NCBI GenBank assembly: GCA_017610175.1
Contig: JAFCCO010000012.1
Coordinates: forward strand, 1 to 47,499
DNA length: 47,499 nt
Reading direction: 5' to 3'
Source of the DNA: Candidatus Iainarchaeum sp.
GTDB taxonomy: Archaea; Iainarchaeota; Iainarchaeia; Iainarchaeales; GCA-2688035
The position numbers and the translations under genes are program-made. Position 1 is the first letter of the stretch. Every line of letters begins with the position of its first letter. Shown piece by piece: positions 1-47,499 of this stretch. The notes under the pieces were generated by a model. That model did no database searches, was not told the origin of the DNA, and worked only from the letters and a program-made list of their open reading frames with translations.

Positions 1-69
1 CCAGTTGCACAGCCGGAAAACCTTGAATTCATCGAAGCAAAAATCGAAGAAGACAGCAACTCAGAGTAA
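1..69 (+). CDS. C-terminal end of an unidentified protein (cut by window edge)
   Basis: Frame 1 is open from the first base to a TAA at 67-69 and encodes 22 acidic residues ending DSNSE. The next gene's ribosome binding site follows at once, so the two are probably in one operon. Too little remains to name it. Confidence 0.6.
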   Translation, partial: PVAQPENLEFIEAKIEEDSNSE

Positions 70-90
70 TTGGAGGTAGAGGGGTTAAAA

Positions 91-1671
91 ATGAACAAAA
101 CACTTGCAGCACTCGTGACAATTCTACTGTTCGCCTCAACAGCCACTGCATACGATGCAGGCGACAAAAACACCTGGATTGACTGGTTGGATGAAGAAAA
201 CAAAGAGAGCCTGCTTTCAGACTACGAACTGGTTGCCGCATTCAATGGTTCAGAAATTGCAACCCCCGTTTTTGTGGCCAGCCCGGATAACAACCTGGAC
301 TACTACCTCGTCCCGTTTGAAAAGCAGGAAACCGCTGTCGGAGTAATGGTGATTGACGCCCAAAACGGGCACTTCAGAGGGATAAAACTTTACACAGGTT
401 CAGAACAATACCTAGTTTACAGGAACAAAGCAAGCGCTCTCGCAAAGATAAAAGAAGGAATTAACCCGGCGCCCTTGGAAACAATTGCGCTTGAATTTGG
501 ATTTGAAAGCGAAAGCGCGGGCCTTGTGTGGAAAAACGGAGAATACACAAAAAGTCCGTTCGACCCATACTGGGGAGTGCAAATTGAGGACGGAGAATGG
601 GTAATCAAAGCAAACGGGACAGTAATTGAACTCAACGCAATTACCTCCGACGAGGCAGACACAAACATTTCAGTCACAGAAGGAGTTGCCCCAAACTCGG
701 AGGGCTTCTACACCGCGGGAAAATACTATGAAATCTCAAACACTGAACTGGTTAACGGGACATTTAATGTTGAACTTACGTTCAGCTACGATGATAAAGA
801 TGACGACGGAACAGTTGACGGAACAGAAATTGATGAAGCAAACCTTAATGTTTACTACTGGAATGGGGAAGCATGGGATTTAATTGAGGGAGCGGAAAGG
901 AATGCAGAAGAAAACACAATTACTGTTACAGTAAACCACTTCACAGTATTTGCACTAATGCAACCCGAACCAGCACCTGAACCGGAACCACAGCCGGCAC
1001 CGCAACCGGCTCCAACCCTACCGGCAGACACATCAAGGGGAAATCCGGGAACAGGCAGGGGAAGCAGTGGAGGCGCAGTGCAGAAGATTTCCATCACAGG
1101 AAACTGTGCAGGCGAAGAGATTACAGTAAGTGCGGTTAACGCATACGACAGTCCACTTAAAGGGGTCTCAGTGCAGGCAATCAAAGACAGAGAAACAGCC
1201 CAGGAAGAGAAAACAGGGGAAGACGGAATTGTTTCGCTTGAACTGCAAGAAGCAGGGGAATACATTATTGCTGCAAGAAAAGGAGGCTTCAAGTCGGTTA
1301 CAAAAAGAATTGATGTTGTGGACTGCCCGGAACCCGAACCGGAAAACCTCTGCGAAAACGTTGAGTGCGACGACAAGAATCCGTGCACTACCGACTTATG
1401 CACTGCCGAAACAGGCGCATGCGTAAATGACGGTGTTGCAGACGGAGCAAACTGCGGCAACGAAAAAGAATGCACAGCAGGGCAATGCGGAGCAGTTGAA
1501 GCAGTTGAAATAGCCAGCGCACAGCCGGCAGAAGAGCAAAAGGCTGGAACAAGCACACCGACAGGAATGTTTACAGCCGGAGCAGACAGCAGCGTTGCAT
1601 TAATTGGGGCAGTGCTTGCGATTGCAATAATCGGAGCCGGAATGTTTTTGCGAAAAAATAAAAGGCAATAA
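91..1671 (+). CDS. Secreted surface protein with Pro-rich linker, Cys-rich module and C-terminal membrane anchor
   Basis: I do not recognise the family. I chose the ATG at 91 because GGAGGT lies just upstream (72-77) and it begins a clean signal peptide (MNKTLAALVT, hydrophobic core, cleavage near ATA-Y). After an N-terminal globular region of roughly 280 residues comes a linker of PEPEP/PQPAP repeats, then a Gly/Ser-rich stretch, a domain that looks like a carboxypeptidase-regulatory or Ig-like beta-sandwich, and a Cys-rich module (CENVECDDKNPC and following) resembling the disulfide repeats of extracellular proteins. The C-terminus has one hydrophobic segment (ALIGAVLAIAIIGAG) followed by basic RKNKR, a typical membrane stop. 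It is probably anchored outside the cell membrane. The partial gene upstream is likely cotranscribed. Confidence 0.75.
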   Translation: MNKTLAALVTILLFASTATAYDAGDKNTWIDWLDEENKESLLSDYELVAAFNGSEIATPVFVASPDNNLDYYLVPFEKQETAVGVMVIDAQNGHFRGIKLYTGSEQYLVYRNKASALAKIKEGINPAPLETIALEFGFESESAGLVWKNGEYTKSPFDPYWGVQIEDGEWVIKANGTVIELNAITSDEADTNISVTEGVAPNSEGFYTAGKYYEISNTELVNGTFNVELTFSYDDKDDDGTVDGTEIDEANLNVYYWNGEAWDLIEGAERNAEENTITVTVNHFTVFALMQPEPAPEPEPQPAPQPAPTLPADTSRGNPGTGRGSSGGAVQKISITGNCAGEEITVSAVNAYDSPLKGVSVQAIKDRETAQEEKTGEDGIVSLELQEAGEYIIAARKGGFKSVTKRIDVVDCPEPEPENLCENVECDDKNPCTTDLCTAETGACVNDGVADGANCGNEKECTAGQCGAVEAVEIASAQPAEEQKAGTSTPTGMFTAGADSSVALIGAVLAIAIIGAGMFLRKNKRQ

Positions 1672-1753
1672 TGAATTAGATAAACTGACAAGACCAAGTT
1701 TCTTTGATTGGCAAAAAAAACAAGGTTTAAAGCCACAAGAAAATTAACTTTTT

Positions 1754-2260
1754 TTAACTAGTGTATATTCGAGATTGAACTTTCACCAAATTTTGAGCTG
1801 AAAACCGCGGTTGCTTGCCGTCCATTTTTTGCAGCATTCTGTGAACCTCACCCAAAACAATGTCCCTTTGCTTGGCTTCCTTAACAAGTTTGGCAATTGT
1901 TTCCCCAACAGGCTCTTCCCCGTTCTCCAGAAATGAATCGATTTGCCTGCAGGACTCTTCAACAATTTCAACACCCCGATTTTCGTAGTCTTGCTTCACC
2001 CGCTCAAGGAACGAAGTCATCTGCTCAACATACCGCAGGGAAATACGATACTTAAAACTCTCTTTGGTCAGCACGCCACCCAAAACCATTTTCTTCAAAA
2101 GCTTGTGAACCGCCTGATAAGAAACCCCTTTCCCATGATACCTATTCAGCCTCAACAAAACCTGCTTCCCAGTCAAAGGAAACTCCCTACTCAAAATATC
2201 CAGTAGCATTTCCCGAACTGACAACGAGGGCGTAGTTCCCAAAGTTCTCAACTCTTGCAA
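1754..2260 (-). CDS. Winged-helix transcriptional regulator-like protein
   Basis: The 168-residue protein starts at a TTG. An in-frame TGA lies four codons upstream, and GAGGGG sits at a proper distance, so TTG is the only sensible start. Residues ~15-70 have the helix pattern of a winged helix (LTGKQVLLRLN, then YQAVHKLLKKMVLGGVLTKE, then a short strand with KYRISLRY). The rest is helical, with a predicted coiled segment around LERVKQDYENRG. DNA binding is inferred from this pattern only. The start overlaps the end of the 64-residue gene upstream by 13 bases, which suggests translational coupling. Its target may be the shared upstream promoter region. Confidence 0.6.
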   Translation of the reverse strand: MQELRTLGTTPSLSVREMLLDILSREFPLTGKQVLLRLNRYHGKGVSYQAVHKLLKKMVLGGVLTKESFKYRISLRYVEQMTSFLERVKQDYENRGVEIVEESCRQIDSFLENGEEPVGETIAKLVKEAKQRDIVLGEVHRMLQKMDGKQPRFSAQNLVKVQSRIYTS

Positions 2261-2442
2261 AAGGTCCCCTCAATAACCTGCTTTGCAGTCTTCACTTCAC
2301 CCAAAAACAAAACATAGAAAACCTTAGCTGAGTTTAGGCCAAAATTCCCTGTCAGGTCGTGAAAAATACTTTTTAGTTCCAATGCTTGCTTTCCCATTTC
2401 CAGATCACTTTGATTTGAGTGCAAGTGGATTTCCAGACTCAA
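2248..2442 (-). CDS. Small protein coupled to the downstream winged-helix gene
   Basis: A 64-residue frame from a TTG at 2442 to a TGA at 2248-2250, overlapping the next gene's TTG. No family is recognised. Residues ~36-60 (LNSAKVFYVLFLGEVKTAKQ) look like the first two helices of a TrmB/MarR-type HTH that stops before a recognition helix, so it could be a partner subunit or the leftover of a longer regulator broken by a frameshift. The frame stays open without a conventional start for about 20 codons upstream, so the true start is uncertain. Confidence 0.4.
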   Translation of the reverse strand: MSLEIHLHSNQSDLEMGKQALELKSIFHDLTGNFGLNSAKVFYVLFLGEVKTAKQVIEGTFCKS

Positions 2443-2504
2443 AAGCCAAGCAGAAAAGCACCTGCGGTATATAGACTCCGTTGTCTGGCTTTTTATGCGT
2501 AGTT

Positions 2505-2529
2505 AATAAGTTTTTATAATTAACTTATC
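2505..2529. promoter_or_regulatory. Inverted repeat over a divergent promoter
   Basis: AATAAGTT (2505-2512) and AACTTATC (2522-2529) form an inverted repeat with one mismatch. They enclose the TATA-like TTTTTATAAT, which lies about 27 bases before the GTG at 2542. The same AT-rich box read on the other strand could serve the minus-strand pair. It is a plausible operator, but the region is AT-rich and chance repeats are possible. Confidence 0.4.
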
Positions 2530-2541
2530 AATTAATAATAA

Positions 2542-3822
2542 GTGAAAGTTATGCTTGAGATGGATGATTCTTTTGAAATCCCCCCTGAGTACCGGGCAAT
2601 CTTTAATGAAGCAGTCAAACCAAAACTCGAATCAGGAGGCAGTGTAAACATTTTCTTTTCCTCAAATTTCTTTAATTTTAATTATTATTACCTTAGCCAG
2701 TTCCTGTTTCTTTCTAAACTTGCAAGATCAGACAATGTCCGCTTTTACATTACGCTGGCAGACACTGTTTTGTTTGCTAAAAAACATGTTCATTTTTCTT
2801 CACCAATGGCGTCCCGGAAAGAAGTAGTAATTCAGGAGAATCTAGACAAAATGAAGGACATTTTGATCTCTTTTGGGATAAAAGAAAAGAACCTTTTTGT
2901 TGTGAGAGCATCAGAGGCATGGCTAAAATTCCTTAAGCTGGATGAACAAAAAATCATGGAATTTTATAAAGCACTCAGCCTTTTTCCAAACAATGCATTA
3001 AACATTCCGGACTGGTGGATCAAAAGATATTATGTTCCCAAAAAGACACATTTTTCTCTTGCTTATGTGATACAAAAGTATATTGATCTATTTACCTGTA
3101 AATATTTTAGCCAGATTTACCCTGCAGAGATTGAAGGGAAAATTGATATTTTTATAAGCGGCAACGCAGGAAGCCGGCTTCTTTTAGTAGCAAAGAACAC
3201 TATGGATGATGAAAAAATAACCTCTAAGGATCTTCCCGTTCTTGTAATGAGAGGCATCCCCTGCTTTGGCCATACTGCTTTGGTGAACGAAAAGTTCTGC
3301 ATGCCTTCAATCGAAATGAATCTGCAGGAAATTTACTCGGTGATAAAAAAGTACAAAGTTTCAACAAAACACATTAACTTACTGTTCGACGTACTTCTAA
3401 ACAAAGTCCTTGATGAGTTTGTAGAATTCGATGATTGGCACCGTGCAAAAAAAACAAATGTACCTCCAAAACTTTCAAAACAGCAACTCAAAGACCAACG
3501 CATGCTTCTGGCATACAACTTAAAACTTTACTTGGAAAATATCAAAAAAGGGATTCATAAAAGAGAGCAGGTTCAGTATTATTCGATTAGCAAAACAGAT
3601 GAAATAATAGAAGTCAACAAAATTCTTAGAAGCCGTCTTGCATTGGACATTCTTCGCCTTGCAAACGGCACAAATTCCCTGACAGAAATTTCAAAGAATC
3701 TTGACAAACACATTTCTAATGTCAGCGCGGTTGTTTCAAAACTAAAGGAAAGGGGATTTGTTTCAAGTAACAAAGAAGGTAAACTGGTTAGAACAATTAA
3801 ATCTCTTAAAATAAGTTTTTAG
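2542..3822 (+). CDS. Degenerate TyrRS-like (HUP fold) domain fused to a winged helix
   Basis: This 426-residue protein starts with GTG 2542 (or ATG 2551), almost on the predicted transcription start, so it is probably leaderless. Residues ~35-290 follow the layout of an archaeal tyrosyl-tRNA synthetase core: a strand then a helix where HIGH would be (40-60, NIFFSS through LSQFLFLSKL), RFYITLADTVLFAK (68-80) like the conserved LADxHA strand, ENLDKMKDILISFGI (99-113) like the following helix, ISGNAGSRLLLVAKN (205-219) like the GGxDQR region, and NEKFCMPS (249-256) where KMSKS would be. Neither ATP-binding signature is intact. Residues ~360-420 form a winged helix (LTEISKNLDKHISNVSAVVSKLKERGFV). 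Inference: a former synthetase fold reused as a ligand sensor for a DNA-binding domain. The synthetase match is by eye and could be wrong; the HTH is more certain. Confidence 0.45.
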   Translation: MKVMLEMDDSFEIPPEYRAIFNEAVKPKLESGGSVNIFFSSNFFNFNYYYLSQFLFLSKLARSDNVRFYITLADTVLFAKKHVHFSSPMASRKEVVIQENLDKMKDILISFGIKEKNLFVVRASEAWLKFLKLDEQKIMEFYKALSLFPNNALNIPDWWIKRYYVPKKTHFSLAYVIQKYIDLFTCKYFSQIYPAEIEGKIDIFISGNAGSRLLLVAKNTMDDEKITSKDLPVLVMRGIPCFGHTALVNEKFCMPSIEMNLQEIYSVIKKYKVSTKHINLLFDVLLNKVLDEFVEFDDWHRAKKTNVPPKLSKQQLKDQRMLLAYNLKLYLENIKKGIHKREQVQYYSISKTDEIIEVNKILRSRLALDILRLANGTNSLTEISKNLDKHISNVSAVVSKLKERGFVSSNKEGKLVRTIKSLKISF

Positions 3823-4499
3823 ATCTTCTTTCCCTTTGAAACTTTTCTAATCTCGTTGAGCAGCTCAGTAACAATGTCTTTTTCTGCCACTCTTTTTACA
3901 ATTTTGCCTTTTCTGAAAATAACTCCACACTTTTTTCCGCCAGCAACCCCAACATCCGCATTCTTTGCCTCACCTGGGCCATTCACCACACAGCCCATAA
4001 TCGCAATAGTTATAGGGCCCTCCAGCTTAACAGTTGCTTTCTCAACTTGCGAAACAAGCTTTGAAAGATTTACTTCGGTTCTTCCACAAGTCGGGCAAGA
4101 AATGATGTTTCTCCCCCTGTGTCTAATATCAAGACTTTTAAGAATTTCCCACCCAGCCACTACTTCTTCAACAGGATTGCCAGTTAAGGAAACACGTATT
4201 GTGTTACCAATTCCCTCTTCCAACAAGCATCCAATCCCAATAGATGATTTTATTACCCCTGTTTTTAATGGCCCAGCCTGAGTGACCCCTAAGTGAATTG
4301 GATAATTTGTCTTTTCAGATAACAATCGATTTGCATCAATCATTTGTTGTGCATTCGAGCTCTTTAATGAGATAACAAGGTCAGTAAAATCGTTTTTTTC
4401 ACAAAACCGAATATGTTTTAGCGCAGATTCAACCATTGCCCGGGAAGTAAGCCCACCAAATCGTTTCAACAAACCTTCTTCAACAGACCCGCTGTTCAC
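3819..4499 (-). pseudogene. ispG: IspG (GcpE) missing its N-terminal half
   Basis: IspG makes 4-hydroxy-3-methylbut-2-enyl diphosphate in the non-mevalonate isoprenoid pathway. The C-terminal 4Fe-4S domain is intact: CPTCGRTE gives Cys135 and Cys138, GCVVNGPGEAKNADVG gives Cys170 and Glu177, matching the family's cluster ligands. The first in-frame start is a GTG inside PIRIGVNSGS, a motif normally found about 130-150 residues into the protein. Reading upstream, similarity continues for only about eight more residues (AKDYSLPIRIG) and then reaches the end of the Fic gene. So the first half of the TIM barrel is absent. This could be a pseudogene, a recombination scar or an assembly error. Most archaea use the mevalonate route, so an IspG is itself unusual here. 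Confidence 0.7.
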
Positions 4500-4543
4500 G
4501 CCTATTCTGATAGGCAGTGAATAATCTTTTGCGAAATAAAATT

Positions 4544-5488
4544 TTATGCTTTTTGCTTAAGAAATATTTTTGTCTGCCTTAAGAATTCTTTTAGTGCAAA
4601 TCCAACGATTTTTTTTGGCTGATTTTTTTCAACCGAAGTTATCAACGCATGAAAATACGGCTCTTTATTCAGTGAGATGTTAAGCAACGGAAACCCCTCA
4701 TCCAAAAATGTTTTGTTGAATATGAGCCTGCAAATTCTTTTGTTTCCGTCAAGAAACGGATGAATTTTGTATAATTTGTAGTGCGCCATTGCCGCCTTTT
4801 CAACAGGGTTCAGTTTTGTTGAATTATACCATTCAATGAACTCATCAAGCAATTCGTTTAATTCATTATGATGCGGTGGCCTGTAACTTATTTCCACTCC
4901 GAACGGGTTTTTTGGATCCTGCTTGTGTACATAAACCTGCCTGCCTCTTACCCGGCCAGGTGTTTTCCCCTCAAAGTTAACCATTATTTTTTTGTGCAAT
5001 TCCAGCAAATACTTTTTGTCAAGTTTGTGTTCTTCTTTTATTAACTCAACCGCTTTAAGCATATTTTTGCTTATTTGCTCCCGCATACTTAACTGCTTGC
5101 CTTTTTCAAAAGCGTTAACAACATCCTCCAAACTTACATCAACATCTTCAGTGGTAAGGGTTGTTAATGTAAATAATATTGTACTGTCAACTTCATACTT
5201 TCTTTTTTGCACTTTGGAAAAGGAAGCAAACTTTTTGTTGAAAGCTTCTTTAAAGAGCAATGATTTTATGAGGTCATCATAGGAAATAAATTCGTTTTCA
5301 TAATCTTTTCCTGAAAGTTTTGAAATTATTTCACCCCTAAAAGACCCCTCAATCCTTGCCAATTCACCTTTTGATGGCTTTTCCACCCCGACATATTTAC
5401 TAAAAGCCCTTAGTTTTGATAAAACCCGATAGCTAAGCTCAAGATAATAATACTTTTTTCCATGAATTTTTTTAGTGCGCAGTCGCAT
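4544..5488 (-). CDS. Fic family protein
   Basis: Fic proteins transfer AMP or other phosphate-containing groups to target proteins. The 314-residue protein has an N-terminal beta-rich region common in archaeal Fic proteins (KKYYYLELSYRV), a helical part with TTLTTED at ~109-115 in the place of the [S/T]xxxE[G/N] inhibitory helix, and the catalytic loop HPFLDGNKRICR at 243-254. The usual motif is HPFxxGNGRxxR: the catalytic His, Asp/Glu and Arg are kept, the second Gly is Lys. A TATA box (TATTTAAAA on the minus strand) lies ~27 bases before the ATG, so the transcript is nearly leaderless. It lies immediately upstream of the broken ispG on the same strand. It could be an orphan regulator or a toxin; no small antitoxin gene is seen next to it. 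Confidence 0.88.
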   Translation of the reverse strand: MRLRTKKIHGKKYYYLELSYRVLSKLRAFSKYVGVEKPSKGELARIEGSFRGEIISKLSGKDYENEFISYDDLIKSLLFKEAFNKKFASFSKVQKRKYEVDSTILFTLTTLTTEDVDVSLEDVVNAFEKGKQLSMREQISKNMLKAVELIKEEHKLDKKYLLELHKKIMVNFEGKTPGRVRGRQVYVHKQDPKNPFGVEISYRPPHHNELNELLDEFIEWYNSTKLNPVEKAAMAHYKLYKIHPFLDGNKRICRLIFNKTFLDEGFPLLNISLNKEPYFHALITSVEKNQPKKIVGFALKEFLRQTKIFLKQKA

Positions 5489-5496
5489 ACAAATAA

Positions 5497-5592
5497 TTAG
5501 GCCAACAAACCTATTTTAAATAGTTAGCCTAAAAACAAGTGGTTTTAACATTTTAAGCCAACAAAAAACTCAAAAAAAGTTAGCCTACAGCC
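5497..5592. promoter_or_regulatory. Duplicated palindromic operator at the fic promoter
   Basis: Four copies of a GGCYAAC-like half site occur in alternating orientation: GGCCAAC (5500), GTTAGCC (5523), AGCCAAC (5556), GTTAGCC (5579). Within each pair the half sites are 23 bases apart, and the whole unit recurs 56 bases later. The fic TATA box lies in the centre of the first palindrome, so a bound dimer would block fic transcription. The arrangement suggests autoregulation or an unseen repressor. Confidence 0.65.
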
Positions 5593-5662
5593 CCCCACAG
5601 TTTTATGCCCAAAACACACAGACTTATACATAACACTGTTCCGAATTCCGCAGCATAAAGTT

Positions 5663-5676
5663 GTATTTTTAAATAC
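5663..5676 (+). promoter_or_regulatory. asd core promoter (TATA box)
   Basis: GTATTTTTAAATAC is a palindromic TATA element whose centre is 25-35 bases before the asd start (GTG 5695 or ATG 5704), giving a leaderless or very short-leader mRNA. Confidence 0.5.
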
Positions 5677-5703
5677 TTTTCAGCGAAAAATCTTGTGATT
5701 GCA

Positions 5704-6744
5704 ATGAGAAAGACTAGTGTTGGGATTTTGGGCGCAACAGGAACTGTTGGGCAAAGATTCATTCAGCTAATGGAGGGGCATCCTTGGTTTAAGGTAACAG
5801 CCCTTGGCGCAAGCGAGAGAAGCGCGGGAAAGTCATACAAAGAGGCCGTTGCAGGGAGATGGAAGCTTAGCGCCGACATTCCGGAGTATGCAAGGGATAT
5901 GCAGGTTGAGGAATGCAAGTCCGGAATGGACTGCGACCTTGTTTTTGGTGCTTTGGACAGCAGTGTTGCAGGGCCGATTGAAACCGAGTTTGCAGAGGAA
6001 GGCTACTTTGTTGTGAGCAACAGCAAAAACCACCGGTTTGACAAAAACGTTCCGCTGATGAGCGCGGAAGTTAATCCAGAGCACCTTGCTTTGCTTGAAA
6101 GGCAAAAGACCAGGGGAAAAATTATTACAAACAGCAACTGCACAATTATGGGAATCACAATTACGTTCAAGGCGTTGATGGACGCATTCGGGTTGGAGCA
6201 GGCGGCAGTTTTTAGCATGCAGGCAATAAGCGGAGCGGGCTATCCAGGAATTCCAAGCCTGGACATCCTTGGAAACGTTGTTCCATTTATTTCCGGAGAG
6301 GAGGAAAAAACCGAGACAGAGCCATTGAAGATTCTTGGAAAGCTAACCGAGAACGGAATTGAGAACGCAGACATTAAGATTACCGCGCACTGCAACCGTG
6401 TTCCGGTTACAGACGGGCACACAGTGTGCGTTTCTGTTAAACTAAGGGATGAAGCAACCGTTGAGGAAATTACCAGAACAATGTCCCGCTTTAAGGGGGA
6501 ACCTCAGAAGCTCAACCTTCCAAGCGCACCAAAGAAGGCAATTGTTGTAAGGAAAGAGCCTGACAGGCCGCAGGCAAGACTTGACCTGATGACAGGCAGG
6601 GGAATGACAACAACAGTTGGGCGAATAAGGGAAGACAACTTGCTTGATTTCAAGTACGCAACCCTAAGCCACAATACAATGCGCGGGGCGGCCGGGGCTG
6701 CTTTGCTCAACGCAGAACTGATTAAGGCAAAAGGGCTTATTTAA
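5704..6744 (+). CDS. asd: Aspartate-semialdehyde dehydrogenase
   Basis: It reduces L-aspartyl-4-phosphate to aspartate semialdehyde with NADPH, the branch point to threonine, methionine and lysine. The N-terminal Rossmann motif is GILGATGTVGQ (7-17). The active-site Cys146 sits in SNCT, and the acid/base pair is Arg232/His239 in NRVPVTDGH. The length (~346) is normal for the archaeal/fungal type, and the sequence is of that type rather than the E. coli type. I prefer the ATG at 5704; GTG 5695 is an alternative. It ends tail to tail with the MFS-like gene with overlapping stop codons. Malonyl-CoA reductases are related, but nothing here favours that role. metX (34818-35960) uses the downstream product homoserine. 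Confidence 0.92.
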   Translation: MRKTSVGILGATGTVGQRFIQLMEGHPWFKVTALGASERSAGKSYKEAVAGRWKLSADIPEYARDMQVEECKSGMDCDLVFGALDSSVAGPIETEFAEEGYFVVSNSKNHRFDKNVPLMSAEVNPEHLALLERQKTRGKIITNSNCTIMGITITFKALMDAFGLEQAAVFSMQAISGAGYPGIPSLDILGNVVPFISGEEEKTETEPLKILGKLTENGIENADIKITAHCNRVPVTDGHTVCVSVKLRDEATVEEITRTMSRFKGEPQKLNLPSAPKKAIVVRKEPDRPQARLDLMTGRGMTTTVGRIREDNLLDFKYATLSHNTMRGAAGAALLNAELIKAKGLI

Positions 6745-7313
6745 GCAATTGGCTTTGCAGTCTGGGCTGCGAATTTTTTCAGGTAAAGGGATACCGCTAC
6801 AGCCCCAAGGGACAGAACAAACATTGCGGCAAACAAGGTGCGAAAGCCGTAAACCGATGCAATGAAACCGCCTGCAAGCGCGGCTATTCCCGTAAAAATA
6901 AATGCTGTGCTTTCCCAAAGGCCCCACTCCATTACAAACTTTCCCCTGTCAAGAAGCCTGCTGTAAAGCCCGTCAAAGGCAGGGTTTGTTATCGCCGTGC
7001 TTATTCCAAAAACAATCTGCACAATAAAAAGATGAACCGGCGTTTCAACAAATAGCAGGCCAAGGAATCCAAGACTTGCAAGCGCGTAACCCATCACAAC
7101 CAAATTTTCCTGGTGCTTTACGCTGTTCTCCCATTTTGAGATAAAGAAAATGAGTATTCCGGCGGCGATGCTGAATGCAGCGTAGGCTTCCCCCGCGACA
7201 AGCAAATCCCCCCCAATTTCCTCAACAAAAACGGCGTAGAGTGGGACAAACATTCCGGCTGCAAGGCTTGAAAAAGCAGATACCACCAGGAGAACTTTTA
7301 GTGCCTTGTTCAT
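6741..7313 (-). CDS. Six-helix, half-length MFS transporter-like protein
   Basis: The 190 residues form about six membrane helices and match the N-terminal half of major facilitator proteins: a long first helix followed by FVPLYAVFVEEIGG, a short basic loop (KWENSVKHQEN) at the place of the loop between helices 2 and 3, and a gap after helix 6 with a basic tail. Ordinary MFS proteins have 12 helices and about 400 residues. The gene has a clean start and stop and ends against asd, so the second half is not next to it. It either works as a dimer of halves or is a truncated remnant. It follows the ZIP-like gene by 10 bases, so the two form an operon. The substrate is unknown. Confidence 0.65.
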   Translation of the reverse strand: MNKALKVLLVVSAFSSLAAGMFVPLYAVFVEEIGGDLLVAGEAYAAFSIAAGILIFFISKWENSVKHQENLVVMGYALASLGFLGLLFVETPVHLFIVQIVFGISTAITNPAFDGLYSRLLDRGKFVMEWGLWESTAFIFTGIAALAGGFIASVYGFRTLFAAMFVLSLGAVAVSLYLKKFAAQTAKPIA

Positions 7314-7323
7314 TTAGAATCAC

Positions 7324-8019
7324 TTATAAAAATGTCCCAGCCGCAGCAAGCAATATAACACTTAGCAAAAAGCCCGCCATAAAGAACAACGGGTCCCCCT
7401 TTCGGCCCTTTGGAATCGTGTCCCTAATTACAACATACAGCAGCGCGCCCACCACAAACGAAAACAGCAGGTAATAGGTGCCTTCAGCGGGCGAAATGAG
7501 GAATGCAAACGCAACCCCAAGCAGTGGCGAAAAAGTGAGCAGCACACTCTGAATGCTTTTTCTCGAGTAAACCTCGTCAAGATGCGTTAGCGAAAGAGAG
7601 CTTGAGAGGGTGTGCAAAAGAAGCGGAATGAAGATTAATATCCTGAATGATTCAGAGGGAACGGAGAGGGTTAGAAAGAGCGCAACACCGACCGTAAAGT
7701 GGTCAATGAAAAACCCAAGGGCGTGAACAGCCTGAAGCTCGCTTAAGAGCTCCCGCTTGTTTGTAATATGCTGATAAATGTATTTTTCACCAATGTGGAA
7801 GATTACGAATCCGAGGAGAAGCGCAAGGAATGCAATTCTTCCCGCAAACTCAATTCCCGCAAAGAATTCGGGAAGGAGATCAAGGAAAATGAATGTAATG
7901 AACAGCCCTGCTGAAAAGGACAGCAATTCCGAGTGAAACCGCTCAATCTTGGGGCTGTATTCCTCACTGAAAAAATGCACCATAGAGAGTATAAATGCAA
8001 GCACAAAAGGCACTATCAT
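7324..8019 (-). CDS. ZIP-like metal transporter (divergent)
   Basis: The 231-residue protein has about seven or eight membrane segments. HALGFFIDHFTVGVALFL resembles ZIP helix IV (HNxxDGxxxG), and HTLSSSLSLTHLDEV resembles the next metal-binding helix. Early ZIP features are also seen (SFSAGLFITFIFLDLLPE). ZIP proteins carry Zn2+, Fe2+ or Mn2+ into the cytoplasm. Some usual metal ligands are changed, so the transported ion cannot be stated. Upstream partner of the half-MFS gene. The start region lies close to the divergent PHP gene, and the two promoters overlap. Confidence 0.6.
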   Translation of the reverse strand: MIVPFVLAFILSMVHFFSEEYSPKIERFHSELLSFSAGLFITFIFLDLLPEFFAGIEFAGRIAFLALLLGFVIFHIGEKYIYQHITNKRELLSELQAVHALGFFIDHFTVGVALFLTLSVPSESFRILIFIPLLLHTLSSSLSLTHLDEVYSRKSIQSVLLTFSPLLGVAFAFLISPAEGTYYLLFSFVVGALLYVVIRDTIPKGRKGDPLFFMAGFLLSVILLAAAGTFL

Positions 8020-8071
8020 GGTTTTAAAGAGGGTGTTTCTGCTTAAAAACTTTTACTGGCTTTGTTTTTGT

Positions 8072-9034
8072 ATGAGTTCGCTTACTTTAGACTTGCACAC
8101 TCATCTTTTGGAAAAGGATGTAAAACCGCATGTTTACTGGAGGGCAGTAAAGAAACGCGGCCTTGATGCGGTTGCAATAACCGAACACATTGAGGAAACA
8201 CCTGGGCTTGCATATGCCTTGCTTGCGGAGAAAAAGCCAAGCAATGTGCTGCTTTTGCCGGGAATGGAGCTTAACACAAACATAGGGCACGTTGTTGCAA
8301 TAGGGGCGTCCCCTGAAATTTATTCAATCGGCAAGTTTTTGCAAAAAGGGCTTGACATTAAAAAAGCAATCAAGCTTGCCGAAAGCAATGATGTTTTGCT
8401 AAGCATTGCCCACCCCTGGGGATTCGGGCACGACAGCGCAGCACACATTATGGGGGAGGCAAGGCTGCAGAAACTTGTTGAAAACAACTGCATCGGGGTT
8501 GAGGCGTTTAACGGAATGATTGGAAGCGTTGGAAACTTTGTTTACGCAACAAACTGGGTTAAAAGGCCGCTGAACTTCTTTGACTTTTTGGAGAAAAACA
8601 GGATTGCGAGAAAAACAAGGCTTGACCGCATTGGAACAAGGCTAAAAAAGCAGCTTGATGAAAGAAGCAGGGACGTTTTGGAAAGGTGCGCAAAACCGAT
8701 TGAGCTTGGAAAGGACGCATGCTTTATTACCGCAGGGAGTGATGCACACTATTCAAGGCGAATTGGAACCGGAGTGCTTAAGCTGAAAAGCCGTTCAAAA
8801 AAGCTTGACAATAAAAAGGCCATAAAGGCCATTAAGGAAAAGGAAAGGGTTGTTTGGGCAGGCCCGTTTGTAAGTGAGTTGCCGAACGGAAAATACAGGG
8901 TTGAGACTGCGACACCGGACCGGAAAGAAATTATTGAGGGGCTAAAGTACGCAACCATTTCAAAGGGCAGGGCAAAAATCGGAAGCATTGGCTCCAAAAT
9001 TAAGAACAGAATTAAGAGGAAGGGAAGCAATTGA
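8072..9034 (+). CDS. PHP-domain metal-dependent phosphoesterase
   Basis: Starts at ATG 8072 behind a TATA-like CTTAAAAAC about 30 bases upstream. The PHP signature LDLHTHLL is at residues 6-13, with AVAITEH and PGMELNT (second and third metal sites), IAHPWG and finally GSDAH near residue 225. These supply the His/Asp ligands of a trinuclear metal centre. PHP proteins hydrolyse phosphoesters, for example histidinol phosphate or short RNA and pAp. An insertion of basic helices (RKTRLDRIGTRLKKQ) and a very basic C-terminus (KIKNRIKRKG) suggest a nucleic acid substrate, but that is inference. Its stop overlaps the next gene's TTG by TTGA, so the two are translationally coupled. Confidence 0.8.
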   Translation: MSSLTLDLHTHLLEKDVKPHVYWRAVKKRGLDAVAITEHIEETPGLAYALLAEKKPSNVLLLPGMELNTNIGHVVAIGASPEIYSIGKFLQKGLDIKKAIKLAESNDVLLSIAHPWGFGHDSAAHIMGEARLQKLVENNCIGVEAFNGMIGSVGNFVYATNWVKRPLNFFDFLEKNRIARKTRLDRIGTRLKKQLDERSRDVLERCAKPIELGKDACFITAGSDAHYSRRIGTGVLKLKSRSKKLDNKKAIKAIKEKERVVWAGPFVSELPNGKYRVETATPDRKEIIEGLKYATISKGRAKIGSIGSKIKNRIKRKGSN

Positions 9035-9441
9035 AAATTGCCGTTTACCCTGAAACAAACATTTCAAAATTGCCGCTGGACACCGACGCAATTCATCTTG
9101 TAAGGCCTGTTGCAAAAAAAAAGCTTGAAAAGATTCTTGCAAGATGCAGGGGCTGCAATGAAATCAGCCTGAGCAAAAGCTGCATGCAAAGGCTTCCACT
9201 GAAAACGAGAAAATTTCTTGAGAAAGCAAAAGTAAGGCTTGTGCTGGAGTCAAGAAGGGGGCGGGCAATTGGAATCTCGCTTGAAAAAATGCTTAAGGCA
9301 ATTGAGCTTAGAAAGGACTACCAAAGCCTTCGCGAAATTGAAAAGCTTACCGATATCCCAAAAAGCACGGTTCACTATCTTTTGAAGTATGCAGACCGGA
9401 CGAAGATTAAAAACGGAAAGAACACCGTTTATTTGAAGTGA
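9031..9441 (+). CDS. DUF1699-like protein with C-terminal HTH
   Basis: A 136-residue basic protein starting with TTG inside the TGA of the PHP gene. Residues ~18-60 (DAIHLVRPVAKKKLEKILARC) resemble the archaeal DUF1699 family, which has HLA.RP followed by a helix. Residues ~85-130 contain a helix-turn-helix-like stretch (YQSLREIEKLTDIPKSTVHYLLKYADR) as in resolvase-type or sigma-like HTH domains. Nucleic acid binding is likely; the target is unknown. It lies between the PHP gene and the Zn-ribbon gene with overlaps at both ends, so the three probably act together. Confidence 0.5.
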   Translation: MKIAVYPETNISKLPLDTDAIHLVRPVAKKKLEKILARCRGCNEISLSKSCMQRLPLKTRKFLEKAKVRLVLESRRGRAIGISLEKMLKAIELRKDYQSLREIEKLTDIPKSTVHYLLKYADRTKIKNGKNTVYLK

Positions 9442-9770
9442 TGCAAATGGGAAAGCTTTTTGAGGAAACAATTGTAAACCTGACAAGAAAAGGGGCCGCT
9501 GAAAAGGTGAACTTTCTCAAAAGCCTGAGGAAAAAGATAATGCCATCGCAGCTTAAGAAAATCCAGCAGAACGACAAATCGGTTCTGCGGGAACTGTTTC
9601 TTCCAAAATGGGTTTCATGGGAACTTCTAAGCGATTGGGCGGCGGACTTCAAAGAACAGGGTGAGGGAAGGGAATGCATTCTCTGCGGAAAAAAGGCTGC
9701 TGTTGGCATTGACTTCAACGAAAAGTTTATCTGCGAAACCTGTTTCTTAAAGCTAAAGAACCACGTCTGA
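9441..9770 (+). CDS. Small helical protein with a C-terminal zinc ribbon
   Basis: About 109 residues from the ATG at 9441, whose A is the last base of the preceding stop codon; GTG 9438 is possible. The N-terminal 70 residues are helical and basic (LTRKGAAEKVNFLKSLRKKI). The C-terminus has a CILCGKKAA..CETC zinc-binding pair typical of a treble clef or zinc ribbon. No family recognised. Third gene of the PHP operon, so a role with nucleic acid or RNA metabolism is an inference from context. Confidence 0.7.
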   Translation: MQMGKLFEETIVNLTRKGAAEKVNFLKSLRKKIMPSQLKKIQQNDKSVLRELFLPKWVSWELLSDWAADFKEQGEGRECILCGKKAAVGIDFNEKFICETCFLKLKNHV

Positions 9771-9790
9771 AACCTAAACATAAAGAAAAC

Positions 9791-9858
9791 TATTTAAATG
9801 ATAAACAGCTTTAACTAAACAGAAAAGCGCACCTATGCGCAAGACAGAAACGGAGGGT
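9791..9858 (+). promoter_or_regulatory. Promoter and structured leader of the Cys-rich repeat gene
   Basis: TATTTAAATG (9791-9800) is a good TATA box. The leader contains a perfect hairpin GCGCA-CCTA-TGCGC (9827-9840), followed by the ribosome binding site GGAGGG (9852-9857) nine bases before ATG 9867. The hairpin could mark or protect the mRNA 5' end. Confidence 0.6.
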
Positions 9859-9866
9859 AAAAAATA

Positions 9867-11570
9867 ATGGATAAGAGAATTGCCATAGTTGCATTGTTCA
9901 GTGTTTTATTTATTGCATTTGCTATTGCGCAGGATGGGGCAACGGGAGAAAACGTTGTTTCAATGAGAACAACAGACTCAAATGAGACAGTAACAGACTC
10001 CAATGCCGTGATAACTATTCCAAAAGACGGCTACTGCAGGCTTGGATGCCCAAGCGAAGCGGAGCTTGACAAACAAATAAGGGAATGCAAGCTCAACGGA
10101 GGAGAATACAAGATTGGAGCAGACAGGTGTGGCTGCAGATATGTTACATGCGTAAACACACTTCAGTGCCCCAGCGGCGAAGAACTGGAAAAAAAGATAG
10201 CCAGGTGCAGGGAAGAAGGCAGTGGTTATGAAACATACATGACAAGAACGGGCTGCAAAGACGTTAGGTGTGTTAGCCAAACAACAACCTGCCCCACAAG
10301 GGAAGAAAATGACAAGAAAATCGAAGCCTGCAAGGAAGAAAACCTTAACTACAGGTTCTTTGTTGAGAACGGATGCGAGTATGTGAGATGCATCGAAATT
10401 CCAAGGGAAGAGTGCCCAACTGAAGAGAACATAAGCCTCTCAATTGAAAGATGCAGGTCACAAAACCTTAATTACAGGTTCTTTGCGGACGCAACAGGAT
10501 GCAGACAGGTTAAATGCATCGACACAATCTGTCCGGGCGATGAAGAGCTTGGAAGGCAAATTGCAAAGTGCAGAGCACAGGGCGGGGACTACCAGAAATA
10601 TATGGACCGCTCAGGCTGTACCCAAATCAGCTGCGTTGAAACAGGAATTGTGTGCCCTGACGAGCGCGCAATAGACAGCCAAATAATGGCTTGTAAAAAC
10701 AGGCAACTGGACTACAGCACATACGAAGACGAAAGAGGATGCAAACAGGTTCGCTGTATTGAACCAACAGTAACAGAAATTGTTGAATGCAAAAAATATG
10801 TAGAGGACGGATGTGTAATAATTTCATGCACAGACGGGTACAGATTCAACTCCTGCAGGCTCCAGAACATATGCCCGGTTGTTGAATGCAAGACTTTCAG
10901 GGACGACGAAGGATGTGTTGTAAGGAGATGCACCGATGGGTCTGAAAGCAGGGACTGCCCAACAACAGGATCTGTTGAATGCAAGGTATACAAAAGGGAG
11001 GACGGCTGTGAAGTGAAAACTTGCACAGACGGAACCGAACTTGTATCCTGCCCGGCAGACGATGTTGAGTGCAAAAAATATGAAACAGAAGACGGATGCA
11101 TTGTAAAGGAATGCACTGACGGCACAAAGGACAGGGTTTGCCCGGACAGTTCACAGGACGTAGAGTGCAAAGTGTTCGAGGATGAGGAAGGATGCATGGT
11201 TAAAACATGCACCAATGGATACGAAGCACGGGAATGTGAGAGCGAGGATCAAATTTGCGAAGTGGAGTTTGACCCGGAAACCGGATGCACAATCCAAAAA
11301 TGTGAGGACGGACGCGTTACAAGAGAATGCCGTAACCAGGAAACCGTTGAATGCAAAAAATATGAGACACCCGATGGATGCACAGTAAAGGTGTGCACGG
11401 ATGGCTACGAAGAAAGGGAATGTGAGAGAGAGCCGTTCAGAGGCCTTGCTGAGGCACTTGAGGGAAAGTCACTGAAGGAAGCTATGGCAATGGGCGGAGC
11501 GGCAACTCCCCCTGAGAGAGAGCCTCCAAAGAACTTCATTGAAGCGTTCTTCCGAATGTTCGGTGGATAG
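9867..11570 (+). CDS. Secreted protein of two Cys-rich repeat families
   Basis: 567 residues with a signal peptide (MDKRIAIVAL..AIAQ). Six A repeats of ~40 residues occupy 61-297: CP, eleven residues, C, then an aromatic-rich stretch ([DEN]Y..[FY]), GC and [VI][RK]C, four Cys each. Seven B repeats of ~30 residues occupy 308-519: VECKxY..DGC.V..CTDG....C, also four Cys each; the sixth is divergent. Even Cys spacing points to two disulfides per repeat, as in small extracellular repeats, though no named family was recognised. The tail (521-567) is not Cys-rich and has an amphipathic end (FIEAFFRMFGG) without a true membrane anchor. Likely a secreted adhesive or structural protein. It is monocistronic, ending in a hairpin plus T-tract. 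Confidence 0.85.
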   Translation: MDKRIAIVALFSVLFIAFAIAQDGATGENVVSMRTTDSNETVTDSNAVITIPKDGYCRLGCPSEAELDKQIRECKLNGGEYKIGADRCGCRYVTCVNTLQCPSGEELEKKIARCREEGSGYETYMTRTGCKDVRCVSQTTTCPTREENDKKIEACKEENLNYRFFVENGCEYVRCIEIPREECPTEENISLSIERCRSQNLNYRFFADATGCRQVKCIDTICPGDEELGRQIAKCRAQGGDYQKYMDRSGCTQISCVETGIVCPDERAIDSQIMACKNRQLDYSTYEDERGCKQVRCIEPTVTEIVECKKYVEDGCVIISCTDGYRFNSCRLQNICPVVECKTFRDDEGCVVRRCTDGSESRDCPTTGSVECKVYKREDGCEVKTCTDGTELVSCPADDVECKKYETEDGCIVKECTDGTKDRVCPDSSQDVECKVFEDEEGCMVKTCTNGYEARECESEDQICEVEFDPETGCTIQKCEDGRVTRECRNQETVECKKYETPDGCTVKVCTDGYEERECEREPFRGLAEALEGKSLKEAMAMGGAATPPEREPPKNFIEAFFRMFGG

Positions 11571-11574
11571 AACA

Positions 11575-11618
11575 GGAAAAGGCCGCAAGGCCTTTCCAAT
11601 TTCTTTTTTTTTATTTTT
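11575..11618. terminator. Hairpin and T-tract between convergent genes
   Basis: GGAAAAGGCC (11575-11584), loop GCAA, GGCCTTTCC (11589-11597), then a run of T from 11602. It looks like a bacterial intrinsic terminator and serves the Cys-rich gene; the T-rich stretch overlaps the end of the convergent PLP gene. Confidence 0.7.
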
Positions 11619-12267
11619 CTCTTTTTCCAAAGATAGCTGTGCCCAGGCGGGGCATTGTTGCGCCTTCCTCAACTGCAACCTCAAAATCGTTGCTCATCCC
11701 CATGCTCAGCTCCTTAATGGATTGTTCTGTTGCAAGCTGCTTCATTTTTTGGAAAAACGGCCTTGTTTCCACTTTGGAAACAAAGGGAGCCATGCACATT
11801 AAGCCCCGAACCTCGATGTTTGGAATCTGCATTATTTCAGTGTAGAGAGTGGCAAAGTTTTGGGGGAGAACGCCGAACTTGCTTTTCTCTTCTCCAATAT
11901 TTACCTCAATAAAAATCGGGAACGGTTTTTGCACGGCGTTTGAAATCTTTTGCGCAAGCTTCAGGGAATCAACTCCCTGAATGCAGTCAAACAATTCAAC
12001 TGCCTTCTTTGCCTTGTTGCTTTGCAAATGCCCGATGAAATGCCATTCAACCGCATTGCCTATTTCTAAAATCTTTTTTTCAGCTTCCTGCAAATAGTTT
12101 TCCCCGCAAACCTTTATTCCTGCAGAAATTGCCCGCTGTATTTTTTCAACAGGCTGTGTTTTTGTTGCGGCAAGAATTTGAACTTCGCTTGGGGCACGGT
12201 TGTGCTTTGCGAAGGCTTCATCTATCCTGGCTCTTATTGCAACCAAGTTTTGCTCTATTTCAGGCAT
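11611..12267 (-). CDS. PLP homeostasis protein (YggS/PROSC family)
   Basis: A monomeric TIM-barrel pyridoxal-phosphate carrier related to alanine racemase N-terminal domains; it keeps cellular PLP and amino acid pools balanced and is not a known enzyme. Visible family signatures: ILAATKTQP (PLP-binding Lys), CGENYLQEA, WHFIGHLQSNKAKK, FIEVNIGEEKSKFG, RGLMCMAP, LSMGMSNDFEVAVEEGATMPRLGTAIFG. Full length for the family (~219). I chose the ATG at 12267, since GGTGG lies just upstream; GTG 12276 is an alternative. The Zn-ribbon gene upstream ends 9 bases before it. The family is near-universal in bacteria and eukaryotes, less so in archaea. Confidence 0.92.
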   Translation of the reverse strand: MPEIEQNLVAIRARIDEAFAKHNRAPSEVQILAATKTQPVEKIQRAISAGIKVCGENYLQEAEKKILEIGNAVEWHFIGHLQSNKAKKAVELFDCIQGVDSLKLAQKISNAVQKPFPIFIEVNIGEEKSKFGVLPQNFATLYTEIMQIPNIEVRGLMCMAPFVSKVETRPFFQKMKQLATEQSIKELSMGMSNDFEVAVEEGATMPRLGTAIFGKREK

Positions 12268-12276
12268 GTTTTCCAC

Positions 12277-12414
12277 CTAAAGTGAGGGCTTTTGCCGTTC
12301 CATCTGTGTTCTGAAGTGGCATGCAGGGCATTCCTCTGTTTCAAATATGTTGCCTTTGTGGAGTTCCTCCAGGCCAACCCGCCTCATTTCAGTTCCGCAT
12401 TTTGGGCATTTCAT
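12277..12414 (-). CDS. 45-residue zinc-ribbon protein
   Basis: ATG at 12414 to TAG at 12277-12279. The protein begins MKCPKCGTEM and carries a second ECPACHF pair, a compact four-Cys zinc ribbon. Such proteins are common in archaea and mostly of unknown role, often binding nucleic acid or other proteins. A TATA-like TTTAATTAA lies upstream, and it precedes the PLP protein gene in the same operon. Confidence 0.75.
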   Translation of the reverse strand: MKCPKCGTEMRRVGLEELHKGNIFETEECPACHFRTQMERQKPSL

Positions 12415-12476
12415 ATTTCGTCAATTAATTAAAGGGTGGGCAATCGTTTAAAAGAATAATCAATGGGAGTTATTGT

Positions 12477-13154
12477 ATGGCTTTGAAGGCTGTTTTGTTT
12501 GATTTGGACAACACTCTTGTTGATTTCATGAGAATGAAGACCGCGTGCACTGATGCCGCAATTTACGCAATGATTGAGGCAGGCTTGCCCCTGGAAGAGG
12601 AAATTGCCAAAAAAAGGCTTTTTGAAATGTATGAAGAGGTTGGAATTGAGAACCAGACCATTTTTGAGAAGTTTTTAAAGGTGGAAATCGGAAAGATTGA
12701 TTATAAAATTCTTGCCTCAGGCGTTGCCGCCTACAGGAGGGTTAAGTCAGGAAACCTTGTTCCATACAAGCATGTGCGCGAAACACTGCTTAAGCTAAAG
12801 GAAAGGGGCTTGAAGCTTGGAATTGTGAGTGACGCCCCCAGAATGCAGGCATGGCTAAGGCTTGCTGAAATGAACCTTATTGAATACTTTGATGTTGTAA
12901 TCGCTTTGGAGGACACCGGTGAATTAAAGCCAAGCAGCACACCTTTCCAGCGTGCAATTGAAAGGCTTGGCTTCAAGCCGGATGAGTTTCTCTTTGTGGG
13001 GGACAATCCTGAGCGAGACATTAAGGGAGCGGACAGGATGGGAATGCACACCGCTTTGGCCAAATACGGGCAGTGGGCAAAGGGAAAGAGCAATGCAGAC
13101 CACAATCTTGAAAGCGTAAGCGATTTGATTGAGGTTGTTGATTCCTACAATTAG
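12477..13154 (+). CDS. HAD-superfamily hydrolase
   Basis: A 225-residue haloacid dehalogenase-type phosphatase. Motif I is FDLDNTLVD (8-16, nucleophile Asp9 by position), motif II GIVSDAP, motif III Lys in GELKPSS, motif IV GDNPERDIKGA. A helical cap of the C1 type lies between motifs I and II. Archaeal relatives include glyceraldehyde-3-phosphate phosphatase-like and phosphoglycolate phosphatase-like enzymes; the substrate is not decided by the sequence. TATA box TTTAAAAG at 12447-12454 gives a near leaderless transcript. It converges on the DHH gene, with the ends overlapping by four bases. Confidence 0.88.
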   Translation: MALKAVLFDLDNTLVDFMRMKTACTDAAIYAMIEAGLPLEEEIAKKRLFEMYEEVGIENQTIFEKFLKVEIGKIDYKILASGVAAYRRVKSGNLVPYKHVRETLLKLKERGLKLGIVSDAPRMQAWLRLAEMNLIEYFDVVIALEDTGELKPSSTPFQRAIERLGFKPDEFLFVGDNPERDIKGADRMGMHTALAKYGQWAKGKSNADHNLESVSDLIEVVDSYN

Positions 13155-14158
13155 GTGTATTCCTTTAGCTGAACCTGGCCCGCTTTTGAGACCTTTTTCT
13201 TGCTTAGTTCAAGGCATTTCATCAATGCCTTTTCAACGTTTGCGTTTGCCCCGTTGAATGCGGCAGCGCCCGGGTGACCGCCTCCGCTTCCCCTGAAAAA
13301 GCCTGAGAGCGGCTGGAAAACGTCTTTTGCAAGGTCAAATCCTGCTTCGCGCTGAACGCGGGTGCTTGCCCTGCCTGAAATTTTTAGCTCGCGGTTTTCG
13401 TTGTTTCCCGCAAACGCAATGTCTGCACCTGCGCGAATCAGTGCCATTGCCGAGTCGGATTCAAATGCCCCGACTTCCGAAATTACCCCAATGTATTTTC
13501 CCATTTTGAATATGCGGCTTCTTTTTGCGGCCTTTAGCATTGCAACCTTTTGGCTGAATCCCTTCTCAACCCTGAGCAATTCAAGAATTTGGGAGAATTT
13601 TTTTCCGCTTTTTTTGAGCAGGAAGGACATTGCGTCGAATGTGCCGGATTCAGCCGTTAGGAAGTGTGCCGAGTCCGCGGTTATTCCCGCAGCCAAAAGT
13701 GTTGCCATTTGCGGTGTTATCTTTGCCTTTGATTTGGTTAAAAGGTCAAGAACAATGGAGCAGCTTGCAACGGCTTTGCTGTCTATGAATGCGTTTTTTG
13801 GCTCAACCAGCTTGTCTTTGCTTTTTATGTGGTGGTCAAGCAGGTATTTTTCGCCCTTAAACTTTTTTACTGTGCTTTGCATGTTGCCAACCATGTCCCA
13901 CGAGTTAAAGTCCACCATTATGATGGAGTCGAATTCCTCAAGCGACGGGGAAATTTTGTATTTGGTGCCTGTTTTTTTTGCAATTGATTTGGCACCCATT
14001 GAAGCGTGTTCGGGCACAACTATTTGAACAGAGTTGTTTTTGGATAGAAACAGTGCGAGTGCGCCGGTTGCGCTTATTGCGTCAACGTCGGCGCCCGCGT
14101 GTGTAATTAAAGCAATTTTTTTATTCCTGAGTGAAAGGAAGGAAATCAATGGCGTCAC
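13151..14158 (-). CDS. DHH-family phosphoesterase (DHH + DHHA1)
   Basis: Mn-dependent phosphoesterase of the RecJ/NrnA/GdpP group. THAGADVDAIS (18-28) matches DADAxS, followed by VDFNSWD, the LDHHIKS motif near residue 110 and GITADSAHF. The C-terminal DHHA1 substrate-binding domain has GSGGGHPGAAAF. Likely substrates are nanoRNA, pAp or cyclic dinucleotides. It is the last gene of the exosome superoperon and overlaps the end of the prefoldin gene by four bases, fitting a role in finishing RNA decay by removing short oligonucleotides; that is inference from context. The first Asp of the DHH-family D-x-D motif is followed by Val rather than the common Ala or Gly. Confidence 0.88.
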   Translation of the reverse strand: MTPLISFLSLRNKKIALITHAGADVDAISATGALALFLSKNNSVQIVVPEHASMGAKSIAKKTGTKYKISPSLEEFDSIIMVDFNSWDMVGNMQSTVKKFKGEKYLLDHHIKSKDKLVEPKNAFIDSKAVASCSIVLDLLTKSKAKITPQMATLLAAGITADSAHFLTAESGTFDAMSFLLKKSGKKFSQILELLRVEKGFSQKVAMLKAAKRSRIFKMGKYIGVISEVGAFESDSAMALIRAGADIAFAGNNENRELKISGRASTRVQREAGFDLAKDVFQPLSGFFRGSGGGHPGAAAFNGANANVEKALMKCLELSKKKVSKAGQVQLKEYT

Positions 14159-14538
14159 TTCTTTTTGCCTGACTCCTCCGTTTCAAGAACCTGGCTTTCG
14201 GGGAGCGAACCCTTCTGAGCCAATTCGATTTCACCCTTTAGGCTGTTGAGCTTGTTAACCAGGCTTTCTTCCTGCTTCTGTATGGTTTTGAGCCTTAGTT
14301 CTGCGCTCTCCATTTTTTCCTTAACATCTTTCTTCACCTTTGTGGTGTCTGAAAGAATCAGGATGTTTCCCACTGCTTTGTAAACCTGCTTTTCCTTGGT
14401 TTTTTCCAGTTCCTCGAGCGTCAGCTTGAGTGTCTGGCTTTGCACTTGGAGCTGCTGCTTTTGGCCGGAAACGCCCATTAGTTGGTTTCTGTTTCTCTCG
14501 AATTCGAGAATTTTTTGCTGCATTGCGTTTTCGTCCAT
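14155..14538 (-). CDS. pfdB: Prefoldin subunit beta
   Basis: Beta subunit of the hexameric jellyfish-shaped chaperone that hands unfolded proteins to the thermosome. Two long coiled-coil helices (EFERNRNQLMGVSGQKQQLQ and the C-terminal LRLKTIQKQEESL) flank the beta-hairpin VYKAVGNILILSD, a strong family signature. The C-terminal GSLPESQVLETEESGKKK is a short charged extension. ATG 14538 is chosen because GGAGGT lies at a good distance; TTG 14547 is too close to it. Usual superoperon place, after Pcc1. Confidence 0.92.
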   Translation of the reverse strand: MDENAMQQKILEFERNRNQLMGVSGQKQQLQVQSQTLKLTLEELEKTKEKQVYKAVGNILILSDTTKVKKDVKEKMESAELRLKTIQKQEESLVNKLNSLKGEIELAQKGSLPESQVLETEESGKKK

Positions 14539-14539
14539 T

Positions 14540-14782
14540 TCATTCAACCTCCGAAATTTTCTGAACTAATCCAATTAATTTTAATGTTGAGTTAACGGAT
14601 GCCCTTAATGCAACCGCGTCAACTGCCCCAATATTGAGGGCTAAAACATCTTTATTAACCTTGATTTCTGTTTCCGATCTTTTATGGCTTCTCAAATCCG
14701 GAAGCACTGCGTTCTTTGCATTTTCCGCAAGTTTTCCGGAATCAAAAGAAAGCCTTAGCCGGCAGGAGTAATTAAAACCCAT
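14540..14782 (-). CDS. pcc1: KEOPS complex subunit Pcc1
   Basis: 80 residues from the ATG at 14782, one base after the rpoP stop. Pcc1 is the small dimerising subunit of KEOPS, which makes t6A at position 37 of tRNAs decoding ANN. The beta-alpha-beta-beta-alpha fold is seen: YSCRLRLSF, helix, SHKRSETEIKVNKDVLALNIGAVDAVALRASVNSTLKLI. The motif DAVALRAS.NS.LKLI is typical. The usual neighbours RpoP, eL43 and prefoldin beta support the assignment. Confidence 0.85.
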   Translation of the reverse strand: MGFNYSCRLRLSFDSGKLAENAKNAVLPDLRSHKRSETEIKVNKDVLALNIGAVDAVALRASVNSTLKLIGLVQKISEVE

Positions 14783-14783
14783 C

Positions 14784-14915
14784 CTACCTTGCCTTGACTT
14801 CTTTTGCGACTGGGTCGCGGGTCTTGTACAAGACCTTGAAAGCACACTGCGGGCATCTTATTACGCCCTGCGGCAGCTTGTCGAATATTTCTCCACATTT
14901 TCCGCATCGGTACAT
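14784..14915 (-). CDS. rpoP: DNA-directed RNA polymerase subunit P (Rpb12 homologue)
   Basis: A 43-residue protein, MYRCGKCGEIFDKL then RCPQCAFKVLYKTRDP, a four-Cys zinc ribbon with the diagnostic RCPxC.xKVLxKxR motif. Subunit P stabilises the Rpb3/Rpb10-side platform of the polymerase and helps open-complex formation. The gene begins immediately after the eL43 stop and is followed by pcc1 with a one-base gap. Confidence 0.93.
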   Translation of the reverse strand: MYRCGKCGEIFDKLPQGVIRCPQCAFKVLYKTRDPVAKEVKAR

Positions 14916-15422
14916 TTACTTCGCCTTCTTTGCTGCTTTTTTCTTTGGCGCAGCCTTTTTCTTTGCCGGCTTCTTTTCTTCCTTCTCTTTTGCCAAAGCC
15001 TTTTTTGCCGGTGCTTTCTTTTTTTCTTTTGCCTTTTCTTCTTTGGTTTCCTCTTTCTTTTCAGCCTTTTTTGCCTTTTCTTCGGTCTTGGGCTTTTCTT
15101 TTACCTCTTCTGAAATGGGCTTTTCTTGCCTTACTTCAGGCCTTTCTTTTGTCTGGCCTGAAAGGGCTTTCTGGGTAACCATTTTGCGAACTATGCTTCC
15201 GCTCATTGTTTCAGGTATGTAGGCTCCACCCGTGAACTTTGAACCGCATTTGTTGCAGTTGAATATCCCTGGTGCCACCCTTTTTACCTTGGCAAATCCG
15301 CATTCCGGGCACTTGTGTTTGGATTTTTGGGCCTCTTCTACTTTGATGACCCTTTTTCTGATTCCTACACCGTACCTTGAACCGAATCGTCCCGCTGTTT
15401 TTACCTTTGCTGTTCTGCCCAT
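14916..15422 (-). CDS. rpl37ae: Ribosomal protein eL43 (L37Ae) with a long charged tail
   Basis: Large subunit protein with a zinc finger bound to rRNA. The first ~90 residues are the normal protein: RTAKVKTAGRFGSRYGVGIRKRV, then CPECGF (38-43) and CNKCGSKFTGGAYIPETMSG. After residue ~90 comes an extra ~75-residue tail almost wholly of Lys, Glu, Ala and Pro (EKAKKAEKKEE, KKAPAKKA, KKKAAPKKKAAKKAK). Usual archaeal eL43 is 70-90 residues. The tail is in frame without interruption and resembles histone-H1-like tails. Its role is unknown: rRNA binding or a surface adaptation of the ribosome are guesses. Confidence 0.92.
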   Translation of the reverse strand: MGRTAKVKTAGRFGSRYGVGIRKRVIKVEEAQKSKHKCPECGFAKVKRVAPGIFNCNKCGSKFTGGAYIPETMSGSIVRKMVTQKALSGQTKERPEVRQEKPISEEVKEKPKTEEKAKKAEKKEETKEEKAKEKKKAPAKKALAKEKEEKKPAKKKAAPKKKAAKKAK

Positions 15423-15432
15423 TTTTATTCAC

Positions 15433-16212
15433 CTACAGTTTCTTTCTAACCATCTTTGAGGCTTTTGTGGCGATGTCAATGCAGCTGTCTATTTCAGCCC
15501 CAGTGAATCCACCGAATCCGCCTTTCTGGAATGCACAGAGGTAGTTGTCGTCTGTTGTTGCAACAGAGAACCTTGCGTCCTGTGCTTTCTGCTCAACCAT
15601 TGTCGGGTCAAGCACGACGGTGTTGCCTATTTTTGCGAAAGTTGAAAGCAGTGGCTGTCTTGCCAGCTTCAGCTTGCCGCTGTATTCTCCTTTAACAATT
15701 TTGTCGTCCTCGATTTTTGGAATCTTGGTGTCAATCAGTGCTGCAAGTCCTGCAATGCTGAATGCGTCGAAAAGGTTTCCGTCGTCGTTGAGCGGATACA
15801 AATCAATGAAGCAAATCCAAATCTGTTCCCCTTCCTTTATGCAGAGGTCCTTGAAGTTGAGTGTCTTGCTTTCCCTGATGCATCTGTCCACAACCCTTGA
15901 CACTTCGATTGCATCCGGCTTTGGCGGGCCGAATTCGTATTCTGAAAATGCCATTGGGTGCAGTTCTGCTCCGACTGAGATTGTTCCCTCACCGGGTGAG
16001 TCTGGGTATGGCGTTCCGAGAATCATCTTTACGCCTGCGATTACATCGGTTTTGCCGAGTCTTACGCGTGCCGACCCTTCCGCATTCTTGCTTACCTCGT
16101 TTGAGACTTCAATGTCCCTGTATGCGTCAAGTGCACGGTCGTCAAGCCTTTTTTCTTCCTTCAATGCGGCTTTGACTTTGTCGGTTTTTAAGGCCCATAG
16201 TACTGGTTCCAT
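15433..16212 (-). CDS. rrp42: Exosome complex component Rrp42
   Basis: RNase PH-fold subunit that pairs with Rrp41 in the hexameric ring of the archaeal exosome; it is catalytically inactive but helps bind RNA. Family features: RLDDRALDAYRDIEV near the N-terminus, GSARVRLGKTDVIAGVKMILGTPYPDSPGEGTISVGAEL, SRVVDRCIRESKTLNFKDLCI, WICFIDLYPLNDDGNLFDA. It starts one base after the rrp41 stop. Confidence 0.95.
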   Translation of the reverse strand: MEPVLWALKTDKVKAALKEEKRLDDRALDAYRDIEVSNEVSKNAEGSARVRLGKTDVIAGVKMILGTPYPDSPGEGTISVGAELHPMAFSEYEFGPPKPDAIEVSRVVDRCIRESKTLNFKDLCIKEGEQIWICFIDLYPLNDDGNLFDAFSIAGLAALIDTKIPKIEDDKIVKGEYSGKLKLARQPLLSTFAKIGNTVVLDPTMVEQKAQDARFSVATTDDNYLCAFQKGGFGGFTGAEIDSCIDIATKASKMVRKKL

Positions 16213-17001
16213 TTATTTCACCTTCTCCTTTTTTGCGGCTTTCTCTTCCTTTTTCTTTTCCTTTCCCTTTACCGCACCGGCTGCATCATACTTTTTCTGG
16301 AGTGCCGCTCTCTGCACTTCGTACACCTGCTTGCAGCCTTTTACTCCCAATTCCAGGCATTTCTTCCACTCTTTTGTGGTTAGCAAGCCGTCCATCTGCA
16401 GAAGAACGATTTCCTCTGTTCTGGGCATTATTGCTATTGGGATGTCTACCGCATCAGGTGCGTCTTCTTCAAACTTGTTCAGGTCGAGAATTATTTCTCC
16501 ACCCGCTTTTCCGACTCCGGTTGATGCCACAAGGTCCCGCATTGGGATTCCTGCGTCTGCAAGTGCAACACTTGCCGCTGAAAGTCCTGCTGCTCTTGAT
16601 CCTGCGTTGCTGTCAAGGATCTGCACGAAAACGTCAATCACTGTGTTTGGGAATCTTTCCGCAAAAACAGCCCTTTGCAGTGCTTCACTGCAGACTTTTG
16701 AGATTTCAATTTCCCTTCTTGCAGGCCTTGGATTTTTCCTGTCCGGCACAGAGAATGTTGCCATCCTGTACTGGAAATTAACTATTGCTTTGCGCGGGTC
16801 CTGCTTGTGCTTTGGGAGCAATTCCCTTGGACCGTATACCGCAACAATTACTTTGTTCTGGCCCCATTCAAGATATGCTGATCCGTCTGCGTTGTCTATT
16901 ACGCCGACCTCTATCGTGAGTGGCCTGAGTTCTTCGACTTTTCTTCCGTCGACTCTTTTTCCGTTTTTAACATAGTCTATTTTTTCATCTTTTTTAGCCA
17001 T
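16213..17001 (-). CDS. rrp41: Exosome complex exonuclease Rrp41
   Basis: The catalytic RNase PH-type subunit, degrading RNA 3'-5' by phosphorolysis and adding tails in reverse. Signatures: GKRVDGRKVEELRP, GSAYLEWGQNKVIVAVYGPRE, RREIEISKVCSEALQRAV, the conserved phosphate/RNA-binding region LDSNAGSRAAGLSAASVALADAGIPMRDLVA, and GGEIILDLNKFEEDA with the catalytic Asp residues. The Lys/Glu-rich end (KGKEKKKEEKAAKKEKVK) is a low-complexity extension, the second such tail in this operon. The start ATG overlaps the rrp4 stop by one base. Confidence 0.96.
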   Translation of the reverse strand: MAKKDEKIDYVKNGKRVDGRKVEELRPLTIEVGVIDNADGSAYLEWGQNKVIVAVYGPRELLPKHKQDPRKAIVNFQYRMATFSVPDRKNPRPARREIEISKVCSEALQRAVFAERFPNTVIDVFVQILDSNAGSRAAGLSAASVALADAGIPMRDLVASTGVGKAGGEIILDLNKFEEDAPDAVDIPIAIMPRTEEIVLLQMDGLLTTKEWKKCLELGVKGCKQVYEVQRAALQKKYDAAGAVKGKEKKKEEKAAKKEKVK

Positions 17002-17630
17002 TATTTTTTCACCTTGTTTTTCTTTAAAAATTCTCCAACCTTGTTTGTCAGGTTGCTTTTGTGTGACTCTTCCTCAATGAGGTTGAGCGCTTTTGCAAAG
17101 AGCTTTGTGTCCCCGCCCTTTGCCCAAATCCAGCCGTTTCTGCCAACCATTATGTTGCAGCCTGTTTCGTCCTTTAGCTGGTTAAGCATGCTTCCACTTT
17201 TTCCAATTAAGCGCGGCACTTTTACAGGGGTTATTGAAAAAATTTCCCCTCCGTAAAAAACCCTTACATCATCAAGCCTTGCTTCCCCCAGTTCATCAAC
17301 TTCGTTGATTTTGGCTGAGAAAACCACTCCGCGCTGAAGCCTGTCCCTTACCGCGTCCTTTGAAATGTAACTTGTGTTTATTGTGTTAACATCAACTGTG
17401 TAGCCGGAAAATTTTTCACTGTTAACTATTCCAACTATGAGATCACCCCTTCGTGGAATGTATCTTCCCTTCAGTGCAACAACCGATGCTATTTCATTGT
17501 TTTCGTAGAACAATCCCAATGCATCACTGTATATTTTTCCGTTTTCAACGAAAACGTGCGAGCCAAGCTTCATTCTTCCCTCTGCGATAAGCTCGCCTGG
17601 TATAACTAATTTCTTTTCACTCAAATTCAA
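17001..17630 (-). CDS. rrp4: Exosome complex component Rrp4
   Basis: Cap subunit of the exosome with S1 and KH RNA-binding domains. N-terminal barrel ([14 protein letters not shown]), S1 domain (~60-130, [35 protein letters not shown]) and a KH domain with [20 protein letters not shown]. The end KNKVKK is basic. The start is TTG 17630, overlapping the SBDS stop as TTGA, or TTG 17624, which is better spaced from GGTGAT. Confidence 0.95.
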
Positions 17631-18328
17631 TCACCTTTCTCCAAAATCTTTGTTTCGACATCGCCGTGCGCAAGATGGTTTAGCTCGGTCAAAAAGTCCG
17701 AAACAAGCCCCGCAGGCATTTCAACAATCGCAACAAGCGATCCGTCGTTTTGCCATTCCTCTTTTTTGAGCTCGTGCCTGTGCAGGAACGCTGATGCTTT
17801 TCCCGAGTGCACGGCAGGAACCTTTACTGCAACCTGCTGCTTCTCAAATGATATGGGGATAAGCTTTTTGAGTTCCTTCACAATTCCTTGAACCTGCTCT
17901 TCCGCTGATTTGCTGTCGTCAATTTTTATTTTCGCTTCCTCTAAAGCTATTTCAATCCTTTTCGCCGGGTGTGGTGCGTTGGTTTGCGGATTCATTGCGT
18001 TTGTTGAGATTATATTTATAACCACACGCCTTTTTGCTTCCCGCATTTCCTTTCTTTGCTCTGTTGTAAGCTGCACTACTCCTTCTTGAATAATTTTTTT
18101 TGCAATTTCGTTTACTTCGGTTGTTCCAAATGCCTTGCTTAGCACTTCAGGGCTTTGTGTGCTTCCCTTTGCCGCGTCCTTGAACACGGTGTCTATTGCA
18201 AGCAAGTCGTTGAAACTTACTGTTTCTCCTTTCTTTAGCTTTAATGCAAGGTCTGGGTCAACAAGAATTTCGAACTTTTCCTGGTTCTTTTCCATTCTTG
18301 CAGTTACCGCGTCTTCCAATTTCACCAT
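17627..18328 (-). CDS. sdo1: SBDS-family ribosome maturation protein
   Basis: Homologue of Shwachman-Bodian-Diamond protein/Sdo1, which acts late in large-subunit maturation (release of aIF6). Three-domain layout of normal length (233): an N-terminal FYSH domain ([24 protein letters not shown].., [13 protein letters not shown]), a middle helical domain ([35 protein letters not shown]) and a C-terminal ferredoxin-like domain. Conserved AMNPQTNxPHP is diagnostic. An AGAGGT site lies upstream of the ATG. In the superoperon it lies between psmA and rrp4, as in many archaea. Confidence 0.95.
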
Positions 18329-18376
18329 TTCTTTAAAAACCTCTGTGGTTTGTTTGAATTACTTTAAGTCTTAGAC

Positions 18377-19102
18377 TTATTTTTTCCCTAAAATAGACTT
18401 TATTTTTTGCTTTCCCATCCTCTGGAATTCGTGTCCCTTTGAAATGAAAGCGAAATCTAATTTATTAAGATCAAGTTTTTCCTTGCCCTCCAGGCCTGTT
18501 TTAAGTGCGTCTGCCGCCAGAACCACTGCTTCTTCCAGGGTCATGTTGTCCTTGTACTTTTTCTCAAGTCTTTTGTTTGCTTCCTTTCGGCCCATTCCAA
18601 TTGAGATTGCCCTGTATTCCGCAAGTGCTCCGGATGGCTCTGTTTCAAACAGCCTTGAGCCTGTGTCGTCAACTCCACCAATCAAAAAACTTATTCCAAA
18701 CGGTCTCATTCCCGCATACTGTGTGAACAGCTGCTTTACTGCGCACAGGTTTTTTACAAGTGTTTCAACAGGAATTTTTTCCTCGTAATACATCCTGTTT
18801 TCCTGGGCATCCTTTCTTGCAATCTGAACAAGCCTTCTTGCGTCTCCAACAAGCCCTGCGCTGATTGCCCCAATGTGCTCGTCAATCTTGAAGAGTTTTT
18901 CAATACTTTCGGGGATTATAAGCTTTGTTGCAACCTTTTTGTCTGCACTGAACAGAACGCCGTTGTTGTAAACTATTCCAACCCCAAGCGTTCCTTGTTC
19001 AACTATTTTTCCCGCATATTCAACCTGGTAGAGCCTTCCATCGGGGGAAAACATTGTAGCAACCCTATCGTACGCGGATCCTTTTTTAGAAACAGGATAC
19101 AT
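18377..19102 (-). CDS. psmA: Proteasome subunit alpha
   Basis: Forms the outer rings of the 20S proteasome and gates its entry. YDRVATMFSPDGRLYQVEYAGKIVEQG is the classical alpha-subunit N-terminal gate and signature; later GDARRLVQIARKDAQ and QLFTQYAGMRPFGISFLIGG are typical. ATG 19102 is chosen with GGAGTG upstream; ATG 19123 would add seven residues before a purine-rich site. Length 241 is normal. The partner beta subunit is not in the window. Confidence 0.95.
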   Translation of the reverse strand: MYPVSKKGSAYDRVATMFSPDGRLYQVEYAGKIVEQGTLGVGIVYNNGVLFSADKKVATKLIIPESIEKLFKIDEHIGAISAGLVGDARRLVQIARKDAQENRMYYEEKIPVETLVKNLCAVKQLFTQYAGMRPFGISFLIGGVDDTGSRLFETEPSGALAEYRAISIGMGRKEANKRLEKKYKDNMTLEEAVVLAADALKTGLEGKEKLDLNKLDFAFISKGHEFQRMGKQKIKSILGKK

Positions 19103-19182
19103 AAATAAAACACTCCTTTCCATTCCCTATGCTGTTAAGAGAATTTTATCTGCGTTAACTATAAAAAGCTTGTCCCGAGCCC

Positions 19183-19356
19183 TTATTTTGCGGTTTTGTG
19201 CTCGAGAAAGAGTTCTCCTTCCTCTCTTTGGATTGCCCAGTCCCCTTTGCATTTGGGGCATTGAACACTTTTAGCATTTTGGGACTCATAACTATCAAGT
19301 GGAATCCCATATCCGCATTGGATGCATTTTATCTTTAGTGCATTTGCCATAGCCAT
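19183..19356 (-). CDS. 57-residue zinc-ribbon protein
   Basis: ATG 19356 (or 19350) to TAA 19183-19185. Two CxxC pairs (KCIQCGYG and QCPKCKGDW) separated by about 18 residues form a zinc ribbon, with an acidic C-terminus. No named family. It lies upstream of psmA on the same strand. A gap of about 125 bases separates it from the Pop5 gene upstream, so it may start a new transcript for the psmA block. Confidence 0.75.
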   Translation of the reverse strand: MAMANALKIKCIQCGYGIPLDSYESQNAKSVQCPKCKGDWAIQREEGELFLEHKTAK

Positions 19357-19483
19357 CGATATCTCCTCTCAAATTTTTTTGTCCCCGAGAGCCTTATCTC
19401 TAATGCAAAATAAGTCCCTGTATTTCTGTGAGCCTGATTATACTGTGCCCGCAACCCCTTAAAAAGGAATTGCAATGGGCGAT

Positions 19484-19765
19484 TTATGCGGTTTCATGCA
19501 GTTTTTTGAGGCTTCCGCTTGTTTTAAGGAGTTTGAAGCCCGCCTGTTCCATTGCCTTTTTGAGGCTGGAAGAATTGCTTCTTTCACACCTCACAATTCC
19601 CTTTTTTGATGCCGAATCGAATTCAATTAGCTTAAGCGGCTTGAGATTCAGCGAGAAAAGTGCGTCCTTTGCCTCTGAAAAACCGCCTGCTTTGCCGTAT
19701 TCAAACAAAATATAGCGCTTTTTCATTTTCTGCGAGGGCTTGAACCTTGGGGTTTGCTGCTGCAT
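19484..19765 (-). CDS. rnp2: Compact RNase P protein Pop5/Rpp14-like
   Basis: 93 residues from the ATG at 19765 (TTG 19771 also possible). KKRYILFEY is the start of the Pop5 alpha-beta fold; LKPLKLIEFDSASKKGIVRCERSNSSSLKKAM matches the L.Lix.d...kgIiRc core strand, and LLKTSGSLKKL matches the family's VSGTIKK-type end. Pop5 pairs with Rpp30 to support catalysis by RNase P RNA in tRNA 5' processing. Archaeal Pop5 is usually ~110-130 residues, so this is a shortened form lacking part of the first helix region. Its usual partner Rpp30 is not seen nearby. Confidence 0.7.
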   Translation of the reverse strand: MQQQTPRFKPSQKMKKRYILFEYGKAGGFSEAKDALFSLNLKPLKLIEFDSASKKGIVRCERSNSSSLKKAMEQAGFKLLKTSGSLKKLHETA

Positions 19766-19767
19766 TT

Positions 19768-20688
19768 TCAAATCACCAAACTTCCATTCATCAGGAGAAA
19801 AATTGACGAAACAATTAAGGCAACCCCTGCAAGCCTTACAGCATAAACCCTTAGTTCGTGCTTTTCGTCTATTAGGCTGCTTTTAACGCGGGAAAGGATG
19901 AATGCTATTGCAAACACAAAAATTCCCTGCGAGAGAACGAGGGCGCTTGGAATTGTGTAGGAAAACTTGTATGCGGTGAACAAAAACATCATTCCGGTAA
20001 ATCCGATAATTGTTGCAATTATTCCAAACGGGGCGGCTGACTTAAAGCTTTGCACAAATGTTTTCTTTGCATCCCCCTTGAACAGGAAAAGCGCAAAGAC
20101 CGCAATTACAGGAATTGAGAGGAGATATCTCCAAATCATAAATGTTGCGGGCTGAATCTCTGAAACTATTGCCTTAACCGGCAAATCCGAAAGCGCCCAG
20201 AAAAAAGCCATTGCAAGCGCGATAATGAGAAGCCTGTTGTTCAGCAAAAGGGATTTTAGTGAAAACTTTTTTGAGTAGGTTGTGAGAATTGCCCCCGGAA
20301 AAATCAACAGCATTAATGCAAGCGCCTCAAAGCCGTAGAATTCATTGAGGAAAAGGTATGCAAGCGGAATTGCAAACAAGAGCTTTGTTTGGGCAAGCGG
20401 GCCAACGCTTGAAATGTCGTATTCCCGCACAATGTAAAAGTAAAGGAAGAAACCAATGTTTGCGGTTATTGCGGCAAACAGAATTAAGGGCATTAAAGCC
20501 ATGCTTGGAACCTCAAACCCAAAAATCAGGGTTGCAAGAACCGGAAAAAATGTTATTGCAAAAAGGGACTGCAGAAAAAAGTATGCGGTTGAGTGCGGCA
20601 TCTTGTTTTCAGAGATAAACTTGTCAAAAATTGATCCTGCCGAGAATAGAAGGGCTGCCACAAGCGGAAAGAGAAAAACTTCCTGCAT
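19768..20688 (-). CDS. EamA/DMT-superfamily transporter
   Basis: 306 residues with ten membrane helices in two repeats of five, the EamA layout (drug/metabolite transporter superfamily). The first repeat begins FPLVAALLFSAGSIFDKF; the second begins ALAMAFFWALSDLPVKA, containing the usual small-residue helix-kink and acidic position. Substrates in the family range from amino acids to nucleotide sugars; not decidable here. Its ATG shares the A of the HD gene's TAA, and its end overlaps the Pop5 start, so it is fully embedded in the operon. Confidence 0.85.
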   Translation of the reverse strand: MQEVFLFPLVAALLFSAGSIFDKFISENKMPHSTAYFFLQSLFAITFFPVLATLIFGFEVPSMALMPLILFAAITANIGFFLYFYIVREYDISSVGPLAQTKLLFAIPLAYLFLNEFYGFEALALMLLIFPGAILTTYSKKFSLKSLLLNNRLLIIALAMAFFWALSDLPVKAIVSEIQPATFMIWRYLLSIPVIAVFALFLFKGDAKKTFVQSFKSAAPFGIIATIIGFTGMMFLFTAYKFSYTIPSALVLSQGIFVFAIAFILSRVKSSLIDEKHELRVYAVRLAGVALIVSSIFLLMNGSLVI

Positions 20689-21224
20689 TAAAGCCCCTCC
20701 AGTTTTGGGTCTGCACCGCTTTTTTCAAGCAGTTCCTTTTCAAGCGCTTCAACAAGCGGCTTTGCATTAATAATGCGTTTCTTTACGTCCGGGCCTTTTA
20801 CGCCGTATCTTTCAATCAGGTATTCAAAGCGTTCATCAAGTGAAACAATTTTCTCGTGGTTAACCCGCTTGTCCGAGTAATAAACAACCTTTGATTCAAG
20901 CGAGGAAAACCTGTTGCCGCGCACAAATCCAAGCCTGTGCTCGCGCACAATTTGCGCAATTTTGGAAAGCCCCTCTTTTTCAAGAATTTTTGCCCCCTCT
21001 GCGCCGTGCACCAATGCCACGTCCTCCAGGCAAATCTTTTTGTCAATGTCGTGGAGAAGGGCAGCGCACTCAAGCAAATTAAGGTCTATTTCTTCCCCTT
21101 TTTCCCTGAGCTTTTTTCCAATGAAAAGGGCAACCTTTGTTACCTTTAGTGAGTGCTGCATTATGTTTTCGGGCATGCTGTATTTTTTGAGCAGTTCAAT
21201 GCACTGCTCCCTTGTTGGAGCCAC
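20688..21224 (-). CDS. HD-domain phosphohydrolase
   Basis: 178 residues. HSLKVTKVALFIGKKL gives the first His, ALLHDIDKK (HD motif at ~57-58) the metal pair, and REHRLG plus YYSDKRVNHEK a further His and Asp. HD proteins cut phosphomonoesters or phosphodiesters of nucleotides. The form is close to small archaeal HD proteins of the YfbR/HDIG type whose substrates are unknown. GTG start at 21224, using the last base of the DUF362 stop codon. Confidence 0.85.
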   Translation of the reverse strand: MAPTREQCIELLKKYSMPENIMQHSLKVTKVALFIGKKLREKGEEIDLNLLECAALLHDIDKKICLEDVALVHGAEGAKILEKEGLSKIAQIVREHRLGFVRGNRFSSLESKVVYYSDKRVNHEKIVSLDERFEYLIERYGVKGPDVKKRIINAKPLVEALEKELLEKSGADPKLEGL

Positions 21225-22063
21225 TACAGTTCCTCCAGCCCATACTCTGATTCAAAACCGTGCTCTGCAAGCAGCGTGAACTGCGGCCTTGGGTCAATGT
21301 AGTTAAGTGATTCAAAGAAATCCCTTCCAAATTCTTTGTTGATTAGGTCAACGCTTGCGTTGTCTATTGCAGCAGGGTTCTCGCTTACAAGAATCCCTAT
21401 TCCCCCCATAAGCCCAAACCTTGCATCGCCGTGGCAGTCGCAGTGCGAAGAAATGTCATTCAAGACGTTGAGAAAAAGAATCTCGTTTTTTTCAAACTGA
21501 TTCAGGACGGCAAGCGCCTGGTTTGCAATCAGCTCAAGCAGCTTTCTCTTGTTGTTGTGCACAACGTTTTTTGTCTCCTGGTTAACCGCCCCAAAACCAA
21601 GGTTTTTTACAGCACCGCCGTAGCCTGAAAACATGTGGCCTTTTGCATGGCTGACCGCAAGCAGTGTGTCGGCATCAGCAACTTCCTTGCTTACCCCAAC
21701 ATCCCGGTCCAAAAAACCGCGCGCCTTAATTGAGTTGTCGGTTATTACAATCGGGCAACCGATTGTTTCCTCTGTAAAGCCGTTCTTTCTTGCGGTTTCG
21801 ATGTAGTCTGGAACTGTGAACCTGCTTCCGTGGTATTTTGTGAGGGAATCAAACACAAACGGCTTTGCCCCAACCGCGAGAAGTTCCTCAATGCACTTGC
21901 CAACAATCGGGGGCCTTACATAATTGAGGTTGCCGTATTCCCCCATGTGCACTTTTACCGCAACTTTTTTTCCCGCGAACCTTTCATTGAAGCCAAGCCT
22001 GCCAAAGGCTTTTGGAATCTTTTGCAAAAAAGACTTTTGGATTAAGTAAACTTTTGATGGCAT
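21224..22063 (-). CDS. DUF362 protein lacking the ferredoxin insert
   Basis: 279 residues. VAVKVHMGEYGNLNYVRPPIVGKCIEELLAVGAKPFVFDSLTKYHGSR is the family's N-terminal signature; SHAKGHMFSGYGGAVKNLGFG is the second; HCDCHGDARFGLMGGIGILVSENPAAIDNASVDL is the third. In most relatives two 4Fe-4S ferredoxin motifs (CxxCxxCxxxCP) lie between the second and third; here only a Cys-free linker (NQETKNVVHNNKRKLL) joins them. DUF362 function is unknown. Start ATG 22063. It is placed between eL15 and HD, where RNase P or ribosomal genes often lie. Confidence 0.85.
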   Translation of the reverse strand: MPSKVYLIQKSFLQKIPKAFGRLGFNERFAGKKVAVKVHMGEYGNLNYVRPPIVGKCIEELLAVGAKPFVFDSLTKYHGSRFTVPDYIETARKNGFTEETIGCPIVITDNSIKARGFLDRDVGVSKEVADADTLLAVSHAKGHMFSGYGGAVKNLGFGAVNQETKNVVHNNKRKLLELIANQALAVLNQFEKNEILFLNVLNDISSHCDCHGDARFGLMGGIGILVSENPAAIDNASVDLINKEFGRDFFESLNYIDPRPQFTLLAEHGFESEYGLEEL

Positions 22064-22100
22064 TAGGAAAGAATTAGTTAATTCTTCTTATTAATGTTTT

Positions 22101-22706
22101 TTACTTTGCCTTTCTGCCTTTGGCGCGCAGTGAAGGCCTTATTTTTTCCGCACCCTTGCCCTTCTTTCTCAGGCCGCGGTACTTCTTGCCTGAAGAGGTC
22201 AGTCCCCTTTCAGCCCTTCCCCTCTGGGTCTTTTCTGTAATCCACTTAACGTCCTTGTCTGACTTAATTTCAGGGGCCGCTGTGTCAATAAGAATTACTT
22301 CGTAGTAGTGGTGCTTTCCGTCTGCTCCAACCTTGTAAGAATTAAGCACTTCGCAGTTTTCGTACTTCTTTGAGGCACGCTGCTCTGCAATGCTCTTTAT
22401 GCTAATTGCCCTTGTGAGTTTCTTAACACCCATTCTCTTAGGCTTTCTTCCGCCCTTTGGTCTTACTTGGGCCCCGCTTCCCCGTCTTACCCTGGATCTT
22501 ACAACAATAAATCCCTTTTTTGCCTTGTAGCCCAACATTCTTGCTTTTGCGATGTTGGTTGGCTTTTCAATGCGCACAATTGCACTCTTTTCCTTTCTAA
22601 ATGAAATAAGCCTTTCTCTCTTAATGGCTTTGTAGTCGTAGGACTCGTCCTTTTTGCCCTTTGCTTCATTTTGGAAAGTTTTTTGAATTGCTTTTGTAGC
22701 GCTCAT
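22101..22706 (-). CDS. rpl15e: Ribosomal protein eL15
   Basis: Large subunit protein. KAIQKTF start, RLISFRKEKSAIVRIEKPTNIAKARMLGYKAKKGFIVVRSRVRRG followed by RPKGGRKPKRMGVKKLT, and ISIKSIAEQRASKKYENCEVLNSYKVGADGKHHYYEVILID are near-invariant eL15 signatures. Length 201 is normal. As the promoter-proximal member it defines the start of the superoperon, with a TATA-rich intergenic region (22710-22830) shared with the divergent gene. Confidence 0.97.
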   Translation of the reverse strand: MSATKAIQKTFQNEAKGKKDESYDYKAIKRERLISFRKEKSAIVRIEKPTNIAKARMLGYKAKKGFIVVRSRVRRGSGAQVRPKGGRKPKRMGVKKLTRAISIKSIAEQRASKKYENCEVLNSYKVGADGKHHYYEVILIDTAAPEIKSDKDVKWITEKTQRGRAERGLTSSGKKYRGLRKKGKGAEKIRPSLRAKGRKAK

Positions 22707-22839
22707 GGAAACACCGTTTTTTTTTTGTAAAATTGTTCAAAAAAATCAGCCGAATTAAGAAATCGGCAAGTTTTATATTCAGTTAATAGACAAATCTTAT
22801 TAGGCAATTGTTTTAAAACTTTGCCTGAAGGTGCTTTGG

Positions 22840-23643
22840 TTGAAACGCAGGCAGAAAAAGGCAAAAAAAGCGGTCAAAAGGGCCGTTGGCCCTGCAAAAG
22901 CAGAAGCAGGATTAAGGCATTTGGGAAAAAAGGCAGAGCGAAGAAAGCAGCTGCTTGAATTCAGGCACTCGCTTTTGCACCAGGTAAAAGTGCGCGGCCG
23001 GCCAATTCCTCCTGCCGGAGAGGTTGCGAATGCGCTAATTTCAGTGCAGCTTAGAAAGCCGCAGCATCCGCAGGCATTTATGATGGATGCATTTGATGCA
23101 ATGCACAAAAACCTTGTTGCAAGGCTTAACTTAAGGCGAAAGGAAGATTACCGCGAGGCTGTTGTTGCGGCAAACGCACTTGAACTAACTCATTTTGTTA
23201 ACAGGATACTTGTTGAGAATTGGCGCAAAGGAAAGCAGGGCAGGAAAATAATTTCCGGAAAAAAGCCTTTGCCTGCCGGAGCACGTTTGAAGCGGGGAAA
23301 GTCAATTCGCTTTGACGAGGTTGTGCTGAAAAGAATTGTTGAGGGCTATGAATCCGCACTTGAGCATTTGGGGCAGAACCGCAGGGTTGAAACACTTATC
23401 CGGCAGTGCAAGGAAGCACTTGCAAAAATGGGGCGCAGGCCGCATGGAAAACAAGGGGTTGGTGTTTTGTTTAACTTGCCTGAAATTGACACCGTTTACT
23501 TCAAGCGCGCACTGAAGAAATCGCTGGGCACTAATGAGGCTTTCTTTAATTCGGGAAAACGCGAGTTTGAATCTGTTCTCACATCCCACCTTGAACAGCA
23601 GGGGGAAAGGCGCCTTAGGGCACTTGCAAAGCTCTTCCCTTAA
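22840..23643 (+). CDS. Basic protein of unknown family
   Basis: About 267 residues; I do not recognise the family. The TTG at 22840 is preferred: GAAGGTG is seven bases upstream, and the protein then begins MKRRQKKAKKAVKRAVG, an extremely basic tail; GTG 22831 would overlap that site. The remainder is mostly helical and rich in Arg, Lys and Leu, without Cys pairs, except for one CKEAL. It has no signal peptide or membrane helix. The basic start suggests binding to RNA or the ribosome; it is divergent from eL15 and just upstream of a tRNA-thiolation gene. Confidence 0.75.
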   Translation: MKRRQKKAKKAVKRAVGPAKAEAGLRHLGKKAERRKQLLEFRHSLLHQVKVRGRPIPPAGEVANALISVQLRKPQHPQAFMMDAFDAMHKNLVARLNLRRKEDYREAVVAANALELTHFVNRILVENWRKGKQGRKIISGKKPLPAGARLKRGKSIRFDEVVLKRIVEGYESALEHLGQNRRVETLIRQCKEALAKMGRRPHGKQGVGVLFNLPEIDTVYFKRALKKSLGTNEAFFNSGKREFESVLTSHLEQQGERRLRALAKLFP

Positions 23644-23739
23644 CTATTCGCCGCGTCTGCCTTTCTTGCCGGTTCTGGGCTGTGCGCTTCGCATCTTCAA
23701 GTGTTTTTCGTCTTCAACAAACTTTTGTTTTTTTTTCAA
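23644..23739 (-). CDS. Candidate 31-residue basic protein
   Basis: TTG 23739 with AGGTGAT seven bases upstream reads MKKKQKFVEDEKHLKMRSAQPRTGKKGRRGE in outline (very basic, no Cys) to TAG 23644-23646, directly abutting the convergent gene's stop. The clean ribosome binding site and lack of any other use for this DNA support it; the length and homopolymeric start argue for caution. Confidence 0.4.
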   Translation of the reverse strand: MKKKQKFVEDEKHLKMRSAQPRTGKKGRRGE

Positions 23740-23790
23740 TCAAATCACCTTTTGTAAGCTTATTTAAGCCTTCGCAATTTAATAAATTTT

Positions 23791-24738
23791 ATGGTTAAGG
23801 GAAAATGCGACAGATGCACGAAAAAGGCGGTTATTGATTTGCCTTACGGCCCGCATCAGTTCTGCAAGGAACACTTTGTTCGCTTTTTTGAAAAGCGTGT
23901 GAGAAAAACCTGCAGGGCCCACGACCTGATTGCGCCCGGGGAAAAAATTCTTGTCGCCTACTCAGGGGGAAAGGACAGTGCGGTTACACTGTACTTAGTC
24001 AACAAACTTTTTTCAAAGGTGAATGAAGTGCATGCGCTTCTCATTGATGAGGAGATTGAGGGCTACCGTGACAGGGCTTTGGATATTGCGGAGGCGAATT
24101 GCAGGGAATGGAAAATTCCCTTCACAAGAGTTTCATTTAAGGACGAGTTTGGAATCACAATGGTTGAGGTCATGCAGAAAACCGGCGCCAAAAAAAAGAT
24201 TGGAAGCACCTGCTCTTACTGCGGAGTTCTTCGCAGAAAACTGATGAACCAGTATTCAAAGAAGCTGAAGGCCAACAAGCTTGCGACAGGGCACAATCTT
24301 GATGACGAGGCACAAAGCATTTTGATGAATGTGTGTGAGGCCGACTTAAAGCGCTTTGTAAGGCTTGGGGCAAGGGCGGGAGTTTCCAGCATTAAAGGGC
24401 TGGTCCCAAGAATTAAACCCCTGTGGGAGTGCCCTGAAATTGAAATTATTTCCTTTGCAGGGTATGAGGGAATAAAATTTTACGAAGAGCAGTGCTGCCC
24501 GTTCAAATGGCAGGCTAAGAGGAATGATTTTCGCGCGATAATGAATCACCTTGAATCAAGCTATCCCGGAACAATGCATTCAATTCTCAGTTTTCTTAAA
24601 CAGGTCAAGCCAAAGCTTGCAGCAAAGAAAAAGGGGGTTAGAACGTTAAATTCGTGCAAGGAATGCGGCGAACCCTGCAATGGGGAAATTTGCCAGCCAT
24701 GCAAGCTAATTAAAAGAATTGTGGAAAAGAAAAGTTGA
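23791..24738 (+). CDS. ttuA: tRNA 2-thiolation enzyme (TtuA/Ncs6/CTU1 family)
   Basis: PP-loop ATP pyrophosphatase that adds sulfur to U54 or to the wobble U34 of tRNA. The order is N-terminal zinc finger (CDRC..FCKEH), helix, PP-loop YSGGKDS (57-63), then STCSYCGVLRR with paired Cys for an Fe-S cluster, TGHNLDDEAQS, and C-terminal zinc finger (CKECGEPCNGEICQPC). All catalytic elements are present. Length 315 is normal. The gene starts soon after a TATA-like region and ends just before tRNA-Val. A second PP-loop protein (30929-31555) may share the sulfur donor. Confidence 0.92.
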   Translation: MVKGKCDRCTKKAVIDLPYGPHQFCKEHFVRFFEKRVRKTCRAHDLIAPGEKILVAYSGGKDSAVTLYLVNKLFSKVNEVHALLIDEEIEGYRDRALDIAEANCREWKIPFTRVSFKDEFGITMVEVMQKTGAKKKIGSTCSYCGVLRRKLMNQYSKKLKANKLATGHNLDDEAQSILMNVCEADLKRFVRLGARAGVSSIKGLVPRIKPLWECPEIEIISFAGYEGIKFYEEQCCPFKWQAKRNDFRAIMNHLESSYPGTMHSILSFLKQVKPKLAAKKKGVRTLNSCKECGEPCNGEICQPCKLIKRIVEKKS

Positions 24739-24745
24739 TACGCAA

Positions 24746-24818
24746 GGGCCTGTGGTCTAGTGGTTATGACGTCCCGTTGACATCGGGGAGATCGGCGGTT
24801 CAATTCCGCCCAGGCCCA
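24746..24818 (+). tRNA. tRNA-Val (GAC)
   Basis: Full cloverleaf: acceptor GGGCCTG/CAGGCCC, D-stem GTC..GAC, anticodon stem TCCCG/CGGGG with loop TTGACAT (anticodon GAC), T-arm GGCGG-TTCAATT-CCGCC, discriminator A. No intron and no encoded CCA. Confidence 0.95.
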
Positions 24819-24828
24819 CTAAAAAAAG

Positions 24829-26670
24829 TTATTTCTTTTTTTGATTTTTATTTGGCGCTTTGTTTGCGGAAGCGGCTTTTTTGCCCATTCCCTTTTCGAG
24901 AACCACACCCATTTCTTCGGCAAACGTTCTCTCAAATTCCTCTAGTTCGGCAATCTTTTTGTCAATGAATTCAGCACTCTTCTTTGTTTGCTCATCCAGT
25001 GCCTTTGCCTTTTCATTCTCAACCCTAATTGCCTTGTTGAACTTTGCAACATTGAGCTCGATTACTTTAATGAACTGTTTTTTGAAGGATTCAAAGTCCT
25101 CTGCCTGCTGCTTGAATGTCGCAGGGTCAAAGTCATTCTTTACGGCCTGCTCAAGCTTGTCTATTTTTGCAATGCGTTCCTCAAGAGTTTTCTCAAGCCT
25201 CAGAATCTCATTAAAATGCTCCTTAATTTGGGCCTCCATTGCCTTCTGCGCGCTTCCGGTGTTTGCGGCCTTTACTTCAAGCCTCTTGTTCAAAAGCGCT
25301 TCCTTTGAATCAATCCTGTCATTAATTTGCTTTGAAAGTCCCTTCAAAGCTTCCTCGTTCAGCTTGCCTGTTTGCTCAATACGTGTTTTGAGTGCAGCCT
25401 CAAGCCGAGAAACTTCCTGAAGCTTTTCCTTTATCTGCATTTCAAGAGCTTTCTCCGTATCCCCCATCCCGCCTGCCTTGCTTTCAATCTTCTTGCTTAG
25501 TTCAGCCAGTTGTGTGGAAACCATTTCGTCAAGTTTTCTGGATGCACCGGACTTAAGCCCGTCAATTACGCTCAGGCCAACCTCAAGTGTTTTGTTAACG
25601 CGCTCGTCTATGTCCCTTACTTTTGCATTTGCAGCATCAATTGATTCCTGCTGTGCGCTCTTTGACTTTATGAGTTCAGAGTTCATTTCGCTTACAAGCT
25701 TGTTCTTTGTTTCGGAAATTTCCTTCAGTTGTGACTCGGCATCTTTTAAGAATTCGGTGTGCTTTTGCTTTGCCGCTTCAATTGCATTAATCTGCTTTGC
25801 GATGTCTTCACTTATTGCCTTCATTTGCTTTATCTTTTCGTCAATCAAAACCTCAAGCTCTTTTTCTTTTGCCTCAAGCTGGGTGTTAATCTTGTCCAAA
25901 AAAAGGCTTTGCTGTGACTCAAAAAGAACCTGAATTTTGTCAACTTCCTTCTTTGCAATTTCGTCCGCCTTCTTTGTAAGTACAGTGTCGATTTCTTTGC
26001 GTATCTTTTTGATTTCGATTAGCTTATCATCAACAGATGCAAGAATTCCCGTTTCCCAAACCTTTGAGAGATCAACAGATGTGCTTGAAGTTGGCTTTGG
26101 AGTGGGAGCCTGTGCGGGAACAGGAGCAGGCTTTGGAGCAGGTTCCTCTTTTTGGGGAAGGTTTGCCGCAAAGAACTCCTTGCTTTTCTCAACAGGAGCG
26201 GGCTTGGGGGCGGGAGCGGGCTTTTCTTCGGTTACGCCCTGCTGTTCCGAGATTTGCTCAACCATTTCAGCGGTTTTAAGCTTTTCTTCCTTTGTGCCCT
26301 CTTTTGTTTTTCCCATTCTTTCTTCAAGCCAGTTCATCGCGCTCTTCTTTTTCTCAACGGACTGTTTTGCAGGCGCGGGCTTTGAAGGCACCGGCTTTGG
26401 GGACGGCATTGGCTTTTGCAGCGGGACAGGAGCGGGCTTTGGAGTGGGAGCCTGGGCTGGAGCCGGTTTTGCCGCAGGAATTGAATTGGCAGGGGGTAGT
26501 TTTTGGGCTGCATCCTCAGCAATCTGCTTTTTTGCTTCCCTAATTATTTGCCTTGCGTCACGCGGGCCTATGCCTACCTCTTTAAGATTTATGATAATTT
26601 CGTCGTCTGAAAGCTTTAGTGAAACAAGCTTCTTGACGCTATCTACGACTATCTTTTTCTTATCGACCAT
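24829..26670 (-). CDS. Long coiled-coil protein with Pro/Ala linkers
   Basis: 613 residues, unknown family. Residues ~1-50 form a small domain (VVDSVKKLVSLKLSDDEIIINLKEVGIGPRDARQIIREAKK) of the kind found at the start of many DPANN proteins. Residues ~55-215 are low-complexity linkers of PAP/PKP repeats with a short helix WLEERMGKTKEGTKEE between. From ~220 to 590 it is an almost unbroken heptad-type helix. Two related segments (KALEMQIKEKLQEVSRLEAAL, KAMEAQIKEHFNEILRLEKTL) indicate internal duplication. The C-terminus is basic. No membrane helix or ATP site. Possible roles are structural or tethering, like a cell-division or chromosome-organising protein; these are guesses. It is minus strand and ends against tRNA-Val; tRNA-Ala lies just upstream. 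Confidence 0.8.
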   Translation of the reverse strand: MVDKKKIVVDSVKKLVSLKLSDDEIIINLKEVGIGPRDARQIIREAKKQIAEDAAQKLPPANSIPAAKPAPAQAPTPKPAPVPLQKPMPSPKPVPSKPAPAKQSVEKKKSAMNWLEERMGKTKEGTKEEKLKTAEMVEQISEQQGVTEEKPAPAPKPAPVEKSKEFFAANLPQKEEPAPKPAPVPAQAPTPKPTSSTSVDLSKVWETGILASVDDKLIEIKKIRKEIDTVLTKKADEIAKKEVDKIQVLFESQQSLFLDKINTQLEAKEKELEVLIDEKIKQMKAISEDIAKQINAIEAAKQKHTEFLKDAESQLKEISETKNKLVSEMNSELIKSKSAQQESIDAANAKVRDIDERVNKTLEVGLSVIDGLKSGASRKLDEMVSTQLAELSKKIESKAGGMGDTEKALEMQIKEKLQEVSRLEAALKTRIEQTGKLNEEALKGLSKQINDRIDSKEALLNKRLEVKAANTGSAQKAMEAQIKEHFNEILRLEKTLEERIAKIDKLEQAVKNDFDPATFKQQAEDFESFKKQFIKVIELNVAKFNKAIRVENEKAKALDEQTKKSAEFIDKKIAELEEFERTFAEEMGVVLEKGMGKKAASANKAPNKNQKKK

Positions 26671-26789
26671 AAGCGAATAAAGAAGGGCTAAAGGAGTATA
26701 AAAGAATTTAGTTTCCGAAATTTGCCTTGCCCAAGAATCGGTTTTCTCTTTGCGGCATGATTTTTCTTTTTTTTAAAAAAAAGTGGAAG

Positions 26790-26861
26790 TGGACCCTCCG
26801 GGAATTGAACCCGGGATCTCCCGATTGCCAACCGAGCGTCATACCACTAGACTAAGGGCCC
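26790..26861 (-). tRNA. tRNA-Ala (GGC)
   Basis: On the minus strand: acceptor GGGCCCT/AGGGTCC with a G3-U70 pair, the hallmark of tRNA-Ala; anticodon loop TTGGCAA (anticodon GGC); T-arm CCGGG-TTCAATT-CCCGG; discriminator A. The GCC triplet on the plus strand should not be read as tRNA-Gly, because the GGTTCAA motif is only on the minus strand. Located between the coiled-coil gene and LSm. Confidence 0.9.
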
Positions 26862-26922
26862 CTTTACCTAAAGAAAACTAGGTGGGCAATTTTTTTAAAT
26901 TGCATTACTCAAAGTTTTAGCC

Positions 26923-27141
26923 CTATGGGTTGATGAGAATCACGCTGTCTCCGCGCACCATAAGCTTACCGTACTTGGTTTTTGCTTCTCCGTTCTCAAG
27001 CTGCTCTGCATTTTCGAGAACTAAGTTCATGTGCACGTCAAACGCTTGGAGTGTTCCCCTGACTTGGCTGTTTCCTTTGAGCACAACAAGCACTTCTTTG
27101 CCTATTGCGTCGTTCAGCAGATCAAAAGGTCTGTTTGCCAT
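26923..27141 (-). CDS. Sm-like archaeal protein (SmAP/LSm)
   Basis: 72 residues. Sm1 motif: GKEVLVVLKGNSQVRGTLQAFDVHMNLVLENAE, Sm2: KLMVRGDSVILI. Archaeal Sm proteins form heptameric rings that bind U-rich RNA and tRNAs. Follows MinD by about 14 bases on the same strand. Confidence 0.95.
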   Translation of the reverse strand: MANRPFDLLNDAIGKEVLVVLKGNSQVRGTLQAFDVHMNLVLENAEQLENGEAKTKYGKLMVRGDSVILINP

Positions 27142-27155
27142 TGTTTGATTCCTCC

Positions 27156-27983
27156 TTACATTGTTTGGTTCTTAATTTCGACCGCGCTGGCCTTTTTCTT
27201 CTTTTTGAATATTGAAAATAATCTTGCAAAGAATCCTTGCTTCTTTGGTTTGAGCTGTCCGGCCTCAAGCTTTGCGCCTGAAAGCTTTGCAGCCATTTTT
27301 TTGATTGCGATTGATGCAGGTGAGTGCGGTTTCCTAATTAGCACAGGGGAAACGCTTTCCTGCATATAGCTTTTTCTAACTTCACCGTCGTATGGAATCA
27401 GGCCGTAAACCGGAAGCTCAAGCATTTTCATTATGTCCTCGTCACTTATCTCGCCCTTTTCACCCCGCAGGAAGTTGAGAATTATTCCAATCGGATTGCT
27501 TCCGATTCTTTGCGAAACAATCTTTGTTTTGAGCACATCCGCAATGCTTGGGCTGTTTGGCATTGTGACAAGCAAAACTTCGTCTGCTGCCGCAAGCGCA
27601 GCCATAACCGTTTTTTCTATTCCTGCGGGAGCGTCCAGCAAAACAAAATCATAGTTGTCGGCAACCTGCCTTATTACCGCTTCAAGCCTTTCAGGGTCAA
27701 CTCTTCTGTAACTCTCCATACTAAGGCCGCTTGGAATGAAGTTTATTCCTGACGGGCCGTCGTAGATTGCGTCGTGAACATTGCTTTCCCCAAGCAAGAC
27801 ATCGTGCAATGTAATGGGGGATGACTGCATTCCGAGAAGAAGGCTTAAGTTTGCCATTGCAACATCTGCATCAACGAGAAGAACGCGAAATTTCATTTGC
27901 GCCAGCGCAATCCCTAAATTGGCTGTGATGGTTGTTTTTCCAACCCCTCCCTTTCCCGATGCGATTGTTATTATTCTTACCAT
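27156..27983 (-). CDS. minD: MinD/ParA-family ATPase
   Basis: 275-residue deviant Walker A ATPase. ASGKGGVGKTT (8-18) binds ATP, LLVDADVAMANLSLLLG and DFVLLDAPAGIEK follow. C-terminal tail FFARLFSIFKKKKKASAVEI resembles a membrane-targeting amphipathic helix with basic flank, as in MinD. It places protein complexes on the membrane or DNA. Downstream of the roadblock-like and DUF2226-like genes with a gap of 84 bases that holds a TATA-like element, so it may have its own promoter as well. Confidence 0.93.
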   Translation of the reverse strand: MVRIITIASGKGGVGKTTITANLGIALAQMKFRVLLVDADVAMANLSLLLGMQSSPITLHDVLLGESNVHDAIYDGPSGINFIPSGLSMESYRRVDPERLEAVIRQVADNYDFVLLDAPAGIEKTVMAALAAADEVLLVTMPNSPSIADVLKTKIVSQRIGSNPIGIILNFLRGEKGEISDEDIMKMLELPVYGLIPYDGEVRKSYMQESVSPVLIRKPHSPASIAIKKMAAKLSGAKLEAGQLKPKKQGFFARLFSIFKKKKKASAVEIKNQTM

Positions 27984-28067
27984 ATTTCAAAACCTGGAGA
28001 TAGTATAGGTTTAATGCATTATATTGCTTAAAAAGCTTTTGGGGAGAAAAGAACCTTTTTCTTTTGC

Positions 28068-28544
28068 TCAGCTGCCCTGCTTTACCTTAATTGTTTTTAC
28101 CATAAAACTTTCTATTTCCTTTGCAAGCGCCTTAAGCTCTATGTTTGAGAGTGAAGAGGGAGCCCTAACAATGTATGTTTTGCCATTGAACGGGAAAAGC
28201 ATGAACCAGCTTCCAACCCCTTTTATGAGAACGCTTTCAGGCGTTGCGAGTTCCGAGTCTATGAAGCGCAGCAGCATGTTTGCCGAGCTTGCTTCGTCGT
28301 GCCCGTTTCCCTCGCTGCTTACCACAAGCTCACCCTCAGAGCTAACAACAGTTATGCTGTCAACAAGGTGTTTTTTCTTAAGTTCGGCAAGAAGGGTGTT
28401 CATGTCTTCTCCACTTAAGTCAAACCTATGCCTTGAAAGGAAATCGTTTAACATCTCAAGTTGTTCGTAGGGGACTGTGGTGTCATCCATGTCAAGAATG
28501 CTTGCCGCAACCATCCTGAAAAGCATTCCAATCCTCGAAATCAT
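28068..28544 (-). CDS. Roadblock/LC7-like small protein (suspected)
   Basis: 158 residues with no motif that fixes a name. After a helical first part (~1-55), the region VDSITVVSSEGELVVSSEG, then helix SANMLLRFIDSEL, then ESVLIKGVGSWFMLFPFNGKTYIVRAP and helix NIELKALAKEIESFM follows the beta-alpha-beta-beta-beta-alpha plan of Roadblock/LC7 domains, which regulate small GTPases and ParA-like ATPases. It starts one base after the stop of the DUF2226-like gene, and MinD lies downstream. No small Ras-like GTPase was found in the window. The fold is inferred from pattern only. Confidence 0.5.
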   Translation of the reverse strand: MISRIGMLFRMVAASILDMDDTTVPYEQLEMLNDFLSRHRFDLSGEDMNTLLAELKKKHLVDSITVVSSEGELVVSSEGNGHDEASSANMLLRFIDSELATPESVLIKGVGSWFMLFPFNGKTYIVRAPSSLSNIELKALAKEIESFMVKTIKVKQGS

Positions 28545-29036
28545 TTATTTCATGCCCCCAAGTCCAAGTTTTTTGAATAAGTCAAATTTTGATTCCTTTT
28601 TCTTAAGTTCATCCGCAATGTGCTTGTCGGCAATGTTTTCATTGTACTGCTTTGGGAAAATCTTTTCAAGATCAAGAATTGAAAGATGCGCATCCATCTC
28701 AATTTTGTCGTTGAACGCAACAATTAATTCAACCTGTTGGCGGCTTAGCTTTGCAACATCCATTACCCCAAACGTGGCCAGCCCAGAATTAAGCAAAAGC
28801 CCGAGCGCCGTGCCCCCAAAAACCGCTTTGTTGAAACTCAGGTATTCATAGATTGCACCTATTGCCTTTCCGCCCTCAATAATCATGAGCCCTTCCTCAA
28901 CCCCGTTTTGCCCCTCGGACGTCAGCACTATATAGCCTGTGAACGATTCACGCATTAGCAGTGAAATTTTTGCGGAAAGGTTTGTTTCCTTTAACGGCAC
29001 GTTTTCCTCGATTATTTCACCGACAGGTATGTTCAT
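28545..29036 (-). CDS. DUF2226-like protein
   Basis: 163 residues. ISLLMRESFTGYIVLTSEGQNGVEEGLMIIEGGKAIGAIYEYLSFNKAVFGGTALGLLLNSG matches the DUF2226/PatA-N-like layout in which a small globular domain has FxGYV..S and LLFxxGxPVAA-type segments. The acidic-basic C-terminus (EKIFPKQYN..KKKESKFDLFKKLGLG) is a flexible tail. Function unknown; relatives occur beside signalling and polarity genes. Its ATG overlaps the NYN stop (ATGA), and the next gene starts right after its stop, so three genes are tightly coupled. Confidence 0.5.
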   Translation of the reverse strand: MNIPVGEIIEENVPLKETNLSAKISLLMRESFTGYIVLTSEGQNGVEEGLMIIEGGKAIGAIYEYLSFNKAVFGGTALGLLLNSGLATFGVMDVAKLSRQQVELIVAFNDKIEMDAHLSILDLEKIFPKQYNENIADKHIADELKKKESKFDLFKKLGLGGMK

Positions 29037-29503
29037 CTTTTGCCACCGAGCACTATTATTTGGTCCGCCGTGTTTTTTAAAGCTGCCGCTGAGGCCTCTT
29101 CAGCCAAAACAACGATTGTTTCCTTGCCGCGCCCCTTTGCACGCACTATTACAGGCAAAAAATCAGAATCCCTTGTCACAAATGCAATTGAGTGGATTGA
29201 CTGGTTGAAGCAGCATTCGGTTGCGGCAACAGCCATTGCAACATCTATGTCGCCAACCGTTATGATTGATTCAAATCCCTGGTTCACAACAGCCTCAACC
29301 AATTTGTTTGAAGCAAACTGGTTTAGGAAAACTTTTGCTATCTTGATGTTGCCGTGCTTTTGCAGCACGGTTTTTACGTCCTCCAAATCAATGCCAAGTT
29401 CTTTTCGCAAAATGTTTGGCCCGTCAACAAAAACAGCTATGTTTTTCTCTTTCTTTGGCTTTACAACGGAACCGATTTTTTTCCTTACATTTTCAAAAAC
29501 CAC
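29033..29503 (-). CDS. NYN-domain ribonuclease-like protein (LabA/TIGR00288 type)
   Basis: PIN-like NYN domain: NIAVFVDGPNILRKELG (first catalytic Asp), KVFLNQFAS, GFESIITVGDIDVAMAVAATE (second Asp), IAFVTRDSDFLPVIVRAKGRGKETIVV (last acidic residues). These residues fit a metal-dependent RNase. The frame is open up to ATG 29620, but the extra N-terminal part looks unlike the family and lies over the IF5A promoter. The GTG at 29503 has a GGAAGGG site and TATA-like sequences upstream, so I chose it; TTG 29509 is also possible. The first gene of the NYN/DUF2226/roadblock-like/MinD/LSm series. Confidence 0.8.
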   Translation of the reverse strand: MVFENVRKKIGSVVKPKKEKNIAVFVDGPNILRKELGIDLEDVKTVLQKHGNIKIAKVFLNQFASNKLVEAVVNQGFESIITVGDIDVAMAVAATECCFNQSIHSIAFVTRDSDFLPVIVRAKGRGKETIVVLAEEASAAALKNTADQIIVLGGKR

Positions 29504-29648
29504 TGCCAACCCTTCCCTTCTTTGTTTTCCGGCTAATTCTGTAAATAAAAAGGGGGATAACTTTATTAAAACTGTATCAATTTTCAGGGGATATGGGAAA
29601 GGTTTTTTAATAGAATTCATTTAATTGTTGTTGTAAGGTGTTTTGCTT

Positions 29649-30047
29649 ATGGTTGACGGAGAAAAGAAATTTTCAACAGCCGGTTCTTTGAAGCCGGGCA
29701 GTTTTGTTCTGATTGAGGGAACCGTTTGCCAGGTAAAAAGCGTCGACAAGTCAAAGCCCGGAAAGCACGGTTCTGCAAAAGTGAGAATTGTTGCCTTTGA
29801 CATATTCACCGACCAGAAGAGAAACCTGCTGAAGTCAACCAGTGCTGATGTTGAGGTGCCAATAATTTCAAGAAGCCAGGGCCAGGTTACGGCCGTTCAG
29901 GGAAGCCAGCTGCAGCTGATGGACCTGGAGAGTTACGAAATGTTTTCCTGCCCGAAGCCAAAGGACCTTGCTATTGAGCAGGGCGGAAACGTTGAATACA
30001 TAAAGTGGGGCTCACTGGTAAAAGTCACAAGAAAGAGAAGCGAGTGA
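29649..30047 (+). CDS. eif5a: Translation initiation factor 5A
   Basis: 132-residue hypusine-containing elongation/initiation factor that helps ribosomes through poly-Pro stretches. SVDKSKPGKHGSAKVRIVAFDIFT has the loop with Lys39, the lysine changed to (deoxy)hypusine, with the family's TG replaced by PG. The C-terminal OB-fold follows. AAGGTG precedes ATG 29649; TTG 29643 would be an alternative. Deoxyhypusine synthesis uses spermidine, made from agmatine or putrescine; the arginase/agmatinase-family gene lies 80 bases downstream. Confidence 0.95.
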   Translation: MVDGEKKFSTAGSLKPGSFVLIEGTVCQVKSVDKSKPGKHGSAKVRIVAFDIFTDQKRNLLKSTSADVEVPIISRSQGQVTAVQGSQLQLMDLESYEMFSCPKPKDLAIEQGGNVEYIKWGSLVKVTRKRSE

Positions 30048-30127
30048 ATTAATCTTCTTTAACATTATTGCAGCCGTACCTATGCAATGGTGCGAATTTA
30101 ACTTCTTTTTCCACCTATTTTTTTATT

Positions 30128-30892
30128 ATGAGAATAGTTAGCGTTCCATCCGAACAAGGAAACCTTGACAAGAACAAGGGCTGCTCAAAGGCACCGCCCC
30201 TTATTATTGGAGATTTGGAATGTGAAACCGCAGAGATAATCGCGGGCGATTTTGAGGGAACGGACAAATCAATTTACAAAAAGGCAAGGGCTGTTTTGAG
30301 TGAGGGGCGCGCACTCTTTGTGGGCGGGGACCACTCAATCTCATACCCTTTGGTGAAGGCGTTTTCTGAAACTGCCGGGGGAAAAAGGGCGCTTGTTGTT
30401 TTTGACGCGCACCCTGACTGCGTGCAGTTCTTTAAGCCCTTGAGCCACGAGGACTGGGTGCAGGGTGTTGTGGAGGAAAATTTTGTTGAACCGAAAAATG
30501 TGCTGCTTATAGGGGTTCGCAAAACCCACGAGCTTGAGCGCGAGTACCTGAAAAAAAGGGGCATAACAGTTTTGAGCGCAACTGAAGTTAAGAGCGCACC
30601 AAAGCAGGCGCTTGAAAAGCTGTTGAAGCTTGTTGCGCTGAACAATTCAATCTACGTAAGCGTTGACATTGATGCGTTTGACCCAAACATCGCGCCCGGA
30701 ACGGGTTATCTTGAAAGCAACGGCTTGGATGAGACCAAGTTTTTTGTGCTCTTTGATGCATTGCTTAAAAGCAAGAAAGTAAAAGCAGTTGATTTGGTTG
30801 AGGTCAACCCATCCAAGGACAAAGAGGGCAAGACCGTTGAACTTGCGCAAAAGATTCTTGAGCGGGCAATTCAAAATTGGGCTTTGGATTAA
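30128..30892 (+). CDS. Arginase/agmatinase-family ureohydrolase
   Basis: About 254 residues from ATG 30128, behind a short leader. Binuclear Mn centre residues: GGDHS (His), VVFDAHPDC (Asp-x-His-x-Asp), and SVDIDAFDPNIAPGTG with two Asp; this is the full ureohydrolase signature. The protein is short (arginases ~300), with a reduced N-terminus. It may act on agmatine to give putrescine for the polyamine and hypusine route, supported by the neighbour IF5A, but arginine or guanidinobutyrate cannot be excluded. Confidence 0.88.
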   Translation: MRIVSVPSEQGNLDKNKGCSKAPPLIIGDLECETAEIIAGDFEGTDKSIYKKARAVLSEGRALFVGGDHSISYPLVKAFSETAGGKRALVVFDAHPDCVQFFKPLSHEDWVQGVVEENFVEPKNVLLIGVRKTHELEREYLKKRGITVLSATEVKSAPKQALEKLLKLVALNNSIYVSVDIDAFDPNIAPGTGYLESNGLDETKFFVLFDALLKSKKVKAVDLVEVNPSKDKEGKTVELAQKILERAIQNWALD

Positions 30893-30928
30893 AGAAAGTT
30901 TGCTGCAGTAAAATTAATGTGATTTTAT

Positions 30929-31555
30929 ATGGTTAAGGCACTTGCACTTGTTTCAGGGGGAATAGACAGCATTGTGGCTGTGGCCCTTGCACTGGAGCAG
31001 GGGATGGAAATTGAAATGCTGCATTTTTCAACTGTCCCCCTTGGAAACACCCGTGGCCTGGAGAAAACAAAGCTTCTTGCAAGAACGCTTGGGGAAAAGT
31101 TTGGGCAGAAAATAAAGGTTGGGGTTGCCCCCCATGGAAACACTCTTTTTGCGATTGCAAAAAACTGCCACCGCAAGTACTCGTGTGTGCTTTGCAGAAG
31201 AATTATGCTGCGCGCGGCCTCAAGAATTGCCGAAAAGCGCGGCGCAAGCGCACTTATTACAGGTGAAGCAATCGGGCAGGTTGCTTCGCAAACTTTATTC
31301 AATTTGAATGCAGAGCACTCGGCATCACTTGTTCCAATCATAAGGCCGCTTATTGGAATGGACAAGCTTGAGATTGAAAGGCTTGCAAAGGAATTCGGAA
31401 CATTTGAAACAAGCATTCTCCCAAGTGCATGCTGTTCAATTCCCGCAAAGCCGGCCACAAAGGCAACAAGTGAAAAGGTTGAGCAGGAAGAGAAAAGGCT
31501 TAATGTTAACGAGCTTGTGGAAAAAGAACTTGAAAAGGCCGATTTTTCCGAATGA
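30929..31555 (+). CDS. ThiI-type PP-loop domain, without THUMP
   Basis: 208 residues. Starts VKALALVSGGIDSIVA, the PP-loop (SGGIDS). CHRKYSCVLCRRIMLRAA, ALITGEAIGQVASQTLFNL and HSASLVPIIRPLIGMDKLEIERLAKEFGTFE are the typical C-terminal half of ThiI, the enzyme of 4-thiouridine at U8 (and thiazole sulfur transfer in some bacteria). The THUMP and N-terminal domains that bind tRNA are absent, so an external tRNA-binding partner is needed. No rhodanese domain. C-terminal Cys pair CCSIPAKP may act in sulfur transfer. The gene follows the ureohydrolase with a 36-base gap. Confidence 0.8.
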   Translation: MVKALALVSGGIDSIVAVALALEQGMEIEMLHFSTVPLGNTRGLEKTKLLARTLGEKFGQKIKVGVAPHGNTLFAIAKNCHRKYSCVLCRRIMLRAASRIAEKRGASALITGEAIGQVASQTLFNLNAEHSASLVPIIRPLIGMDKLEIERLAKEFGTFETSILPSACCSIPAKPATKATSEKVEQEEKRLNVNELVEKELEKADFSE

Positions 31556-31612
31556 AAATAATTAAATAGGACATTCTGCCTTATTGAATCAATTCGCTGT
31601 GAGGTGAGGCAC

Positions 31613-32284
31613 TTGATTGAGATTTGGAAAAACATTTTGATTCAGCCAGAGGAAACCATTGCAGGCGCACTGCCCGATGCTACCCTGGGGCGCGGCCTGA
31701 AAAATTTTGCAATCGCCGCACTGATTCCTGGGGTATTGCTTGGGCTTGGAATTGCAGTGCTTTCATTTATTTTTGCACCATTGCTTGCATCCCTCCCCGA
31801 GGCTACAATACTGGGAACAATCGGAATCGTGGCGATAGTAATTGTTCCGCTTGCAGCGGTTACAATAGCGCTTGTCGGAAGCCTTTTGTTTAACCTTGCC
31901 CTTTGGGTTGGCGCAAAGGTTGCGGGCGGAAAGGGTTCATTCTCAGAGCAATATTACCTCATTTCCCTAATGGCCGTGCCATTTGTTCTGGCGCAAATCG
32001 CAATTGCATTGGTTGGATTCATATTGTTTGCAATACCGGTTGTTGGATTTTTTGCAGGAATGCTGGCAGTTTCTGCGGCACAGGGTTATCTTGGAATAAT
32101 CAGTGTTGTTGCATTCATCAGCGCAATGAAGGTTTCACACAATTTCAGCACAAAAAAACTTGGAATTGCGGTCGGAGTTGGCTATGCAATAATGGGCCTT
32201 CTCGGTGCAATTGCAGGATTTCTCCTGGTTGTAACAGTGTTTGGCTTTATTGCGGCAATTGCAGGAAGCTTTGTTGCCATTTAA
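31613..32284 (+). CDS. Yip1-like integral membrane protein (first paralogue)
   Basis: About 223 residues and five or six membrane helices, with a polar N-terminus (IEIWKNILIQPEETI) as in Yip1 domain proteins. It resembles the next gene: an N-terminal W..IL, then a helix and ..LG.GLK. I chose TTG 31613, as GAGGTGA lies at a proper distance upstream; GTG 31604 would overlap that site. Yip1-type proteins shape or organise membranes in eukaryotes; in archaea their role is unknown. A T-rich terminator follows. Confidence 0.75.
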   Translation: MIEIWKNILIQPEETIAGALPDATLGRGLKNFAIAALIPGVLLGLGIAVLSFIFAPLLASLPEATILGTIGIVAIVIVPLAAVTIALVGSLLFNLALWVGAKVAGGKGSFSEQYYLISLMAVPFVLAQIAIALVGFILFAIPVVGFFAGMLAVSAAQGYLGIISVVAFISAMKVSHNFSTKKLGIAVGVGYAIMGLLGAIAGFLLVVTVFGFIAAIAGSFVAI

Positions 32285-32302
32285 AACACAGCCGAATCGC
32301 CC

Positions 32303-32321
32303 TTTTTTCCCTTTTTTTTTT
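32303..32321 (+). terminator. T-tract terminator
   Basis: Two T-runs (six and ten) after the first Yip1-like gene stop, typical of archaeal transcription termination. No strong hairpin. Confidence 0.5.
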
Positions 32322-32344
32322 GCAAAAAATGGCACCACAGCAGA

Positions 32345-32399
32345 TTTAAATACTTGAAAACAATCTGTTCTAACAGATTAATTCAAGGCAAGGGAGGTG
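32345..32399 (+). promoter_or_regulatory. Promoter and leader, copy 1
   Basis: TTTAAATAC (32345-32353) TATA box, then TTGAAAACAA, GATTAATT, CAAGGCAAGGGAGGTGA. Nearly the same sequence, in the same order and spacing, precedes the 97-residue gene (33128-33181). This suggests a shared regulator or duplication together with the gene. Confidence 0.7.
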
Positions 32400-32404
32400 A
32401 AAAA

Positions 32405-33064
32405 ATGATTTTGAACGACTGGCTTGATATTCTATTGTTTAAGAAAAAGCCCGCGGACATCGCTTCAACAAGTCTTGGAGACGGGTTAAAGCAGCTTGTA
32501 ATTGCAAACGTGTTGTTTGGTCTCTTGTCCGGAATAGTGGGTTACCTCTCATACGACCAGATGATAGCTTCATTAGGAGAATTGTCAGGACTTGCAAGCG
32601 CATTCATGGTGCAGCCAGACATAATCTCAATAATTATGTCAGCAATATGGGCTCCGATTTTTGCAGTCATTATAATATTAATTCTCGGAACCATCCTGCA
32701 CTTGTTCAGCAAGCTTTTGGGCGGACAGGCAAGCATCGGCAATTACATTGGTGTGCTAGCTTACATTGATGCGGCTTTGACAGGAACAGCCATTGCGGCT
32801 CTTGTGGTTGTTGAAATAGTTGCTGCATTGGTAGGAGCATACGTTAGTGTAGCTAGTATCACTGCGCTGATATCCTTACTTATAGTTCTGTGGGAGATTG
32901 CACTGTTTGTGCTTGCAGCAGAAGCCGTGCATAAGCTGTCACGCACAAGGGCAATTATCGCAACAGTTGCAATACCTATTGGTTTGACAATACTACTGCT
33001 TGCAGTGCTGATGATATTCTTCGTCGCGATATTTGCATCAATTGCAGGAGGCGGATTGGTTTAA
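32405..33064 (+). CDS. Yip1-like integral membrane protein (second paralogue)
   Basis: 219 residues from ATG 32405, with strong GGAGGTGA six bases upstream. N-terminal amphipathic part LNDWLDILLFKKKPADI, then LGDGLKQLVIANVLFGLLSG, five hydrophobic helices. Similar in size, N-terminal pattern and order of helices to the first paralogue. No catalytic motif. Likely function is unknown membrane organisation. Confidence 0.75.
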   Translation: MILNDWLDILLFKKKPADIASTSLGDGLKQLVIANVLFGLLSGIVGYLSYDQMIASLGELSGLASAFMVQPDIISIIMSAIWAPIFAVIIILILGTILHLFSKLLGGQASIGNYIGVLAYIDAALTGTAIAALVVVEIVAALVGAYVSVASITALISLLIVLWEIALFVLAAEAVHKLSRTRAIIATVAIPIGLTILLLAVLMIFFVAIFASIAGGGLV

Positions 33065-33076
33065 TTGACCACTCCG

Positions 33077-33103
33077 TTTCTTTCTTCTTTTTTTTTATTT
33101 TTT
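33077..33103 (+). terminator. T-tract terminator
   Basis: Long T-rich tract after the second Yip1-like gene stop; no hairpin seen. Confidence 0.5.
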
Positions 33104-33127
33104 AATTTTCTTCAGCCACCATCACCA

Positions 33128-33181
33128 TTAAATACCTGAAAACAACTTATTTTAGCGGATTAATTAAAGGCAAGGGAGGTG
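33128..33181 (+). promoter_or_regulatory. Promoter and leader, copy 2
   Basis: Starts TTAAATACCTGAAAACAA and ends GGCAAGGGAGGTGA; aligns with copy 1 from the TATA box to the ribosome binding site. The site-2 protease gene has ATTAAATACCTG at 33534-33545 but diverges after it. Confidence 0.7.
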
Positions 33182-33188
33182 AAGGAAT

Positions 33189-33482
33189 ATGGCGACTCAA
33201 ACAGTTAGCAGAATTGACCCTGTTTCGATGGGAAAAATTTATGGCGCAACAATGGCGGGGCTGGTTCTCATAGTAGGGGCACTGGCAGCGATTCTTATTG
33301 GGCTAATAGCAATGATTGTTGACCCGGTTGGAGGGATAATTGCATTCATCATAACTTTGATAATAGTTATCGTTGTTGCAATCGTGTACGCAATACTTGG
33401 CTTTATAGTCGGGGCAGTGGGTGCGTTCATCTACAACATTGCAGCAGGAAAGGTTGGCGGAGTAAAAATAGACCTGAATTAG
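33189..33482 (+). CDS. Small two- or three-helix membrane protein
   Basis: 97 residues, ATG 33189 with GGAGGTGA seven bases upstream. Residues ~20-85 are almost all hydrophobic (LVLIVGALAAILIGLIAMIV, IIAFIITLIIVIVVAIVYAIL), forming two long or three short helices, with a DPVGG turn between. Resembles DUF3566-like or other small archaeal membrane proteins; name uncertain. Its leader matches the one before the second Yip1-like gene, so these two are likely expressed together. Confidence 0.75.
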   Translation: MATQTVSRIDPVSMGKIYGATMAGLVLIVGALAAILIGLIAMIVDPVGGIIAFIITLIIVIVVAIVYAILGFIVGAVGAFIYNIAAGKVGGVKIDLN

Positions 33483-33490
33483 GCCCAACC

Positions 33491-33508
33491 TTTTCTTTCT
33501 TTTTTTTT
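33491..33508 (+). terminator. T-tract terminator
   Basis: T-rich run after the stop of the small membrane protein and before the S2P promoter. Confidence 0.4.
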
Positions 33509-33572
33509 CACTTTTATTTCATTTTCCAGCAGCATTAAATACCTGCATTGCGTTTGTTTTGTGTGAAAGAAA

Positions 33573-34682
33573 ATGCGTTCACTCAAGCTTGGAAAGCCCT
33601 TTGGGATTGAAATTGAACTGCACAGCAGTTTTGTAATAGCCGGAGTGCTGCTCTTGGGCGGAATGCTGCTGTTCACTTTAACAGGGGCAATGCAGCTAAC
33701 GGAAACCGTCCCCGTAATTTTGTTCATAGCATTCCTGTTCATATCGGTTTTCTTCCACGAACTAATGCACAGCGTTGTGCTTCTGGACAAGGGATTCAAG
33801 GTTGAAAAAATAATCCTTCTCCCAATAGGGGGAATTTCTGTCAGTGAAGACCTCCCCGAAAAGCCGGCCGACGAATTTGTTGTTTCAATCGCAGGGCCGC
33901 TGTTCAACTTCTTTGTTGTGTTTGCAATTCTTGCCGTTGCCGCAATTGTCGGAATTGAGTTGCAGCTTGAGCTGCTTTTCGGCGATGCCGACTTTTTTGC
34001 AGTAATCTCAAACCCACTGCTGAGCCTTTTCTACGTTAACCTTGTGCTTGGAACATTCAACCTCTTCTTTCCCGCACTTCCGCTTGACGGGGGGCGGGTT
34101 GCAAGGTCAATTCTCGCATACTTTATTGGGTGGAAAGATGCGACAAACGCCGTTTCAAGAATCAGCTCGTTTCTCGCAATATTCCTTTTCCTGATTGGAT
34201 TTTTTTCAGGAAACATACTTGTTGCAATAATTGCGCTCTTCATTTTCTTTGGCGCAAAGCAGGAAAGCCAGGCTGTTGAAATGAAAGAAACCCTGAGGGG
34301 CGCTGACATTCTTCCCCTGCTTCAGAAAAAGCCGGTTGTAGTGGAAGGGGAAGAAAGCCTGCAGGCTGTTTTTGAGCTTATTGCCGAGAAAAAGCTTCTT
34401 GCAATTCTGGTTAAGCTTGATGGGACCTATGGTTTCATTTCGTTTGAGGGATTGGGGCGAATTCCAAGGCACAGCTGGAACACTGTTAAAGTAAAGGCCG
34501 TTGCGCAGGAACTCTCTTCAATCACATTGAAAGAGAACGCCGCCTCTTTGATGTCAAAGGCCCTTACAAAGGGCTATCCGCTTTTTCCTGTTGTGCAGGG
34601 CCATGAATTGATTGGGGTAATTTACACACGGGACCTGCACAAGCTTTACGAACTTGAAAAGCTCAAGAAGAAAAACGACTGA
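33573..34682 (+). CDS. Site-2 protease family (M50) with CBS-like C-terminus
   Basis: Intramembrane zinc metalloprotease that cuts membrane-bound regulators. FFHELMH (61-66) gives the Zn ligands His62/His66 and catalytic Glu63; LPLDGGR (169-175) gives Asp172, the third ligand. Five or six helices, then a cytoplasmic region (~255-365) with two CBS-like repeats (ADILPLLQKKPVVVEGEESLQAVF; SLMSKALTKGYPLFPVVQGHELIGVIYTRDL). CBS modules usually sense adenine nucleotides. Small archaeal S2P of the same layout are well known. A TATA box ATTAAATACC lies about 35 bases before the ATG. Confidence 0.93.
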   Translation: MRSLKLGKPFGIEIELHSSFVIAGVLLLGGMLLFTLTGAMQLTETVPVILFIAFLFISVFFHELMHSVVLLDKGFKVEKIILLPIGGISVSEDLPEKPADEFVVSIAGPLFNFFVVFAILAVAAIVGIELQLELLFGDADFFAVISNPLLSLFYVNLVLGTFNLFFPALPLDGGRVARSILAYFIGWKDATNAVSRISSFLAIFLFLIGFFSGNILVAIIALFIFFGAKQESQAVEMKETLRGADILPLLQKKPVVVEGEESLQAVFELIAEKKLLAILVKLDGTYGFISFEGLGRIPRHSWNTVKVKAVAQELSSITLKENAASLMSKALTKGYPLFPVVQGHELIGVIYTRDLHKLYELEKLKKKND

Positions 34683-34732
34683 AAAAGAAAGCTATTTCAA
34701 GGAAACGTTGCAGTATTTATTTATCAAAAATT

Positions 34733-34816
34733 GCCGGTGTGGCGGAGCGGTCAAACGCGGCGGTCTCGAAAACCGTTGTCTTCACGGACACGTAGGTTCA
34801 AATCCTGCCGCCGGCG
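34733..34816 (+). tRNA. tRNA-Ser (CGA)
   Basis: Class II tRNA with a long variable arm. Acceptor GCCGGTG/CGCCGGC, D-stem GCG/CGC, anticodon stem GCGGT/ACCGT, loop CTCGAAA (anticodon CGA), variable arm TGTC..GACA, T-arm GTAGG-TTCAAAT-CCTGC, discriminator G. No CCA. Confidence 0.95.
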
Positions 34817-34817
34817 T

Positions 34818-35960
34818 CTAATTTATTGCGTGCTTAACTATTTGTGACAGATTCTCCGCTTCGAGGAAAACCCCGTCATGCCCTTTGGGGGAAGCGATTT
34901 CGTGGTAGCTTGAGTCAATTCCTGCAGCCATTAAGAGGTCGTGCAGTCTCCTTGAGTCCTCCGGCAGGAAAAGCTGGTCAGAGGAAATGGACGTTATGCT
35001 GAACCTTGTTTTTGTTCCGCGAAAAGCGTTCCCAATGCTTCCAAATTCCCGCGCCAAATCAAAGGTGTCAAATGCCTTGGACAGGTAAATGTAGGTGTTT
35101 GGGTCAAAGCGCTTGCAGAACTTTGCCCCCTGGTGATTGAGATAGCTTTCAATCTGGTACTGCTGGCCAAGGCTAATGTGCTTCCTGAATTTTCTGTTTA
35201 GGAGTTCCCTTCCAAACTTTTCCTCAAGAATTGCCTGATTGAGGTATGAAATGTGGCCAATCTGCCTTGCAATCGAAAGCCCCTGCTTTGGAAAGTCCTT
35301 TCCATAGTAATTTCCAAAACTCCATTTTGAGTCAAGCATTATTGCCTGGCGTGCGATGTGATTGAGGGCAAGGCACTGTGCGGAAACCTGGTGGGACGCG
35401 ACAACAACAAGAGCGTTGCCAACCAAGTCCTTTTCAAGCGCAACAAGCTCAAGCAAAAGAATTCCCCCAATGCTTGCACCGATTGCCGAGTGAAGCTTTG
35501 AAATTCCAATTTGTTTTAGGAATTCAACTGTTGCGCGGACCATGTCACTTATGAAAAATCCGGGAAACTTGAGCCCGTACGGCTTGCCTGTGTCCGGATT
35601 TATTGAACCCGGGCCTGTGCTCCCATAACAGCCGCCAAAGTGGTCTGCGCAGATTACAAAAAACTTGTCGGTATCAATTGCCTTTCCCCTGCCCACTATG
35701 TCCGACCACCAGCCCATGTATTCCTTGCCGTTTATGTGCTCGGTTGCAACCTGCTGGGTTGCGGTAAGTGTTGGAAAAATTAGAATTGCGTTGCTTTTGT
35801 TTGCATTCAGTTTCCCAAACGTTTTGTAGGCTATTTTTATCGGACCGAATCTCTTGCCTGACTCAAGGCAGAACCTAAGGTCTTTGGAGAACTCCACAAA
35901 CTCAATGTTTGGAATTTCACATGCATCGCCAATCGTGTCCCCTATTTCCGAATCAACCAT
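34818..35960 (-). CDS. metX: Homoserine O-acetyltransferase (MetX family)
   Basis: Alpha/beta-hydrolase that acetylates (or succinylates) L-homoserine for methionine synthesis. TLTATQQVATEH oxyanion region, FFVICADHFGGCYGSTGPGSINP, catalytic Ser163 in GASIGG, Asp328 in SSDQLFLPED, His361 in GHDGVFLE. Length 380 is normal. Serine acetyltransferases share the fold, but the substrate is not fixed by the sequence. A ribosome binding site AGGTGGG precedes the ATG. The upstream palindrome over the promoter suggests a dedicated repressor. It ends against tRNA-Ser. Confidence 0.92.
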   Translation of the reverse strand: MVDSEIGDTIGDACEIPNIEFVEFSKDLRFCLESGKRFGPIKIAYKTFGKLNANKSNAILIFPTLTATQQVATEHINGKEYMGWWSDIVGRGKAIDTDKFFVICADHFGGCYGSTGPGSINPDTGKPYGLKFPGFFISDMVRATVEFLKQIGISKLHSAIGASIGGILLLELVALEKDLVGNALVVVASHQVSAQCLALNHIARQAIMLDSKWSFGNYYGKDFPKQGLSIARQIGHISYLNQAILEEKFGRELLNRKFRKHISLGQQYQIESYLNHQGAKFCKRFDPNTYIYLSKAFDTFDLAREFGSIGNAFRGTKTRFSITSISSDQLFLPEDSRRLHDLLMAAGIDSSYHEIASPKGHDGVFLEAENLSQIVKHAIN

Positions 35961-35980
35961 AAGCCCACCTAAAAAATTCA

Positions 35981-36003
35981 GTTATTATTAAATAAATAAT
36001 AAC
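35981..36003. promoter_or_regulatory. Perfect palindrome over the metX promoter
   Basis: GTTATTATT (35981-35989) and AATAATAAC (35995-36003) are perfect inverted repeats with a 5-base spacer, about 25-40 bases before the metX ATG. The TATA-like sequence of the minus strand falls inside the palindrome, so a bound protein would block metX initiation. Confidence 0.6.
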
Positions 36004-36077
36004 CTGAAAGAAATATTCCAAAGAGAATAGCCGGTTGCTTGCTTGGATTTAAATGGCTTTGCGTTTTCTGTTTTTAC

Positions 36078-36824
36078 ATGGATATAGTGCAGGCAATTTT
36101 GCTCGGGGTGCTGCAGGGGCTTACCGAATGGCTTCCAATCAGCAGCCAGGGGCAGGTTTCGGCAGTTGCTCTTGCGCTTTTCTCAATTCCGCCCGAGCAG
36201 GCGTTAAATGACGCAATATTTTTGCACATTGGAACCATGATTGCCGCAGCGGCATATTTTAGGAGAGAGCTTTCAAGCATTTTAAGGCCTGAGAATCGGC
36301 AGCTGCTTTATTTTATTGCAACCGCGTTAATCGGAAGCGCAATAACCGCTGTTCCCGCTTTTTTGTTTCTCAGAATGGTTTCGCAGAGTGGATTTGCACT
36401 GCTTATACTGATTGGAATTGGGCTGATTTTTACGGGCGCAATACAGCTTCGGAAAAAGATTTCACAGCCAAAGGAAAACATCGGAAGCGGTTTTCTCACA
36501 GGGCTGGCGCAGGGGCTTGCGGTTATTCCTGGAATAAGCAGAAGCGGAGTTACCACTGCAGCGCTTTTGTTTGAGGACTTTGACCCCGAGCAGGCGTTTA
36601 GGCTTTCTTTCCTTCTCAGTGTGCCATCTGTTTTTTTGGCAGAGATTTTGTTCATCGGAGTCAAGGGGGCTGAATTCCACCCGCTTATTCTTGTTTCAAT
36701 TGCAATTGCGGCAATAGTTGGATATGTTACAATTGACGTTTTGATTACCGTTGCAAGAAAGATAAATTTCGCAAAGTTCTGCATTGCATTCGGAGTAATT
36801 TACATCGCACTTGCTTTCATTTAA
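36078..36824 (+). CDS. uppP: Undecaprenyl-diphosphatase (UppP/BacA family)
   Basis: Integral membrane enzyme that removes one phosphate from polyprenyl diphosphate to recycle the lipid carrier; in archaea the carrier is probably dolichyl. QGLTEWLPISSQGQ has the conserved E-x4-S motif, and VIPGISRSGVT the second catalytic motif. Eight helices, 248 residues, close to the family. ATG 36078 is chosen, with a TATA box (GATTTAAATG) about 33 bases upstream. Confidence 0.93.
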   Translation: MDIVQAILLGVLQGLTEWLPISSQGQVSAVALALFSIPPEQALNDAIFLHIGTMIAAAAYFRRELSSILRPENRQLLYFIATALIGSAITAVPAFLFLRMVSQSGFALLILIGIGLIFTGAIQLRKKISQPKENIGSGFLTGLAQGLAVIPGISRSGVTTAALLFEDFDPEQAFRLSFLLSVPSVFLAEILFIGVKGAEFHPLILVSIAIAAIVGYVTIDVLITVARKINFAKFCIAFGVIYIALAFI

Positions 36825-36860
36825 AAAAAGTTTCAAACCCCATTTGAAGCGGTGATTTTT

Positions 36861-37274
36861 ATGGATGAATGTATTTTCTGCAAAATTGCAAAAGGGGAAA
36901 TTCCAAGCACCAGGCTTTTTGAGAACGAGAAAGTGCTTGCCTTTCTTGACATAATGCCTGCTTCAAAGGGGCATGCGCTGGTTATCCCAAAAAAGCATTA
37001 CAGGGTTTTGCTTGACATGCCGCACGAGGAACTCAAAGAGGTAATGGAAGTAATCCAAAAAGTGGCAGGTGCGGTCATGAGCACGATTGATGGAACAGCC
37101 GGCTTTAATGTACTTCAGTCAAACGAGGAAATTGCGGGGCAGGTAATTCCGCATGTGCACTTTCACATAATTCCAAGAAGCGAGGGTGATAATCTTGACT
37201 TTTCGTGGGAGCATGGAAAGGCAGAGTTGGAAGAGCTTGCAAAGTATGCAGAGCTTGTGAAAAAAGGGATTTGA
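36861..37274 (+). CDS. HIT-family nucleotide-binding hydrolase
   Basis: 137 residues. IFCKIAKGEIPS, ALVIPKKHYR and the histidine triad IPHVHFHIIPR place it in the Hint/HIT group, which hydrolyses phosphoramidate bonds of AMP. ATG 36861 follows GGTGAT; GTG 36852 would overlap the site. It converges on MetRS, ending one base before its stop codon. Confidence 0.93.
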   Translation: MDECIFCKIAKGEIPSTRLFENEKVLAFLDIMPASKGHALVIPKKHYRVLLDMPHEELKEVMEVIQKVAGAVMSTIDGTAGFNVLQSNEEIAGQVIPHVHFHIIPRSEGDNLDFSWEHGKAELEELAKYAELVKKGI

Positions 37275-38768
37275 TTAGGCGACTTTTTTGAAAAGCACTT
37301 CGCCTTTTTTTACCTTTGTGCCTGCCTTAAGCCTGTTGAATTCACAGTCGGCAAGAGAGCCTGGCTCTGCATTGAGTTGTGCATTAATCTTTTCGCTGGT
37401 TTCAGGAATGAACGGCTGCAGGAGGATTGCAATTATGCGAAGTGAGTCTGCAAGGGAGTAAAGGGCCTGTTCCTTTTCCTTGCCCTCAAGTTTCCATGGC
37501 TCTTTTTCGTTAACAAACTGGTTGCATGCCGCAACAAAGGCGAATATTTCCGCAAGCGCGTGATGCAGTTCAAGCCCTTCCATTAGTTTCTTGATTTTGC
37601 CAAGCTTGAGTTTCTTCTGCAAGTCCGAATCGGTCTTTGAATCCGGAACAACCCCTTCGAAAGACTTTTCAATGAGAACAATTGTCCTGTTAACCAAATT
37701 TCCCAAACCGTTTGCAAGCTCGTTGTTTAGGCGTTCAGTCATCGCTTCCTCGCTGAAATTGCCGTCCTGCCCGAACGGAACCTCTCTTAACAGAAAGTAC
37801 CGCAGAACGTCCGCACTGTACTTGTCACAAATCTCAACAGGGTCAACAACTGTTCCCTTGCTTTTGCTCATCTTTTCGCCGGACGCCGTGTTAATGAAAC
37901 CGTGTGCAAAAACCGTCTTTGGCAGTTCGATTCCCGCAGCCATAAGGATGCTGAACCAAATTGCTGTGTGGTGCCACAAAATATCCTTTCCAATCAGATG
38001 AATGTCCGCTGGCCAGAAATCTTTAAGCTCGTTCTTGGAATCAAGCGGAAAAGCGCCAACTCCTGAAACATAATTAATCAACGCGTTCATCCAGACGTAC
38101 TGTGTGTGCTTGTCGTTTATTGGAACAGGAATTCCCCAAGGCACATTTGCCCTGGAAACGCTCAAATCGTTCAATCCACCCTTAACGCGGTTGACTATTT
38201 CCTTGCGCTTTCCGGCGGGGAGAACTGAATTTGAATTTTTTTCAAGATAATCAAGAACCTTTTCAGTGTAGGCAGACATTTTGAAGAAGTAGGACTCTTC
38301 ACTAATCCACTCCGCTTTCTTTTCGTGTGTTGGGCAACAGCCCTCTTTCAGGTCCTTTTCAGTGTAGAATGTTTCACATTCGCTGCAGTACCATCCACTG
38401 TACTTTCCCAAATAGATTTCGCCCGAATCATGGATTTTCTTGAAAATTCCCTGCGAAACCTTCACATGATCCTCATCGGTTGTTCGAATAAACCTGTTGT
38501 GTGAAATGTTTAGTTTTTCACAAAGTTCCTTAAAGAAAACAACCATTTCATCCACATACTGCTTTGGTTCCTTTCCCGCCTTCTTTGCGCTTTTCTGGAT
38601 TTTGCTTCCGTGCTCGTCCGTTCCGGTCAGGAAAAAGACTTCCTTGCCAAGCAAACGGTTCCAGCGCGCAATGCAGTCGGCACAGACCTTTTCATAGGCA
38701 TGCCCAATGTGCGGCTTGCCGCTTGGATAGTCTATTGCTGTTGTGATGTAAAACTTGTCCTTGGACAT
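37275..38768 (-). CDS. metG: Methionyl-tRNA synthetase, short form
   Basis: Charges tRNA-Met. Class I signatures: KPHIGHAYEK with HIGH (20-23) and GEKMSKSKG (297-305). Knuckle zinc site C-x2-C-x13-CC (128-145, CSECETFYTEKDLKEGCC). The 497-residue length, no C-terminal EMAP-type tRNA-binding domain, and FINTASGEKMSKS context resemble the short bacterial MetRS of Aquifex/Thermus type rather than the longer archaeal form with a tRNA-binding domain. This suggests lateral transfer, which a tree would have to test. A minus-strand TATA box GATTTAAATT lies about 30 bases upstream. Confidence 0.95.
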   Translation of the reverse strand: MSKDKFYITTAIDYPSGKPHIGHAYEKVCADCIARWNRLLGKEVFFLTGTDEHGSKIQKSAKKAGKEPKQYVDEMVVFFKELCEKLNISHNRFIRTTDEDHVKVSQGIFKKIHDSGEIYLGKYSGWYCSECETFYTEKDLKEGCCPTHEKKAEWISEESYFFKMSAYTEKVLDYLEKNSNSVLPAGKRKEIVNRVKGGLNDLSVSRANVPWGIPVPINDKHTQYVWMNALINYVSGVGAFPLDSKNELKDFWPADIHLIGKDILWHHTAIWFSILMAAGIELPKTVFAHGFINTASGEKMSKSKGTVVDPVEICDKYSADVLRYFLLREVPFGQDGNFSEEAMTERLNNELANGLGNLVNRTIVLIEKSFEGVVPDSKTDSDLQKKLKLGKIKKLMEGLELHHALAEIFAFVAACNQFVNEKEPWKLEGKEKEQALYSLADSLRIIAILLQPFIPETSEKINAQLNAEPGSLADCEFNRLKAGTKVKKGEVLFKKVA

Positions 38769-39096
38769 AAGGAATTTTAATCCTAAATACCTAATTTAAA
38801 TCAATTGCCCGTGCGATTTTCGTGCAAAACCTAAAATTATGTTGATAACTTTTCACTTTCCACAGCCCCGCAAGCCATTTGAGTTTGAAAACTTAATTCA
38901 AAGAGGTTATTAATTCACTAGACTTATTTAGTATGCAATTATTTTTTTGCTCCAACACACATCCGGCACACATTTTCCAACACACCATTCAACAGAGGAA
39001 AAAATGCCTTCTTAAGGGGGAAAACAGTGGAAAAGTGGAAATATACTCTTGGAAAACGAGTTTTAAGCAAGAAAAACCAATTCTATAGGTGCAGCC
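38769..39096. other. 328-bp gene-free spacer with repeats before mcm
   Basis: No ORF or RNA is recognised. TCCAACACAC occurs at 38951-38960 and again at 38976-38985. The near-inverted pair TTTTCACTTTCCACAG (38850-38865) and CAGTGGAAAAGTGGAAA (39025-39041) recall the TTCCA/TGGAA core of archaeal origin boxes. The AT-rich stretch between them holds divergent MetRS and mcm promoters. Could be an origin or a regulatory region; unproven. Confidence 0.45.
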
Positions 39097-41229
39097 ATGG
39101 ACCGTGAGGAACGAAGCGTTGAGCGCGAAGCAGAGCAGGAAACAGAGCAAGAGGAAAATCCATACGTAGCCAAGTTTGTTGCATTCCTTGAAAGCGCATA
39201 CAAAAAGGAAATCGAAAGGCTTGTTCAGGAATACCCTGAAAAGCGAAGCATCAACATCGATTTCAAGGACCTGGAGGAGTTTGACTACGAGCTTGCCGAC
39301 GAATTGCTTGACAACCCGGACAATTTGCTTGAAGCCGCGGAATTGGCAGCCCAATTAATTGAGGTTCCAGCCCTTGACATTGAAAAATTTGCGCCACACT
39401 TAAGATTCTTTAACTTGCCCCAAGACCGGCAGCCGCTGGTAAGGGACGTTGGGTCACAGTATGTAAACAAGCTCATTTGCGTTGAGGGCGCAATTCGGCA
39501 GATAACTGATGCCATGCCGAAAATTACTGTTGCAACCTGGCAGTGCAGAAGATGCGGAAACACATACAACACACCCCAGGACACGCACGAACTAAAGACC
39601 CCTCCTTTCTGCGAATGCAGGCACAGGGACTTCACCCTTGTGCAGGAACACTCGGAATTTATAGATTACCAAAAAGTTGAGATTCAGGAACCCCTTGAAA
39701 AAATCAAGGGAAACGAGCAGGCGGCAGCGGTCGAAATTTTCCTAAGCGACGACCTTGTCCACCAGGTAAACGCAGGGCAAACGGTTAAATTCACCGGAAT
39801 TCTCAGGCTAAGGCAACCGAAGGGAAAAGAAACCGTTTTCGGGCGCTATATTGAGGCAATTCACGTAAATGAAACAGACAAGGAATTTGACGAATTTGAT
39901 ATTCTCCCCGAGGAAGCGGAGGAAATTAAGGCCCTTGCAAAGGATCCCAAGATTTACGAAAAACTTACAGCCAGCATTGCACCAAGCATTTTCGGGCACG
40001 ACGCAGTAAAGGAAAGCATTATCCTGCAGATGTTTGGGGGTGTAAAAAAGATTTTGCCCGGAGACCACTCAATAAGGGGAAACATTCACATCCTGCTAAT
40101 GGGTGATCCTGGAACAGGAAAGTCACAGCTTTTGACGGCAACAGACAAGCTTGCCCCAAAAAGCATTTACACCGCAGGAAGGACAACAAGCGGGATTGGA
40201 TTGACTGCTGCGGCTGTGAAGGACGATTTTGGGGAAGGGGGCTGGACACTTAAAGCAGGAGCGCTTGTTCTTAGTAGCGGCGGAATGTGCATGGCTGATG
40301 AGCTTGACAAGATGTCACCGGATGACCGGGTTGCGCTTCACGAAGCAATGGAACAGGGAATGGTTTCGGTTGCAAAGGCCGGAATTGTGACAAGATTCAA
40401 GGCGGACACAACCATTCTTGCGGCAGCAAACCCAAAGCACAACAGGTTTGACCCATACACCCCGTTCTCAGAGCAGATTAACATGCCGCCAAGCCTGATT
40501 AGCAGGTTTGACTTGTTCTTTATGATAAAGGATGTGCTGGACAGGACAAAAGACGAGCAAATCTCAAAGCACATTCTGGAAAGCCATCATGCAGGGGAAA
40601 TTATTGTACAAAACCGCAAAAAGGGAAAGAAAATTAGTGCCGAACAGCAGCAGCTAATCGATGAAAGGGTAAAGCCGGCAATTGACGCGGATTTGCTGAA
40701 AAGATACATTTCATACGCAAGGCAAAACACATTCCCTGTAATGATAAAGGATTCAATAAAAGCAATCGGAGATTTCTACATGGAACTGCGGGATATAGGC
40801 AGAAAGGAAGGCAGTTATGCCGCAACGCACAGGCAGCTTGAAGGACTTGTGAGAATAAGTGAGGCTTCGGCAAAGGTAAGGCTGTCAGACACGGTGGAAC
40901 TTGAGGACGCCGAGCGCGCAATAAGGCTTGTTAAAACCTGCCTTGAGGAAACGGTTACAGACCCTGAAACCGGAAAGATTGACTACGATATAATCGCATC
41001 CGGGCAGACGCACACGCAGATGACAAACTTAAAGAAGGTCCTTGATATTGTGAAAGGCATTATGAGGGAAGGCGAACTTGATGCCGCACCAATTGAACAG
41101 GTTATAGAGGAAGTTGGAGCCGCGGGAATTGAAAAGGACAAGGTGCACGACTTAATTGAAAAGCTTGTGAAGAAAGGGGATCTCTACAGGCCAAGGCACA
41201 AGTTCTTAAAACCGGTTCAGCGCGAGTAA
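39097..41229 (+). CDS. mcm: MCM replicative helicase
   Basis: Hexameric helicase of DNA replication. Acidic N-terminal tail, helical A-domain, zinc site C-x2-C-x18-C-x-C at 150-174 (CRRCGNTYNTP..CEC), OB-fold, AAA+ core with Walker A GDPGTGKS (336-343), Walker B MCMADELDK (397-405), sensor ILAAANPKHN, arginine finger SRFDLFF (469-475), C-terminal winged helix (EGELDAAPIEQVIEEVGAAGIEKDK). Length 710 is normal for archaeal MCM. The zinc pair C-x-C is shorter than the usual C-x2-C. ATG 39097; the spacing upstream is discussed with the spacer. Confidence 0.97.
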   Translation: MDREERSVEREAEQETEQEENPYVAKFVAFLESAYKKEIERLVQEYPEKRSINIDFKDLEEFDYELADELLDNPDNLLEAAELAAQLIEVPALDIEKFAPHLRFFNLPQDRQPLVRDVGSQYVNKLICVEGAIRQITDAMPKITVATWQCRRCGNTYNTPQDTHELKTPPFCECRHRDFTLVQEHSEFIDYQKVEIQEPLEKIKGNEQAAAVEIFLSDDLVHQVNAGQTVKFTGILRLRQPKGKETVFGRYIEAIHVNETDKEFDEFDILPEEAEEIKALAKDPKIYEKLTASIAPSIFGHDAVKESIILQMFGGVKKILPGDHSIRGNIHILLMGDPGTGKSQLLTATDKLAPKSIYTAGRTTSGIGLTAAAVKDDFGEGGWTLKAGALVLSSGGMCMADELDKMSPDDRVALHEAMEQGMVSVAKAGIVTRFKADTTILAAANPKHNRFDPYTPFSEQINMPPSLISRFDLFFMIKDVLDRTKDEQISKHILESHHAGEIIVQNRKKGKKISAEQQQLIDERVKPAIDADLLKRYISYARQNTFPVMIKDSIKAIGDFYMELRDIGRKEGSYAATHRQLEGLVRISEASAKVRLSDTVELEDAERAIRLVKTCLEETVTDPETGKIDYDIIASGQTHTQMTNLKKVLDIVKGIMREGELDAAPIEQVIEEVGAAGIEKDKVHDLIEKLVKKGDLYRPRHKFLKPVQRE

Positions 41230-41265
41230 AGCATTTTAAAAGCAGTTTAGCATTCAATTAATTGC

Positions 41266-42105
41266 ATGGAAAAAAACCTGATGCTAAGGCTTACAGTGCT
41301 GTTTGTTGTAACACAGGTCTTAGGAATTGCTGTCGCAACCAACCTAATTGGAATGCTTGAATCAGGCGAACTTGAAACAACAGGGATTGTGACCGAAAAC
41401 CCCGAGGACATTGAAAATGCCATTGGATTGATTGCATACATTCTCGCATCAACTGTTTTGTTCCTGATACTTCTTTACTTCTTTAAGGGAGCGCTGATAT
41501 TCAAAATACTTGAAACCTTTGTGGTATTTATGACTTCAGCACTTGTGTTCTCAATGTTCTTTCCAAGCGCCGAATTTGTTCTCGCAATCCTGCTTGTCTC
41601 CACAAGAATATTTTTATCAAAAAGCCTTCTGCTCAGAAACATGAGCGCAACAATATCGGTTGCGGCTGTTGGAGCAATAATCGGAACGCACCTGGGCGTA
41701 TTTCCCGTGCTGCTGTTCATTATACTGCTCTCAATTTACGATTTTATCGCGGTATTCAAAACAAAGCACATGGTTACCCTTGCAAAGGGAATCACAAAAA
41801 AGAACCTGGCATTTACTTTTGCAATCCCAAGCCCCGAACTAGAGCACCAGTTTGAGCTGGGAACAGGGGACATGGTTATCCCGCTGACATTTGCGGCAAG
41901 CGTTATGAATGCCTCTGCAATCAGCGGAGTTTCATACCCAATGTACCTAATTCCGGGTGCAATGATTTTGCTTGCGTCCCTTGCAGGATTGCTTTGGACA
42001 ATAGATTACAGCAGCAAAAATGTGGGAAAAGCGCTTCCGGCCCTTCCACCCCAAACAGTTCTGATGATTCTGATGTGGGGGCTGTTAAAATTAGCAGGCT
42101 TTTAA
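41266..42105 (+). CDS. Presenilin-like intramembrane aspartyl protease
   Basis: 279 residues with about nine helices. IYDFIAVF (Asp159), LGTGDMVIP (Asp202) and PALPP (258-262) are the YD, GxGD and PAL motifs of the presenilin/signal peptide peptidase (A22) family. It cuts transmembrane segments, for example leftover signal peptides. Follows mcm with a short gap; the end overlaps the small basic gene on the other strand. Confidence 0.93.
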   Translation: MEKNLMLRLTVLFVVTQVLGIAVATNLIGMLESGELETTGIVTENPEDIENAIGLIAYILASTVLFLILLYFFKGALIFKILETFVVFMTSALVFSMFFPSAEFVLAILLVSTRIFLSKSLLLRNMSATISVAAVGAIIGTHLGVFPVLLFIILLSIYDFIAVFKTKHMVTLAKGITKKNLAFTFAIPSPELEHQFELGTGDMVIPLTFAASVMNASAISGVSYPMYLIPGAMILLASLAGLLWTIDYSSKNVGKALPALPPQTVLMILMWGLLKLAGF

Positions 42106-42254
42106 GCGACCTTTTTTCTGGCAAGATTTGCACTGGCGTGGGCCGCCCTTACTGCGGCAAGCCTTTGCCTGTAAATCTTTTTTTTGCCCGGCTTTGGGGC
42201 AAGAGAAATCCTTTTTCTCAGCCTTGTTAAAATACTGTACGAACGCTTTGCCAT
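42102..42254 (-). CDS. 50-residue basic protein
   Basis: ATG 42254 to TAA 42102-42104, starting MAKRSYSILTRLRKRISL and rich in Lys, Arg and Ala, with AGGTGGC six bases upstream. A TATA-like TTTAAAAAC lies about 35 bases upstream. No family is recognised; a ribosome-associated or RNA-binding protein would fit. It converges on the presenilin gene. Confidence 0.6.
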   Translation of the reverse strand: MAKRSYSILTRLRKRISLAPKPGKKKIYRQRLAAVRAAHASANLARKKVA

Positions 42255-42297
42255 AACTGCCACCTTATATATTACCCTATTCCAAAGTTTTTAAACA

Positions 42298-42843
42298 TTA
42301 CAGCCCGAGCAAAACCTTTAGCCAGGGCAGTGTTTTAAGCCATGCAACCCCAAAAAAGCCAACCAATGCAACAAGCTCGTATCGCAAAAGTTTCCCGCCA
42401 AAAGCCGCAAGGAAGAACTTTTTCACATCATACCTGATAAGGCCTGCCGCAAGCCCAATAATATCAAACGGGAAAGGGGTGAATGCGCCAAGGAAAATTA
42501 AGGGGATTCCCTTGTCCGCAAGCTTTTCGCTCATTTCAAAAATTTTCTCAACACGCTTTTGGTCAAATTTCTGCAAAGTCTTTACCCCAATCATCCCAAA
42601 GATATAACCGGACATTTCACCCAAAGCTGCTGCAAGCGCAATAACCGCTCCAATTATTAGCACAAACAAAATGTTTGGTGCCCCGGCCGCAACAAGCAGC
42701 ACAACGGGCTCAACCGAAATCGGGAAAAAAAGCGAGGCATTTGCAATCAAGGCAAAAATGAACAGCGCAATTATGCCAAACGGCGACGCGTAAACAAACT
42801 CGGCGAGAGCGGTTGCGTTGTTAAGCAAAAGAGACAGGTCCAT
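42298..42843 (-). CDS. DedA/VTT-family membrane protein
   Basis: 181 residues with four or five helices. FFPISVEPVVLLVAAGAP and ALGEMSGYIFGMIGVKTLQKF (E-x2-G-Y motif) followed by FLGAFTPFPFDIIGLAAGLIRYDVKKFFLAAFGGKLLRYELVA are VTT/SNARE-associated domain features; relatives are lipid scramblases or flippases in bacteria and eukaryotes. The inverted repeat upstream covers its promoter. Confidence 0.85.
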   Translation of the reverse strand: MDLSLLLNNATALAEFVYASPFGIIALFIFALIANASLFFPISVEPVVLLVAAGAPNILFVLIIGAVIALAAALGEMSGYIFGMIGVKTLQKFDQKRVEKIFEMSEKLADKGIPLIFLGAFTPFPFDIIGLAAGLIRYDVKKFFLAAFGGKLLRYELVALVGFFGVAWLKTLPWLKVLLGL

Positions 42844-42857
42844 TGCACTTAATTACT

Positions 42858-42880
42858 GAAACCAGCTTAATAATGGTTTC
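42858..42880. promoter_or_regulatory. Inverted repeat over the VTT promoter
   Basis: GAAACCA (42858-42864) and TGGTTTC (42874-42880) are perfect inverted arms. The spacer contains TTATTAAGC on the minus strand, a TATA-like box ~25 bases before the VTT start at 42843. It is another operator candidate of 23 bp. Confidence 0.55.
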
Positions 42881-42927
42881 TTATCCCTGTGCAAAGCTTA
42901 AAAAAGTCTTGGAGTAAGAATTACTTT

Positions 42928-43335
42928 ATGAAATACGAAGAAATGCTTGACAGGCTCTATGAGGCCCTGCCTGAAAGGACAAAGAAGCATGATAGGTTTG
43001 AATTCCCCGAAGCGCTTTCGTTTCTCCAGGGAAACAAAACCATAATCAAAAACTTCCCCACAATAGTGAAGGCAATCAACAGGGACGAAAAGCACCTGTT
43101 CAAGTTTATCACAAAGGAGACTGCAACAGCCGCAAGCGTTGATGAATCAGGAAGGCTTGTGCTGAACGGAAAGTTTTACCAGCAGCAGGTAAACGATTTG
43201 GTTAAGAGTTATTTTAAGCAATTCATCCTCTGCCCTGAATGCGACCGCCCTGACACAAAGGTTATTGAAAAACAGGGCATTAAGATGCTTAAATGCGAGG
43301 CATGCGGCGCCGTTTCAGCGGTTAAGGGGTTGTAA
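42928..43335 (+). CDS. eif2b: Translation initiation factor 2 subunit beta
   Basis: 135 residues from ATG 42928, the beta subunit of the factor that carries initiator tRNA. N-terminal helix MLDRLYEALPE, core FEFPEALSFLQGNKTIIKNFPTIVKAINRDEKHLFKFITKETATAASVDESGRLVLNG, and C-terminal zinc ribbon CPECDRPDTKVIEKQGIKMLKCEACGA (C-x2-C..C-x2-C). First gene of a three-gene initiation set. A TATA box CTTAAAAAAG lies at ~42897. Confidence 0.95.
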   Translation: MKYEEMLDRLYEALPERTKKHDRFEFPEALSFLQGNKTIIKNFPTIVKAINRDEKHLFKFITKETATAASVDESGRLVLNGKFYQQQVNDLVKSYFKQFILCPECDRPDTKVIEKQGIKMLKCEACGAVSAVKGL

Positions 43336-43339
43336 GCGC

Positions 43340-43636
43340 TTGCCAATTTTTCACAAGATTCACAGAAGCGCAGGCGAAAACGAGGTTCTGGCCATAGCTG
43401 ATTCTGAGCACATTGGAAAAACGCTTCGCAGAAACGGAATTGAATTTGTTGTCAGCGAAAAGTTTTACAGGGGCGAAGAGGTTTCAGAGGAAGAGCTAAG
43501 GCGTAAACTGCACGAGTTCACAAACATAAACCTTGTGGGCGAAAAAGTGGTTTCAATCGCAATAGAGGAGGGCCTGGCTTCAGAAGAACAGGTTATAAAG
43601 ATTGGCGGCATTAAACATTTGCAGGTATTTTCATAA
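43340..43636 (+). CDS. DUF424 protein
   Basis: 98 residues from TTG 43340, four bases after the aIF2-beta stop. FHKIHRSAGENEVLAIADSEHIGKTL is the family start; the remainder has helix and strand pattern with INLVGEKVVSIAIEEGLASEEQVIKIGGIKHLQVF. DUF424 is often beside aIF2-beta in archaea; its function is not known, but a tie to initiation is likely. Confidence 0.85.
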   Translation: MPIFHKIHRSAGENEVLAIADSEHIGKTLRRNGIEFVVSEKFYRGEEVSEEELRRKLHEFTNINLVGEKVVSIAIEEGLASEEQVIKIGGIKHLQVFS

Positions 43637-43648
43637 TAAGTGATTAAC

Positions 43649-43993
43649 ATGGCATTCCACCGAAGAAACACAAGGAAGAAAAAGAAACCCAGCGCAGGCA
43701 CTGATGAAGTTGTAAGGGTAAGGCTCCCGCACAAGGATGAGGGTGAAATGTTCGGGGTAGTTATACAGCTGCACGGCTCAAACCAAATTAAAATACTCTG
43801 CAAGGACGGAGTGGAACGAATGTGCAGAATTCCCGGAAAAATGAGAAAGCGCGTGTGGATGCGGACAAACGACTTGGTCCTGGTAAAGCTCTGGGACTTT
43901 CAGCCAATCAAAGCAGACGTTGTCTGGAGATACATTGGAAACCAAGTTGAATGGCTCAAGAGAAATGGCTATGTTGAAGGGCTTCCAATCTGA
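43649..43993 (+). CDS. eif1a: Translation initiation factor 1A
   Basis: 114 residues from ATG 43649. RVRLPHKDEGEMFGVVIQLHGSNQIKILCKDGVERMCRIPGKMRKRVWMRTNDLVLVKLWDFQ is the OB-fold that fills the ribosomal A site during initiation. Basic N-terminus (RRNTRKKKKPSAG). GTG 43640 is a weaker start. Same operon as aIF2-beta and DUF424. Confidence 0.96.
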   Translation: MAFHRRNTRKKKKPSAGTDEVVRVRLPHKDEGEMFGVVIQLHGSNQIKILCKDGVERMCRIPGKMRKRVWMRTNDLVLVKLWDFQPIKADVVWRYIGNQVEWLKRNGYVEGLPI

Positions 43994-44030
43994 TTTTAGT
44001 CAATTAGCCTTTTGCCTAACTAAAAAAAGC

Positions 44031-44068
44031 ACTATTTAAATATCAGAGTGCACTATTAGTCCAGGTGA
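44031..44068 (+). promoter_or_regulatory. Promoter and RBS of the beta-propeller gene
   Basis: ACTATTTAAATATC (44031-44044) TATA box, with CCAGGTGAT ending six or seven bases before the ATG at 44075. Confidence 0.5.
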
Positions 44069-44074
44069 TTTTGC

Positions 44075-46003
44075 ATGGATGTTAAATTTGAAATTGTAAT
44101 TACATTGCTTGCCGTTGCATCACTATTTGCACTGGCAGGGCTGGTTCAGCAGGAACCAATAGCCACTCCAATGGAGTTCAAGGAAATTCCGCGCTTTGAA
44201 AGCTACGATGCTTTGGAAGCGGCTTTTGCTAAAGCAAGGGATAGCGGAAGAGGATACGGAATATTTGAGGACTCAATCCTAACGACTACCGCAGCCCAAA
44301 AAAGTGCCGCTCCGGCTGCAGAAGCAGGCGGGCTTAACGGAGCAACCGACTACTCCAAAACCAACGTACAGGTTGAGGGAGTGGACGAAGCAGACATTGT
44401 GAAAACAGACGGAAAGTACATCTATGCATTCTCCAAAAACAAGCTGATAATAACAGACGCCTACCCAATTGAGTCGGCGGCAATAATCTCAAAGACAGAG
44501 CTTGAAAACACTTCCCCGATTGAAATGTTCATCGAGGGAAACAAGCTGCTTGTATTCGGAAACAAAAGAATAGATTATGAGGCAACACCCACCAGGCCGG
44601 AAATCGGAATGGCAGAAAGCATGATTGCACCATACCCCTACTACGGTAGCCGCATTGCAGTTCAGCTCTACAACATTTCAGACCCGACAAGCCCAGTTCT
44701 TGAAAAAGAAATCGAGTTTGAGGGAAACTACCTAACATCAAGGTTGATTGGAAGCAACGCATACTTTGTTGTAAACGCCTGGCCGCGATACGAAGTTTGC
44801 AAGGGAAACGAACCATGCCTAATCCCCCTAATGATTGAGGACGGGGTGGAAAGATTGATTGCAGAGCCAACAGACATAGGATACCTGCCGCCAATGCCGG
44901 TGGAAAGCTTTGTGACAATCGCCTCCATAAACCTTGAGTCAAAGGAACTGCAGAAGGAAACAATCGCAGGAAGCGCCAACAGCGTTTTTGCCTCAGCAGA
45001 CAACATATACCTTGCAGGCACAAACTGGAGCTTTCCGGAGATCCCGGTCATAAGGGAACCCGCGAGAATGATTATGGGCGACTTTGAGTCCACAGTAGTA
45101 AACAAATTCGGCCTCGACAAAGGAGAGATTGGATTCCTTGGGCAAGGAAGCGTTCCGGGACACATCCTGAACCAGTTTTCAATGGACGAATTTGAAGGCA
45201 ACTTCAGGATTGCGACAACAATTGGACGGAACGGTTCAAACAGCGTCTACGTCCTGAACAAGGAAATGGAATCAATTGGCAGCCTGGAAAACATTGCACC
45301 GGGCGAGAGCATCTTCTCCGCCAGGTTTATGGGCGCAAAGGCATACCTGGTTACGTTCAGAAAAACAGACCCCCTGTTTGTCATAGACCTTTCAGAGCCG
45401 GCAAACCCAAAAGTGCTTGGAAAATTGAAAATTCCGGGCTACTCGGATTACCTGCATCCAATTGATGAGACACACCTCATCGGCCTTGGAAAGGAAGCAG
45501 TAGAAGCGGCAAAAGGAGACTTTGCATGGTATCAGGGGCTGAAGCTGGCAATCTTCGACGTAAGCGACGTGGAAAACCCGATTGAAATGCACACCATTGA
45601 AATCGGAGACCGCGGAACAGAGAGTTACGCACTGAGGGACCACAAGGCATTCCTCTTTGACAGGGAAAAAGAACTTCTTGTGATTCCCATCACCCTTGCG
45701 GAGATTCCGGAAGAGCAGAAAAAGCCTTTGGATGAAGAACAGCAGTGGCCAAGCTACGGCGAATACACCTTCCAGGGAGCGTTCGTTTTCAACGTAACGC
45801 TTGAAAACGGCTTCACAGAAAGGGGAAGGATTACGCACGCCACAGCAGAGGACGAGCTAAAGAGAGGCTACTACTACGGCGGGAGCTACAGTGTGAAAAG
45901 GGCACTCTACATTGGAGACGTTCTCTACACACTCTCTGAAACTGCTTTGAAGGCAAACAGCCTTTCAACACTTGAGGAACTGAAGCGGTTTGCTTTTGAG
46001 TAA
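44075..46003 (+). CDS. Secreted beta-propeller domain protein
   Basis: 642 residues with an N-terminal hydrophobic segment (FEIVITLLAVASLFALAGLV) as a signal peptide or anchor. YSKTNVQVEGVDEADIVKTDGKYIYAFSKNKLIITDAYP is the strong start of the family of archaeal/bacterial secreted beta-propellers (PF09826 type). Further blades include NEPCLIPLMI with a Cys pair, and FVTIASINLESKEL. No active-site motif. Function unknown; probably binds a surface component. Expressed as a single gene with its own TATA box. Confidence 0.88.
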   Translation: MDVKFEIVITLLAVASLFALAGLVQQEPIATPMEFKEIPRFESYDALEAAFAKARDSGRGYGIFEDSILTTTAAQKSAAPAAEAGGLNGATDYSKTNVQVEGVDEADIVKTDGKYIYAFSKNKLIITDAYPIESAAIISKTELENTSPIEMFIEGNKLLVFGNKRIDYEATPTRPEIGMAESMIAPYPYYGSRIAVQLYNISDPTSPVLEKEIEFEGNYLTSRLIGSNAYFVVNAWPRYEVCKGNEPCLIPLMIEDGVERLIAEPTDIGYLPPMPVESFVTIASINLESKELQKETIAGSANSVFASADNIYLAGTNWSFPEIPVIREPARMIMGDFESTVVNKFGLDKGEIGFLGQGSVPGHILNQFSMDEFEGNFRIATTIGRNGSNSVYVLNKEMESIGSLENIAPGESIFSARFMGAKAYLVTFRKTDPLFVIDLSEPANPKVLGKLKIPGYSDYLHPIDETHLIGLGKEAVEAAKGDFAWYQGLKLAIFDVSDVENPIEMHTIEIGDRGTESYALRDHKAFLFDREKELLVIPITLAEIPEEQKKPLDEEQQWPSYGEYTFQGAFVFNVTLENGFTERGRITHATAEDELKRGYYYGGSYSVKRALYIGDVLYTLSETALKANSLSTLEELKRFAFE

Positions 46004-46020
46004 ACCCTTCACCCCCTCCC

Positions 46021-46055
46021 CTTCTTTTTTTTTCAGCGCAGGCTTTTTATATAAT
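46021..46055 (+). promoter_or_regulatory. T-tract terminator, then LamG gene promoter
   Basis: CTTCTTTTTTTTT (46021-46033) is a T-rich terminator for the propeller gene. CTTTTTATATAAT (46043-46055) is the TATA box of the next gene, ~30 bases before ATG 46081, giving a leaderless or very short leader mRNA. Confidence 0.55.
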
Positions 46056-46080
46056 AAGTGATTAAATTAATAATAACAAT

Positions 46081-47499
46081 ATGAAACGCGGTTTTACACT
46101 TAAAATTGCATTAATTGCAGCACTTTTCCTAGCCATGCTCACGCAGGTTTACGCCCCATCTTGGACAACAACAACCGCAACAGACTTCAACTCAGGCACA
46201 GGCTACGATTTGAATTATGTTAAGGTTCTTGCGGACGGAACGGTAATGCCAAGCGGTGAAATCCAAATCCCAAGTGCAGATTTGCCTGCAGGCGGGCTAA
46301 TTGGATATTGGAAACTTAACACAAACTCAGGGGCAGTGGCAGTTGACTCAAGCAGGCAGGGAAACAACGGAACCTGGACAAACGGAGCGGACAACAACAG
46401 CTTATGGTTCTTCGACCAGAATGCGGGGTTCTTTGACGGGGTTGATGATTATGTTGATATTAGCAGAAACACCTTACTAGAGCCTACAAGCACAATAAGT
46501 ATTGCTTTCTGGTTCAAAACAAGCCAAAATAATTTTCCAATCGTAAGCGCAGGATCAAGTGGATCAGGGGATGGAGCCAACCAAGGATATAGAATGGTGT
46601 TGGAAAGCACTACAGGCATTCATTTTGATATAGGAAACGGATCAAGCAATGACAGTATTAGAACTTCACTAGGAATGGATGACGGGCAATGGCACCAGGT
46701 TGTAGGAATTTATGATGACAGTACTAACAGATGGGAACTCTGGTTAGATGGAAATAAAGACACAGCAGTAACAGCAGACACAATAGGGGCTATTTCATAT
46801 GACGAAGTAAGCGGTTTGAATATAGGAAGAAAAAGCGCAGGAGTTTATTATCAAGGCCAGCTCGCTGAAGCCAAAATCTTCAACCGCGCGCTCAACGCGG
46901 AAGAAATCGCAAACGAGTACGCCCGCAACCTCGACGGAAACGGGCTTGTTGCATACTACAACTTCAACGATACAAACTCAAGCGGGAACGGAGTTTGGAA
47001 CCAGGTTAGCGAATACGTTATTGGCAGTGACGTTCTTTTGAGTGATGACACCACCGAAGATACGGGAGTAGATACCCTTAACACTTACCAAAAACTTAAG
47101 GAATTCACAATAACCCAGCCGATTAAATCCGGAACCACGCTGCGCACAACCTTCGGCCTTGCCTTAACAATTAGTACAGGCTGTTTTGCCTATGGAAAAA
47201 TTTACCGAAACGGGGCAGCAGTCGGAACAGAACAATCCGTAGAAAGCAGTGACTACTTCACATTTTCAGAAGACATCACAGGCTGGAGCAAAGGAGACAC
47301 AGTAGAACTCTGGGTTAAGGAAAACTGCGGATACCCTTTAGCTCTTCCAACCGCAAAAAACTTCAGAGTGCTTGGAAACATGAGCGAATCAGGCTCGCTT
47401 GTAAACGGCGCAGACATCAACGCATACGGGATGTGGGACTCGAATGCGGGATTCTTTGATGGAGTGGACGACAAAATGCTTATTGCGTCAAACGCAGTC
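46081..47499 (+). CDS. Secreted multi-LamG protein (cut by window edge)
   Basis: 473 residues are visible without a stop. Signal peptide MKRGFTLKIALIAALFLAMLTQVYA. A LamG/concanavalin-like domain lies at ~75-280: GLIGYWKLN, DSSRQGNNGTW, FFDGVDDYVDI, STISIAFWFKT, GQWHQVVGIYD, NRWELWLDG, GQLAEAKIFNRALNAEEI. It is followed by a second YYNFND start, a beta-rich part and then another NAGFFDGVDD repeat at the window end. Such proteins are often long surface proteins that bind sugars. The DNA of the repeats at 46378-46455 and 47398-47475 is similar, showing recent duplication. Confidence 0.88.
   Translation, partial: MKRGFTLKIALIAALFLAMLTQVYAPSWTTTTATDFNSGTGYDLNYVKVLADGTVMPSGEIQIPSADLPAGGLIGYWKLNTNSGAVAVDSSRQGNNGTWTNGADNNSLWFFDQNAGFFDGVDDYVDISRNTLLEPTSTISIAFWFKTSQNNFPIVSAGSSGSGDGANQGYRMVLESTTGIHFDIGNGSSNDSIRTSLGMDDGQWHQVVGIYDDSTNRWELWLDGNKDTAVTADTIGAISYDEVSGLNIGRKSAGVYYQGQLAEAKIFNRALNAEEIANEYARNLDGNGLVAYYNFNDTNSSGNGVWNQVSEYVIGSDVLLSDDTTEDTGVDTLNTYQKLKEFTITQPIKSGTTLRTTFGLALTISTGCFAYGKIYRNGAAVGTEQSVESSDYFTFSEDITGWSKGDTVELWVKENCGYPLALPTAKNFRVLGNMSESGSLVNGADINAYGMWDSNAGFFDGVDDKMLIASNAV

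Follow-up and report, generated by a model that had tools for sequence, protein, structure and literature searches.

The window, meaning the whole analysed stretch of 47,499 nucleotides, encodes a cysteine-rich protein of 567 amino acids built from two families of four-cysteine repeats, A and B. Judged by sequence and by predicted fold, these are two new repeat families with no known relative, within an already known class, the secreted cysteine-rich repeat proteins. As for its role, we tentatively favour, at somewhat under an even chance, a tethered, disulfide-locked extracellular spacer or coat of 13 beads, which would present a Kazal domain in some relatives and would likely protect the cell surface.

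Repeat architecture and predicted structure

The protein contains 55 cysteines (9.7 %) and has a pI of 4.6. The features of the gene and of its upstream region are as follows.

9793..9799, + strand: TATA-like box TTTAAAT, predicted from sequence
9827..9840, + strand: leader hairpin GCGCA-CCTA-TGCGC, 5-bp stem, -7.3 kcal/mol, z -1.20, not significant
9852..9857, + strand: Shine-Dalgarno-like GGAGGG, from sequence
9867..11570, + strand: gene of the 567-aa cysteine-rich repeat protein, an open reading frame with ATG start and homologs
9867..9929, + strand: signal peptide (MDKR-IAIVALFSVLFIAFAIA), predicted from sequence; family members start likewise
9930..10034, + strand: linker at the site of the Kazal domain of two orthologs (L015/L033 and L018/L037), no Kazal match here
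10035..10151, + strand: A repeat 1, spanning C61-C95, plus the additional C57 and C88
10167..10271, + strand: A repeat 2
10290..10391, + strand: A repeat 3
10413..10517, + strand: A repeat 4
10530..10634, + strand: A repeat 5, helix and two-stranded hairpin in the model
10653..10757, + strand: A repeat 6, helix and two-stranded hairpin in the model
10788..10856, + strand: B repeat 1, one loop residue fewer than in most
10872..10874, + strand: Cys336, invariant odd cysteine between B1 and B2 (7/7 family members), candidate for an inter-chain disulfide
10887..10958, + strand: B repeat 2, modelled as a three-stranded sheet
10980..11051, + strand: B repeat 3
11070..11141, + strand: B repeat 4
11166..11237, + strand: B repeat 5
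11256..11330, + strand: B repeat 6
11352..11423, + strand: B repeat 7
11532..11567, + strand: hydrophobic/amphipathic C-terminal tail NFIEAFFRMFGG; a like tail in 6/6 complete family members

The six A repeats follow the pattern CP-x12-C-x15-GC-x4-C (consensus CPxxxxLxxxIxxCKxxGLxYxxYxDxxGCKxVxC), with first cysteines at residues 61, 101, 142, 183, 222 and 263. They form one block, followed consecutively by the block of seven B repeats, C-x8-GC-x4-C-x8-C (consensus VECKxYxxExGCxVKxCTDGxExxxCP), which begin at cysteines 308, 341, 372, 402, 434, 464 and 496; each of the 13 repeats has four cysteines. The mature sequence contains 13 GC-x4-C motifs; in 2000 shuffles of the same composition, such motifs averaged 0.41 and never exceeded 4. 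For the full B motif, the count was seven against at most one in such shuffles. The repeat counts and coordinates given in an earlier note, made from the sequence alone, are correct, and the motif numbers lie far above those of the shuffles. The fixed cysteine spacing that it described holds for most repeats, but A1 carries two additional cysteines (57 and 88), a loop lacks one residue in both A3 and B1, B6 has one residue more, and Cys336 is an additional cysteine between B1 and B2. The signal-peptide-like start and the putative disulfides of the 13 repeats agree with the secreted, disulfide-rich protein that had been proposed.

Neither A nor B gave a significant match in Pfam (searched with the whole protein and with pieces), NCBIfam or the PDB sequences, and single repeats did not match antistasin, pacifastin or VWC in HMM searches up to an E value of 10. 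The profile search of PDB returned no matches for the B repeat and only unrelated ones for the A repeat, and Foldseek searches of PDB with two models showed no significant fold match for either. That the earlier note could match neither repeat to a known family thus holds for Pfam, NCBIfam and PDB. No known domain accounts for the two repeats, although one such domain, Kazal, is present in two orthologs. The window protein showed neither a lectin, Ig-like or coiled-coil part nor any binding or fibre domain of Pfam or NCBIfam. Among viral models, the best Foldseek E value was 1.8e-5, to repetitive phage proteins with TM-scores of at most 0.20, and these matches were discarded as generic. A viral or plasmid origin was also rejected, as there was no relative among viral contigs or plasmids.

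The AlphaFold2 model of the stretch A5-A6-B1-B2-B3-B4 (33 rows) had a mean pLDDT of 91.4 and a pTM of 0.37. In this model, the A unit starts with a helix and continues as a two-stranded hairpin, and B is a three-stranded meander. Prediction of the two adjacent repeats A5-A6 alone, a check that the earlier note had proposed, returned the same elements with a pLDDT of 82.6. Because the high pLDDT is accompanied by a low pTM, the repeats are modelled as confident small beads whose mutual orientation is left undefined, and not as a rigid fibre. For both repeats, the order of helix and strands suggests that C1 pairs with C3 and C2 with C4. A hairpin core of 14 columns is common to the two (hhalign P 8e-5), and therefore A and B may be related in part. 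The helix surface is the most variable part, with a mean identity of 0.34, compared to 0.52 for loops and 0.57 for strands, and no loop is hypervariable, which argues mildly against A and B being canonical inhibitors.

Regarding the leader, the hairpin noted earlier (GCGCA/TGCGC) does exist, but its stability was reached in 21 of 200 shuffles and its sequence is not common to the homolog leaders. We therefore rejected it as a regulatory element, its fold energy being within the shuffle range.

Distribution, genomic site and conserved features

The window comes from a Candidatus Diapherotrites MAG of 1.24 Mb, 90 % complete. Homologs were found with an alignment query; a scan of the genome contigs with the single protein had returned none. 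Most of the named homologs come from Candidatus Diapherotrites MAGs and place the genome there, in agreement with the archaeal, DPANN-type host suggested earlier. Within the phylum, the family profile matched 8 of 87 genomes (seven full members and one distant A-only protein); in a wider set it matched 10 of 389 genomes, where G388 is the only match outside the phylum.

The flanking genes are well conserved within the taxonomic family of the window genome. The repeat gene is directly preceded (window 9031-9770) by two genes, one DUF1699-like and including a helix-turn-helix part, the other small and zinc-ribbon/Gin-like; the DUF1699-like gene is retained in 15 of the 18 genomes of this taxonomic family. 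The repeat gene sits downstream of the same gene set in its own genome, G003 and G011. All three have the DUF1699-like gene there, and the own genome and G003 also have the small zinc-ribbon gene. At the other sites read in this taxonomic family, including that of G007, which belongs to the same genus as G011, there is no repeat gene. As it is missing at a conserved site in close relatives, the gene is accessory. Four further genomes (G006, G031, G036 and G039) have it in other surroundings. Across families, B1-B3, A5 and A6 mostly find their best match in their own counterparts. This position-specific conservation indicates that the array is old and fixed, and that it does not expand by recent duplication.

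The number of cysteines after the start codon is odd in all six complete members (55, 57, 55, 53, 53 and 43); in the remaining one, L034, 52 were counted and one was presumably lost at the contig end. An equivalent of Cys336 is found between B1 and B2 in 7/7 members. As the repeats have four cysteines each, it is the natural unpaired cysteine, and two chains may be covalently joined through it. The short hydrophobic/amphipathic tail that ends all six complete members (other examples are NILEALVKFLTGQ and IIEEIMNFLTGK) is a plausible membrane contact or tether. We considered the tail as a general sorting signal and kept it as a family feature only, since the other exported proteins read in the window and at L107, a further locus of the same genome, end differently.

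Thioredoxin_4 proteins were found in five of the seven carriers, the own genome not being one of them. In this MAG, which is 90 % complete, searches returned neither VKOR nor a Thioredoxin_4/DsbA match, only Thioredoxin_3 matches, which counts to some degree against the oxidative folding that we propose. In G039, genes for membrane-anchored thioredoxin-type, DsbA-like and glutaredoxin proteins lie within ~10 kb of the homolog (L016:11659-18317). A search of all seven carriers for subtilisin-type (S8) proteases gave none, so that an endogenous target of the S8 class is absent, which speaks against the favoured reading.

Elsewhere in the window we noted two surface-protein candidates: an exported-type protein with a strong Beta_propel match (44075-46003; PF09826, E 2e-161) and, after it, an ORF with a Laminin_G_3 domain (46081-47499; E 1.2e-20). 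A 190-aa ORF at 6741-7313 aligns with positions 1-172 of 347 of the MFS transporter family PF07690, its first half alone, and, judged by this alignment, is a truncated or split transporter.

Kazal domains in the same module set

In two orthologs, L015/L033 (G003) and L018/L037 (G006), a Kazal domain is placed between the signal peptide and the first A repeat, with matches above the curated cut-off (PF00050, E 3.8e-8; PF07648, E 2.8e-10). Scans of the segment alone gave 33.6 bits for L015/L033 and 40.6 bits for L018/L037, and the genome search agreed; the latter domain is close to leech-derived tryptase inhibitor (E 8e-14). Known Kazal domains have six cysteines, paired C1-C5, C2-C4 and C3-C6. 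All six are present in L037, and L033 lacks C1 and C5, a double loss compatible with the Kazal fold, in which these two form a pair. The window protein matched neither PF00050 nor PF07648, at full length or with the N-terminal segment alone, and has instead the linker with the lone extra Cys57. As five of the seven family members, the window protein included, lack the domain, Kazal is not the core function.

The hmmscan of whole proteins, probably owing to the composition-bias filter of HMMER, overlooked the clear Kazal domains in L015:7980-9707 and L018:2471-4075, which the segment scan recovered. Automatic annotation may overlook Kazal domains in Cys-rich archaeal proteins.

Of the 87 genomes of Diapherotrites, 23 were found to encode Kazal domains, frequently as part of large proteins of secreted type. 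The one Kazal protein detected in the own genome is encoded at L107 (G000:C24, ORF frame starting at 3684) and is of secreted type, with 1236 residues; its long repetitive body and C-terminal 'WNLFS(I/L)PG' region are common to proteins of G007, G008, G010, G014, G019 and G034. One protein, L112, combines a Kazal domain with a B repeat, the latter at 18.5 bits compared to a shuffle maximum of 7.4. Large Cys-rich proteins with A repeats are encoded in G023 (27.8 bits), G046 (27.7 bits) and, with a weaker match, G388 (12.0 bits), where shuffles reached at most 6.1. From these co-occurrences, A, B and Kazal seem to be parts of a single set of extracellular modules.

Very large secreted-type proteins with 62-114 cysteines and A-like repeats are encoded at L021:3750-7397, L085:5027-8101 and L086:4734-7439. 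They have a common helical region and a C-terminal Cys domain, and Pfam gave nothing convincing for these proteins; a similar helical region is found in L112.

Kazal domains have already been reported in archaea, in a sponge-associated thaumarchaeon (arCOG10350; PMC6697440). A literature search for Diapherotrites together with Kazal found no paper.

Possible roles and comparison with known systems

According to the reading that we favour, the protein would be exported by Sec, as its signal-peptide-like N-terminus suggests, and its 13 mini-domains would be locked by the disulfides C1-C3 and C2-C4. The conserved tail would tether the chain to the membrane and Cys336 could join two chains. The product would be a tough, protease-resistant extracellular spacer or coat protecting the surface of a small cell, with a Kazal-type serine-protease inhibitor presented at the free end in some relatives. 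The protective, anti-protease side of this proposal comes from the association with Kazal; as the window protein has no such domain, it would be at most the spacer or coat part, unless A and B themselves bind something. That A and B match no inhibitor family counts against the anti-protease account.

If the beads themselves were active, each A and/or B repeat could be an inhibitor of antistasin-, pacifastin- or VWC-like build, strung together as are the Kazal, antistasin or pacifastin units of animal proteins. The physical linkage to Kazal in the two orthologs and in L112, the resemblance of the spacing and build of B to pacifastin and to VWC subdomain 1, and the hairpin common to A and B all speak for such a multi-headed inhibitor. 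We nevertheless regard it as rather unlikely, given that A and B found no match to these families or in PDB by sequence or fold, and that the helix surface varies most while no loop is hypervariable. A bolder version, in which A and B are new disulfide-locked inhibitor or trap folds and the A/B/Kazal chains a combinatorial, modular, membrane-tethered anti-protease coat, seems to us unlikely; such a coat would be comparable to animal multi-domain inhibitors but would have evolved in archaea. A purely structural component of the cell envelope, with neither binding nor inhibitory activity, would explain the fixed repeat order, the conserved tail and the lack of a variable loop, but an accessory gene, missing in most relatives including a genome of the same genus as a carrier, is not an essential part of the envelope, and we consider this role unlikely.

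The surface fibre or adhesin contacting a host or partner cell, which the earlier note suggested, is unlikely in our view. A secreted multi-domain chain of a DPANN archaeon, possibly dimeric and with a membrane tail, would suit it, as would the occurrence of A repeats in large secreted proteins with many cysteines, but we found nothing specific to it: the window protein has no known binding domain, its array shows neither expansion nor diversification, its beads are not modelled as a rigid fibre, and the gene is patchily distributed and missing at the same site in close relatives. Host contact is further weakened by genome analyses suggesting that some Diapherotrites may live independently (PMC6349945, PMC8561730). 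A metal- or redox-buffering protein, metallothionein-like or a thiol store, could be imagined from the 55 cysteines, the acidic composition and the own genome lacking VKOR and Thioredoxin_4 matches. The cysteines, however, stand at fixed positions in units predicted to fold as alpha-beta-beta or three strands and not in CxC/CxxC clusters, and the signal peptide and the Kazal fusion point to an extracellular disulfide context, which makes buffering very improbable.

The family indicates that archaea assemble extended extracellular chains, apparently linked by disulfides, out of exchangeable modules, Kazal domains being part of the same toolkit, and this makes a testable claim on possible surface protection in tiny uncultured archaea. 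The A and B mini-domains are also candidates for stable scaffolds.

Among known systems, B resembles pacifastin and VWC subdomain 1 in its spacing C-x8-C-x4-C-x8-C and its three strands, minus the third disulfide, and the likeness to pacifastin, VWC and antistasin extends to the short beta-sheet unit and the GC-x4-C hairpin. These families are marked by at least three disulfides and a CxC/CxxC core, whereas A and B have four cysteines, thus one disulfide fewer, and a GC-x4-C without the middle cysteine; they gave no HMM or PDB match, and A begins with a helix. From Kazal inhibitors, whose domain is present in two orthologs, A and B differ by having four cysteines in another spacing and no Kazal match. 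The wider frame is the broadly defined class of SCREPs (PMC6262176), exported proteins with at least two repeated disulfide-rich domains per chain, including 'combinatorial' arrays, Kazal among them. The window protein, with its predicted secretion and putative disulfides, belongs to this class by that definition. The discussion of SCREPs is centred on known eukaryotic toxin and inhibitor domains (PMC6262176), while here the repeats are unmatched and the carrier is an archaeon.
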